From the NCBI GenBank assembly GCA_025738555.1, contig JAOVFP010000021.1:1054001-1118000 (forward strand): DNA of 64,000 nt. Direction: 5' to 3'. The translations under genes were made by a program, and so were the position numbers. Below, piece after piece: positions 1 through 64,000 of the stretch. Positions within the stretch are counted from its first letter, which is position 1; the number at the start of each line of letters is the position of its first letter. The notes beneath the pieces were generated by a model that did no database searches, was not told the DNA's origin, and saw nothing but the letters and a program-made list of their open reading frames with translations. Source of the DNA: Cyathus striatus. Its lineage: Eukaryota; Basidiomycota; Agaricomycetes; Agaricales; Nidulariaceae.

Positions 1-1222
1 GCAAGCCTTGTACTTATTGGCCTTTTATTTGGGTTAATATTCAACAGTTCATATCATAAAATATAGTACAAGTGCTTCTATGTCCAACCTACCATTAGCC
101 TGGTGTGTAGGAAAAGATATTAAATATTGAAGGGACCGCTTTTCTGCCAGTCACATGACTTGTATATGTTTTGATTTCACTTTGATACCGCTTAGTTGTT
201 TGTTTGGCATCAGGACTGAAGTCTAACAAATAGTCAATGACATAAATATGAATTAAAGAATATTTCAAAGTGATGTAGAATAGTCAATTCTTCATCGATC
301 AGGATGATTTTGGTCTTGATCGGAAGCTAGAATTTAGTAAATTCTATTCTAGTATGATAGTGAATGGTCTCACCGAAGCACAGGCCTGGATAAGAACAAA
401 ACATTAGATCAAAGATGACAATTTTATGATGATCTACCCAAAATGATCAATGATGAGACACTGTAGCATCTGAAAACCATGGGAATTGAACATTCTAGAG
501 GATTCTAATGCCTTGGAGTGACTCATAGTCAAATGATAGCTAAATAAAGACACAAATAAGGACAGGGGAAGTGTTTCAGGTAGATATATGTAGTATACAA
601 TATCTGGGAAAATCATAATAATAGTTCTGGGCTTTGTATATTTAAGTAGGTACTATAGAGGGTAGAAAGGCAAGCAGATTCGCACCTTTCTTGCCCAGGT
701 ACAATAGGTATTGGGTAGTGGTTTAGGTCTTATTTGTTTCAAAGAATATAGTTGTTTTGGTTCGCATTTTGGAAAGAATTGAAGTTCTGAGACTCCAGAG
801 AGGGCCTAGGACTTAGTTATTTCAATAAAGTGGTTCCATAAGAGTAAAGGGTTGCTCTTGTTTCGGTTTTCTAAGAAGTTGTACTAGCAAAGGGTTGTTA
901 AGACACTTCTACAAAGTTTAAAGTAGTACAAAGGTGTATTACTTGAATTCTACAATAAAATTCTATTGCATTTCGATTCAAAGGCTTTTCAAACAATTTA
1001 AACTTGCATAAGACAATAAGAAGGAACACCCACCTTTCCCACAACTCGCACTTAAAGAGTCTTGTGAATTTTTCACTACTAGAACACAAGTACCTCTTTT
1101 CAACGTATTTCTTTCTTTTCTTGCAGTTGTGTTGAGTTTCTGTGTTGAGTTCTGTGTTCTGTGTTGTGGTTCTTATCGTGACAAGGAGGAGGAGGAGGAG
1201 GAGGAAGAGAGGGCGGGGCATG
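1..1222. other. No recognisable gene; short GGA microsatellite
   Basis: I see no coding pattern with family similarity here. The only structured part is a short run of GGA triplets at about 1184-1208, just before similarity to the eIF2A intron begins near 1225. The block probably lies outside the eIF2A copy and marks its 5' truncation point. Confidence 0.4.
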
Positions 1223-2189
1223 GTTTCCTGCTTTATTATCCCGAGCTGGCAGAGGAAGAAGCCCTATCCTTACTTTGCTAGCTCAGGGAGAGGCTAGCAA
1301 GCACATTTCCCTTGCTTTCCTAGGCTATCTCCTCTTCTTTGTTTTGGAGAAGCTGCTCAGGAAGGATGGAAATGAGCATTCTTTCTCTTTCCCTGTTCTT
1401 GAGCTTGGAGTTGTCCAGGTGGGACAGGAGAAGCAGGCCAGGGAACAGTTTGCTATCCCTGTCCTTGACTTTCAGTTGTCTGGCCTCTGTGAGTGGGTAG
1501 ATGAGGCTAGGGATCTTCCCCTCCCCTCACCTTCAGTGTTCTTCCCTTTTTCTCTTTTTTCCCTTCCCGACATAGTACTGACAACATCCAACAGACATGC
1601 CAGCCAAAACGACCTTATTCGATCAACACATGCGCATGCTGCATGATTTTGGCTCTGCACCTCATAATTTCATCATGTTCAATCTGCAGGGATGGCTCAT
1701 TGCTCTTGCTGGGTTTGGTAATTTGGCTGGGAGGATGGACGTGTTTGATCAGAAGACACTTACTAATGTGTGTTTCTTTCCTCTTTGCCACCTCTCCCAA
1801 CCCACTTGCTAACCTATCCTTGCAGGTAACAACAATAGACACACCAAACACTTCACACTGTGAATGGTCTTCCTGCGGGCACTTCCTACTCACCACCACC
1901 CTCTCACCATGCCTGTGCATCAACAAAGGCATCAAAATAAGGCACTGCACCAGCTCACTGCAGCATGTCCAAGCAATTGAAGAGCTGTACCAAGCATCCT
2001 GGCAGCCTACCCCTATCAACTCTGCTCCCCCCTTCGGGCAGAGGCTTCCTCAGGCTCCTGCTCCTGCAGAAAGTGTCAAAATGGTACAGTAATGCATAAG
2101 AGTTCCCTTATGACTTGCAAGATTAAGATAATGAGACATACTTGATAAATAAAACATTAAGAGAGATATGTATGCAACAAAGAGGAGCT

Positions 2190-3275
2190 CTTTACACTTA
2201 GCCAGGTGTTCTGTACAGATCCACACAGAATCTGTATGGAATTTTCGGAATCTGTGTGGAATCTGCACAGATTTTTTTCTTTTTGGCAGAGGTTTTTTTG
2301 GGTCTGTACAGATTCTGCACAGATTCCACACAGAATCAAAAATTCTGTGCAGATTCCGCAGAATTCTGTGCTACAGACCTGAAAAATTCTGTACAGAATC
2401 TTATTATACTTATTAACTTGTAGAAAATTAGAATAGAAAATTGTGTGATACTAAGCACTAAGTGTGACACTCTCCATTAAGCATGACACTAAGGGTTAAG
2501 TGTGATACTAAGGGTTAAGTGTGACACTAAGGTTTAAGCATGACACTATACATTGATTGTGATATTAAGTGTTGAGTGTGATACTAAGGGTTGAGTGTGA
2601 CACTAAGTGTTGAGTGTGACACTAAGGGTTAAGCATGATACTAAGTGTTGAGTGTGATACTAAGTGTTGAGTGTGACACTATGGGTTGAGTGTGACACAA
2701 AGTGTTAAGCATGATACTAAGTGTTAAGCATGATACTAAGTGTTGAGTGTGACACTATGCATTAAGTGTGACACTAAGAGTTGAGTGTGACACTAAGCAT
2801 TGAGTGTGACACTAAGAGTTGAGTGTGACACTAAGTGTTAAGCATGATACTAAGTGTTAAGCATGATACTAAGTGTTGAGTGTGACACTAAGCATTGAGT
2901 GTGACACTCTGCATTAAGCGTGACACTAAGAGTTGAGTGTGACACTATGGGTTGAGCATGACACTGAGGGTTGAGTGTGACACTAAGAGTTGAGTGTGAC
3001 ACTAAGAGTTGAGTGTGACACTAAGCATTGAGTGTGACACTAAAGGGTTAAGTGTGACACTAAGTGTTGAGTGTGACACTAAGGGTTGAGTGTGACACTA
3101 AGCATTGAGTGTGACACTAAGCATTGAGTGTGACACTAAGTGTTGAGTGTGACACTAAGCATTGAGTGTGACACTAAGTGTTGAGTGTGACACAAAGTGT
3201 TGAGTGTGACATGAAGCATTAAGCATGACACTATGCATTAAGCATGACACTATACATTAAGTGTGATACCGATCT
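2190..3275. repeat. Minisatellite insertion in eIF2A copy A
   Basis: The block opens with AGCTCTTTACACTTAGCC, the same end sequence seen in inverted orientation at 40,790-40,812. Next comes a patch of imperfect CTGTACAGATTC/CTGCACAGATTC repeats (about 2210-2400). The rest is a 19-20 bp tandem repeat, consensus GAGTGTGACACTAAGTGTT, from about 2455 to 3270 (roughly 40 units, alternating ends such as AGTGTT, GCATTA, GGGTTA). The insertion separates two parts of one eIF2A relic. It is non-coding. Confidence 0.85.
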
Positions 3276-3765
3276 TTGCACTTTTATAGCTTTCAGGGAA
3301 TTTACCTATGTGTACCATTGAATGCTTTCGAAACATCTAGAAGGTTAATGAGCTTTTTGAAAGTAAATCACCTGTGACCCTTGCATATAATCACAGGTAT
3401 TTGGGCAAAGTAGTACACCACTGCTGAGAGCAGTGGGTGAACAGTTGGCTATTCTTATTGGCTATACTTTTAATTAAAACACAGGAGTATATTTAGATGA
3501 TCTACAGAATACATATTGTCAAAGAACAAGCAAATAAGGTGTAGGTATGGTGTGAGTGCATTCAGGGTTCCTGTTTCGCATTGATGTGTTACATTCCCAC
3601 ATGTTTACTTACATGAAGCTGCTGCCAAACACCATACAATAAGACGATACACTGTCTGCCACTAGACTAAACAAGCAATGGTGCAGCCATTTATCTCTCC
3701 GTTATCTTCACGGTTCCAGTTCAGATCCGAACTTTTCTTTTCCTTTTCGTCAGGCCTGTGCGGCC
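3276..3765. other. Unassigned sequence between minisatellite and eIF2A C-terminal part
   Basis: About 490 bp without a recognisable gene or repeat. It belongs to the material inserted into eIF2A copy A, because copies B and C lack it. It could be the other arm of the insertion or a separate nested element. Confidence 0.4.
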
Positions 3766-4364
3766 CCGGCAATTTTAAGAGGGTGGTGTTAGTAGAGTTC
3801 TGATGCCTGGTGAGGGTGGTGTGCAGAGGGGGTATAGTAGGAGTTCAGGGAGTGTGCCTGAGAGTCCCAGGAGGAATGGGAAGGGTGGTCATACAGGTGG
3901 TGGTGGGGTAGGGGGGAGTGCAGTACAGAGTGGTGCAACTATGCCTGTTGTTGAGGAGGAGAAGGTGCCAGTTAGGCCTGCTACTCCTATGCCTGGTGTG
4001 GATGATACGCTGGATACTGTTGCGAAGAAGATGAGGAATTTGAATAAGGTGTGTTTTCTTTCCTTCGTATTTCTTCATTTGTGTTCGCTCCCCCTCCTGT
4101 GTCTGTGTTTCTGTCGCATCCTTGTTTCCTTTGTGATGCTACAATGTTCCTCTTTCCCTTTCGCCTCTCCGTACTCAAATCCCACTGATGCACTATACAG
4201 TTAAAAGCCATAGAACTAAAAGAGAAAGCCAAGTGCGGGGAGAGGCTTGAAGCTACGCAGTTGAAGATGATGGAGGGTGAGGCAGAGATTAAGGAGCTTG
4301 CTTTGTTGGGGTCATCCTAAGACCCCCTCCCTCCCTCTGTTCTCCTTCTTTCACTTCAGCTGTT

Positions 4365-5090
4365 ACCCGCTCCAGGCTGCAACATTAACATGGAAAGGAC
4401 AATATTAGTAGCCCTGAACTTGGAGTTGGGCCTGCAATTCATGTTATGCTTGTGCATATGATTGAAGAGGCTATTGAGGATCAAACATCTAATTCAAGGC
4501 TGCTGTGTGAGGGATAGTATCTCAGAACTGGTTCGTTCGGTCTGATATGGGAATTAGTCGATTGCTCATGCTGTCTGTGATAATCGATAACTCTAAGGGG
4601 TCAGTACTGGTCAGTACTGGTCAGTCTTTGTTTAGATCGAATGGAAGAGCAGAGAAGATCAGTTGTGTGGTACTAGTGGTACTCTTGTGTGAAGGAACTG
4701 TCGTCGATTGAATGGTCCAACTGGCAGCTGTCCAGTTTCTGCTCAGGCACTTGGTACATAGAAATAATTCGTACAAGTCCAAATAAAAATTAGGAGATTC
4801 AGGATAGCGAGGAAGACTGGTACAGTGGAAGAGGAATCGGCTGTTGTCATCAAATGGTATCGTTTCAGCAAATCTGATTGGGCTCTGCAGGCACTTGCCG
4901 AAGTACATACATATGACGCATACACTGTGTGTCTCCTAGACTTATCGCCGTATTGATGTGATCGTAGTTTTATAGGTGCTTGCAATGTGCTTGAGCTCAG
5001 AACTGGCAGCAAAGTTGGTAGTCAACTAGATGCATCAGCTCTCAGTGTTAGGTAATCAATTCCACTTCCTCATTTGCATACCCTCTTCCT
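4365..5090. other. Intergenic, nothing recognised
   Basis: Downstream of eIF2A copy A, similarity to the other copies stops near 4365. The remaining 700 bp contains only short shadow reading frames. A duplicated TCAGTACTGG sits at about 4601-4622. Confidence 0.3.
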
Positions 5091-5092
5091 CA

Positions 5093-6215
5093 GCTGCCAT
5101 ACTTAGCCTCGAACTCGACTATCCCCTGGCCTACAAATAAGACGAATGGGAGGCTGTTACCCTCTTCATCAGGAAGTCTAGCAGCCAACTTTACACCACC
5201 AGTATGAGCCCATGAGTGGTTTCGACTTTCAACCCCTCGTACATGTCACCCCCTTCTCTCCCTTCTTCCCTACATATTCATTTGGACTTGGCAGAACCTA
5301 TCCCTAAACCAAGAATACATCGAACTGGGCTGGTTCCACCATGAACTTGTCCAATTCTCTGGTGGAGGGTTTGACACATTCAGGATCAACTCTGAGGATG
5401 GGGACTGGGGGTTAATGATGGGGAGGAGGATGTTGAATGGTGCTCATGTGTCCATTTCCCTTCCTTATCTTCCATTCTCAGCCTTACTTACAACATTGAT
5501 AGATTCTTATAGCACCCCTGGTCTACAATCCCCAGCACTCCTCAACCTTGAAGGCGCATCCTCAGATGGCCTATCCCTCCTCTTTCACATAACCTCCCCC
5601 AGCCCACTCCCCTCAATACATCTCAGCTCTCTCTCACGTCCCACACCCACATGCAAATGTTCTCTCCCCCAATGCCCCAGGTTCGACTTCAGCATTTATG
5701 CAGAGCACAAAATGCAAACACCAGATGTGGCTCCCTACAAAGGATGGAGTAGGCATTACACTATGTACGATGTGATTCCGTATATGGAGGGGCAGGAGAG
5801 GCATCTGTATACTATGATTGGGGCTGTGCTGGATGCTGCTGGTGTGCTTGCCAATTCTGGGGAGGAGAGAGGGGTGCCGGAGCTGTGCACACTGATTGCA
5901 TGTCCCCCCCCCCCTGCCCCTCCCCTCCCAGTCAATAATCCCACAGTGTGCCAGCACTCGCAGCAATACTAGTAATCCTCTTTCCCCCTCCTAGCCCTCC
6001 AGACACTCAACATGATAGCCCTCATCATAGAGCCTATCACCCCCATCCTTCTAACAGCAATAGCTCACATCACAAGCAGGGAGAGTCCACACCACCATAA
6101 TGGTGCTGTGCACTGCACAGGGAGGGTCCTACGCAACACGTGGGAAGGGATGGGGGGTTGTCGGGGGGATTTGAGTGTGGGTGAAGTTATGAGTTGCATT
6201 GATGCTTGCCTTTGA
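5093..6215 (+). CDS. Unrecognised multi-exon gene fragment
   Basis: Several open segments look like exons joined by short introns. One at about 5100-5200 is rich in Asn-X-Ser/Thr sites (NST, NKT, NFT). After a likely intron ending TTGGCAG at about 5293 comes an acidic exon with YIELGWFHHELVQFSGG. A segment at about 5690-5890 reads KGWSRHYTMYDVIPYMEGQE followed by a helical stretch. The last (about 6000-6215) is a hydrophobic stretch, IALIIEPITPILLTAIAHI, ending in a stop. The Asn-rich start and hydrophobic segments would fit a membrane or secreted protein, but I do not recognise the family. It ends immediately upstream of eIF2A copy B. Exon limits are tentative and the gene may be decayed. 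Confidence 0.3.
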
Positions 6216-9200
6216 TGTGTGTGTTGGGCTTGTGCTGGGGTTTTTGGGTTTTTATATCAAGCAGAAGGCACACAGCTCCTCCAAGAGCTCCCATTGGCCA
6301 ATATTGTCGAGATAGAGTTCAGTCCCAGAGGGACATATTTGTCAACTTGGGAATGTCCAGGTTCGTCTTTCCTCTCCCCTCTTCCCTTCTCCACCCCTCA
6401 CCCCTCCCACAACAGTAAAAAACAGACAACAGCACACAACACAAAAACCACAGAATCTTCTCAGCATCAACAGGCAATGAACTCATCTCCTTCACTCAAA
6501 AATCCCAAACAGACTTTGACGTGCAATACACCTTTTCCAAGTCTCACACCATCTGGCTTGTGAATTCTGAGATTCAGGTGTATAGGCCTGCAGAGTGGGA
6601 GAAGGGGGTGGTGGATAAGCTTAAGGTTGAGGGCACTAGTATGGTTCGATTGAGTCCAGGGTTGAATCCTAGTGTTGCTGTATTTGTAGGGGAGAAGAAG
6701 GTTTGTTGTTTACTTTCGTCACGGAAGAAGTCACTGACAGCTCATTTCACTCGCAGGGAGCACCAGCCTCAATAAAAATCCACCCCCTTATATCCCTCTC
6801 ATCCCCACCCACATGCCAAAAGAACTTCTACAAAGCAGACCGCACAACCATTAAATGGAACACCCTCGGCACTCAAGTCCTCCTTCAATACACATGGAAG
6901 TGGATAATAGTAATAAAAGCTATTATGGAGAGACGGGGTTGTACCTTTTGAGTGTGGTGGGGAACTTTGATTGTAGGGTTGTGTTGGACAAGGAGGGGCC
7001 GATACATGATTTTGCTTGGAGTCTGGGGAGCGAGGAGTTTGGGGTTGTTTATGGATGTGAGTGATTTCAGTTGGTTTTTGGGGGAGGGGGTGTGGGTGTT
7101 CCTGATGGAGGAGTAGGAGGCTTGGGCATAGGGGAAACATCATTCATTGGTTCCTGCCTTCATGAGCTGGCAGCAAGCTTTGGGATATGTAGTGGTAGAG
7201 CTCCACTCTCCTCTGAAGCAGCCTGGGGATGAGGGCAAGGAGTGTCTTTTCTCTCTCCCATCCTCGAGCTTGGAGTTGCCTAGGTGGGACAGGAAAAGGA
7301 GACTGGAAACAGTTCTCTCTCTCTCTTCTCAACTTTTGCTTTGGAGTGGTAGGAGGAGGACATCGTCTTGCCTCTCCAAGTAGTTAGATGAGGCTACTCC
7401 TCCGTGTTCTTTATCTTTTCTCTCTCTTTCCCTTCCTGACATTATACTAACACCAACCCACAGACATGCCAGCCAAGATGACCCTATTCGACCAATGCAT
7501 GCTCATGCTGCACGATTTCAGCTCTGCACCACACAATTTCATCATGTTCAACCCTCAAGGGTGGCTCATTGCTCTTGCTGGGTTTGGCAATTTGGCTGGA
7601 AAGATGGATGTGTTTGATTGGAAGATGCTTACCAAGGTATGTTTCTTTCCCCTTCGTTGCCTCTTCCAACTCACTAGCTAACTCATCCTTGCAGGTAACA
7701 ACAATAGATGCACCAAACACCTCACACTCAGACTCCAAACCAGTCGCTTTCCGCGTGTTCAAGTCGGCTAACACTGTTATATCCGAAGAAGTTGAACTTG
7801 AACGCGCTACAAGCAACTGGCAAACTTGTAAGGTCGGTCATGTGGTTTCGTTCCCATGGGCTCTCACTCGAGCCTTGAGTCTTGCTGCTTTCACTTGCCA
7901 CATAACTGTGTCTTGCAGCCCAGTGGCCCAGAAATGTGCAATAATATTTTGTAAATGGCTAGTACATGTATTATATGTGTGATATATAAAACCAGCACAA
8001 GTACTCGATACTTTATTTATTATTATATCTTGATGGACTAGTTGAATAATTCAATTTTACTCTTTGTTTCTAACTATAGATCTCTGTACTTGATTCTGTG
8101 ATGCAGTGTAACGGACTGTCATACATAATATTTGATCAAGACCTATTTAATGCTGTGGTAATTTGTAAAGTATCATGATGAGGACTTTTTGTAGGTTCAG
8201 CCCAGTGTTTATAACTTGAAAATTCGGGAACATTTTATTGGAAGCTGTAATATTAATGGAATGTATATTTGCCAGTAGTGACAGTTACACTATTAACGGT
8301 ACCACATGATGCACAACGATGCTCATTTGGAGTTGCCAAAAAAGAATATGTACTTATTTTCTTGCTCTGGGGGCCCGGGCCAGTGGTAACACTGAAACTC
8401 GAGAGTGGGGAAGAATATTGGTTCACAATCATGTTAAAGATATTTTTGAGATACTTTTAACTCAATCAGCCCATCCTTTGTCATCTCAACATTGTAATAG
8501 AACTAAATCTCATTCATGTATAGATTTGTAGTCTTTATTATTGTAGTCTATCAATTACAAAAACCTTAGACACAATAAATAAATAAAAATCATTCATACA
8601 CCACATACACAGTTCAAATATTATTTAAAAATATCGTTTCATATTCTGGGCCACTGGGCTACAAACACAATTATGTGATGAGTAAAAGCAGCAAGACTCG
8701 AGGCTTGAGTGAGAGCCCATGGGAATGAAACCACATGACCGACCTTACAAGTTTTGCCAGTCGCTTGTAGCACATTCAAGTTCAACTTCAGATATAACAG
8801 TGTTAGCCAACTTGAACACGCGGAAAGTGACTGGTTTGGAGTCTGCCTCACACTGTGAATGGTCCCCCTGCAGGAGTTTCCTACTCACCGCAACCCTCTC
8901 CCCACGCCTCCACATCGACAATGGCATCAAAATATGGCACTGCACCAGCTCGCTGCAGCACGTCCAAGCAATCGAAGAGCTGTACCAAGCATCCTGGTGG
9001 CCTACTCCTATTGATTCCATGCCCCCCTTTGGGCAGGGTCTGCCACAAGCTCCTGCTCCCACAGAAAGTGTAAAGTAGCAGGTGGAGAAACTGCAAGCTG
9101 TGAAGGCTGTGTGAGCATATAGGCCTCCTGGTGCTAGGGGTCTTGCTACCCCTGTGATTTTTAAGAGGGAAGATGAGGGTGGTGTTAGTAGGGTTCCGAT

Positions 9201-9853
9201 GCCTGGTGGGGGTGGTGTGCAGAGGGGGTATAGTAGGAGTCCTGGGAGTGTGCCTGGTGCGCCTGGATATGGGCAGAATGGGAAGAAGGTTGTTCCTGGT
9301 GTTGCTCAGCAGCAGGGTCAGGATCAGGGTGGACAAGGGGGGCAACAAGGGGAAGGAAAGAAGAGGAATGGGAAGGGGAAGGAGTTGGATACTTTGCAGG
9401 TTAATGGAGGGACACAGAGCCCGAGGAGGAATGGGAAGTGGGGAGGGGGGAGTGCAGTACAGAGTGGTGTGGCTATGCCTGTTGTTGTTGAGGAGGAGAA
9501 GGTGCCAGTCATGCCTGCCACTCCTGCTACGCCTGGTGTGGATGGCATGTTGGATGCTCTTGCGAAGAAGATGAGGAATTTGAATAAGAAGGTGTGTTTT
9601 GTTTCTTCATTCGTGTTTGCTCCCCTTCCTACATGTCTGTGTTTCCATCATGTCTGTGTTTCCTTTATGACCCTACGTTATTCCATGTTCCTTTTGCCTC
9701 CTGTACTCGAATCCCACTAACGTGCTCTACAGTTAAAAGCTATAGATGAACTAAAAGAGAAAGCCAGGCGCTCGAAGCTACGCAGTTGAAGAAGATGGAG
9801 GGTGAAGAGGAGATCAAGAAGGAGCTTGCTTCTTTGGGGTGGGCGCCCTAAGA
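6206..9853 (+). pseudogene. eIF2A relic, copy B (longest copy, broken by a DNA transposon and stops)
   Basis: This is the most complete eIF2A copy. The first recognisable piece includes ANIVEIEFSPRGTYLSTW (about 6295-6358). Next come IWLVNSEIQVYRPAEWEKGV (about 6540-6610), the segment with SYYGETGLYLLSVVGNFDCR (about 6915-6980) and a codon-split intron (about 7060-7464, donor GTGAGT). The MPAK exon (7466-7636) carries ALAGFGNLAGKMDVF. The next exon is split at 7728/8846 by a 1,117-bp element with TSD. After it come the last propeller blade (8855-9075) and the Gly/Gln-rich linker, then KKMRNLNKK (about 9567-9591), an intron, and the charged C-terminal end near 9850. Stops at 9076 (TAG) and about 9111 (TGA) interrupt the frame. 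The usual N-terminal ~80 residues are not identifiable. Confidence 0.82.
7720..8854. mobile_element. 1,117-bp MULE-like non-autonomous DNA transposon with long TIRs
   Basis: The element (7729-8845) begins CAGACTCCAAACCAGTC and ends with its reverse complement, allowing one mismatch. The inverted repeats extend about 205 bp on each side (7729-7935 and 8640-8845) with a few differences. The 9-bp sequence CCTCACACT flanks it on both sides (7720-7728 and 8846-8854). eIF2A copy A shows the uninterrupted site near 1850-1860 (CTTCACACTGTGAATGG), which proves insertion. Long TIRs plus a 9-bp duplication are typical of the Mutator-like superfamily. The interior (about 7940-8640) is AT-rich and encodes nothing recognisable. 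Apparent reading frames in the TIRs are not a gene. Confidence 0.9.
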
Positions 9854-9859
9854 CTCATT

Positions 9860-10890
9860 CCCTCCTTCCTCCGTTCTCTTTCATTCACTTCAGCTGTTAC
9901 CTCTATTCTTTCTCACTGCGTCGCCCTTGTCTTCATCTTCCGTTGTTGATGAATGATTGATGAATGAAATGATGCACCCTTTCAGTCATTTCTCGAACTT
10001 TTTCTGGTTTCTGTTCTAGTTCTTTGTGTACCACCTACAACCCTACCCCCATGACACGATCATTGCTATGTACTTGTTTGTACACACATCAATGTGCTTT
10101 TATGATTGTGACTACTGCTAGGTAATGATTCTGTTTGTATAGGTACATATGATATAGAGTATGGGATTTTTTACGATTTTTCACTCAAGTTTAAGGTTGG
10201 GAAAGTCACATGTCCATTTTATGTTATGATGGACGTTTGGTACTGAATGTTGGGTAGCACTGGATAATATATATGTAACCATCTCCATCTCCATCCTGTG
10301 TAGTTAACTCATTTTCTAGATGCTCATGAGCAGCAAGCTACATATTCAATGTCTGAAGGTTTATACTATATAGACTTTCATTTTATTTCGTATAATCCAT
10401 GCTGCAAGTCATATTCAGACCGATATTAAGAAATGAAAGGTATATCTTCCTTATAATTTCTTTGATCAACCATGATAAATCTTGCATTTTATTGAACATA
10501 TCAGGCAATATCTCAGTCCACCACAGCTGCACACAACAATGCACATGAAACGATGTTATGAGGTTATTGCATCATAACATCTTGTCCTCATCTTCAAATT
10601 GTTGCTATGACCACTGGGTATATCCAGGCTAAGACAGCTTGCATAGCACTGTCGCGTCAAAACTAAGGTTGTTGTTCCCCATATCAGTATACTGTTCTAT
10701 TTACCTTGTTCTAGATGCATTGTTATTACAAGGACTTCATAATCCTTACATGGGTTGCTATAATGCACCTATCAGTATCATATCAATGATCCATCAATTA
10801 CAAGTGTACTGGCCTGCTCAGCCTTCCCAATTACCTCCTTTATAAATACCATCATAGTTTTGAATAATTCGATTCGAAGGACGTGCTTGC
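9860..10890. other. eIF2A downstream region and upstream region of the first membrane-protein gene
   Basis: Positions about 9890-10,170 match 41,260-41,540 behind eIF2A copy C, so the eIF2A duplication includes downstream DNA. From about 10,400 the sequence matches 47,400 onward, marking the start of the left segmental-duplication block. No gene is evident; this should hold the promoter of the membrane-protein gene at 10,892. Confidence 0.55.
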
Positions 10891-10891
10891 C

Positions 10892-13512
10892 ATGATGTCT
10901 CACCTCTGCAGTCAGAACACACTCCTTCAAACAAACTGTGATGCTTATCTCGGTTCAGTCATTGTACAGGCATTTTTAAGTGGCTTATCACTATATTTCA
11001 TATTGTGACTATGGTGATCTGATGCATTTTCACTATCCTTAGGTTTCCACACATTCATTGTATATCGTACAGTTCACGCTGCAGGTGACATTGAAGAATG
11101 TACTACTCGTAGATGTGTATGAACTTACAATGTGCCACTTTCAGTTCGAAATGGCCCGAGACACATATTCCTTATGATTGTCTTGATATTTTTATATGTT
11201 TTAAACATGATCAATTTCGCAGCTTCATGGGTAACAGCAAGATCTATTATAATCACCTCCAATGAGGCAAAAATGCTACTCCACATGACATTTGTTGAGG
11301 GTCTTACAGGTATGGCAGTAATATTGATTGCGGACACATTGCTGGTATGTCCAGACACACGATTCTTAATGTTGTACCATATGATCGGATATGCTAGATC
11401 TGGAGATGTTATATTCTGTGGTTCAATAACAAATGGTTATTGGCATTATTTGCAGTTCCACTCTTAGGAGCTCTTTACGCTCCCCCCCCCCTTTCACGTG
11501 AATTTCACATGAATTTCACATGAATGGGTGAATTTCAGGTGAACTTTTTGCATTATTTTTGTTGAATTTCAGTGAGAACACTGCTAATAATTTCATGTGA
11601 ATTTTGTATGAATTTCACCGGAACTTCACTAAGTGACATGAATTTCATGTGAAGATGAAGTGAAAATTCACATGAATTTTTCACCTGATATTCATGTCAC
11701 TCAGTGAAGTTCATGTGAAATTCATGTGATACTCATGTGAAGCTTATACAAGAGTAGAGAGTAATACTGCATGTTGAGTGTGACACCCAGGGCTGAGTGT
11801 GACACCCAGGGCTAAGTGTGACACCCAGGGCTGAGTGTGACACCCAGGGCTGAGTGTGACACCCAGGGCTGAGTGTGACACCTAGGGCTAAGTATGACAC
11901 TCAGGGCTAAGTGTAACACCAAAGGCTGAGTGTGACACCTAGAGCTGAGTGTGACACCTAGGGCTGAGTGCAGTCATCAAACTTGTCACACATGTGTGAA
12001 AGTGTGACATTGGAAAATGTTGGAAAAAGCGTGACATGTGTGACATGCGTGGGAAAAATGTGACATATTTGGAAAAGTGTCACATACCATAATCATCACA
12101 TTTGCCACACTTTCCGACTTTTCCCACGCTTGTCACGCACGTCACACTTTTTCCCACGTTCGTCACACATGTCACGCTTTTTCCCCCAACATTTTCCAAT
12201 ATGTCACATTTTTTCCCACGCATGTCACACATGTCACGCTTTTTCCAACATTTTCCAATATGTCACACTTTCACACATGTGTGACAAGTTTGATGACTGC
12301 ACTCAGCCCTAGGTGTCACACTCAGCTCTAGGTGTCACACTCAGCTCTCAGTGTCACTCTCAGCCCTGGGTGTCACTCTCAGCCCTAGGTGTCACTCTCA
12401 GCCCTCAGTGTCACACTCAGCCCTTGGTGTCACACTCAGCTCTCAGTGTCACACTTAGCCCTCAGTGTCACACTCAGCTCTCAGTGTCACACTTAGCCCT
12501 CGGTGTCACACTCAGCCCTTGGTGTCACACTTAGCCCTGGGTGTCACACTTAGCCCTGGGTGTCACACTCAGCTCTAGGTGTCACACTCAGCTCTGGGTG
12601 TCACACTTAGCCCTGGGTATCACACTCAGTAGTGTAATGACCTCCAATTTTTAATATGAATTTCACTGTATTTTCACCTAAATTTCACCTAAAATACATG
12701 AAAGTTCATGAACCTATGCTTTTTGGAAAATATTTAAAATCACATGAAGTTCATGTAATTTCATGTGAATTTCATGTGAATTTATATTAAATAGGTGATT
12801 TTCATGTGATTTTCACGTGAATTTCATGTGAATATGTGAATTTTAGGTGAATTTCATGTGAATTCATGGTGAAGGGGGGGGGGAGTGTAAAGTACTGACT
12901 CTTAGGAGAAGTTGGTAAGTAAGTGGTTGGATTACAAGGCAACTATGATGCTAATGTTGATACTACTAATGTACCACTAGTCTTGATTCCAGTGCAACTT
13001 ATACTTACTAGTCATGACAGAAACCCCTCATCCACCCTTGCAATGTGTTTCTTTTCCATATCATTGGGTATTACGGTTATTGCAATATTGATGATTATCT
13101 ACTGCATTTTAGCTGTATTGAGAGAAGTGCTGGAAACCTCCAGGAAATATTGATACATTATCAAAATTCTCATCGAGTCGGGGATCATATATTCGATTTC
13201 ACTGCTCATCACAGTTATTGTTGAATCACTTCCAAGTGTGAGCTCATCAGCAATAGAAGCAAGTTTCTATGCAGGCACTATTCTAATTCCGGTTGCAGTG
13301 AGTGTGTTTCAACATTCATTCCAATATCACCTACTTCTGTTTAATTGACTCCAACATAGGGAATTGCACCCACATTGATATCTGAGCATGTTATTGCCAG
13401 TACGGAGAGTTATGAAGGCAGATGTGCTCAGATGACCTCCCTGAGGTTTAGACACTCAACCCTAATAGATGGTACCCATCAAGAGACTAATATTAATGCC
13501 AACCCTTCTTGA
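10892..13512 (+). pseudogene. Membrane-protein family member 1 (broken by a 1.4-kb palindromic insertion and a stop)
   Basis: Exon 1 begins MMSHLCSQNTLLQTNCDAYL and carries the family signature GSVIVQAFLSG. Exon 2 (about 11,043-11,085) encodes FHTFIVYRTVHAAG. Exon 3 (about 11,139-11,343) has two helices and ends ADTLL. Exon 4 resumes after an intron with WRCYILWFNNKW and is cut at PLLGG by an inserted element (11,471-12,897). The remaining coding sequence restarts at 12,900. Exon 5 has a TGA (about 13,150) where the intact members have GGA in RYGYII. The last exon (about 13,359-13,512) keeps GIAPTLIS and the basic tail. Intact relatives are predicted seven-helix proteins of about 285-300 residues. 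It is the paralogue of the gene at 47,774. Confidence 0.85.
11460..12908. mobile_element. Nested palindromic (foldback) element built of three minisatellites
   Basis: The insertion is flanked by ACTCTTAGGAG on both sides (11,460-11,470 and 12,898-12,908), the coding sequence it interrupts. Its ends are imperfect inverted repeats (left CTCTTTACGCTCCCCCC, right inverted ACTTTACACTCCCCCC). Inside, layers are arranged symmetrically. The outer layer is variations on GTGAATTTCACATGAA (about 11,490-11,745 and 12,640-12,875). The middle is GAGTGTGACACCCAGGGCT (about 11,770-11,970) answered by its reverse complement (about 12,298-12,630). The inner arms contain GTGTGACA and GTGGGAAA words (about 11,968-12,080 and 12,100-12,295). 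The whole 1.4 kb can fold on itself. It has no gene; repetitive reading frames inside are translations of the minisatellites. Confidence 0.85.
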
Positions 13513-13519
13513 GTAGGTT

Positions 13520-13903
13520 GATCTCAGGCTTGTAATTAATCTGAATCTATAACTTCATGATACCACAGAGAGCTCATACATTTAAAGTAGTGCATAAGCT
13601 TTTTCACACTAGAATGTAATAGAGTGGGATAAGTAATTTGCAAATTCCCCGAAAATTCCTTTCTTTGTTTTTCATGCTTCAGTTGACTAGAACTTGAAGT
13701 ACATTTTGGCCGCCTGATCCTGACTTCTCATGCATATTATCAAGCGCACATCTGTAAAAACTTTTTACACGCGCCATGAACACCACAGGAGAGGCAGGCT
13801 GCACCTCTCTGTTATCCTCTCCTTAACTCTCAGTAGCCAATGAATTAATTCGAATGCGACAACCAAGAAACTGCATGGCTGTCTCTCCCACAAACCATCT
13901 ATG
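13520..13903. other. Part of segmental duplication, matches 49,030-49,380
   Basis: This region aligns with the downstream flank of the membrane gene at 47,774, for example GGCTGCACCTCTC at about 13,799 and 49,250. Similarity ends abruptly at 13,904, where the 15-kb transposon enters, and resumes at 29,090. No gene is recognised. Confidence 0.6.
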
Positions 13904-13999
13904 GTTCGCTCTGGGCCTACAGAATTTGATGTTGCCCCATAATTTGACGTTGCCAGTGAATATCTTGCAGCAACGCCAACCCTCACATGGCAACATCAA

Positions 14000-16600
14000 G
14001 CAACATCACGGAAGCGTGAGGGGTGGCTGTGGTCGAAGTCGATGTGATAATGCCATGTATAGGTGAAATAGACTTGCGAATGAAAAGAAAGAAGAAAAAC
14101 AGGAGAAATATATATATACTGAGATAAAAACTACATATATGGAAGGGAACTTGAAATGAATATAGAAGGGTGTCCAAAATCCATAGAATATACTTTGTTG
14201 ATAACATGAGAAGAGAAAAGTATGAGGGGAGAATAACTGAACAGAAATAGATTGCACAAAAAGAGTAACCAAATATTGTCGCCAGTGACTGAATCGCCAG
14301 GACTTAATCTTGGTCTATGTGTCAAAACAACAATAATGAGGCAGTGGTGGTGGCAGAAGGGAGGTGCTGGTGGGACTGTGGTACCAGTGGTGGGTGAGAT
14401 GATGTTGGGGGGACAGAAGTGAGGGATGTGGTAGCTGGGGCCAGGGAGAGAAGCTAGGGGAGGGGGAAGATGGAGGACAGATGACAGAGAGGTTGACATG
14501 GCCATCTACCAGATGACCTGCATGAACTTGAGGAATGGGACATAGAGGTTGGGAGACATTGAGGTAGGGAGCAGGTGCTTGCGCTTGTGGGGACCAAATG
14601 ATGGACATTGAGGATAGAATGTGCCATCTACTCTATGTAGACAGCAGTGGGACATTGAGGTAAGGATCGAGGATTGGGGGAGTAGGAAGAGTCATGGATG
14701 AGATGACATTATGAAGGGTTGATGTAGTCATCTACACTGTGAGACGATATTTGGAGGTGGATCATTGTGAGGAGGGAGAGGCCCTATATGGCGTAGAACA
14801 ACTGTGTGGGGTATGAGGGGGCGAGACGACTACCCTGTGAGGTGGACTTGGAGTGGAGGAGCATTGTCGTCATTGGTCATTGATTAGTCGTGGGGGGGTG
14901 GGGGGGTGTTGTCACCGATTTGGAGCATAGGTGGGGTAGTGGTGGGAATCTGTTCAAAATAAGCTTTCAAAAGCTTCTCGAGTCCCCCCATCATCCTACT
15001 TCTTAACTGAACTATATCAAACGTTCAAAGATCTAAAACTTAAACATGGCAATAGAATCAACATTCATCAGCTATAAGGAGCAGGCTGATTTTTATAATG
15101 TGCATACCTTTCTCTTCACTTTTGTGTTTTCTAAACAACAAGATTGCATTAGGCTGGGGAGCGAGTTATGGTGTGCTGGGGCAGACTGGGGGCATGCTGA
15201 AGAGCGGCTAGGCTGATGAGCATTCATCATCAGGAAGAGGACAATGATGAGAGGAGGGAAAGGGGGCTTGAGATCACCAAAGTTGAAGTAAATCTCTTGT
15301 CAATGTAAACCAATTAACACTGACCTGACCTTATAATAGACAGTACACTTCTTTGTGTGCACAGGAAGGATGCCGAAAAGTTGCCGTGTAGTAGGTTGGT
15401 ATGATATACGTTGCTGGTGAGTTTTTGTATTTGTTATGTTTTTTCTACCTAACATATCTTTAGTGCTTGCAGCAATTGAATGAAATATAAAGTACATAAA
15501 TATGTAGTTTAAAAGTTGTAAAATAGTGGTCCTTAATCAATATCTTGGAAAAAACTGGAATGAGAAAGAGATGAACAGATTGGCCTAGAACATCGGGCAA
15601 TGTAAAGAATGGAACGTTCCCCACAAAAAGCCCCCTCCTATGGCATACCTCGCTCCTTCAAAATAGTAATTGCCTAGCTAATACGAACCTATGGCATGTC
15701 CTTCGTGTGAATTGTGTCTGCCTATGTGCTATGCAGACACAAGCACACAAGTGTGAAGCCTAACCTGGGGTTCGTCTAACTTCGTTTTCGTCTTTGTCTC
15801 TACAACGCTTAATTCACCAAGGCAGTTCGGTATCGGTCTGCATGAGGGTAAGGATGCTTGGCCTGTGTGGGAGGTGCAGGAGAGTCCTCCTGCTTGATGC
15901 CAGTGTCTCTCTTGTTCAGTGCTTCAATATTGGTGCACTCTTCATTATCATGACGCTGTACAGATATTGAGTTATATTAGTTGCAATTAACAATAAACAT
16001 AACTAAATGAATTCATACATTCATTCATTGCAGTCACCCCCAAATTACTTCAAGGCAGGAGGAAGATAGTTGGTGATGAACTCTGAATCCTCACCAGGCA
16101 AGGACAATCTCGATGGTGTTCCAACCTAAGGAGCAGACAAGTTTGCTGATGCCAATGGCAAACTGGCTCCAATGTACTCCATTGCATTCTAGTCTTACTT
16201 CAAGACTTGAAGTGGCTGATCATTCAGTTCCCACTCGATCATTGCTCTAGCCCTCCATAGTGGAGCTGGCTATGTGCAGACCTAGCACTGTGTTTGGAAC
16301 GCTCTGGTTTAGTTGGAGTGACTATTGATCTTGTTTGCAAGCTATGAGGATTAGAGCGCTGGAATGGCAATATTAATAATGGACTGTTCTCCACAGAAGC
16401 AATTCACGCTATGAAAGGAACACAGCCCCAGTATGAATATCAACACTGGCACTGGATTGAAGATTTTCTTAGGTCTAGCACCTGACCAGCAGTAATAGTC
16501 ATATATAAGCCAATCACCAATATCCACTACAAATGATAACTCACACAGACAGGACTGGCACAGCCAATGTACTGAGAGAACAAAGAGGAATCAATGAGCC
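14000..16600. other. Left non-coding part of the 15-kb transposon
   Basis: No convincing gene. The 14,290-14,960 stretch is purine-rich on the plus strand, with recurring GGGACATTGAGG-like words. A segment of about 65 bp (15,535-15,600, containing GAATGAGAAAGAGAT) recurs at 16,622-16,690 in the same orientation. Confidence 0.45.
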
Positions 16601-16679
16601 AATTTGTAATATAGTGATCTTTGATGAATATCTTGGAAGAGACCAGAATGAGAAAGAGATAACCGGATTGGCCTACAAT

Positions 16680-16950
16680 GTTGGGCAGCATCAGGCAATG
16701 CCAGCAACGTCAGGAAATGCCAGCAATGTCACAGGCAATGCCAGCAATATCCATGGGCAACACCAGGCAATGTCATGGCAATGCCAGGCAATGCAAGCAA
16801 CGTCAGACAATACCAGTTCTCAGATGTTCGCAATGCCAGGCAATGTCAATTCACAGAATAGCAATGCCAGGCAACATCAATCCTCAGAGGGGCAATGTCA
16901 AGCAACATCACATGCAAAATTGATGGGCAACATCAGCAATGTCACTTGCA
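16680..16950. repeat. GGCAATGCCAGCAAYGTCA minisatellite
   Basis: Degenerate tandem copies of GGCAATGCCAGCAA(C/T)GTCA fill this stretch. The same words (GGCAATGCCAG, GGCAACATCA) reappear at 28,915-29,075 beside the right end of the transposon. The Asn/Ser-rich reading frame across it is a by-product of the repeat. Confidence 0.75.
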
Positions 16951-16974
16951 AAACTCATAGTTATTGTACACAAC

Positions 16975-17400
16975 ACTCTGCTTTGGAGTTACTGGAGCAG
17001 GTATACAGAAGTAAATGAACAACTATGAAGGTGTTGGTGGCATCAGTAATGAGCCTTCCAAGCAGTTGAGAATGAGCTAGGGCGTCTGCTTTAGAATTAC
17101 CAAAGCAGTTGACGAGGTGGTGGGATGAGGGAAGAAGAAATTCGGCTTTAGAAGTACCAAAGCAGTGAGGTGATGGTCATGGTGGTGTAAAAAGGAATGA
17201 CTATGAAGGGTCAGTAGTGTTGGTAATGAGCCTTCCAAGCAGTTCAGAACGAGCTAGTGTGTCTGCTTTAGAATTACCAAAGCAGTTGACGATGTAGTGG
17301 GATGAGGGAATAAGGAAGTCTGCTTTAGAATTACCAAAGCAGACGAGGTAGGAGTATGAGAGAAGAAGAAATTCTGCTTTAGAATTACCAAAGCAGCGAG
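16975..17400. repeat. Array of five or six short palindromes (CTGCTTT...AAAGCAG)
   Basis: Near-perfect 23-bp inverted repeats with a five-base centre occur at 17,086-17,108, 17,144-17,165, 17,263-17,285, 17,320-17,342 and 17,374-17,396, with a degenerate one near 16,977. They are separated by GATGAGGGAAGAAG-like spacers. They lie downstream of the minus-strand transposon gene. Related arrays are at 25.0-26.0 kb. Confidence 0.8.
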
Positions 17401-17449
17401 GTCATGGTCATGGTGGTGTGAAAAGTAGGAACAATATGATGATAGGCTC

Positions 17450-18280
17450 ATACTATTTGTTGTTCAATGTTTGAGCTGGAATTTAAATTCTTAGGTAATT
17501 TGTTTTACACTAGGTCAACTAGAAGAGTACTGATACTTATAGGCTCATAAGAAGTAGGCTTAATTATATTAAAATATAATGGGTAAAAGTAACATGTACA
17601 ACACTTAATCAAATGAAATGAGTAGCAGTCTAATTTAATCTATACAGTGTTTGGAATATAAAGTAATATTTTTATTGAGTACTGCATTACATATATCTAA
17701 ACTAAGTTGATTTATGTAATATACAACAATACTTGGAGTATATTTACCAAATTTTATGGTAGAATTAGATGTCGAAACATATATAATATGAGGATTATGG
17801 AGGAGGTCACTTTTTAGCAAAAACCAGGACTTGACACAGTATGTCACGGGTGTCACAATAATTCACACCTACGAGTTTGGGGGGATCAAGAGCATGTGAC
17901 AAGCCTGTGTCACTCAACGGAAATCATTAAAATCACTACTTTCTCAGTATTTCCTTTTTAAACATCACATTTCTGCCCCTATCAAGCTAATATTGGAGGA
18001 AATGTATATATGTACTGTTAAAGTATAGATGAAATTTTGTAAGAAACTACCGCAGCTAGAGAACTTAATATTTTGGTTATAAAACTGTGCCAAGATGAGA
18101 TATTTACCTGACTTTGGAGTGATCCCTATTTATCTTCCCCTCTGCTGTACATAATTTTTTCAAACTTTTCTTGAGAAGAGAATATACACAGTAGAAAATG
18201 TATGCGAAAATTCTAAGCAATACAGCAAAATGGTGAGGGAGGAGGATGAAAGCACAGGTGTGTCAAGGAGTGTCGCTGTG
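17450..18280. other. Non-coding region downstream of the transposon's minus-strand gene
   Basis: AT-rich, no recognisable gene. It probably holds the 3' end and terminator of the minus-strand gene, whose reading frame ends at about 18,281. Confidence 0.35.
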
Positions 18281-18434
18281 TCAAGGAATGTCCAAACTCT
18301 GTATGGTCCTTCTTTTGGGATGTGGCTTTGGGCATGGTTTTTCTTCCATTTGAACTGGCGCCTCCGAGTCCAATTCTGATTTTTCATACAAAGGGCCTCT
18401 CTAATAAATAGTAAGAACAATTAGTCTTTTCGAG

Positions 18435-19110
18435 TCATGCAATATTACAATAGCACACCTCAAAATCTTCTTCGAAGTCTTCAAAGTTTGGATTGTTCCA
18501 GCCTTCAGGAAGATTTCCATATAGATACCAACTATCCTGAAGGGGACCATGATCCAAACCCCATACACCACTTCCTGCTCTTCCTGCTTGAGGTGATCTT
18601 TCAAAAAGATGTCGCTCGAATGCATATAGGCACTCTTTATCAATATCAAGACCATTCATGATGCTTGGATGGCAGTTGAGCTGGTAATTCCATGATGCCT
18701 GTAACAAATCATTGCTGGAGCTAAACTCCTTTGCATATTTAGCTGCAATATAAACCATTACTGCATGTGTGTAAGGGATTTTTAATAACCATTCTGATGC
18801 CTTCTCGATCTTGTTGGCTCCAGGAATGTTGAGATAGAACCAATGAGCTATTTCAGCATGTCTAAGGGCTGTGAGATTGCCATAGTGATTGACTGTTCCT
18901 GGTACATGTCCTAATTCTTTGGTATTAAGCCTGTTATGAACATATACCACCACTGGTAAATTAAATGTGTCCTTATCAGTGTCCAGAGGATCACAATCAA
19001 GTAATGATTGGAATAGCGAGATGTGAGGTTGTAAGATAGTGCTTGTTTCATTAGTTACTTCAATATCACAGAACTCAAATATTATGTCCTCCTTGTTACA
19101 AGTTTCAAAA
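18435..19110 (-). other. C-terminal domain of the transposon protein, unknown fold
   Basis: An uninterrupted frame of over 200 residues contains HNRLNTKELGHVPGTVNHYG and GLDHGPLQDSWYLYGNLPEG. It then crosses a short intron (donor GTGTGC at about 18,462, acceptor TTAG) to an exon rich in Glu and Lys that ends at about 18,281. I cannot assign a fold. It follows directly on the reader domains and shares their strand, so I treat it as part of the same gene. Confidence 0.5.
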
Positions 19111-19129
19111 GAGCAGGTCCATTTTCCGA

Positions 19130-19741
19130 GCTATTGTCCACTCAGTACAATTTTGAATGAAATATGAAACAACTTATATGTTTAGCACATTGTCCCTTCA
19201 AATCGCCCCACAGTTCATCTACAATATTTCCCAATGTGACAATGTAATATAAAGAAGACACAGATGATTCTTGAACAATGCAATCTCGCCAGAGGCGGAC
19301 TTTCTACTGACAGTAACCTATTCTGGTGATAATTCTTGATGGATACCAATGATCCCCGATGTGAATTAAAGCCCCACAGCCTGGGCTATTTAATCACTAA
19401 GTACAATTCATGTAAGAGTAATAATTAAATTGCTCACATTAACCAACTGGAAAGTTTATTCTTCTCCCAGTTTAGTGGCTTTTGAGCTCTGGAAACAATG
19501 AATTAGTGGTACTAACTAGCCACGAAGAAAGGAGATCTTACTGGGGATATGAAAACTTGTTTAATTGTAGTAGAAGTAGAGCTGTAGGGTATAAGCATTC
19601 ATCACACTTAAAGTCCATGTTGGCCTTGAGATTCAAGGCATGACCATCTCTTTGACATGCTATACGCATCCAAGCTCTACAAAAGTTGCACTGCACTGCA
19701 CTAGACCCCTTGTCATCAATCTCCGGTCCATTACCCTTCAT
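19130..19741 (-). other. PHD-like finger followed by tudor-like segment
   Basis: The sequence VQCNFCRAWMRIACQRDG followed by FKCDECLYP has the Cys spacing of a PHD-type finger, preceded by an acidic linker. A GTAAG donor follows at about 19,540. Further on, GCGALIHIGDHWYPSRIITR then KVRLWRDC resembles a small beta-barrel reader (tudor- or chromo-like). A TAG separates the two halves of that barrel, probably from an ancestral TGG. Chromatin-reader modules suggest targeting to nucleosomes, but this is inference. Confidence 0.5.
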
Positions 19742-20182
19742 CCCACATCAACAATTAAAAGGGGAATCTGATACACTCTTGACTTCATTGGTTTCAACAT
19801 CTCCTTGCAGCAGCTCCACATCATCTTCCAGAGGAACAATGGCTTCATTGGCAGATTCAATTTCTCCATCATCCAGCTGCTCCACTTCACTTTCGAGAGG
19901 AAGAGTGGCTTTATCAGTAGATTCACCTTCATCTTTGAGTGGCTTAGCATCATTGTTTGATTTGACTTCATCAGCAGAAACAACTTCAGATTCACCTGAA
20001 TTGACTTCGGGAATTTCAATTTGACTATCATATTCTAGGGTAGCTTTCTTGATTTTGTCTGAAGCCCAGAAATGATCCTCTGGATTCACTAGAGTAAACC
20101 CTTGATGCTGGAATGAAAGGGAGGCTGCTGTAGATAAAATGTGTTTTCCATTAATCTTAATGCCAAACTGTTGTTGGATATT

Positions 20183-21300
20183 TCACTTAATAGAAGTCGA
20201 GTATTGTTGCTGAGCCCTTGTTCCACCCCGTAGCCAATAAACTACACTGGATGTTAGATAGTCTTCTGGCACCTTAATACTGGGCACAAACAAAGCTTCA
20301 TCTAGTGTTAAGTCTTGCATTTCTTTTACCAATCTGCCTTCCAGTCCATCATAGTAGTATAGCTTTGAATTAGCGATGTGGCATGTTATAAAATGTTGAT
20401 ATTTGTGACTATAGAACACATGTCCAACCATATCATAAATAACACTGTGTTCCCCTTCTAAGGATGGAAGAGGCATTAGTGTCAACAGAAAGTGCCATTC
20501 TTTTGGAGGCTCTGCTGTTAGACAGCTGTTGTCAATGTTAAATATTAAAATGACTGGAATTGACATCCAAATGTCATATTTGAAGATTTTTCCGTCACAG
20601 AGGGTCTCCTCTTCATGCATTCTAAAGCAGTTGAATGGTCCTTTCTCATCGAATTGAATATGAGATTGTAGCCACAGAGTAACCTTGCCATTGTAGCTCT
20701 TGAAGTCATCAAGAGAAAGATCATTGTACATGCACCTCAATGGTGTTTTGGGGACGTGCATGTGTATTCCATCTGTAGATCAACATTCTCCAACAGTAAT
20801 TTCTAGCTGTTCAAAATACAAATGCGCTAGATAACTTTCATCACTACTTTCATTCTGGATAATAGCGTAAAACCAAGACTGCAAATTATTTATTAGTGAA
20901 TACAGAGAAGAAAATAAATAGAGATAATACATACCCACAGTGTGTTACATTTATCTTCAGTAGTGTCTCCAAGCTTATGAATTGTCAAAGATTTCCTGAA
21001 AGCATCCCGAGATGCATTCAGAATCTCTATAATGCCTTTAGCCTTAGATGTCTTCTGAGCTTGCTCCCACTGCTTGAACAATTTCAGAAATTCTGAAAAT
21101 GTTGAATCACCAAGAACTTTTCCAGACATATTCTTGAAGTTCTTAGAATTACACTGAAGTGCTTCAAAAAGGAGTTGTAATGACAAGTCAAGCCAGCAGG
21201 AATTACGATACCACCCAAAACAGGGCAGTCCAGGGGGCTTCTTTTTATAGGATTTATGAATGGATGTCTTATTTGAACTAGGGAGCACTTTCACTGATTT
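20183..21300 (-). other. Ubiquitin/SUMO-hydrolase-like (USP/C98-type) protease domain of the transposon protein
   Basis: The first part contains WYRNSCWLDLSLQLLFEAL (about 21,215-21,160), resembling the Cys box of ubiquitin-specific proteases with Cys in NSCWLD as nucleophile. About 900 bp further along, the minus strand has YDMVGHVFYSHKYQHFIT, which resembles the His box, followed by KLYYYDGLEG, a typical position for the Asp/Asn. Box order and spacing fit a papain-like fold of the USP or USPL1 (C98) type. A gap with a likely intron lies at about 20,760-20,940. Its role in the transposon is unknown; desumoylation or deubiquitination of a host silencing factor is only an idea. Confidence 0.6.
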
Positions 21301-21801
21301 TAGAGGAACTTCAAGCACCAGAACCATATCAGGTGGTCGTCCATCATTTACATACACATAATTTTCCATTGTCTTTTTTGCTTTTGTTTTCTTTTTGGGT
21401 GGCAGTATAGGCTCAGCTATAGAGTCCGTATTATCTTCATCATCCACATTGGATTTCCTTTTCTTTTTGGGGAGCTGTATAGGCTCAGATGTAGAGTCTG
21501 TATTATCTTCATCATCCTCATTGGCTTTCCTTTTCTTTTTGGGCAAGGGTGCATCCATGTTATCAGATGGTCCAGCTTTCCTTTTCTTTTTGGGAAAGGG
21601 TGCATCCATGTCATCAGGTGATCCAGTTGTCTTTTTAGCTTTCCTTTTCCTTTCGGGTGGGGGTAAAAGCTCTCCTGGAGTGTCAGGAGGGTGTCTGTCA
21701 CTCTTCTCATTCTTGTTTTGAAAGTTATGGGACTTGCATCTCTTACCCTTCCAATGATTAGCCCAGCCGTAGTGTATTATAGCACCATCTAAAAATTACA
21801 A

Positions 21802-23200
21802 TTAGCTAAAAGTGATATTTAAATTAAAGTATGTACACCTACTGGCAGTCACTTTAAAAAGTGTGTTGTAACTTTCTGCTACAGCATGAAGTGAATATAG
21901 TCCATTCTTGAAGAGGTAGTCACATCCTTTAGTGCAGTAGATCTTCCAATGTTGGGCTTCCACAGCATTTTTTGTTTCAGGCATTGAGTCCCAAATAGCA
22001 GGTTCCATAGTCCTCTTCGAAACAAATAGCATCAACGCTGTGGATTCATGTAGGTACCAATTAAGCCATGGCCTTGCTAAAGGAAAGTCATACACTGCCA
22101 CAGTTCAACAGAGCCATCATTTTCTTTTTGAACTCTGGAACCCTTTCTAGCGAAACAACTCCATGAATGTGGGAAATTCGAGTAATATTGGCCCGAAAGT
22201 GTTCTCTGCAGCCTTTAAGCTACTTCTGACAGCTCTTCTAATGTACATGCATCATCATTGGCCTTCCTAACATCAACAAAAGCCTCTATAAACCCATTCC
22301 TTTCTGCTTCACTGAAGTCCATGACCTAGAACAATGGGTTCAATAACTATATAGATCTTTATTTGAATAAAACTTACCCCAGCGAAGCAGTCATCTGGAA
22401 GATCTACATCCTGAAGTCCTGCTTCCTGATACATGCTATTGAAAAGTGCCTTAAAATGATTTGCATAATGTTTTGAAGTTCCTCCTTCACTATATGAGAA
22501 CATCACTGGAAGCCAACTTGACAGAAGTACGGAGTAAACAGAGGAGATGATCAGAATAGAATTACTGTTCTTCCACCATCCATGGGTTGTGTTACTAACA
22601 AGACCGTTAATAGGACTATCAGCACACATTTCGAGAAGCATTTGAGATGCCATAAAGTTGGACTGAAAAGAAATAACTAATTCGGTTTTAATCCAGGCTT
22701 CCATGACAAAATCAGGATATGTCTTCATGAATTTTCTGTAAGATTGATAATCAAACCCAGCACATGGGTTAAGACCTTCAGCCTTAATAATCTTATTCCA
22801 GTCATATGATATCCTGTCCTTGTTTGCATAAACAGGGGCTATCTCTACAGCCAGAATCCCAGGTTTTCCACTAACACTCTTTGTGCCTGAGTGAAGCTGT
22901 GCAGGTTTCGCTGCAGGATGATTTTTAACAGTACTTACAAATTGCTTATATTGATGTGGTAACAGGTGTATCTCCTGCCCAGGCTTCTTATGACAATGGT
23001 ACCCTTTGTTCTTGAAATGAACACCTCCAGCCCAGGTGTATTGCAATGGCTGAACCCCACAGTCAACATGGTACAACTGCACACTCCATATAAGATTTTG
23101 GCACCCTTTTTAACATGAGTAAGTCCTTGTAGGACAATCTTACATCCTGAGTTAATGCAGACCATAACACCTTGACATTTATGGTCTGTAACCTTGCCTT
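21802..23200 (-). other. Transposase region with WRKY-GCM1-like zinc finger
   Basis: The upstream part has CQGVMVCINSGC and then YHVDCGVQ and GYHCHKKP, spaced Cys and His residues like the WRKY-GCM1 fingers that accompany MULE transposases. The core reads GLVSNTTHGWW, then SSWLPVMFSYSEGGTSKHYA, then VMDFSEAERNGFIEAFV. The second block's Asp (MDF) fits a DDE catalytic residue. The first position is Asn (VSN) where I would expect Asp, so the copy may be inactive; this rests on memory of the family, not an alignment. The frame shifts by one base near 22,206 (after ELSEVA) into GCREHFRANITRI and shifts again near 22,100 into VYDFPLARPW. Confidence 0.65.
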
Positions 23201-25019
23201 ACATCCAATGATCAGCATCAACTGAACCATGTCATCGCCTCCCATTGGTTGACCAAACAACCCAGTGGTGCAAAAGATTGCCAGTTAATTTAATGTAATT
23301 ATGGGACATGTCGATTTCAATATTTCCGTTTGGATATCCATCCCACCAAGTTATTTCAGGATCCCACTCTTCTAATTCTAATTCTGTACATTTCAATTGG
23401 TGGCCAGCTTCCCTATTTTGTTGCTTAGGAGATCATTGAGACTGTAGTGCATGTACAGTCTTCTTTGTCTGGTCACCTGATTCTCTCTCAGAGGATTCAT
23501 GGATATGGTGGCCAGCTTTCTTATTTTGTTGCTTAGAAGATTGTTGAGACTGTAGTATGCATGAAGATTTCTTTGTCTGGTCATCTGATGTATTTTTATG
23601 GTGAACAGATTTCTTTGTCCTCTGGTAGCATGTAGCCTTCTTTATCTTCTGGTTGTCTGATTCACTCTCAGAGCTCTCAGAGTCATCCTTCTATGCCAGG
23701 TAAGTTATAACATATGTGACAACTGTAGAATGAGAATATTACCTTTTTATGCTTAGGAGACTGTGGTATTTGTACAGTTTTCTTTTCCTTCTGGTTGCAT
23801 GTAGCCTTCTTTATCTTCAGGTCATCTGATTCGCTCTCAGAGTCTTTAATCTCTGACTCAGAGTCACATACATGAACATACTTCTACACAAGGTAAGTTA
23901 TAACATACAGGTTAACTATAGAGCGGGGATCTTACCTTGGTCATCTTTTTTGGTGTAGGAGATCATTTGATATCTTCAACCTCACTAAGTATATGTACAG
24001 TTTTCTTTATCTTTTTGGGGAGTATAGCCCTCTTTATCTTTCAGTCATCTGATTTTGATACAGAAGCCAAATCCTCTGTCAGTTTACATTTATCAAGTTT
24101 GGAATCAGAAATGGGAGCTTCACAATCAAAGTTGCTCTCCAATTCAATCAATTCAACCAATTTGACTGATTTGACTGCAGAAAAAAGTGTCAGGGAATCG
24201 CTCCCTGATTCGGAGGCTTTAGATAGAAATGGACAAGGGGGTGCTGCTTCAGAGAGGAGAGGATGGGGGGTAGCTTTCTTATCAGGGCATTTCCCTGGTT
24301 TCTCTTCCTTGATGATATCCTCAATGGAATTAGAAAGGAGCAGGGCTTCTTTTACCATAACCTCTCTATTTTCATTGCCCCTGGCATTAGAAGTGCTATC
24401 TATGGATATATCTGCCATGATTGCAATTGATGGAATATCCTTTGATTTTCCATCCACAATGTCAGTCTTAGCCCCTTCTGCTGCCTTATTAAGTCCTCAG
24501 TATTAGTACTACAAATATTTATATCATATTAGTGAATATCTCACCTTGCCCCTGGACCCAACATTAGCTTTGACATGGGCATCATCTGACTCATCACAGC
24601 TTGCTTCAACATAGTAGAGAATGTTTCCTGATAGGAAGAAAGAGTTCACTGACAAATCATATTTATTAAATATAGATTCCTTACCAGTTTTCTGATCTCT
24701 AACTTCACATAGCTGTTTTTTGGTTTTTTTCTTCACTGGTGATTCAGTAACTTCAACTGGCTGCATGGGCTGTTTTTTGGTTTTTTTCTCCATTGGTGAA
24801 TTGTTAACTTCAACTGACTGCATGCTTGACTTGAACAATTATCGCTTCCGTTTCTTTTCATGTTTGAATAGTTCAGATATGAACCGTGCAACATTGGGCT
24901 GAAGGAGACACTGTTTATTACTCTCAAGTACTTACTAGATATCAAGGACTTACAAATGACATTAGAGTTGCTGTAGTTGTGCTTCGGAGTTTCATAGAGA
25001 GCTAAAGGAAATGAAAAGA

Positions 25020-25625
25020 AAGAAAAACTGCTTTGGAGTTACCTAAGCAATTGTAAAGGGGGCCGTAGAGAGCTAAAGGAAAGGAAAGGAAGGGGGGCAC
25101 TGCTTTGGAGGTACCAAAGCAATCATAAAGGGGCAAAGGGAATAGAGACAGCTTTGAAGAGAGCTAAAGGAAAGGAAAGGAAAGGAAGGGTGGCACTGCT
25201 TCGGAAGTACCAAAGCAATCATGAAGGGGCTGAGGAAATAGAGACAGCTTTGAAGTTACAAGAGTTGTAAAGAGCCAAAGAGCCAAAAGAAAGGAAGAGT
25301 ACTTTTGAGTAACAGAGCAACTTAAAGGGGGAGGGAAGAGAGTAACTGTGAACACTTGGAATTTCAAAAAAAGAACCCCCTTGAGCAGAGTTGGACTCAG
25401 AAAAATAAAGTACCAGCTGCATTAGAACACTGATGGGCTGACAGCTACTGATCATGTTGCAAGCGAGGTATAGACATGGAGAATAGAAATACATGCCTTA
25501 GAATTACCAAGGCATGTTCATGGGGGAGAGAGATATGAAGATACATGCCTCAGAATTACTGAGGCATGTTTGTGGAGAGAAAGAAACAAAGATGAGAATA
25601 GAAATGCTTGCCTTAGGAGGCTGTG
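25020..25625. repeat. Short-palindrome array upstream of the transposase gene
   Basis: Palindromes of the CTGCTTTGG...CCAAAGCA type occur at about 25,029, 25,099 and 25,195. Two at about 25,495 and 25,545 have the changed stems CATGCCTTAG...CCAAGGCATG and CATGCCTCAG...CTGAGGCATG. The differences on the left arm are matched on the right arm. Spacers are AAAGGAAAGG-type purine runs. The array lies just upstream of the minus-strand gene. Confidence 0.75.
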
Positions 25626-25724
25626 CATGCTGAGATAATCAAAGCTCAAATATGGACCAACAAAAAATTTCTGCTCAAACATTGAACAACAAAAAGGACA
25701 GCTTTCTTGCTTCTTTTTATAACA

Positions 25725-25990
25725 TTGTGTCACTGCTTCGGCTTTCTAAGGCTGACGCTCTCCCCCCTACTTAGGTTTTTCCAAAGTAGACCTTCCCCTC
25801 TCCTGCTCCTTCACCATTACTTTCACACTGCTACCACATCACTACTTAGGTACTTCCAAAGTAGGTGCCCTCCCTCCTTTACCATCATTTTCACACCACC
25901 ACCACTTTGCTACTTTGCTACTTCCAAAGTAGACAGATGCTCTCTCCACTCCACCACATCACTGCTTCGGTACTCTAAAGCAGGCACTCT
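25725..25990. repeat. Oppositely oriented short-palindrome array upstream of the plus-strand transposon gene
   Basis: Five units such as CTACTTAGGTACTTCCAAAGTAG, separated by pyrimidine-rich spacers, lie between about 25,733 and 25,985. The centres are the reverse complement of those at 25.0-25.6 kb, and the spacers are CT-rich instead of AG-rich. The two arrays therefore face away from each other around about 25,680. Several stems read CTACTTT...AAAGTAG in place of CTGCTTT...AAAGCAG, so both arms changed together. Confidence 0.72.
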
Positions 25991-26143
25991 CCCCCTCCCT
26001 ATCTTCCTAGTTTCCTTCAGTTACTGCATTTTTGGTAACTCTGGCATTGCATCAAACCCTTTGCCACCCCTTTACTCTACCTCTGCTGGTCAGTCTACTC
26101 CATATCCACCCCTTGACGTTACACTAACTTCTTTCCTAGCAAC

Positions 26144-28766
26144 ATGGCTTATCCTCCACTGAATCACTCCAATGGTCGTGCAATTAGGTCTAAAGGATGT
26201 GTGTTCTATTCGCCCAATGGCACTCGAAACATTATCGTCCCAATGTGCTACAGCAAAAATATGTATCTCTTCCATAGTGACACCTTGCTCAATGAGGTTT
26301 TTCAAAAACCTATCTGGTGGTCTGATCCATGTGGCTGGCTCTCATTTGTCCCCTGTATGCCATCGTTCATGGGCATCTTTTCTTGCCTCGCTGGGGCACC
26401 ATGTATCATGCATCCTGATGGTGAGCATTGGTTTGGGTTGGATGAGACCTCTATGCATGAATGGTCTCAATTAGAGTCTTGGCTGATGTTCACCTACAAA
26501 ATGCTTGCAATAAAATATGGGACTCTTGCCATCACTCCAGCTCCTCCTTCCTTCTCTGGATATAAAAGAAAACATAATACCAGAGAAATCATGCGAAGAT
26601 GTGCTGAAAATTCCCACAAGTGGTTTGTATTGTGGATGGGGCTTCTCTCATATGCAATCGCCATGAGTGATAGCCAGTCTGTCCACCATGATAGCAACTC
26701 CATTATGTATCCTGAATGGTACACTTATCTTGCTGGATGTACGATTCCAGAGAGTCAGTGTACCATTCTGGAGACTTGGCTAACTGGAATAAAATCGTCA
26801 ATGATTTGTAATTTCTCCAAGCCTTGTCTTCATGTGGGAATCATCATCAATATTCCGGAACTTCAGAAAACTCACTGCCCGATGTATCCTTTCTTCTTGA
26901 AATTCAACTTCCCATTCTGGTATGCATGGGGGCCTTATGAAAAAAGGCAATCTCAGGATTTCCAGCCATATAAGGCCTTAATACCTTCACTGTCTATTGT
27001 ATGGAAGGATTTAAGTATTGTGGAGAGGCCTGATGACTATGTTCAACATATTGAATGGAAAGAAACTTCGTTCACCCATGTGCACCCTGCTGAATCTGCT
27101 TCCCCTGCATTGGCCCCATCATTGCAAACTTCCTCTCAACCTCCACATCTGCCTGCATCCTCTAATGTCAACAAATCAAAGCCTGCATGGAAAGTGTTCT
27201 TGGAATCTCATGAAGCTCATTATGAAGCTAGATGGAAAACAGAGACAGAGCAGCAATGCCAGACTCACTTAAGTCGTGAATGATCTTGAGGTTGGATTAA
27301 GGCAAGAGTTTATAAGTGGCAACTAGACGACAATGACCCCCCTGTTTATATCAGGGTAAGGATTGATGGTAGAACTGCCAAGGAGTTGGTGATGGAACAG
27401 TATGGCAATAACCAGATGATATTCAACCCTTATGACAATGAGTGGGACTTGTGTGAAGAATTTGGATCCCCAGATTCAGATTCAGATTCAAATGAAGCCG
27501 AGCCTGAGCCTGCGTATGATGCCTCTGAGGATACATATACCATGTCTGATGCCATGTGTGTTGTACAAACTTCCCATTTCGAGCATTCCCCTTCCCATTT
27601 CACTCATTCCCCCCCTCAGGATGATGAATCTGATGATAGGGAAGATGTAGTCTCTCTTGATGATCTGTCCCTTTTTTATGGGTTCATGCACTCAGATTGA
27701 GTTATGGTAACAACCACATACAATTGGGACGACATGATGAGGGCCATTGGTTATATTGGTGGAGTTGCCCAAGCTCCCAATGACCATCTTAAAACTTTGA
27801 TCACCAGCTTCATTGGGCCGTTGATACAGGGGTGTGCCCCCCCCAAGTGCATTATGGGACATTCACAATACTAGGGATTTGCACAAAGAAATTATTGGCA
27901 CATGCCATGTATACAAGGTGCAAAGCTTGTATGTAGTAGTGCCGCATTCTGATGCTCAGAATGTTACCTGGTATTTTGGTGTAATGACAGCCCATGATGC
28001 ACTTTATGCATGCAGACTTCTCTCTGTTGTTGACAACATGACTGTGTATGGCGTGGCATGAGAATTTCTAGCTAGAGGTATTCCTTTCCATATGCTTCAG
28101 GAGCCACAGATATCCTCTGCCATGTCATTGAGCACCAATCCTGTCATTAGCACCTGTCATCTTCCAGGTTATAAGTTTACCTATGACAACTATGTTTCCT
28201 ATATTGAGATATGTAAAGCATTTCTCAATTCTCCTTGTGGGCATGCAGCTTTACTTATGGGAGGGATTATCAGATGAATAGCATGGGAACATCTTAGTTT
28301 CGATGGGGCCCTTCATGGTCCATCTTCTTCTGTGACTAATCACCAGATTGGAGTATGATATGTTCACAGTTCAGGATGGGAGCTATGCGATGATGGTCTC
28401 ACTGAATATGAGGCTTGGATAGTATGTGGATGCTATATCATTTACACTAGTAAATTTTATTTTTTATATGACTATGATTATTATTGATGAGACAGGTAAG
28501 GTCAAATGCAGAAAAGTATTGTATCTTGGTGGCCACTTCCTGGATGCTGGGCATGTGAAGATAACAGTCAAAAATGGGGCTATTGGTCCCCATTTAACAA
28601 ATATTGGTATGAAAAATGAGTGAAGGACATCAGATCAGGAGCAATGAAGCCTGAAAGCAATCTGGTTTGGCGGCAATGGCTCAGGGCAAATCACTTTGCT
28701 TGGACCTTACGACAGACTGTGGAAAAGGAGTCACATGACTATCTTGAATGTTATTTACAAAACTAA
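26144..28766 (+). pseudogene. Second gene of the 15-kb transposon, unknown function (broken)
   Basis: A long frame from ATG 26,144 runs 379 codons to TGA at 27,281. It contains NSHKWFVLWMGLLSYAIAMS, WYTYLAGCTIPESQCTILET, and SKPCLHVGIIINIPE followed by FNFPFWYAWGPYEKRQSQDF. Similar sequence continues in shifted frames: an acidic Ser/Asp/Glu-rich linker (27,386-27,700), a block at 27,834-28,277 including KAFLNSPCGHAALLMGGIIR, and a last block ending LECYLQN at 28,766. I recall this protein type as a frequent companion of such elements in mushrooms, but I know no function or catalytic motif. The gene diverges from the transposase gene and shares its upstream palindromes. Multiple stops and frame changes after 27,281 make this copy a pseudogene. 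Confidence 0.6.
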
Positions 28767-28779
28767 CCATTGCTTGCTA

Positions 28780-29089
28780 CAAATGTAACCACTGTAATGT
28801 TTTATATTTTATTTTGCAATACATATACATTGATGCTCGTAGCTTGGAACTTAAGAAAATTTTGCAGAAAACATCGAACACAAGTCTAGCAAGCAACCAT
28901 CAAACCTCTTGAGTCTTTGTAGCAATGCCAGACAACAAACATCACACCAAGTCTAGCATGCAACATCAAACCTCTTCATGGCAATGCCAGACTGCAAGAC
29001 GGAAACGCCAGGCAATGCCAAAGTCCAATTACTGATGGATGGCAACATCACTGGCAACACCACTGGGCAACATCAAATTCTAGTAGCCT
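28780..29089. repeat. Right subterminal region of the 15-kb transposon
   Basis: Repeated GCAACATCA, GGCAATGCCAG and AAGTCTAGCA words fill 28,870-29,075. They are the reverse complement of the GATGTTGC words just inside the left end (13,931-13,960). Subterminal short repeats often bind transposase in DNA transposons. Confidence 0.65.
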
Positions 29090-29098
29090 GTTCGCTCT

Positions 29099-29985
29099 CC
29101 TTCTAATCATACCATACCTGCATATCTTCCTGGAACAGGCAAACCCACCCGCCGTCATCTTGCCAACGTCATAGTTTAGAGTAGGTGTTTCGCCTGCACT
29201 ACAAAAATCAATAAGTATATTAAATTTTAAATTATGTAATCAATTTTTACGTGTGTCAATGTGTTCAATAAGTACATTCAACATTCTCACTTTCTCTGTT
29301 GGTTTCCCTCCAATGCAGACGCTCTTGTACATAGCATCAACACCGCAGTTACCCAACAGGAACTCAACATCGTCAGTATCCTGCTTTGCCAAGCCAATGA
29401 ATACTGAAAAAGTTTACTGAAGGTCCTGTCACCATGACCTGCCAAGGTCTCCCTAAGGTCTCCCCCTCCAAGATTTATTCTTCAAGTTTTCTTTCAATTC
29501 TTCTCTATGTTTTATGTCTCAGACTTTACCATTTCCCTTTCGAAATCTACAATGTGAAAATGTTGGTCCCCTCATAGTCTTTGTCGAAGGGCTTCATCCT
29601 GCCACCACCTTGTTCTCAGTCTCAGTCTTGTCTCATTATCATGACCTCGCCAATCTTCTGTGCTCAAAACTTCATTTTGAAGTTTTCTACTTCTGTCTTG
29701 CTCTCCTCTGTTCAGTAGATCACTAACTCCCTTTCTGGATGCCTTAGAATATCACAGGCTGAACAGGGTTAGACTGACTTGCATTAAAATTTATTTTCTT
29801 CGGTACTTGTAAGTCTTTCCATTGTTCTTTTGACTGTATGCTCCATTTATTTTCTTGCCTTCCTTCCTCTACCCATGTTGTCCTTCACCCTGCCTTTTCT
29901 TCGTTACTCCATAATCATACCTTGTCATTTCATCATACCCTTCTTCCATTCACATTTTCTCCTTCTCCTTCTCTATTACACAGTC
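29099..29985. other. Resumption of the segmental duplication right of the transposon
   Basis: CATACCTGCATATCTTCC at about 29,115 matches 49,400 and restores the alignment interrupted at 13,904. The remainder (about 29,200-29,980) holds no recognisable gene and is partly unique to this block. Confidence 0.5.
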
Positions 29986-30112
29986 TCAAACTCAAGAAGA
30001 TGAGCAGGAAAAGAGGCTCTCCACTTTGAGGTTCCACCACACAATGCAAAGCAGAGGTGAGACCCACTGGGAAACCCATGATAATGTTGTCAATCCTCTG
30101 AGTCCTTTCTAA
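29986..30112 (+). pseudogene. Orphan last exon of a membrane-family member
   Basis: The segment AGAAGATGAGCAGG onward encodes a tail with LSTLRFHHTMQSRGETHW, which matches the last exon of the family (STLRFNHT...). No other exon is nearby. The same remnant occurs in the other duplicated block at about 49,683-49,775, so the gene was already lost before the duplication. Confidence 0.6.
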
Positions 30113-30129
30113 GAAATAACTCTGAAATT

Positions 30130-30980
30130 CAAATACAATGAACCTCTCCTGTTACCTTGGCAAGGAATCCTTACTCCTGGAATACTCAATTATGCGGATT
30201 GTTGTGATAGATCATCAGCACTCGGTGCTTACCTGAATTGACTGAGTGTAGGTACAACAATTAATATAAGTAGGTAATAACTGAATAAGTGACGTGAAAT
30301 ATGTATGTACTGTGACAAAGACTTCCTGATCTAACAGTGATGTAATATTAACCACTTGCAAACAGTGAGTGACTGCTGTCCGGTCTCCTACCCACCACTG
30401 GTACTGGAATTCTGGAGTGCATTTAAAAAGAACATGATTCCAGAAGACTCAGCATTAGAAGATACTGGAAACTCATGGGTGCAACAGCTGTGGCGATGTT
30501 CCAAAGTCGAAAAATGAGTCAGTTGACTTAGAGTTAGATGGGAGGCCAACAGGCGCTGCGTACAATGGTAGTTTACTGACACGATACTACCACCGTCCCA
30601 TGCTGAGTGGTGGGACGGAGAAGTCTTCTAGATAGCAGGTTTGTCTTTAACAGGTCTTGAACATCTGCTTTCTTTTGGTGCACAAACCATACAGAATCTG
30701 AACAACATGAATTGAAACTCATGGTCACAATGACATTAGCAAATAGTGACTGTAGTAAACTTTATAATGGTTTGAACAGCTACCCCAGCCGAGACTTGAA
30801 GCTAGAGTAAGTAGAAGCACTGGCACTTTACAGAATGCTTGATGTTGATATGCATCATGATGTGTTATACTTGGAAGTATGATTATTACCGACATCTGAA
30901 CTCTTTAAAATGAATGTATTTGCTCAGTTTTCATAGCATAAATTATTGTCGACCTAGGTTGATTTGAAGACACCCTTGCC
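30130..30980. other. Upstream region of membrane-family member 2
   Basis: No gene is seen. It matches 49,780-50,620 closely in the other block, for example GTAGGTACAACAATTAA at about 30,248 and 49,900. The last 150 bp also resembles the region upstream of the gene at 43,973. Confidence 0.5.
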
Positions 30981-30983
30981 CTC

Positions 30984-32111
30984 ATGTCTCAACCCTCCTT
31001 ACCAGGTACAATCACTAAAGCAGTGTTCGACTCAAATATTGGCCCACTAATTGTACAAGTGTTTTTAAGCAGTATGTCATGATATTATATAGTAACTTTA
31101 TGCTCTTATGTATTGACTGTCTTCAGACTTATACACCTTCATTCTATACCGAACTGTCCTTGGTGCAGGTGAAGTCAGATAACACATTCATAGACATATA
31201 CAAACTTACATAGTGATTTAGTCCCAAGAATTTGAAACGGGAGACATATCCCCTTAATGGCTGCCTTGATATCTTTATATATCATAGACATGATTAATTT
31301 CACTGCAACTTGGATTGTCACAAGATCTGGGTTGGTGGCATACATGAATGATTCAATATTATTCATTAATATCGAAAATGACATGGCCATGGTGACAGCT
31401 TTGATTGCGGACACGCTATTGGTGGGTAATTTTCATAGTGTGGCATCTTCCAGTTGTCTTATCAGATGTGATAGGTCTGGAGGTGCTACATGCTTTGGAT
31501 GAAAAGTAAATGGTTGTTGGCATTATTCGTAGTTGCTCTCATAGGAGAAGGTGGTAAGTGAATTGGCAAATAATGATGATAGTCTGTGGATAATGTTTAT
31601 TATTCACCAGCATTAATGATGGCAGCTTTTGTTATAATGTCCCGGGATATTATAGACAATATTATTCCCTGCTTTTTTATTGTATCATTGGTCATCACTG
31701 TCCTTGCAACATCTATGATTATCTACCGCATCTTGACAGTATTGCACGAAACGGGGACTATGAGGCGATACAGATATATTATCGAAATTCTTGTTCAGTC
31801 AGGAATCATATATTCCATTTCACTTCTTGTCACAGTTGTGTGTTTTTACCTTCCTGATGAGAATGTGTCCGCTAGAGAGGCATACTCCTATGCGAGTGAT
31901 GTTCTAATTCCAGTTGCAGTCAGTTCATTAGTTGCATATAATCTCTTACTTCTGTTTAACTGATTTGATAAACTGGCAGGCCAATGATGATAGCTGAACG
32001 TGTCCTGAACAGCATGGAGCATGACAAGGAGAAGCAGTCCCAACCGATATCTACTTTGAGGTTCAGTCACACTACACAAAGAAGCGAGACTTCCCACCCA
32101 CCGAACCATGT
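30984..32111 (+). pseudogene. Membrane-protein family member 2 (CGA-to-TGA nonsense)
   Basis: Exon 1 begins MSQPSLPGTITKAVFDSNIG with the family signature LIVQVFLSS. Exon 2 (31,127-31,168) encodes LYTFILYRTVLGAG. Exon 3 (from 31,222) reads VPRI then TGA, where the paralogue at 50,622 has CGA. Exon 4 (about 31,475-31,552) reads WRCYMLWMKSKW. Exon 5 (about 31,610-31,918) is open. The last exon has lost about 8 bp around GIAPT relative to the intact paralogue. The gene is the counterpart of that at 50,622 and is probably dead. Confidence 0.85.
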
Positions 32112-32119
32112 ATGATGTT

Positions 32120-32920
32120 GTTAATCATTCTGATGAGAAATAGATTGAAATATGACAAGTCTACTAAGCTAGTTCTGGTATTAATTTAATGTACAATTAG
32201 GATCTATGTATGACCATGCAACAAACCCTGCAATAGACAGAGCAGGAGGTCTGTTGTGTTTATGTTAATATTTATCTGTGGCTCTTGATCTTCTACTACA
32301 CAAATGCATACAAGTATGTATATTGTCATTATTTATTGATTTTCGTGCTGGTCCTGGTTAGAACTGTTATAAGTGCAATTGGAGCCAGTTGGCTGCCCAA
32401 CCCCGACTTCTCACCCCCATAAAGTGTGTGTTGGTTAAAAACATTTGGAGTCAATTAATCACATGCACTGCCATGAGTCAACTAGTCATGCCTCACGCTT
32501 CATGTGGCACATGCCACGAACACCCACTGCACAATCAATAATACAGTGGGGGTTGTCTGTTATGCTGCTGGTCCTCGTGAGTCTTCTCATCTCGTCATCT
32601 CATCCCCAATCGTTACTACAGAGTCTGAAACATTTCAAAAACAGATACACCTCGTGCGCCTGACGTTTTTTAGTTTGTCCACACATCCTCCCACCTCCTG
32701 GCATACACACCATTAACAGTTGCAGATTACTACCATGGTGTTTGTATCTTCTGTGCAACTTCTGATCTCGAAGAGAGTGTACAGCATTGGACTATGAGTA
32801 CTGGAAGATGTCAGTACTGGGTACCAAATATGTTGCCATATCCATCACCATGTTATGTGATGTGCATGAAGTACAAAATGCCATTAATATCTCGAATGGC
32901 TTATTTACATCAAGCTCTTT
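32120..32920. other. Segmental-duplication sequence, matches 51,770-53,080
   Basis: Alignable to the region after the gene at 50,622 (GGGGGTTGTCTG at about 32,549 and 52,807). The right block contains an extra ~300-bp MITE here (52,302-52,575) that the left block lacks. No gene recognised. Confidence 0.5.
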
Positions 32921-32926
32921 CATGCA

Positions 32927-33015
32927 TGCCTCTGGTACCTGCCTACCCAACACAGTCATTCCAGCTGCCCTTGGATATCGGTTCGCTCATTGTGCTGGTG
33001 TTCATGAGCAGTAAT
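32927..33015 (+). pseudogene. Orphan first exon of a membrane-family member
   Basis: From about 32,927 the frame reads MPLVPAYPTQSFQLPLDIGS followed by LIVLVFMSS and a GTAATC donor, like exon 1 of the family (LIVQAFLSG then donor). The post-donor sequence CTACTTTGTCCAATTCAGAC also occurs at 55,869, beside another orphan exon 1. No further exons follow. Confidence 0.5.
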
Positions 33016-33109
33016 CTGCTACTTTGTCCAATTCAGACTGTAAAATTGCTTCTTTCTACCTACCAAATTTTAAGCCTGATCGCTGAACATCAATTGTCAT
33101 AATTTTGAC

Positions 33110-34270
33110 TGAGTTCCTCACACTGACTTATGAATATGTAATGCTAGTGGTATTATCTGCTTTTATAGATATGTGATTGTTAGGGGTATTACTTATTAGT
33201 CCAATGCAGATGATACATCTATATGGCTGCAAGGAACTAATGTAAACTAAATAGAAAATGGGATCTTCATACAACTGGAGTTCAAGATCTGAACTATCAT
33301 CTAAAAGAATCTGCTTTCAATGAAGGTGAATCAATGGATTTGGTAGAAAGGAAATACTACTATCAACGAAATCCCAGTCACTGGTTAAATTGGGGCTGAA
33401 ATTGTTCTGCACAAGCTCATACAATATGGCAGAAACCAGGCACGGCGGTAGTGTAAAGAATGCAAGGAGCCAGAGCATTTCGATTGAGAATTTGAACTAT
33501 CATTCACAAATCATAATGGATTATATATGTATAATCAAGACACAGAACCTGTTATGAACATACAGTGTCCTCACGAGAAACTGTCCATTATAGGTCTGGT
33601 CTGTTCAATGTTCAGTTGAGATGCTGGAGTGAGTAGGATCATGGGAAGAAGTTTGAGGCACTGGGCATATCTAAAGTAACAACTGCAACTACAAGTCGCA
33701 TGATCACCTCTACTAGTCCCTGCACATCTACCTCACAACCACCTGCTGCACTTCAATCTGCCTCTCCAGGCAAGCTAAAACAATTAAATGAGCTGCACCA
33801 TAAGTGACAAACTCAGCACGTGAGATTGCATACATCACTTGCGAGATAGCAACCAGTAGGATCTATCAACTAAGTAATTTAAGACACTGCTTTTACTATA
33901 TGTCAAACTGGTTCATCTTATGCACCAAGCACTTTCTGTTAGAAAGATCAAACAAACAGAAAGCATTGTTGCTTGACTTGTGCTGGTAATGTCACTGTGT
34001 ACACATGGAAACCATATTAAGATGTCTTAAGGAAAATGCTGGATCTTAACGACACTTTTTTGATCTACAGCCACCTCTGTCATTGATATTTTACCCTACA
34101 CCACAACTCTCCCAAGCATGAAGTCCCTCATTTCAAATGCATGTGACCTCAGGTCATCTACCTGATCCATCTTTATTGTCTCACCACCTTTAGTCCTCTA
34201 CTACGAATAGAACACTCCTAAACGATGAAATTAAGGCAGAAATAGTAGGGATTAATAGGGAGGCGGAGGG
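33110..34270. other. Intergenic, nothing recognised
   Basis: Only short scattered frames. A Ser/Thr/Pro-rich stretch at about 33,680-33,770 has no recognisable relatives. The boundary of the segmental duplication lies near 33,100-33,200. Confidence 0.3.
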
Positions 34271-34278
34271 GTCCTGGT

Positions 34279-36561
34279 TCAGTGTCGGACCTTCGGTAAT
34301 AGTGGCACATGCATCGGATTATGCACCACATTAATATTACCTTGATGAGTGCTTAAAAATGGCACCATAATTGTTTTTATTCGCTGCTTATAGATCATGA
34401 AAGCTGCCATGGCAATTGAGAGGAAGCCGCATATACTGCCCACAATAATACCTATTAACGTGCCCCTGGCTTTTCCTGCGCAAGCACCAGAACTTAAAGG
34501 GGCACATAGAAAATTCCAGGCACACACAAAAGTGAGTGTGATTGAGCATGCCATGCTCAAGGCCAAATTTTCACACTCAAAAGTGAGCATGTCACGCTCA
34601 AGATATAATTAATAGTTGTAACAAGCCTATTTCTAAGTCAAACTAATTGTGAATCAAATATATATACTGGTACTGTACTATTGTAGTCTTATTGCCACTG
34701 CAGGTAAGGTTTTTAAGCAAGATAAATACTCAGAAGTAGAAGAATAAATATTAAATTTCACACTCAAGGTGATATTATTCATGCTCAAACTTGAATGTGC
34801 ATGCTCATTTTTCATGCTCAAGGTATGAGTGTGCACGCTCACATCATGCTCAAGATTTTATTTCATGCACAGGGTTGACATCTCATGCACAGGGTCGGCA
34901 TCTCACACACAGGGTCCATACTTTCACGCTCAAGGTCTGTCAACTCACGCTCAATGTCTTTACTTCATGCTCATGGTGTGAGTATTCATTTTTATAAGAT
35001 TAAATAATGTATTTATATTTTGACCTCACTTACATGTGGGAGGAGTAGTAAGTGCTAATAAGTACAATAGACACAGCCAGACTTCAATGTAGGTGTGAAT
35101 ACTAATACTTACACATGAGCATAGATATATATTCACATCACACACATTCCCAAATTCATTTAAATTAACAGTGAGCTATTATGTGCATGATTGTGATGGG
35201 TATATCTATTCACGCTCACACTTATTATAATATAAAGGATATGTGGTTGTGTAGTACATATCATGCTCATTAATAGATTATGAGCATGAATGAACATATA
35301 ATATAATATATTTACCCTCACATGATCTATCCCATTCATGCACAAGTTATACTAGGTGAGCAGCAGCAAATATACATGTATGTGATAGATACTCCTATCA
35401 CACTCATGCTCAAACTCAAGTAAAATTGGGTGTGAGTGTGAATATAGCACTCATGCACAATTTATGGTAAATATGTGTGAGCATGAAAAGAAATACCTAT
35501 CACGCTTATACTTAAACTGGGTTGGCTTGGGTGAGAACTGGCATTAGTATGATATTTAATACTTTTTAGAATAGATCATAAGGATATGCTATAGTACATC
35601 TTTTGGATAATAGTAGTTTCTCAATCACTTAAATATTGCTTCACACTCACCTAAATATTATTCATGCTCACATATATATTATTCATGCACAGGGTCGAAT
35701 TTCCATGTGCAGACCCTGAGTGTGCATGCCCAGAATTTTCTTGCTGCCCAACTTAAAGATGTTGGAAACACTGGACTTGATGAAGAGAGAGTGGGAGTGG
35801 ATGCACTGATTGTTGGTTCCACACCATCCTCGTAAATATATTTCTCAGGAAGGGATTATGATATGAATACATGTAAAGCTTACAAGTAAACCAAGTAATC
35901 GAAGAGAGTCAGTGACATAGTTCTGCTACCCCCTTCCTGTCCATTTTGCAGCACGAATTTGTGTTCTCCTGGTACCATAGATGTATTGGAGTAAACCAAA
36001 ACATTGTATTGATAAGTTTCATCTCCAGGAGGCCCAGGTATCTTTTTGAAATTTTCGAAATGACCAACAACCTCATTATCAATATGGAAAGTCATATTGC
36101 TGCCAGGAAGGTTATTTGATAAAGCGATGGCACAGAATATATATACCGCACTTCCTATATAAAAATGGGGTTTACAAAAGTTTTTGATATCTGGGAGAAA
36201 CGTGCCATTAAATACAAACGTAGCATTAAGGGATCCTTCAGAAGGATGAGGAGAACTGGAAGGTAAGTACTTGTATAAGCTGAATAAGTTTTACAAAGTA
36301 AATGAAATGGCTTGGAAATTCAGAGCTTACTGTGAGATCATGCCATGTTCCATTGTGCATCTCTTCCTTGTCAACCCATGCAAAGCAGCTGTTACACGTT
36401 AGACCATTATTCCAGAAATCCAGTGGAAGGTAGGTAATAAAAAATCCAGTTAGTGGATCTGAAGATGCATCATCCACAGTGATATTGATGATGACTGCTC
36501 TTGTGCTCGAAAGAAGGGTAAGCACACCCAGAATAAAGTGAGTCAGAAGAAAAGCTAACAT
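34279..36561 (-). pseudogene. Secreted/surface protein with Asn-rich ectodomain and one TM helix, split by a transposon
   Basis: The gene starts at ATG 36,561 with a signal peptide (MLAFLLTHFILGVLTLLSS). Exon 1 continues with ITVDDASSDPLTG and CNSCFAWVDKEEMHNGTWHD, then a GTAAGC donor near 36,327. The second part reads GSAVYIFCAIALSNN and NVLVYSNTSMVPGEHKFVLQ with several N-glycosylation sites, ending FDYLVYL near 35,880. After a Ser/Thr-rich linker the chain ends with Gly-rich helix GTLIGIIVGSICGFLSIAMA and a basic tail (stop at 34,279). This order is common among basidiomycete surface proteins of unknown function. A 1,250-bp element (34,500-35,749) sits in the linker exon, so the gene is disrupted. 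The frame at the donor after FDYLVYL is uncertain. Confidence 0.7.
34491..35758. mobile_element. 1,250-bp GGGC-ended element with 9-bp TSD and CTCA minisatellite
   Basis: The element (34,500-35,749) begins GGGCACATAGAAAATTCCAG and its inverted right end reads GGGCAGCAAGAAAATTCTGG. AACTTAAAG flanks both sides (34,491-34,499 and 35,750-35,758). Removing it joins Ser/Thr-rich linker codons to the helix-encoding codons of the surface protein in one frame. The interior repeats ATGCTCA, CACGCTCA and ATGCACAGGGT words in both orientations, dense near both ends. It encodes nothing. Ends and TSD length resemble those of the 15-kb transposon. Confidence 0.85.
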
Positions 36562-36656
36562 TGCTGGGAGGGATATTTAGGTCTTCAATTCATTGAGCAT
36601 CTACCATTATATGTAAGAAGCAATGCATTCAAATCCCAACAGAGATGACTCTTACC

Positions 36657-37895
36657 ATGAGTGTTAGCCAGAATGATCATAAAAGTGTAGTGTTTTATGA
36701 TTGCAGCAATCATCTATCTCATGATTGCCTGTTTCTAATGTAACTACTATATGCCTATTACAATTATAAATGGTGATTATATGCAATCATTGGTTAGTTT
36801 GAAGTGTATATTACTATTGTAGGCCTATTATAAATGGTGATCATATGCAATCATTGGTTAATTTGAAGTGTATATTACTATTGTAGGCCTATTATAAATG
36901 GTGATCATATGCAATCATTGGTAACTTGAAGTGTATATTACTATTGTAGGCCTATTATAAATGGTGATCATATGCAATCATTGGTTAACTTGAAGTGTAT
37001 ATTACTACTATAGACCTATTATAAATGGTGATCATAAGCAATCATTGGTTAATATGAAGTGTATATTACTATTGTAGACCTATTATAAATGGTGATTTGT
37101 CACATCATTCCTGCGCTCCACATACTTCCCGTGCACTACATTTGCCACACATCCACATGCATCACATTTGTCACATCATTCCTGCGCTTCACATATTTCC
37201 CACGCATCACATGCGTCACACTTGTCACATCATTCCCGCGCTTCACATATTTCCCACGCGTCACGTTTGTCACATCATTCCATCATTCCCGCGCTCCATA
37301 TATTTCCCGCGCATCACACGTGTCACACTTGTCACATCATTCCCGCGATTCACATATTTCCCGTGTGTCACATTTGTCACATCATTCCCGCGCATCACAC
37401 TCGTCACATTTGTCACGCTTATGATGTGACAAGTGTGACACGTGTAATGTGTGGGAAATATGTGAAGCGCAGGAATGATGTGACAAATGTGATGCATGTG
37501 GATGTGTGGCAAATGTAGTGCACAGGAAGTATGTGGAGCGCAGGAATGATGTGACAAATCACCATTTATAATAGGTCTACAATAACCATTTATAATAGGC
37601 CTACAATAGTAATATACACTTCAAATTAACCAATGATTGCATATGATCACCATTTATAATAGGCCTACAATAGTAATATACACTTCAAATTAACCAATGA
37701 TTGCATATGATCACCATTTATAATAGGCCTACAATAGTAATATACACTTCAAACTAACCAATGATTGCATATGATCACCATTTATAATTGTAATAGGCAT
37801 ATAGTAGTTACATTAGAAACAGGCAATCATGAAATAGATGATTGCCACAATCATAAAACACTACACTTTTATGATCATTCTGGCTAACACTCATG
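36657..37895. mobile_element. Nested palindromic element with two layers of tandem repeats
   Basis: The arms start with CATGAGTGTTAGCCAGAATG and end with its exact reverse complement (about 37,876-37,895). The outer layer is about five ~64-bp units containing CCTATTATAAATGGTGATCA (36,757-37,095), mirrored at about 37,557-37,795. The inner layer contains TCACATCATTCCCGCGC and TTTCCCACGC words (37,096-37,418), mirrored to 37,557. The centre is near 37,425. No target-site duplication is visible with these ends. The right end abuts eIF2A copy C. Reading frames inside are repeat translations. Confidence 0.82.
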
Positions 37896-40800
37896 CTGCT
37901 ACAGCACCCTGCAGCACATATGAGCTGTCAATGAGCTGTATCAAGCATCCTGGAGGCTCATCCTCATCAACTTTGCACCCCCACCCTGCAGACCCCTATG
38001 CCAACGGAATGTGGAAAGGCGTGAGTGGAGAAACCACAGGCTCTTAAGATTACAGAAGCATATAGACCCCCTGGGGCAAGGGGTAGATAGGATCATTCAT
38101 AGCATATATGGTTCTTTTCCAGTTAAACTGCCACAGATTCTGTACTAAGAGGCCATGTTCCCATTACCTGTTGGGAGTATGTAATACAGACATAGACTAG
38201 TGGTACCAAATCCCGATTAGGATGAGCACCAAGTCCATTGACAATGATAGCCGAGACTATGTTTACATCCAGTTTACATCTGTTCACGTCAGTCCCGAAA
38301 TCTTCTGAATCACTCTCTGTACAGGTATTTTCGTCTCACTGCTACTTTCTGCACACTCACAGCATCTTTCTCAACTGTAACTGCCTAGGGTAAAATATGT
38401 TGCCATGTTAAGCATTGAGTTATTCTACCTAACAGATCGCAATCATCCAGTAATTTACACTCCCTCAAGAGGTCTGTACGGATCCGTACAGACCCGTACA
38501 GACCTGTATAGATACCATACAGAATTTATATAGTAGCTATTATTATTATTAGAGGTGATTATTCTATATGGATTCCATACATATTCTGCATGGATTCTGT
38601 GTGGATTTATGCATTGCTGCCTTGTCACACATGTCAAGTGTAACTCTAGGTGAAAAGTGTCACACTATACAAAATCCATGATACACTCAATATATAGTAT
38701 CATTCTCAATGCATAGTATCACACTTAATGCATAGTGTTATGCTTAATGTATAGTATCACACTCAACACTTAGTGTCACACTCATCACTTAGTGTTATGC
38801 TTAATGCATAGTGTCACACTCAATACTTAGTGTCATGCTTAATGTATAGTGTTATGTTTAATGTATAGTGTCACACTTAATGCATAGTGTCATGTTTAAT
38901 GTATAGTGTGACACTCAACACTTAGTGTCACGCTTAGTCACACTCAATGCTTAGTGTGACACTCAACGCTTAGTGTCACACACAACCCTTAGTGTCACGC
39001 TTAATGCAGAGTGTCACACTCAATGCTTAGTGTCACACCCAATGCTTAGTGTCACACTCAATGCTTAGTGTGACACTCAACGCTTAGTGTGACACTCAAT
39101 GCTTAGTGTGACCAGTTGGTGTGTGAAATTTTAAAGCATAAAATAACACGGTTATCACATTTGTCAACATATGTCATATACCATCAATCATGGGAAATCT
39201 AGTCTACATGCACCACTTCTACCTCATCAACATAGATCATCTATTTCACTGTTAGAAATGTAGGATAGACTGGAGCCATTCAGAGAGATGTAGATATTGC
39301 TTAATATATATTTTTCATAAGATAAAGTCGGATAATGCGCTGATGTGTATGAAACATTTAAAAATAAATAACTTGCCTCCTTCTGCCACAATGCTTAGTG
39401 TGACACTCAACGCTTAGTGTCACGCTTAATGCAGAGTGTCACACTCAATGCTTAGTGTCACACTCAACACTTAGTGTCACACTCAACACTTAGTGTCACA
39501 CTCAACACTTAGTGTCACACTCAACACTTAGTGTCACACTCAACACTTAGTGTCACACTCAACGCTTAGTGTCACACTCAACACTTAGTGTCACACCCAA
39601 TGCTTAGTGTCACACTCAACACTTAGTGTCACACTCAACACTTAGTGTCACACTCAACACTTAGTGTCACACTCAACACTTAGTGTCACACTCAACACTT
39701 AGTGTCACACTCAACACTTAGTGTCACACTCAACACTTAGTGTCACACTCAACGCTTAGTGTCACACCCAACGCTTAGTGTCACACTCAATGCTTAGTGT
39801 CACACTCAATGCTTAGTGTCACACCCAATGCTTAGTGTCACACTCAATGCTTAGTGTCACACTCAACGCTTAGTGTCACACCCAATGCTTAGTGTCACAC
39901 TCAACACTTAGTGTCACACTCAATGCTTAGTGTCACACTCAACACTTAGTGTCACGCTTAGTCACACTCAACACCTAGTGTCACGCTTATAGTGTCACAT
40001 TTAACATATAGTGTCACACTCAACACCTAGTGTCACGCTTATAGTGTCACATTTAACATATAGTGTCACACTCAACACCTAGTGTCACGCTTATAGTGTC
40101 ACATTTAATGTATAGTATCACACTCAACACCTAGTGTCACGTTTATAGTGTCACATTTAATGTATAGTATCACACTCAACACCTAGTGTCACGTTTATAG
40201 TGTCACATTTAATGTATAGTATCACACTCAACACCTAGTGTCACGTTTATAGTGTCACATTTAATGTATAGTATCACACTCAACACCTAGTGTCACACTT
40301 ATAGTGTCACATTTAATGTATAGTATCACACTCAACACCTAGTGTCATGCTTATAGTGTCACATTTAATGTATAGTATCACACTCAACACCTAGTGTCAC
40401 GTTTATAGTGTCACATTTAATGTATAGTGTCACACTCACACCTAGTGTCACGCTTATAGTGTCACATTTAACGTATAGTGTCACACTCAACACCTAGTAT
40501 CACACTCAACACCTAGTGTCATGCTTAATGCAGAGTGTCACATGCAAGGAAACAAGTATAATAAAATTCTGTACAGATTCTGTACAGAATCTGTACAGAA
40601 TTTTCAGGTCTGTAATGCGGAATTCCGAGGAATTCCGTGTAATCCGTACGGAATTTTCGGAATCTGTGCGGAATCTGTACAGACCCAAAAAAACCTCTGC
40701 CAAAATGAAAAAAATCTGTGCAGATTCCGCACAGACTCCGAAAATTCCATACGGATTCCGCACGGATTCCGTGCGGATCCGTACAGAACACATGGCTAAG

Positions 40801-41250
40801 TGTAAAGAGCTCCAGTTTTGCCTGTTGCTCTTGCTATGCCTGGTGTGGATGATGTGCTGGATGCTGTTGCGAAGAAGATGAGGAATTTGAATAAGGTGTA
40901 TTTTTCTTTTTGGTCATGGTATATGTTGCTTTTTGGCTCATTTTTCTGTGTTTCTTCACTTATGTTTGCTCCCCTTCCTCCAGCTGTGGCTCTGTCACAT
41001 CTGTGTTTCCTTTGTGATGCTATGCCATTCCATGTTCCTATCCTCCCTTTCACCTCTGGTACTTGAATCCTGCTGATTCACTCCACAGTTGAAAGCCATA
41101 GAAGAACTAAAAGAGAAGTCCATGTACAGGGAGAGACTCGAAGCTACACAGTTGAAGAAGACAGAGGGTGAGGCAGAGATTAAGAAGGATCTTGCTTCTT
41201 TGGGGTCCTCCAAAGACCCCCTCCCTTCCTCCCTTCTTTGAACTTTATTT
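37896..41250 (+). pseudogene. eIF2A relic, copy C (two fragments around a 2.7-kb repeat insertion)
   Basis: The first fragment (37,896-38,085) matches the exon of copies A and B around the motif ELYQASW: GAGCTGTATCAAGCATCCTGG (one base short of identity with copy A) and the following proline-rich linker, with frame disruptions. The second fragment begins at about 40,812 and runs PVALAMPGVDDVLDAVAKKM then RNLNK, an intron with GTGTAT donor (about 40,895-41,087), and LKAIEELKEKS to ATQLKKTEGEAEIKKDLAS (stop about 41,240). The 5' three-quarters of the gene are absent. A third copy of the same factor in one window shows eIF2A was repeatedly duplicated here. Its downstream DNA to about 41,540 matches copy B. 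Confidence 0.78.
38460..40811. repeat. Minisatellite insertion in eIF2A copy C (inverse orientation to copy A)
   Basis: GTACAGAC/CTGTACGGATC palindromic words lie at the left (38,470-38,520) and right (40,560-40,790). Between them run 19-bp units CTTAGTGTCACACTCAACA (about 38,700-39,120 and 39,390-39,965). A higher-order ~56-bp unit with CACCTAGTGTCACG and TTATAGTGTCACATTTAA (39,965-40,510) follows. A 260-bp non-repeat interval sits at 39,125-39,385. The right end TGTAAAGAGCT matches, inverted, the left end of the insertion in copy A. It ends exactly where eIF2A coding sequence (CCAGTT...) resumes. Confidence 0.82.
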
Positions 41251-41259
41251 CACTTCAGC

Positions 41260-43960
41260 TGCCATCTATCCTTTCTCACTGAGTCACCCTCGTCTTTATC
41301 TTCTGTTGTTGATGAATGATTGACAAATGATGCACCCTTTCAGTCATTTCTCGGACTTTACTGGTTTATGTTAGGTTTATGTTCTGGTCCTTTCTGTAAC
41401 GACATGATCATTGCTATGTACCTATTTAAACACATTGTTGTGCTTCTATGGTTGTGATTGCTGTAGGTAATAATTCTGTTTATAAAGGTACATATGATAT
41501 AGTATAGGATTTTTATTATGATTTTCATGTCTTGACTTTGTTTATGTGGACAGATGTCTGATAAATGAGAAAGAATGAGGTCACTTATTTACGGCCTGGG
41601 CCAAGCTCCAGCTACCTGTATTGCTAACAACAGGCTATACTACTTAATTTACACTGCATTGTAATAAGTTGGTAATAAGCACTTTAGTTACAGTTCAAGG
41701 TTCCTTGCACTGGGCCAATAGGGATGGTAGCACTGTAGGATTTGGGCCATGAAGTAACCCTACTTCACGGGTGGCCAGCACAAGGTGGATCACCACGTGC
41801 AAGTTGTTCATGATGACCTCTACATCAAGGTCTATTACTCACTATGATTCTACCCAATCATCTTTTAATTTATTCTACATCTAGGTGTGGGTCCTTTGGA
41901 GCTCACTGAAAGTTTGGTACAAGGATGTGAGAGGAATTTGACAATACACACTCCTCCTCCCTCCTGCACTGTTGAGTCATGTGATGAGTTCTAAGTAATT
42001 CTTAAATACTTAGAATATAAAATCCTAAATATAATAATAATAAACTCAAATCCCGAGGTGTAAGTTCAGTAAGTTCAAGGGGCACAATGATTTCTATTCC
42101 AAATTTAGAACAAGTTAAAATTAGATCAATTGAACTTGTGCTTATTCTTATTCACGCGTCAAGGTATTCAAAGTCAAGATATTTCAATTCAAATTCAATT
42201 CAACACTATCAATTCAGTATGTAAAATCTCTGTGTCAAATGTCTCGTAACAATTCTGATTCTAATCTATATCTCATCTGAACCACCCTATCCATGGGAGG
42301 GAAGAATGCCTGGCAGTTCCTGCCTTATTTCTTACCTTTCCCCTTACTATATACAATTTCTAGCTACTTTTACTTACAAATTGCATAGTAATAAAATCTT
42401 ATTTGTTCTCCAGTATTTCCCTGGCCCATGTGTAAGGTAATGCGTTGTCAGCGCCCAGGTGGCGGTCAACCAATCATGCACATAACCCAATGTGCTCCCT
42501 TTCTGCGACATGCGCTCGTTTGAGTGTTCTATCGGTTACCTTCCTAATCAGGTAATCAGCCGATGCGGCAGCGTCATCCATTTGTATCAATTTCATTTAT
42601 GTCAGCCTCTCAGGTCGGGTTTCTGCTTCCGTGTGAACTCCTGACCATTGAGGTACTCGCTCTTGTTCTGTTCTTTCTTCCTTTCCCCCTTTCTTGCGCT
42701 CTCTCTCTCTCCCACTGTCATGTTGTCTCTTTGTCTCATTGTCGTTGCTAGTCAAACTCTCTGGTCTTGTGTCTTATGTTTGAAGGTCTGGGCTTTTAGG
42801 TTTTAGTAAGTCCGTGTATTGTCTGTATCCCTTCCGTGTATCTCATGCTGACTTTTATCACATGTCAGATGCTAGTTCTGGGTTCTGGTACTTGTTGTAC
42901 AAAATGCAACATCGTTTTATAAGGTAAAGTCTTTATTTATTTATTTGTTTAAGTGGTTTTAAACTAGTACTAACACGGAGTATATGTTTTTAATAGTATT
43001 ATAATGTTTTAATCTCTGGATGAATTATGGGAGGTGGCACGGGAACTCAGCCCCTCCCTGCTGTTTCCTTTGCCTGACATGTTTAGTACTGGTGTCTCGA
43101 AATTGAGATGTAAAGAAGATTTTAAAATTGGGTATGTTGTATTTTTGTACATGCGTATCAGCACCAGGCAACACTTTAACATTGCTCTATCCTTATTATA
43201 TCAAATTTTATCATTACCCTTCCAACCCTTTCCCTCTTCTTATTTTATACTGCCAGTAGCTTTTTCCCTGTGATCATTTTTCCTACTGGGTTTTCTTTCA
43301 TGAGGTTTTTTAACACACCTGTGCAGCCTTTTTATTGCCTTTTCATTACCTCATTATCATTTTCATTTATTTTGTGTTCTTTTTGCATTCATTTATTTGT
43401 GCTCCTTTCTTGTTACTCGTCGCCTTTATCTTTACCTTCTATTTGTATTTGGTGCTTTGTCAATATCATTTCTCATTGGTGGTGCTAAGACGCCCAATCT
43501 TCATAATGTGGGCGCCTCCCCACAGCTACTTGTACCATCTCTTCTCATGTGACTCTCCGATTAGTAAGAATATTGAATGTGGTGTTCCAATGGTGTTCAT
43601 ATTTCGCTGACATGATCTGATGTGGCTAATAGTATTAATACTTTTGTCACCACTCTTAAGGTCTACAGACTGCAGTTAGGTGGAATGTAGCCTTCTGCCA
43701 TGTAAGTTGCATCATGAAGTGCCTTTGGTTAAAATTCGGTTTTTCCAGCACAACTGTAGTGAGTACAGCAATGTAAACATTTACCTGAGACTTAAAATTG
43801 TAGATGCACTGGTACACTACAACATGCTTCAAAGTTGTTATTCATCATGATGTGGTATACTTGAAATGTTGATAATTAACAACATCTGAACACCTTAAAA
43901 TGAATGCATTTCCTCAGTTTAAAAGCACAAGTTATCATCGACCTAAGTTGATTTGATGAC
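41260..43960. other. Gene-poor stretch
   Basis: 41,260-41,540 is the eIF2A downstream flank shared with copy B. 41,540-43,700 has no recognisable gene; frames at 42,560-42,750 and 43,030-43,610 are rich in Leu/Phe/Ser from CT-rich DNA and I do not accept them. From about 43,740 the sequence resembles the upstream regions of the genes at 30,984 and 50,622. Confidence 0.35.
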
Positions 43961-43972
43961 GCCCTTGCCCTC

Positions 43973-45143
43973 ATGCACATGGCTCAACCCCCCCACCCAC
44001 CCAACACAACCACCAAAGCAATGTTTGAATCAAACATCAGTCCACTAATTGTACAAGTGTTTTTAAGCAGTAATGCCATGATATTATTGATAGTAACTTC
44101 ATGTTCTTGCATATTAACTATCTTCAGGCTTATACACACTCATTCTATGTCGCACGGTCTGCGGTGCAGGTGAAACCAGACAATTTATTCATGGAAATAT
44201 ATGAATTTAAATTACAATTTAGTCCCAAGAATTCGATATGGGAGACACATTTTCCTTATGATCACATTGATATCTTTATTTGTCTTAAACATGATTCATT
44301 TCACAGCTTCTTGCATTGTAGCAAAAGCTGTTTTGGCTTTGCACTTGAATATGTCAAACATATTCCTGATTGAAAATGATGCAGGCATGGTAGCATATTT
44401 GATCGCGGATGTGCTATTGGTGGGTAATTTGCATATATGGTGTTGTTCATCTATCTTATACTATGATAGGCCTAGAGGTGCTACATACTGTGGCTAAAAA
44501 ATAAATGGTTATTTGCACCATTCAGAGTTCTTCTTCTAGGAGAATCTAGTAAGTGATTTGGTGAATAATGATGTTCATGCAGATAATGTTAATGGTTCAC
44601 CAGCCTTAATGGTGACAGTTTTCATTGTGACTTCCCAGACCAGAGATAATATATTCCCCCATTTTTCAATCACATTTTTAATCATCTCATTGGTTATCAC
44701 TGTCCTTGCAACATCTATGATTATCTACCGCATATTGATGGTATCATGGGAAGCAGGGACCATGAGGAGATACTGATATATTATCGAAATTCTTGTGGAG
44801 TCAGGGATCCTATATTCTACTTCGCTTCTCATTATGGTTGTGTGTTTTTTCGTTGGTTGTGGGAACATGTTGACTATAGAGGTGTGTTCATATGCAAGCA
44901 GTGTTGTAATTCTGGTTTCAGTCAGTGTATTAGCTCTATATAATCACTAACTTCTGTCTACTAACTGATTTGTGAACACAGGGAATTGCGCCGACCTTGA
45001 TTGCTGAACGTGTCATGAACAGCACAGAGCATGATGAGGAAAAGTGGTCGCAACCGATCTCCACTCTGAGGTTCAACCACACAATGCAAAGAGGGGAGAA
45101 CCACCAAGAGAGCCATTTTATCAACCCTCTGAGTCCTTGTTGA
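43973..45143 (+). pseudogene. Membrane-protein family member 3 (two stop codons)
   Basis: Exon 1 starts MHMAQPPHPPNTTTKAMF and ends with LIVQVFLSS and a GTAATG donor (44,070). Exon 2 (44,128-44,169) encodes LYTLILCRTVCGAG. Exon 3 (from about 44,220) reads VPRIRYGRHIFLMITLISLF and ends ADVLL. Exon 4 has TAG at the first position of WRCY (about 44,466), probably from TGG. Exon 5 (about 44,605-44,930) has TGA in place of GGA within RYGYII (about 44,774), the same site as in member 1, and later frame drift. The last exon (about 44,980-45,143) keeps GIAPTLIAERVMNS and WSQPISTLRF. It is closest to the members at 30,984 and 50,622. Confidence 0.82.
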
Positions 45144-45149
45144 GAAATA

Positions 45150-47760
45150 TCCTTGAAATTATAAGATTAGTAATGTTGTTCCCTTGAGGAGTCCTTTCCC
45201 CTGAATACTCAATACATGGATTGCTGTTATGAAGACCATGACCTATTTATTTCAACTGTACCTTGTATCAGCTGAGATATATCTGTTAAGCTAGTCCTAA
45301 GAGGACATTTGGGGGAATACTACAGGGGTACTTCGGGATATGTTCTGAGATTGGAGGATCTATGGTGCAGGGTGCTTAGTCAGCTCCACTTTTGGACAGT
45401 GGCAGAATTGGTGGTCGAAAAAAAATGAAATTATCTGGGCACCGAGATATCATTTGATATATGTATCTACAGTTACTATACCTCTAACACTATGCCTGGA
45501 CCACATAAAACTCAAAAGATAGCTGCTGCATGGGCTCGAAAGGCCAAAGCCTGGAAGATATTAGGTCTAAATGATGGTAGTCTCAGATACTTCCAGGCCA
45601 GCTATGGGCTTATCTGATTGTGGAATCGAAGTATAGGAGGCAAAGATATAAGCACAGAATCATATGAATAATAACAAAGACGAAGCTAGGAGTATGGAAC
45701 AAGGATTTCAGCACCCAGAAAGAGGAAGAGCCACAGACATGAAGCTAGGATTGTAAAGATGAGGATAAAAGCACAGAGACAAAGGAACAACCACAGACAA
45801 AACTAGTAACACAGTGATGAGGAATTAAGCACAGTCACGAAGATAAGAGTGTAGAGATAAGCATGTAAACACGGAGGTGATGGATGAACAATAGACATGA
45901 AGTTAGTAACAGCTTCATAGACTAATACCTTTGCCTGTGTCACAGTAACACAGCGATGAAGGTATCAATTATATAAGCACATTACCCCAAGAGTTCAACA
46001 AAATGCAATACTGAACTTTCATGATTTGCTCATTCTTGTTTAAATTCAAATACAAAAATGGTTTACAGTACTTATTTCATTGAAAATTAAATGTACAACA
46101 GTAGTCTTGCACTTATTGTTGGTCACAAGTTGCGGGCACTTTCATACTGACCTGCACCCGTACCCTCGAACACCCGTACCCATGACCCGTACAGGTTATG
46201 CATACCCGTGCTCTTCCCCAGTTACACCTCTCATTGAAGGATTCCTGAGACGGTTGCAGCCGCATTTGATGACTAATATTACCCAAATTAAGTAATATAT
46301 TACCATATATAGTAATGATTATATAAGGCGGCGGAATTTGAGTCCGACAAAAATCATAACTCCGTCAGTTTTGAGAATTTCGAAATTCTGTCTGGGCATT
46401 TTGTTCCTCTTGCTAAAAGAATCACTTTGGCAAGAAGAATAAGGAAAAAAATGGTTTCTCACGGTTTAATTTTAGTTATACAAAAGTGGAGGTGACTAAG
46501 TGCCCTGCACCATAGCACCTCTTGGCACGATAAACTTGACAACAAATTGACAAAGCCATTACATAAATCAGAATCAAAATTACGTAGTGATATATTTCTA
46601 CTGATATCCCCGAAGTATTCCCAACAGCTTTCTTTCATCTTTAAACATTTACATTCTCTATTGATTTCTTGCTTGAGCTGTGTCACGGCTCTCATTCTCG
46701 TCATGAGTGCCTTCCTAATACTGCTCCTACTTACTCTTGGAGCTTATTTGCGCAGAATTTTGTTGACTCTGTACCATTTTTGACAAAAAACAGGGCTGTG
46801 ATAACTTTGGGAGCTCATGTACATGATACGCTCTTTTGATAATGAACACTGACAGGGCTATCTTGTAGTCGTCAATTTGATGTGGTACTCCATTTATTAC
46901 AGAATTTTCTCACTTATTTGATGTACAGTACTTAGAATAATTGTTATATGCCACTGCCTATTAATGTAGTATAGGTTATTCTTGTCTTCTCAATGTACCA
47001 TAATAGAAATTGCACCACCAGGAACATACCATGCATCACCAGGAGAGTACCATGTATTACCAGGAAAGTACCATACATTGTACCATGTGTACCGTATGTA
47101 CCGTAAATACCATGATACATTTTTTGATGTACCATACAGCACCATGCAGTGTACCGCGCAATACCATCAAAAACCACTAGCCCCACTGGATACGATGCGT
47201 GTTTCCATTTCCATCAGCACCTGTACATAAAATTTTCAAAATACCACCAACGTTTCGAACAGCTTGCATCAAGCTCTTCCCTCGTGCCCGACATAATCGT
47301 TCCGGATACCCTAAGTTGATTCATATATCAGTGAACTCATTTTCCCGGCGCTCATGCTGCACACTGAGCGGTAAGCTACTAGTTAGTTCCACGTTCTATT
47401 TCACATGCTGCAGGTCATATTTCAGACCATTTGCACATGTTGAATTTGAGGTTATCGTATCATAACATCTTGTCTTCATCTTCAAAATGTTTTGACCGCT
47501 GGGTATAACCAGGGTAAGACAGCTTGCATAGCATTGTCGCATCGAAGCTAAGGTTGTTGTTCTATTTACCCAGTTCTAGCAGATGGATTGTTATCATATC
47601 CTCATAATTTTTACATAGGTTGCCATAATGTGCCCAACTAGTACCATATCAACAGCCTATCACTTAAAAGTATACACTTTGAAACGACTGGCTTGCTCAG
47701 CCTTCCTAATTACCTCCTGTATAAGTACCATCGTAGTTTTGAATAATTTGATTCGAAGGG
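45150..47760. other. Gene-poor stretch with degenerate repeats
   Basis: 45,640-45,960 holds a degenerate AGCACAGA/ACAGACA-type minisatellite. 46,140-46,210 repeats ACCCGTACCC. 46,990-47,170 is a cluster of GTACCAT/ATGGTAC words. From about 47,400 the right segmental-duplication block begins, matching 10,400 onward. No gene is supported. Confidence 0.4.
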
Positions 47761-47773
47761 TGTTCTTGTCGTG

Positions 47774-48969
47774 ATGTCTCACCTCTTCTGTTGGAGCACT
47801 CAAACAAACTGTAATGCTGTTCTCGGTTCTGTCATTGTACAGGCATTTTTAAGTGGTTCAGTACTCCATTTTATATAGGAACTATGGTGTTCTAATGCAG
47901 ATTCACTATCCTTAGGTTTCCACACACTCGTTATATACCGTACAGTTTACGCTGCAGGTGACATCGAAGAACGTACTACTCATATATGAGTATGAACTTA
48001 CATTGCGACACTTTCAGTTCGAAATGGCCAAAGACACATATTCCTTATTATTGTCTTGATAACCTTATATGTTTTAAACATGGCCAATTTCGCAGCTTCT
48101 TGAGTAGCGGCAAGATCTATTATAGTCACCTCCAATGACACACAAATGCTTCTCCATATGGTATTTGTTGAGGGTCTTACGGGTATGGTGGCAATATTGA
48201 TCGCGGACATATTGTTGGTGAGTAGAAATTTAATCGCCATCTCCAATCACACCGCTCTTAATGTTGTATCATGTAATCGGATATGCTAGGCCTGGAGATG
48301 CTACATTCTCTGGTTTAAAAACAGATGGCTTTTGGCGTTATTCGCAATTCTGCTCTTAGGAGAAGCTGGTAAGTCATTGGGCGTATTACGAGGCAACTAT
48401 GACGCTAGTATTGATACTAATGTACCACTAGTCTTGATTCCAGTGCAACTTGTGCTTACGTGTCATGACGGAAACCCCTCATTCGTCCTTGCAATGTGTT
48501 TCTATTCCATATCATTGGGTATTACAGTTACTGCAACGTTGATGATTATCTATCGCATTTTAACTGTATCGAGAGAAATGCCGGAAACCGCTAGGAAATA
48601 TGGATACATTATAAAAATTCTCATTGACTCGGGGTTCATATATTCCACTTCACTGCTCATCACAGTTATCGTTGAGTCACTTCTGAGTGCGAACTCATCA
48701 GCAATATGAGCAAGTTTTTATGCAGGTGCTATTCTAATTCCGGTTGCAGTAAGTGTGTTACGTGACCATTCATTCCAGTATCACCTACTTATGTTCTATC
48801 GGGTCTAGCACAGGGAATTGCACCCACATTGATATCCGAGCGTGTCATTGCCAGCAGGAAGCAGGAAGAAGACAGATGTGCTCAGACGACCTCCCTGAGG
48901 TTTAGACACACAACCCTAATCGATGGTACCCATCAAGAGATTAGCCTTAATGCCAACCCTTCTGATTGA
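47774..48969 (+). pseudogene. Membrane-protein family member 4 (two stop codons)
   Basis: Exon 1 encodes MSHLFCWSTQTNCNAVLGSV then IVQAFLSG. Exon 2 (about 47,922-47,959) gives FHTLVIYRTVYAAG. Exon 3 (from about 48,016) carries TGA where member 1 has TGG (about 48,104). Exon 4 reads AWRCYILWFKNRWLLALF and ILLLGEAG up to the GTAAGT donor at 48,370. Exon 5 (about 48,419-48,750) keeps RKYGYIIKILIDSGFIYSTS but has TGA instead of a Glu codon near 48,706. The last exon (about 48,812-48,969) keeps GIAPTLISERV. This copy shows the uninterrupted site into which the palindromic element of member 1 inserted (CTCTTAGGAGAAGCTGG). Confidence 0.83.
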
Positions 48970-48974
48970 GTAGG

Positions 48975-49680
48975 CCCACTTCGGGCTTGTGATGAATCCG
49001 AGTGTATAACGAGCTCATATGTTTAAAATAGTACATAACCTTTTTAGTACGAATCTAATAGAATGTAATATGTAATTTGCAAAAAATTCTCGATACCTCT
49101 CGAAAGACTTGGACTTCTTTCTCGTTTTTCGTGCTTCGGCCGATTAGAAGTATACTTATGGCTGCCCGATCCCGACCTTTCACGCATATCAAGCGTGCGT
49201 CTGTAAGAGCTTTTCACACGCGCCACGAACACCCCAGGAGGCTGCACCTCTCAGTTGTCCTCTTCTTGACTTCTTGACTCTCACTAGCAGGTGCAACTTG
49301 AACTTTGATGGATTCGAAATTGGAAATCTTGAAGAATCTGTGCAGTGTGTAGCTGTTTCTCCCCGCGAACCATCACGGTCCACAGTAGGCACCTTCCAAC
49401 CATACCTGCATATCTTCCCTGAGTTTCTGGCACAGGCAAACCGCTACCATCTTTCCAACGTTCTTGTATACGCCTTGTCGTCAAATGTTTAGTTCTGCAA
49501 TAGCAGAAGAGTCAGCTGCCCTTGTCGAACCCACAATGTTTTCTTTCCCAAGGAAGATTTAACAAATTCATTCACTAGTAACACACAACAGCACGCCGAG
49601 CACGAACTACTTCATTGGTTCTACAACTTCACCAAATCATCTTCAAATCCAGGTCTTGAAAAACTGAACGTAAGGATGGG
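48975..49680. other. Downstream flank of member 4; empty site of the 15-kb transposon
   Basis: 49,030-49,380 matches 13,570-13,903 and 49,390-49,470 matches 29,105-29,180, with nothing between them: this is the uninterrupted form of the site occupied by the 15-kb element. A frame at about 49,289-49,490 (LNFDGFEIGNLEESV) might be a gene remnant, but I do not recognise it. Confidence 0.55.
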
Positions 49681-49682
49681 TA

Positions 49683-49775
49683 GGAAGAGAAGAAGTGGTC
49701 GCAACTGTTCTCCACTTTGAGGTTCTACCACGCAACGCAATGCAAAGGCAAGACCCACCAAGATATACTCCTGGA
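49683..49775 (+). pseudogene. Orphan last exon of a membrane-family member (right block)
   Basis: GAAGAAGTGGTCGCAACTG encodes the EKWSQ-like start of the family's last exon, followed by a ST(L)RF-like stretch with a frame change. It is the counterpart of the orphan exon at 29,986. Confidence 0.55.
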
Positions 49776-49779
49776 ATTC

Positions 49780-50620
49780 AACGAACTTCTCATGTTACAG
49801 AATACTCAATTACACGGATCATTGTGATAGATCACAACCAATTAAGTAGTACGCCCATATCTTACATCGGCGCTCAGCCTTTACCTGAATTGATTGAGTG
49901 TAGGTACAACAATTAACATAATTAGGTAACGAGTGAATAAGTGGCGTAAAATAGGTACTGCGACAAAGACTTCCTGATCAAACAGTAATGTAATATTAAC
50001 AACTTTAAAATAGCAGTGAGCGACTGCTGACCTCCTACCTATCACTAGCACTGGGACTGTGGAGTGCTCTTAAAAAGGACATTATTTCCGAAGACCCAGC
50101 ATTAGAAAATACCGTAAACTCGCGGGCGCAACAGCTGTGGCAATGTTGTAAAGTTGAAAAATGAGTCAATTGACTTAGAGCTAGAAAAAAGACAAACGGG
50201 CGCTGCGCGCAACGGTGGCGTACTGACAGACACAAATTACTTCCGCCCCACGCTGAGTGGTGGGATGGAAAAGTCTTCTGGAAAAAGGTTTGTATTTAAC
50301 AGGTCTTCACTATCTGCTTTCTGTTGGCGTACAAACCATACGGAGTCTGAACAACGAGAAAACTCATGGTCACGACGACATTAACAAATAGCGGCTTTAC
50401 AATGGTTTAAACTCAGTTACCCCGGCCGAGACTTGAAGCTTGAGTAAGTAGAAGCACCGGTACTTTACAGGATGCTTGGATATTGATATGCATCGTGATG
50501 TGTTACACTTGGAAGTATGATCATTACCGATATTTGAACTCTTTAAAATGAATGTATTTGATTAATTTTCACAACACAAATTATCGTCGACCTAGGTTGA
50601 TTTGAAGACACCCTTGCCCT
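49780..50620. other. Upstream region of membrane-family member 5
   Basis: Matches 30,130-30,980 of the left block. No gene is seen. CpG dinucleotides are more frequent here than at the matching left-block positions. Confidence 0.45.
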
Positions 50621-50621
50621 C

Positions 50622-51763
50622 ATGTCTCAACCCTCCTTACCGGGTACAATCACTAAAGCAGCGTTCGACTCAACTATCGGCTCACTAATCGTACAAGCAT
50701 TTTTAAGCGGTATGTCATGATATTATATAGTAGCTTCATGTTCTTACTTATCGACTGTCTTCAGGCTTATACACCTTCATTCTATACCGAACTGTCCATG
50801 GTGCAGGTGAAGTCAGATAATGCATTCATAGACATATACAAACTTACATAGCGATTTTAGTCCCAAGAATTCGAAACGGAAGACACATCCCCCTAATGGC
50901 TGCTTTGATATCCTTATATGTCATAGACATGATAAATTTCGCCGCAACTTGTATTGTCGCAAGATCAGAGTTGGTGGCGTACATGAATGTTTCAAAATTA
51001 TTCGCTCGTATTGAAAATGACACGGCCATGGTGACAGCTTTGATTGCGGACGCGCTATTGGTGGGTGGTTTTCATAGCGTGGCATCTTCCAGCTGTCTTA
51101 TCGGATGTGATAGGTCTGGAGGTGCTACATGCTTTGGATGAAAAGTAAATGGTTGTTGGCGTTATTCGTAGTTGCTCTCATAGGAGAAGCTGGTAAGTCA
51201 ATTGGCAAATGATGATGAAGGCTGACATGTGAATAGTGTTTATGATTCACTAGCCTTAATGACGGCAGTTTTCGTTATAACGACCCGGGTCATAATGGAT
51301 ATTATCCCCTACTTTTTAATCTTATCGTTGGTCATCACTGTCATTGCAACAGCTATGATTATCTACCGCATCTTGACGGTATCGCGCGAAACGGGGACTA
51401 CGAGGCGATACGGATATATTATCGAAATTTTTGTTCAGTCGGGAATCATATATTCCATTTCACTTCTTGTCACAGTTGTGTGTTTTTACCTTCCTGATGG
51501 GAACGTTTCCACTGGAGAGGCATATTCCTATGCGACCAGTGTCCTAATTCCGGTTACAGTCAGTTTATTAGTTATACATAATCTCTTACTTCTGTTTAAC
51601 TGATTTGATAAATTTCCAGGGAATTGCACCAACGATGATAGCTGAACGTGTCGTGAATGCTACGGAGCATGACAAGGAGAAGTGGTCGCAACCGATATCT
51701 ACTTTGAGGTTCAATCACACTACGCAAAGAGGCGAAACTCCCCACCCACCGAGCCATGTATGA
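50622..51763 (+). CDS. Seven-helix membrane protein, family member 5 (intact)
   Basis: Six exons give an uninterrupted 285-residue chain: 50,622-50,709, 50,765-50,806, 50,861-51,060, 51,114-51,192, 51,254-51,558 and 51,620-51,763. All introns are 53-61 bp with GT..AG ends and keep the phase. The protein starts MSQPSLPGTITKAAFDST with signature LIVQAFLSG. It has about seven hydrophobic helices, the junction WRCYMLWMKSKW after helix 3, RYGYIIEIFVQSGIIYS before helix 6, GIAPTMIAERV after helix 7, and a basic tail with KWSQPISTLRF. This layout is common in lineage-expanded basidiomycete integral membrane proteins of unknown function; a receptor-like role is only a guess. It is the best-preserved copy of the duplicated pair with the gene at 30,984. 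Confidence 0.85.
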
Positions 51764-51769
51764 TGTTGT

Positions 51770-52290
51770 TAATCATCCGAATCTTCGATGAGAAATCGAT
51801 TAAAAATATGACAAGTCTGCTAAGCTAGTTCTGGTAGTAATTTAATGTACAATTAAGATCTATGTATGACCCATGCAACGAACCCCGCGATAGACAGAGC
51901 AGGCGGGTCTGTTGCGTTTATTTATCTGTTGCTCTCGATCCTCTATCACATAAATGCGTACAAGTATGTGTATTGTTGTTATTTTATTGATTTTTGTGCT
52001 GGTCCAGGCTAGACTTAGAAGTCCAGTTGGAGCCAATTGGTTTGCAGTTGGTCGCCCGACCCCGACTTCTCATGCCCATCAAGCGCGCGTCGGTTATAAA
52101 GTTACTTGATCACATGCGCCGCTATGAGTCAACTAGTCAACTAGTCACGCATCACGCAGCCCTCGACACCAACATCCGCTGCAATCCTCAATGCACCTCT
52201 TCTTTATCCTTTCCCTAGAGAATCGCAAGCAGATGCATGGAATAGCAAGAATACTCGCCCGCCATCTTTCTAAATGATGACAAACGTCTT
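51770..52290. other. Downstream flank of member 5
   Basis: Matches 32,115-32,520 of the left block. No gene is seen. The left block lacks the MITE that follows at 52,302. Confidence 0.45.
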
Positions 52291-52299
52291 ATCGTCGAC

Positions 52300-52577
52300 T
52301 ACTGTACCATTTCGACCAACTGTTCGTCGATTTACGCTGTGACGACGATGAACAGTTTGACCCTCTGTTCAAATTTCAGTGTGATGTGTGACAAATGGAC
52401 ATCTGTTCATCACTAAACGATTTTTAGCCAAAATTTTAACAAATAGCGACGAAATTATTAACTATTTCCTTGTACCTATGTTCATGCGGCAATGTGATGC
52501 GTGATGAAAGGTATATTTGTTCATGTTCAGGGCATCATGTGATGCGTTACTGAACAGTTGGTCGAAAGGGTACAGTA
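52300..52577. mobile_element. 274-bp MITE with TA duplication (Tc1/mariner-type)
   Basis: The element (52,302-52,575) starts CTGTACCATTTCGACCAACT and ends with its reverse complement, one mismatch in about 24 bp. It is flanked by TA on both sides. The interior is AT-rich with TGTTCATC words and no coding capacity. The corresponding region of the left duplicated block lacks it, so it arrived after the duplication or was lost from the left copy. Confidence 0.78.
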
Positions 52578-52579
52578 CT

Positions 52580-53946
52580 TCTGTTCTGCACAAGTCCTGC
52601 AATAGAACCAGCTGTCCTCGTCGAATCAAGGACCTTCAACTACCTGGGCTTGAGGATGTGAGCATTGTATGAGGGGGAGCTGGTAGTTCGTCTCCTGATG
52701 TCGAGTCTCCAGTCCTATCCATCTTCCTTGAAAAACATTATCGAAGGGTATACATGCACGCTTTCGACTCGGGATATTGTGCTGTGCGCGTGCAGTAGAG
52801 AACGGTGGGGGTTGTCTGGTACGCTGCCTGTCCTTGTGAGTCTTCTCATCGTTCATCCGAAATTGTTACATCTTACCACTATTCCTTCCCTTATTCTCTT
52901 CTTTTTTTCTCTACTAGAGTCTGAAGTATTTCAAAAACAGATACACCTCGCGCACCTGGCATTTTTTAGTTCGTCCACTCATTCTCCCGCCTCCTGGAAT
53001 ATACACTATTAATAGTTGCAGATTACTACCGTGGCATTCGTATCTTCTGTACACCTACTGATCTTGAATAGAGAGTACAGCGTTGTACTATGAATAATGA
53101 AAGATTTAGTACTAGATGCTAAATATGTCGCCATATCCATCACCACATTGTACACTGTGCATAAAATTTCATTTATATCTCGAACAACTTATGGTGCATG
53201 GCGACCTACTGTGGAGGAAGTAGATGGTATACTGGTGTAACCCAGTATTATACTTATAATTAAACTTACTTCATTTCTTTTATCATTTATCTTTAATTAC
53301 CTATTTCTACGTACTATAAATTTATATCTACTCATTTCTATCTGCTTACTTTGGTTTTACGACGCGCTGTGCAAACAGTGCATTTGGATTTCTATATTTT
53401 CGTTCCATGTGTGGACTTAGAGACGCGGCACGGTGCTACCAAATATTGGGAAGCCGATGCCAAACAACATGTGATGCGCGTATGCGCTGTCGCGTCTCGC
53501 CTATGCTACAACGTGTTCCGCTTACTCCTTACTCCTCATATTACCCCTCTGCTTTTACCTTTTCTCTCGTTCTCTAGGCTTCTGGTATGTGCCCACAAGG
53601 CATTTCTGGACGACGCTCGGACCTTCTTAGCACCATGCGCCCCTCGGACCGCGCAATACGCTAGGGCTTAGGGTTTCACCCCCTCTCAAGACCCCTTTTC
53701 CATCCTCAAGCTACTCGTTTGGTCCTCAATACCGGTGTCTCGTTCGTCAAGATACAGTGACCGGGTCTTTACCCTCATCGTGTGACACTCCAATTGGTGG
53801 AAGGAAAAGGGGGCTGAGTCGAGGCGTTGGGTTGTTTACAATTCCGTTCGTTTAATTCAAATTCCTCTCGATCGTTTTATTTCTCTTTCTTTTATCCGAT
53901 ATCTTCACCCTCATTTTACTGTTACCTCATAGTTCTAGATTTCACG
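52580..53946. other. End of segmental duplication, then unrecognised CG-richer sequence
   Basis: Similarity to the left block runs to about 53,200. At 53,340-53,960 the DNA is richer in C and G than its surroundings. An open frame at 53,351-53,671 of 106 codons is not recognised. Sequence 55,179-55,800 continues it across the hAT-like element. Confidence 0.35.
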
Positions 53947-55178
53947 TTCTCAACCAAGGGGGCACGCCAACCGTAATTTCCCACGGGGGTAGGGTAGGTA
54001 GGGTCAGGCCGAAGGCCTGAAAAAAAATTATGGAACCCTCTATAACATGGCTTGACCCGGCTTTTTATGAAGTTTTATAACATGTTTACTGCTTCGTAGT
54101 TCGTGTAATTTCACTTTTATTTGTCTAGATAAATGTCAAATAGATTAATAGTGATTTAAGACATATATAGTTGTACTCAAGACTAAGTTCAATCATGACC
54201 ATAATCAATATTCATTAATAAATTGAAAGGACTTGAGATGAAGCTTATCAATACGTTCAAGTATGCATTAAAACTCTTGAGTCCCACTTATTGACTCTAG
54301 TATACTGTACCATTTTAATCAATTTAACACAGGATAGGCACTGCGACAAGAAAAACCTCAAAGCCAATTCACCCTACATGTTACTATCTGTGATAAATCC
54401 ATGATATCAGTACCTTTCAACACTAGGCCTCTGTTATGTGTGACAGCTGCCAAATTTCGTCATAACACAAGGTCCCCGTGATGTGTGACTGTTGAATTGA
54501 TTTAAATGGTACAGTGCTACCACTTAGTAGCTTTATTTGACTGGTCTTTTCCTTCAGTTCAGTGTGAAATAGGAGAATATAGCTGCAATAGTAACAATTA
54601 TATTTCAAGTCAATGTCTCTGGCCATTAATTCGAAGATTGAGCACTATTACTTATATATTTAATACTTAAGTACTTCAAAGTTCAAATTAATATAGTAAT
54701 CTTCAATATATATGTCTATATCTATTGTTTAAATAGACTACATATGAAACAGGAATGCCCAAGACCTTATTGCTTGCATCACTATATTTCAACTGTAGGT
54801 TTTCTAATTTATCTACTATGGCACCGTCATTCCAGCATTCACAGACTTGTTATGTAGTTCCAACTTTGTATACTTCTAATCTTGTAAATTATATTGACTA
54901 CTTGATATATATATGCTCACAATAGATGATGGAATATTTTCCCAATTGGAACCTTCAGTGACTCAACCTGTGGACCTGCAAGCAATACATAGATGAAGAC
55001 ACAGAGAAACCAAAGAGCAACTGTAAGTTAGGGCAGCTTAAAATAGATTATATTCCTTAAATGGAAATTTGATCGGATTAGTAAGCGAAATAGGTAGGTA
55101 GGGTAGGGTAGGGACCTGATTTTAAAAAAATCGACCCCAGGTCGTTTATTTTTTTTCGCGTGCCCCCTTGTTCTCAAC
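53947..55178. mobile_element. 1,216-bp hAT-like non-autonomous element
   Basis: The element (53,955-55,170) has perfect 13-bp inverted ends, CAAGGGGGCACGC...GCGTGCCCCCTTG. The 8-bp TTCTCAAC flanks both sides (53,947-53,954 and 55,171-55,178). A GTAGGGTAGG-type repeat lies just inside both ends in the same orientation. The interior is AT-rich and encodes nothing recognisable. An 8-bp duplication with short CA-starting ends fits the hAT superfamily, although KDZ-type elements also make 8-bp duplications. Confidence 0.85.
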
Positions 55179-55840
55179 TCCCACTCCGAGTACTCCGACG
55201 GCCGATGGACTTCACAGAGCACCCCACCACCATCCGCATACCTGTTGAGCTGCAGCCTAGCCCACTGCACTACTACCTTTGGGGAGGGTAGTAGTATATT
55301 GTCTTTGCTCCAGTGCTGCGTTTCGTGGTCGTATCAAGTGTGAGTCGCCTGTATTGTCTGAAAGCCCTAGTGGTATTCGTTGTGGTGAGTACTATTCCAA
55401 TTCTTTTGTTCTAAAACATGGTCTCTTTAGTACATTACTGTCATTACCCCTTCATTGTCTCTCATTTCGTTTACCCTTGCTACGGTATCTTCTATTTCAT
55501 ATTCATTCGCTTAGGTTGTGTTTCTCTGGGCACTGGCGACGTGAGAGCATGCGTGCGCTATTCCCTTTCGATGGCCGCACATGTATATACCTTAGGTTTT
55601 ACCTGAGGGAAATCTTACCTCCCTTTCTGGCTATTCTCTGTGTGCGTATACTGAGTTTCTGAGTTACCAAGTCAAATAGGAAGCGTCGACAACAACCTCA
55701 AACCAATAAGCTAAGTTCTCTTAGCCATCTCTAGTTCTAACTACTCTTGTCTAGGGTTATTGTAGTTATTCAATAAAGTCAGGTGTGACGCCCACTACGC
55801 GTCAATGAGTTAATTCCTCCACACTACCCAACATATCTCA
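55179..55840. other. Unrecognised sequence right of the hAT-like element
   Basis: It continues the CG-richer sequence interrupted at 53,954. A donor-like GTGAGTAC at about 55,384 and an AATAAA near 55,771 suggest a former transcript, but no protein family is evident. Confidence 0.3.
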
Positions 55841-55865
55841 TTGTACAGGCATTCATGAACGGTTA
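55823..55865 (+). pseudogene. Orphan first exon of a membrane-family member
   Basis: The frame YPTYLIVQAFMNG ends at a GTTATT donor-like site. The following CTACTTTGTCCAATTCAGAC is shared with the orphan exon at 32,927. No ATG or further exons are evident. Confidence 0.45.
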
Positions 55866-56394
55866 TTTGCTACTTTGTCCAATTCAGACTGTGGGTTATA
55901 TTTTAGAGCATTCGCACAGTGGGGTACTTGCGTTGTTCTTCCCGCGAAGGGATATTATGCATGTTGATTGTATGTTGATTATGGCTAATTGGTGTATTGA
56001 GCGAAAATTGAGCCAAACAGGCTCAATCCGTTATGGACACCCAATGAAACACCACATAACGTGCTTATAAGATTCAAAGCGCCAATTGCTTTGCCAATAA
56101 AATCGGAACATTTCCTTCGGGGCTTATCAGAATGGCTAATTTTACATTGCATATATTGAGCTATGACTTGGTACATCGTTAACAATACAGGTGCGGGTTT
56201 CGAATACTTAAATGTTGCTATGCTCAGTGTGCAACTATTACAGCTTTAAAGCCCTTCCGAAAGTAGGCAAATCGCGGTGACTATTCAATTCTTTTTGAAG
56301 CACAAGCTCATTGCTTAGTCTCCCCCATCAAAATAGGAAGTACAAAATGGCATAGAACCTGAGGTAGCTAGAGGGTCAGAACATTCTTTCCTTC

Positions 56395-56588
56395 ATGATT
56401 TCCCAACTCCCTGAAGATTTAGTTCGGGCTTACATCAACACTTATCCCGGTACAATCGTTGCGGAGTCTTTCGTCAGCGGTAGGCTAGTACTATATTGAC
56501 AGGTGGTCACAGCCAATCTCCTTGCTGAAGTTAAAAGAAACAACGAGGAACGCAACACATGACGAACGAGGTGCCACTTCTCCTTGAG
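56395..56588 (+). pseudogene. Membrane-family copy with all middle exons deleted
   Basis: Exon 1 is intact and starts at ATG 56,395: MISQLPEDLVRAYINTYPGT then IVAESFVSG, followed by GTAGGC. Only 20 bp later, at TATTGACAG, the sequence is the last exon of the family: WSQPISLLKLKETTRNATHD, then a stop. Exons 2-5 (about 900 bp) are missing in between. It is closest to the members at 57,518 and 62,232. A deletion between introns, or retention of only first and last exon, would explain it. The short chain would have no membrane helices of note. Confidence 0.65.
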
Positions 56589-56599
56589 GCGCAGAATAT

Positions 56600-57510
56600 T
56601 TCAGGATAGCGACCTCTTTTTCTGTATCACGATGTATATTACTGTTCGTCGTATTTTAATGAGCGTCAGGTGGGCGCCATTCAAGTTTTGTGCAGTTGAG
56701 TCATCGAGTTATTACCCCAATATTTTTCAACTACAAACACTGTTGAACGAGTAAGTAGTTGTCTAATATAAGATGTTATTTAAGCTTCTCTTGACTCCAA
56801 ATCCCGAGTTGCGGCAGCGAATCTTAGATTCTCTACGCGCTTCAACCTATCGGACAGGATCTGCTCAACGGTTCTCTTCGACTGGCATAATCCCTTCAAG
56901 ATCTACTCTCCCAGACTCGATCCAGGACTTTTTAAAGTTTTGCTTTTCACTGAGTGTCCATTTCTGTCGTATTGACCGTCATCATATGATGTTGATCATC
57001 TTGCTACATCACATATCGACATGACAGGAGACGACAGCTGTCCGTTGCCTTCCATCAACTTTTGAAGTTAAACTATATTCCAGTGGCTGCTCCTGATTAC
57101 GTTGTGTGATTAGATGCCATATCAGGTGCTTTTAGCGTCGCTTTCCAATCTATACATTGTTTTCTGTAAGGATATGAAGTTATTTACGTTGATTACTATG
57201 AATGATATAACACTGTGTCAGATACCTAATCATAGATTATAGAAACCAATAAAATTACAGAAGTGCAATGTAGTCTGTATGAAAGCTTATCTCAAACAGG
57301 ATCATTTGTCCATGACAGATTTCGGCCAACTGTGGAGATGCTAACCAAATGGAATGTGAATAACACCGGCGCCTAGACGCATCTTCTACTACCAGTATCG
57401 ATTGATCACTGATGCCTCCCGAAACTTAAACGTGATAACATTGCTAGACTTTGTGCATCAGTACAAAAAATGACACGAGCCTCCTGGAAAGCTAGAATCA
57501 AAGTACATCC
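56600..57510. other. Upstream region of member 6
   Basis: 57,080-57,515 matches 59,080-59,143 joined to 61,828-62,230, the upstream region of member 7, so it is part of the tandem unit. A frame at 56,773-57,024 (MLFKLLLTPNPELRQRILDS) is not recognised. Confidence 0.4.
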
Positions 57511-57517
57511 TGTAGTC

Positions 57518-58693
57518 ATGTCTCCCCAGCTCTCCGATGAAAATTTTCAAGCTTACCTTGATACATATCTCGGAACAGTCATTGTGCAAGCGTTCCTAAG
57601 TGGTATGCTACTTTTAATATCTGCAATGACAATTCTAATCGCTATTTTCCGGTTTTAGGCTTGTATACATTCCTCTTTTTTCGGACCGTCCGTGCTGCAG
57701 GTAATAACGTTGGAAAATACGTACAGACACATATTTACATTGAACCTATATACAGTCCCAAAAATTCGAAATGGAACGCACACCTTCCTTATGACTGTTT
57801 TGACGTTTCTATATATCTTAATTATGTCGAACTTTTCATTCACTTGGGTGGTAGTTCGGTCGATTCTGATTACTCAGGGCGGGAAACAGCAATCTACAGC
57901 TGCACAAATCATATTCGGCTCCTCTCGTATGCTCGAAGTTGTGCATGGCACACAGATTGCAGCAATGCTCATAGCGGACACATTGCTAGTGAGTTCTGTA
58001 GCTTTATTGGCATTGAAATACATGTATTCATGTTTCTATAGGTTTGGAGGTGTTACATGGTGTGGCTCAAAAATAAATGGCTGTTGGTTCTTTTTGGGAT
58101 CCTTCTCCTAGGCGAAGTTGGTAAGGAAAGAATAAATATTGCTGATATACATGCTGATAATCCGTTTCCTACCAGGACTATTTCCCACTTATTTTTTGTT
58201 CGATCACAGTTTCAGTTCCGCAGCATTTCCCGCATCCTCACTTTCCTTCATCTCGTCAGGAATCACCATCATTTCCACATCAATGATCATATATCGCATT
58301 CTGACAGTTTCGCGGGACAGTGGATCAATGGGTAGATATGGATACATCATCGAAATTTTGGTCGAGTCCGGGATATTATATTCTACTCCCTTGCTCATCA
58401 CAGGAGTAATGCTAGTATTTCACAATGACATAACCGTGACAGAAGCCGGTACTTACCTCATGGCAATTTTGATCCCAGTTACAGTGAGTGCACTAAACCT
58501 TGGATCACGTAGTAGCTTTTAAATTTGTCCCACCCAGGGTATTGCGCCGACTTTGATTTCCGAGCATGCCATGACCAATGCAAAGCGTGATGAAGAGAGA
58601 TGGTCGCAGCCTATTTCCACTCTGAGGTTCAGACAGGCAACGAGAGATGCGACGCATCAAGAAAGCGATGTCACTCCGAGTCTTCCTCGTTAA
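57518..58693 (+). CDS. Seven-helix membrane protein, family member 6 (intact)
   Basis: Six exons encode 300 residues: 57,518-57,602, 57,659-57,700, 57,756-57,988, 58,042-58,120, 58,176-58,483 and 58,538-58,693. Introns are 53-56 bp and keep the frame. I chose ATG 57,518 because the next in-frame ATG upstream (57,470) is not usable in the close paralogue at 62,232, where that frame hits TAG. The chain begins MSPQLSDENFQAYLDTYLGT and has seven hydrophobic segments: around VIVQAFLSG, FLMTVLTFLYILIM, QIAAMLIADTLLVW, LLVLFGILLLGEVG, ITIISTSMIIYRIL, VESGILYSTPLLIT and YLMAILIPVTGIAP. The basic, Ser/Thr-rich C-terminus contains RWSQPISTLRF. Function unknown; family typical of basidiomycetes. Tandem duplicate of member 7. 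Confidence 0.88.
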
Positions 58694-58699
58694 CACATC

Positions 58700-59143
58700 C
58701 AGACCAATGAAATTACAGTTATAATCGTGTGATACCATTTCTGATAGCACCTTTATACTTATACATATTATTATTTCTACTTCAGTAAGCTGGTGTGTTT
58801 GAATAATTTTAAATATTCCATCATAAATACGTGGCTCTGTATCGACACATCTTTAGTCCACCGCTACCGTTGAAGGCTAGCTAACGGGGTGGCGACTCGG
58901 ACAAAAATCGGATGAATGGCAATTTGTCAATGCAAGACTTTTCAACATACGTCATAATCTCAAAGGCTTCTTTGTGTTTGATGTTTAAATCTCCAATCTA
59001 TGACAACATAGTACTAATAGAAAATCAGTGTGTACCTTTTTATCGCCATTCGTTTTGAAAAGTACGTCACGCTGAGCCCATACTTCATCAACTATACTTC
59101 AGTGGTTACGTGCGCGTTTGATTGCATTGTGTCATAATATGTC
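58700..59143. other. Downstream of member 6
   Basis: No gene. The last 60 bp resemble 57,080-57,140, the start of the tandem unit, and end at the target site of the next transposon. Confidence 0.45.
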
Positions 59144-61827
59144 ATTCCATGCGGGGCTGCTAACATTTCGAGTTCCCCTTAAGTTTTTCGAGTCAAAGTT
59201 AAGTTCTAGTCGAGTCAAAGTTAAGTTCCAGTTGAGTTATAGTTAAGTTCCACTTTGGCCCCGCTTATTTTTATTCAGTGAAAGTTAAGTTTTTCGAGTC
59301 GACTTAAGTTCCTCGCTAATTAATTCTCTGAAAGTTAAGTTCTCTCGAGTTAAGTTCCTCAATAATTTTTCGAGTTCCCTCAAGTTCAATTTTCAAAATT
59401 TCAAGTGTAAAGTAAAAACTAATCACTAGTACTACTATCTGAGTGAGTGTAAGTCGAGTTCCCTCAAGTTGAGTTTTTCGAGTCGACTTAAGTTCCTTGT
59501 TAATTTTTTTCTGAAAGTTGAGTTCTCTCGAGTTAAGTTCCTCACTAATTTTTCGAGTTCCCTCAAGTTCGAGTTTCAAAATTTCAACTATACAGTAACT
59601 ATAAACTAATCACTAGTACTACTATTTGCTAATCACTACTATTGCTACCACAGCTCTGTCCCGCACCCTGCCTGATTTCATCGACATTTCCCACGGACTC
59701 TGCCCGCCTTTATTTACTTCTGTTTACGTGCAGTATTGAACGATCACATCTATCATAAACAAATATTCATCACTGCGACATCAACACATCGTGTGATTTT
59801 TGATGTGCACTCTTCCTTATCATCAATGCTCATCATGCTCAACAGTGAGCAAGTCTTTTCTGATTTTTAAGCTCAATTCTTGCTCTTTTTATTTCAGTCT
59901 TTTTGCATCACTTAATATAAGTTGTTATACATTTAGTAGACCATATTATACTAAGTACTAATGTACATAAACTTATAAAAATGCGAGTTATATATGTATT
60001 TAGTCTTTTATTATAATATGTTCCATGCTTTGCACAGATTATGTGATTTGTGTAGAAAAGTGTATTAGTTGTGAAGGAAAATAAGAGCGGAGGCGTGGGA
60101 AAATAAGAGCGGGAGGGCGGGAAATGATGAAATGAGTGGGAAATAATAAACAGAGGTCGGAACAATAAGTGATAGCGCGGGAAAATATTGAGCGGGGATG
60201 CAGACAGCAGTGAACAGCAGAAGCGGTGGCATGGTAAATAAATGCGAATACCCAGTGAGCATCAGAAGTGAAAGCGGAAGCCTGGGAAAATATGAGCGGG
60301 AGGGCGGGAAATGATGGAATGCGTGGGAAATTTCGAGCGGAAGGGAGGGCAGGAAATAATAATTAAAGGAGAAGCGAAAGCATGGAAAATGCTGAGCGGG
60401 AAGTGGACAGCAGTGGACAGCAGAAATAGTAAGCGGATGCGTGGGAAATAACGAGCGGGAGGGCGGGAAATAATGAGTAGAGGTCAGAATGATAGCAGCA
60501 GAGCGTGGGAAACATTGAGCGCGAAAGTATGTTGGCGCGATATGTTAAGCGGATGCGTGGGAAATTATGAGCGGAGGTGCGGGCAACAATGAAGATGTGC
60601 AATTAATGGGAAATGAGTAAACATTGAATTATATGCATGGGAAACAGTGAGCGGAGGGGCGGGAAACAACACAAACTACTGTATAATTACTGTAAGGTTC
60701 TCATACAATACAGGTATACAACTTGCTTATTTTTCGAATAAAAGTTAAGTTCCCTTGAGTAAAGTTAAGTTTCTCGCATATTTTTTTGAGTAAAAGTTAA
60801 GTTCCATCGAGTTGAGTTGAGTTCCTCACATATTTTTTTTTCGAGTGGTGTTAAGTTCCTAAATTCGAGTGTCAGTTAAGTTACCATCGAGTTACCTTCG
60901 AGTGGTAAATTGACACTCAAGGACACTCGAATTTGGGTCGAGTTCCATTCGAGTTCCAGTTAAGTTCCAGTTAAGTTCCTATATTAAGTTCCTCAAATTC
61001 CATTACAAAAAACCCATACTTTACAATCATGCTCATTGTTATCGCAATCCCTTACCTCGTTGTTTCCCACGCCCACCCTGCTGCCGCGGATGTGTAAAAA
61101 ATAGCGCCATCACATCAGCCATCAAATCCCCGATAACTCCACTCGCTTCTGATGCATTGATGGTGATCGCATCGCACTTCTTCCATCATGTTCAACAGTG
61201 AGCACGTATTTTGTGCATTCTTCTCTCAGTTTTTGGATTCTTCCTGTGATTTTTTTTACAATATGAAGTTAGTTATTTTGCATGTATTATAACATCTTAG
61301 TTGCATAAGCATGATGTACTGTGCTTATATAAAATATAACATTAATAATAATAATATAAACTTTTCATACTATTTCATAGGTAATTTAGCTGTACTGTAG
61401 AAGCATTTAATATACATTCATATTCACAAAAAAATTGAGAGGAATTGTCCAATAACTCGACCAGAAATGAAAATAATGGGTGCTCACTGTTTATAACGAT
61501 GATGAGGCATATGAATGTGATCAAGCGCGCCGTGGAAAACAACGTGCGGCACTCATTGATCAATTTGATGGAGGGAGAAGCATCAGATCAAATTAATGAT
61601 CAACATTCAGGGGCGTGGGAAATAATGAGCGCCGAGGCGCAACAGCGAGTGAGCATTAATCTAGTAATCCATAGCAGGGTCAGAATGTCTGTGATATACG
61701 ATACAAATCAAGCTAATTTACATTTTTCGAGTTACAGGTGAGTTCCTAAGTTGAGTTCCACTCAAGTTCCTTTCGAGTTCCATTCGAGTTACCGGTAACT
61801 CGAAAAGTTGACGGCCCATTCCATGCG
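59144..61827. mobile_element. 2.7-kb GGGC-ended element with 10-bp TSD and TTCGAGT arrays
   Basis: The element (59,154-61,817) begins GGGCTGCTAACATTTCGAGT and its inverted right end is GGGCCGTCAACTTTTCGAGT. ATTCCATGCG flanks both sides (59,144-59,153 and 61,818-61,827). AAGTTAAGTTCC/TTTCGAGTT repeats fill 59,165-59,600 and recur at 60,735-61,000 and 61,720-61,800. A GTGGGAAATAATGAGCGG minisatellite occupies about 60,070-60,660. A segment around TGCTCAACAGTGAGCA occurs twice (about 59,830 and 61,190), so two related halves lie in tandem. No coding region is supported. Unit 57,080-57,140 shows the uninterrupted site. Confidence 0.85.
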
Positions 61828-62230
61828 CCTTTCTCGTCGTTATCTACTCTGAATATTTTATGAAAGGGTATGAAGCTATTTATTAAACTGCCAGGTACTT
61901 AGTATTTCAAATTATATACACTAAGCATCTCATATATCTAATCACAGATTCTAGAAATCCATAAAATTGCTGAATTCAGTGTACATGCACTCTGGAGTTG
62001 AAAGCATATCTCAAACGGAATCATTTATTCATGACAGATTTTCGGCCAACTGTGGGGCTGCTAGCTAAATGGAACGTTTTTAACGCTGGTGCCTATACGC
62101 ACTTTCCACTAATGGTATCATTATGATTGATCGCTGATGTTTCCAGGAACTTGAATGTGATTTAGACTTTGTACACCAGTATAAAATGACCTCGCGCCTG
62201 GAAAGCTAGAGTCAAAGGACATCCTGCACT
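61828..62230. other. Upstream region of member 7
   Basis: Similar to 57,140-57,515 (TTCGGCCAACTGTGG at about 62,042 and 57,323). This conserved non-coding stretch should include the promoter of the pair. Confidence 0.5.
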
Positions 62231-62231
62231 C

Positions 62232-63409
62232 ATGCCTCCTCCGCTTTCTGATGAAGTTTTTCAAGCTTACCTCGACACTTATCTCGGAACAGTCATCGTG
62301 CAAGCATTTCTAAGTGGTATGTTACTTTTAATATCTAAAATTGGTGATTCTAATCGCCATTCGCTGGTTTTAGGCTTGTATACCTTCCTTCTATTTCGGA
62401 CCATCCGCGCTGCAGGTAATAATGTCGGAAAATTTATATGACACACATTTACATTGAACCTATATATAGTCCCAAAACTTCGACGTGGAACACACACTTT
62501 CCTTATGACTGTTTTGATGTTTCTATACATCATAGTCGTGACAAATTTTGCGTTCACTTGGGTGGTAGTTCGATCGGTTCTGATTACTCAAGGCGAGAAA
62601 CAGCAATCTATAGCTGAACAAATCGTATTTGGCTCCTTTCCTATGCTCGAAGTTGTACATGGCACACAGATTGCGGCAATGATTATAGCGGACACATTGT
62701 TGGTGAGTGCATTGATTTTTTTTGGCACTGCAATGTGTTGTATTCATGTTTCGGTAGGTTTGGAGGTGCTACATAGTGTGGCTCAAAAATAAATGGCTAT
62801 TGGTTCCTTTTGGAATTCTTCTTGTCGGCGAAGTTGGTAAGTGACAGAGCACAACCTTAACGATATTTAGGCTGATAATCTGATCTTACTACTTAGCATT
62901 ATTTCCGACCTATTTTGTGTTCGATCACAGTTTCAGTTTTGCAGCATTCCCTGCACCCGCACTTTCCTTTATCTCTTCGGGAATTACTGTTATTTGCACA
63001 TCTATGATCATATATCGCATTCTGACTGTCTCGCGGGGCAATGGATCTGTAGGTAGATATGGATACATCATCGAAATTTTGGTCGAGTCGGGCATTTTAT
63101 ATTCCGCTCCCCTGCTCATCACAGGTGTCATGATGGTATTTCACACTGACATTACGGTGTTGGAAACCAGTACCTATCTCATGGTAATTTTAATTCCAAT
63201 TACTGTGAGTGTACTAATCCTTGGAATATGTAGCTTTTTCTAACATTTAATTTATTCAGGGCATTGCACCGACATTGATTTCTGAGCATGCCATGACCAA
63301 TGCAAAGCGTGATGAAGAGAGATGGTCGCAGCCTGTTGCCACACTGAGGTTCAGGCATACAATGAGAAATTCAACACATCAAGAAAGCGATGTCAACATT
63401 CCTCATTAG
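62232..63409 (+). CDS. Seven-helix membrane protein, family member 7 (intact)
   Basis: Exons 62,232-62,316, 62,374-62,415, 62,470-62,702, 62,758-62,836, 62,897-63,204 and 63,260-63,409 join to 298 residues without a stop. The chain starts MPPPLSDEVFQAYLDTYLGT. It shares with member 6 the exon phases, WRCYIVWLKNKWLLVPFGIL, GRYGYIIEILVESGILYSAP, GIAPTLISEHAMTNAKRDEE and WSQPVATLRF. An in-frame TAG upstream fixes the start at 62,232. Seven hydrophobic segments suggest an integral membrane protein. No catalytic or binding motif is visible, so the role is unknown. It is the second copy of a tandem unit separated from member 6 by the 2.7-kb element. Confidence 0.88.
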
Positions 63410-64000
63410 CACACTCCGGACAATGCTTTCTGATATGTTATATAACGTTTTATATCTACTTCGATACAGTGTTGGTCCGCTCCTTGTGATACTTCGTCCT
63501 CCTACCTACCTCAGTACTTCAATCATAACCATATTTTATTTATGCATTGTGCATTCCTCTGAAATTAAATCTGAAATATTTCTGCGGAAGGGATGTTGAG
63601 ATATTGAACAAATGATGCAGAATCAGAGGCCATGACTAACTTGAGACAATTGTTGCAGCCAATTAGTTTGTTACCACACTGAGGTTTCATGTCCAAATAA
63701 ATATTGGCATAATGGCACCCAAAGGAGGAATATGTGCAGGCTCCTAAAACCATCCTCTTGTATCATGAGGCATTCCTCCTTATGTTTTTGTAGAGGCAAA
63801 CATCTGTCAATATTTATTCAGGACAAACAAAAACAAGGAGGAATGCTCGTGATAGAGAGGCTGGCACAACTGGTTTCTGAAATTTGACCCTGAACCCTTT
63901 TCATGAACAGGGACATCAACAGCCACACTTGCCATATTCCCACTATTAATGTCCCACTAACAACAACACACTTTCTATTCCTCTAATGTTTGTCTTGACA
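63410..64000. other. Right edge, no gene; one strong hairpin
   Basis: Similarity to the downstream flank of member 6 fades after about 63,450. At 63,762-63,853 two arms (ATCATGAGGCATTCCTCCTT and, inverted, ATCACGAGCATTCCTCCTTG) flank a loop of about 35 bp, a candidate foldback or a small MITE. No other structure is seen. Confidence 0.45.

Follow-up and report, generated by a model that had tools for sequence, protein, structure and literature searches.

A 15-kb insert in Cyathus striatus as a probable dead copy of a large, two-gene, Mutator-like DNA transposon

What kind of mobile element occupies 15 kb of a Cyathus striatus contig, and how might it have worked? The stretch analysed here, hereafter the window, comprises 64,000 nucleotides (C21:1054001‒1118000 of a 107.45-Mb genome in 24 contigs). 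A preliminary description had placed in it a Mutator-like transposon with exact ends, a 9-bp target-site duplication and a paralogous empty site. We consider that the interval is very probably a dead copy of an autonomous member of a large, two-gene family of cut-and-paste DNA transposons, Mutator-like in its working. The insert core spans 13,913‒29,089 (15,177 bp), and GTTCGCTCT lies immediately outside both ends, at 13,904‒13,912 and 29,090‒29,098, as had been claimed. The left duplication abuts an A-type end, GGGCCTACAGAATTTGATGTTGCCC (13,913‒13,937, + strand), whose inverted repeat runs on to about 13,958, and the right one abuts a B-type end, located by pattern match as AGGCTACTAGAATTTGATGTTGCCC on the − strand (29,065‒29,089). 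The inverted ends of this copy have AGAATTTGATGTTGCCC in common. In the window, the 25-base end pattern (≤3 mismatches) occurs only at 13,913‒13,937 (+) and 29,065‒29,089 (−), and it occurred in none of 100 shuffled sequences. The inner repeat unit of the B end is absent in the window copy and present in the copies C1a, C18, C7, C6 and C5.

Flank alignments place the paralogous empty site at 49,271‒49,461 (+). The left flank 12,899‒13,828 aligns with 48,353‒49,271 at 79.5%, the right flank 29,111‒29,169 with 49,399‒49,461 at 72% (E = 7e-5), and the further right flank 30,213‒32,531 with 49,865‒52,183 at 83.9%. Since these three segments are collinear with the paralogue at 48.35‒52.2 kb, the insert is absent there. 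The paralogue is old (~80% near the site) and the 9-bp target has diverged in it, so that it supports collinearity, not the exact junction. Segmental duplications of 74‒84% identity (30,213‒32,531, 43,800‒45,116 and 49,865‒52,183) lie around the empty site.

Searches with both element ends revealed near-full-length relatives on contigs 1, 5, 6, 7, 12 and 18. C18 and C7 share 98.6% identity, and the window copy is ~95% identical to C18, C7 and C1a. A sister family, with a transposase exon 69‒72% identical, occurs at five places and includes the C13 copy (16,283 bp, with ATACCATAC on each side). Target-site duplications were read at base level for 19 copies, nine from fetched stretches (window, C1a, C18, C7, C6, C5, C13 and two short copies) and ten from the 30-base flanks of 10 of the 69 A-B end pairs described below. 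All are 9 or 10 bp long, within the 8‒11 bp of Mutator-like elements: 13 copies have identical 9-bp duplications, three have 9-bp duplications with one mismatch (C1a, C10:129885 and C12), and in the remaining three (C5:331562, the short copy C3:31540 and C4:3083304) the duplication is 10 bp long and identical on both sides. The 18 copies other than the window copy, together with the end pattern, thereby confirm the boundaries first proposed from the window. The mismatch in C10 and C12 is a CpG transition, and the changed base in C1a adjoins the first G of the element and would also have been a CpG. A C12 copy without a right end was ruled out; its B end lies ~1 kb further on, and its duplication differs at one CpG.

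The 107-Mb genome contains 145 A ends and 155 B ends (≤3 mismatches), and the reversed control patterns of both ends do not occur. The pairing of ends was scanned over 100 listed places per end type, with facing neighbours less than 60 kb apart. Among these matches, each of the 69 facing pairs consists of an A and a B end (33 A-B and 36 B-A), and no A-A or B-B pair faces; the copies are related by descent, and the 69 pairs are not 69 independent events. The spans, among the same matches, are 1,096‒7,680 bp in 62 pairs and 14,396‒21,523 bp in seven. The terminal inverted repeats (TIRs), in A and B versions, are ~25‒45 bp long, as in Mutator-like elements. A short copy of 1,280 bp (L058) is covered over its full length at at least 19 places, itself included, among the best 40 of 432 candidates scored. 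Compared with C21, C18 and C7, copy C13 has its A and B ends the other way round with respect to the genes, which implies that between the sister families either the ends were exchanged or the interior was inverted. At C19:618579‒639421, an A-B end pair 20.8 kb apart encloses no transposase or second-gene match among the matches listed; nested inserts, or a large element carrying other cargo, could account for it.

As had been described, the element carries two divergent genes, the transposase gene on the − strand and a second gene on the + strand, both broken in the window copy. Low-complexity N-terminal exons of the transposase gene lie at approximately 24,041‒24,838 (−), with a start that is not fixed. 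Homology places next an exon with a GCM-type zinc domain and the first catalytic Asp, here Asn (22,309‒23,648, −), then, beyond a decayed exon at approximately 21,796‒22,290 (−) whose counterparts in other copies contain the second Asp, the CxxH and the Glu, an exon with a basic linker and the deubiquitinase Cys box NSCWLD (20,893‒21,795, −) and an exon with the deubiquitinase His box and a PHD finger (19,544‒20,890, −). A C-terminal open frame at 18,435‒19,130 (−), whose 231-aa counterpart is open in the sister copy C13, probably belongs to the same gene. Open transposase exons were found in C18, C7 and C13, and those of C13 are separated by GT-AG introns of 53, 54 and 56 bp. Spliced, they give a 1,313-aa stretch whose start and end are not fixed. 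A Pfam search of the window ORFs gave no useful match and an exon-only protein search gave none, whereas the spliced query matched 40 public proteins over C13 residues 105‒640. The names of these homologues include Mycena, Lyophyllum, Panaeolus, Flammula, Lentinula, Coprinopsis and others, all of which we take to be Agaricomycetes, and some bear the source names GCM domain-containing or PHD-type.

In the Mycena homologue P0017, the putative catalytic residues are D257, D331 and E467, with C372xxH375 between the second and third. Of the 40 homologues, 39 retain the first Asp, 38 the second and 36 the Glu, with gaps in the remaining rows, and the CxxH retains its Cys in 38 and its His in 39. A CxxH between the second Asp and the Glu is a hallmark of MULEs. 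In the predicted secondary structure of P0017 (mean pLDDT 80.1, pTM 0.43), the first Asp lies on a strand, and two more strands and a helix come next; the second Asp stands between a short strand and a helical insert, and a further helix carries the Glu. This order is expected of an RNase H-like core. A profile of the DDE region had no credible match among solved structures (best E = 0.027, a designed protein), and the rows shown by the fold search (VIA-align) contained no DDE transposase, being filled by USP chains. The putative DDE fold is read from the conserved residues and the predicted secondary structure.

The fold search of the transposase found the USP (C19) fold. The deubiquitinase identity is taken from this search and not from the weak UCH match, which appeared in one C13 exon (E = 0.0079) and was not listed for the full spliced protein. 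Among the homologue rows, the USP Cys is present in 27 of 27 ungapped rows (13 of the 40 have a gap there), the His in 39 of 39, and Asp or Asn in 37 of 38. A strict PHD spacing pattern fits 20 of the 40 rows, some of which are partial proteins. The GCM-type zinc domain is supported by a profile match to 1odh (E = 9.9e-6) and by Pfam GCM in three of six homologues (E = 3.5e-4, 0.0017 and 0.028, below the curated cut-off); the C13 transposase had no GCM match in the Pfam search. A weak TTI1-type match was dropped as low-complexity, and cysteine desulfurase matches (E = 0.58 or worse) were attributed to chance. The dN/dS of transposase segments between C13 and C18 or C7 is only moderately low (0.37‒0.72), and that of transposase exon 1 in the very close C18-C7 pair is 0.09.

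The window copy is, as judged from its sequence, dead: its first catalytic Asp has become Asn, and both genes contain stops. Where C18, C7 and C1a agree, 262 of 688 CpG positions (38%) are mutated C-to-T or G-to-A in the window copy, against 100 of 12,834 non-CpG positions. The observed/expected CpG ratio is 0.237 in the window copy, 0.748 in C18, 0.810 in C7 and 0.878 in C13, and the decay looks like the loss of methylated CpG. The flanks have ratios of 0.29 (1‒13,903) and 0.63 (29,099‒64,000); since CpG is also low to the left of the insert, its loss is not confined to the insert.

The element seems to work like a Mutator-like element, and its formal membership of the MULEs is less sure. Of the earlier label "MULE-like", the duplication class, the TIRs and the DDE residues with CxxH stand, whereas the Pfam MULE model PF10551 had no match in the genome (three of 14 control genomes matched), a search weakened by an intron that interrupts the core immediately ahead of the second Asp. 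It is on balance unlikely, though to be taken seriously, that the element belongs to another, or a separate unnamed, fungal DDE superfamily with 9-bp duplications. Besides PF10551, no transposase model was listed for the spliced C13 transposase (E up to 10) or six homologues (E up to 5), the DDE profile has no credible PDB match, and a PHD finger with a 9-bp duplication is listed as a trait of Rehavkus, an outgroup to MULEs (PMC6446971). On the other hand, the duplication length, the TIR length and the D-D-CxxH-E order fit the MULEs as described in PMC6446971, and the two Laccaria Kyakuja families described in PMC12730594 differ in having 7-bp duplications and CA..TG ends without inverted repeats.

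With the MULEs of PMC6446971, which include fungal Hop and Mutyl, our element has in common the 9-bp duplication, TIRs (14‒500 bp in that account) and a DDE transposase with a zinc finger, and Mutyl also has a second, antisense ORF. It differs in its GCM-USP-PHD transposase, its A/B end rule, the lack of a Pfam MULE match and its size, earlier called large for such an element, which is 15,177 bp for this core and 14.4‒16.3 kb in copies without evident large inserts. Rehavkus likewise has a PHD finger, a 9-bp duplication and repeats near an end; the likeness is one of description, and we do not claim membership. In the account of PMC6446971, however, Rehavkus is reported from arthropods and annelids, a USP domain is not mentioned, and a minisatellite precedes one end, in contrast to the dispersed 9-bp sites in three clusters here.

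The second gene (26,144‒28,484, +) carries stops and a frame change in the window copy and is open as a 777-aa frame in the sister copy C1:1620496‒1622826. Its protein has 16 public relatives, including Cyathus, Arthromyces and Lyophyllum proteins; PF28437 is precomputed on 11 of the 16, and a Pfam scan of three of the 11 did not return it. No significant match to PDB folds was obtained (best E = 1.6) with a middling model (pLDDT 68.2). A TET/JBP identity was rejected, there being no sign of that fold, although a middling model can miss one. For the distance between the genes, 37 of 44 second-gene rows and 52 of 56 transposase rows were compared, the rows left out being fragments of loci already counted. 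All 12 second-gene loci of at least 77% identity adjoin a transposase match, 2.9‒8.3 kb away. All 25 loci of at most 58% identity are without a listed transposase match within 92 kb, two of them without any on the contig, and the second gene is thus not tied to this transposase alone. Transposase relatives at ~30‒41% identity have no listed second gene nearby. At C6:3765285‒3767603 and similar places, second-gene relatives of ~50% identity stand without a listed transposase nearby, and several of these have long frames near 790 aa with one or more stops.

The 25 of 37 compared loci without a listed transposase nearby, and a protein that returned no known fold or domain, could mean that the second gene is a passenger or a captured host gene with no role in transposition. 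We hold this to be unlikely, since the gene stands beside the transposase at every one of the 12 closer loci, the intergenic region from which both genes diverge contains repeats of a 21-bp dyad motif, and the dN/dS of the second gene (0.29 for C13-C1b and 0.22 for C1b-C7) is below the range of the transposase segments. These ratios indicate that the second gene is constrained by selection.

Two kinds of short motif recur in the element. GCAACG[T/C]CA occurs 25 times in C18, 28 times in C7 and 40 times in C13 (shuffle means 0.12‒0.20); 48.8 kb of window flanks contain none. Strict sites number 17 in C1a, 11 in C5, four in C21 and three in C6, which are more decayed; patterns that tolerate CpG decay find 29‒35 sites in these copies, the window copy having 30 (shuffle mean 1.6). 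Almost all sites share one strand, and they are gathered in three clusters, left, internal and right. In the window, these clusters are the left subterminal sites at 13,970‒14,008 (+), two of three of which are CpG-decayed, the mostly decayed internal cluster at 16,692‒16,945 (+) and the decayed right subterminal cluster at 28,910‒29,075 (+). All three clusters recur in the two short copies of 1.2 kb, which match C18, C7 and C13 (E = 1e-5) over the ends and the clusters only. The other motif is the 21-bp dyad TGCTTTAGAATTACCAAAGCA, which with its variants (≤3 changes) occurs 10‒14 times in each of four large copies (shuffle means 0.3‒0.6; three in 48.8 kb of flanks). By motif count it forms two clusters, one near 3‒5 kb of the element (16,979‒17,395) and one in the region between the divergent genes (25,029‒25,983). 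Some variants alter both half-sites jointly, e.g. TGCCTT..AAGGCA, and a stricter pattern found no dyad in the two short copies.

We infer that GCAACG[T/C]CA marks transposase sites and that the 21-bp dyad is regulatory. It is improbable that the arrays are instead neutral minisatellites spread by slippage and not binding sites. Part of the internal cluster (16,692‒16,793) does score as a tandem repeat, and other minisatellites fill the window, but the spacing of the 9-bp sites is irregular, and the three-cluster, nearly one-strand layout is alike in the large copies and in two short copies whose other sequence has no match to C18, C7 or C13 at E = 1e-5. That the whole 15-kb block is an assembly or segmental-duplication artefact has a negligible probability and is already refuted: duplications are abundant in the region, but separate copies lie on other contigs, each with its own duplications.

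For the Mutator-like transposon that we favour, the following mechanism can be proposed. The GCM domain would bind the GCAACG[T/C]CA arrays and the ends, with GCAACGTCA and GCAACGCCA as candidate DNA targets, and the DDE core would join one A and one B end into target DNA cut with a 9-bp stagger. The PHD finger may read a histone tail or marked nucleosomes at the target, and the USP domain may take ubiquitin off a nearby protein, which could be the transposase, a histone or a repair factor. The second protein would act as a helper, most likely by countering methylation-based silencing.

Parallels to such a helper are found elsewhere. As described in PMC13317346, the VANDAL elements of Arabidopsis, with VANC and Kaonashi, are Mutator-type elements with an accessory gene and short non-coding motifs, there recognised by the anti-silencing protein; any likeness of our second protein to VANC is one of description. 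An Ulp1 domain occurs in some VANDAL elements, and the Kaonashi elements of that account differ from ours in being non-TIR and in having Ulp1 in the accessory gene, while here a USP lies in the transposase (PMC13317346). Among the DNA transposons of Agaricomycetes, Kyakuja and Zisupton elements that carry TET/JBP likewise have an accessory gene, whose presumed role, according to PMC12730594, is to counter methylation. Our second protein, in contrast to theirs, has no significant PDB fold match (model pLDDT 68), and the termini and duplication length of Kyakuja, 7 bp and CA..TG without TIRs in that description, differ from those found here.

Transposases joined to Ulp1, OTU, PHD or C19 domains are likewise on record, in Ginger1 and in a Trichomonas transposase with peptidase C19 (PMC2836005); as given there, these belong to other transposase families, Ginger1 having a Gypsy-type integrase and the Trichomonas protein being a transposase_11. 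Our search of the open-access literature found no description of a GCM-DDE-USP-PHD transposase. What appears to be new is the USP domain within a transposase that also has GCM and PHD domains; the transposon type itself is known. The deubiquitinase and PHD domains, the motif arrays, the A/B end rule and the short non-autonomous relatives go beyond the preliminary description. A bolder proposal, tentative and with the probabilities well against it, is that these elements form a distinct clade, perhaps a superfamily of their own, of large mushroom transposons. Such a clade would combine PHD targeting, USP and DDE in one protein, move many short partners through the 9-bp arrays and an obligatory A-B pair, and possess a sequence-specific anti-silencing second protein independent of plant VANC.

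Proteases that remove ubiquitin or SUMO have repeatedly been joined to transposons, and their role is treated as an open question in PMC2836005 and PMC13317346. Here, many mushroom fungi have a transposase to which a PHD finger and a USP with conserved catalytic residues are fused, and the defined ends, sites and short partners make the role of the protease testable with single purified domains. With the end sequences, a repeat class that appears to be unannotated (145 A and 155 B ends) can be masked and mapped, and proteins named hypothetical, PHD-type or GCM domain-containing become recognisable as transposases.

The window contains further repeats. Inverted repeats of about 1.1 kb (2,184‒3,269 with 39,390‒40,813, and 11,775‒12,629 with 38,683‒39,109) consist largely of a 19-bp TGTGACACT-type minisatellite and have the outer sequence GGAGCTCTTTACACTTAGCCA in common. 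They may be the termini of one or two further large elements, and no matching duplication was seen beside them by eye. A direct duplication of ~1.4 kb (57,218‒58,673 and 61,930‒63,395) has 81% identity, and two 64-bp tandem arrays, 95‒99% regular, lie in opposite orientation at 36,763‒37,096 and 37,585‒37,788.
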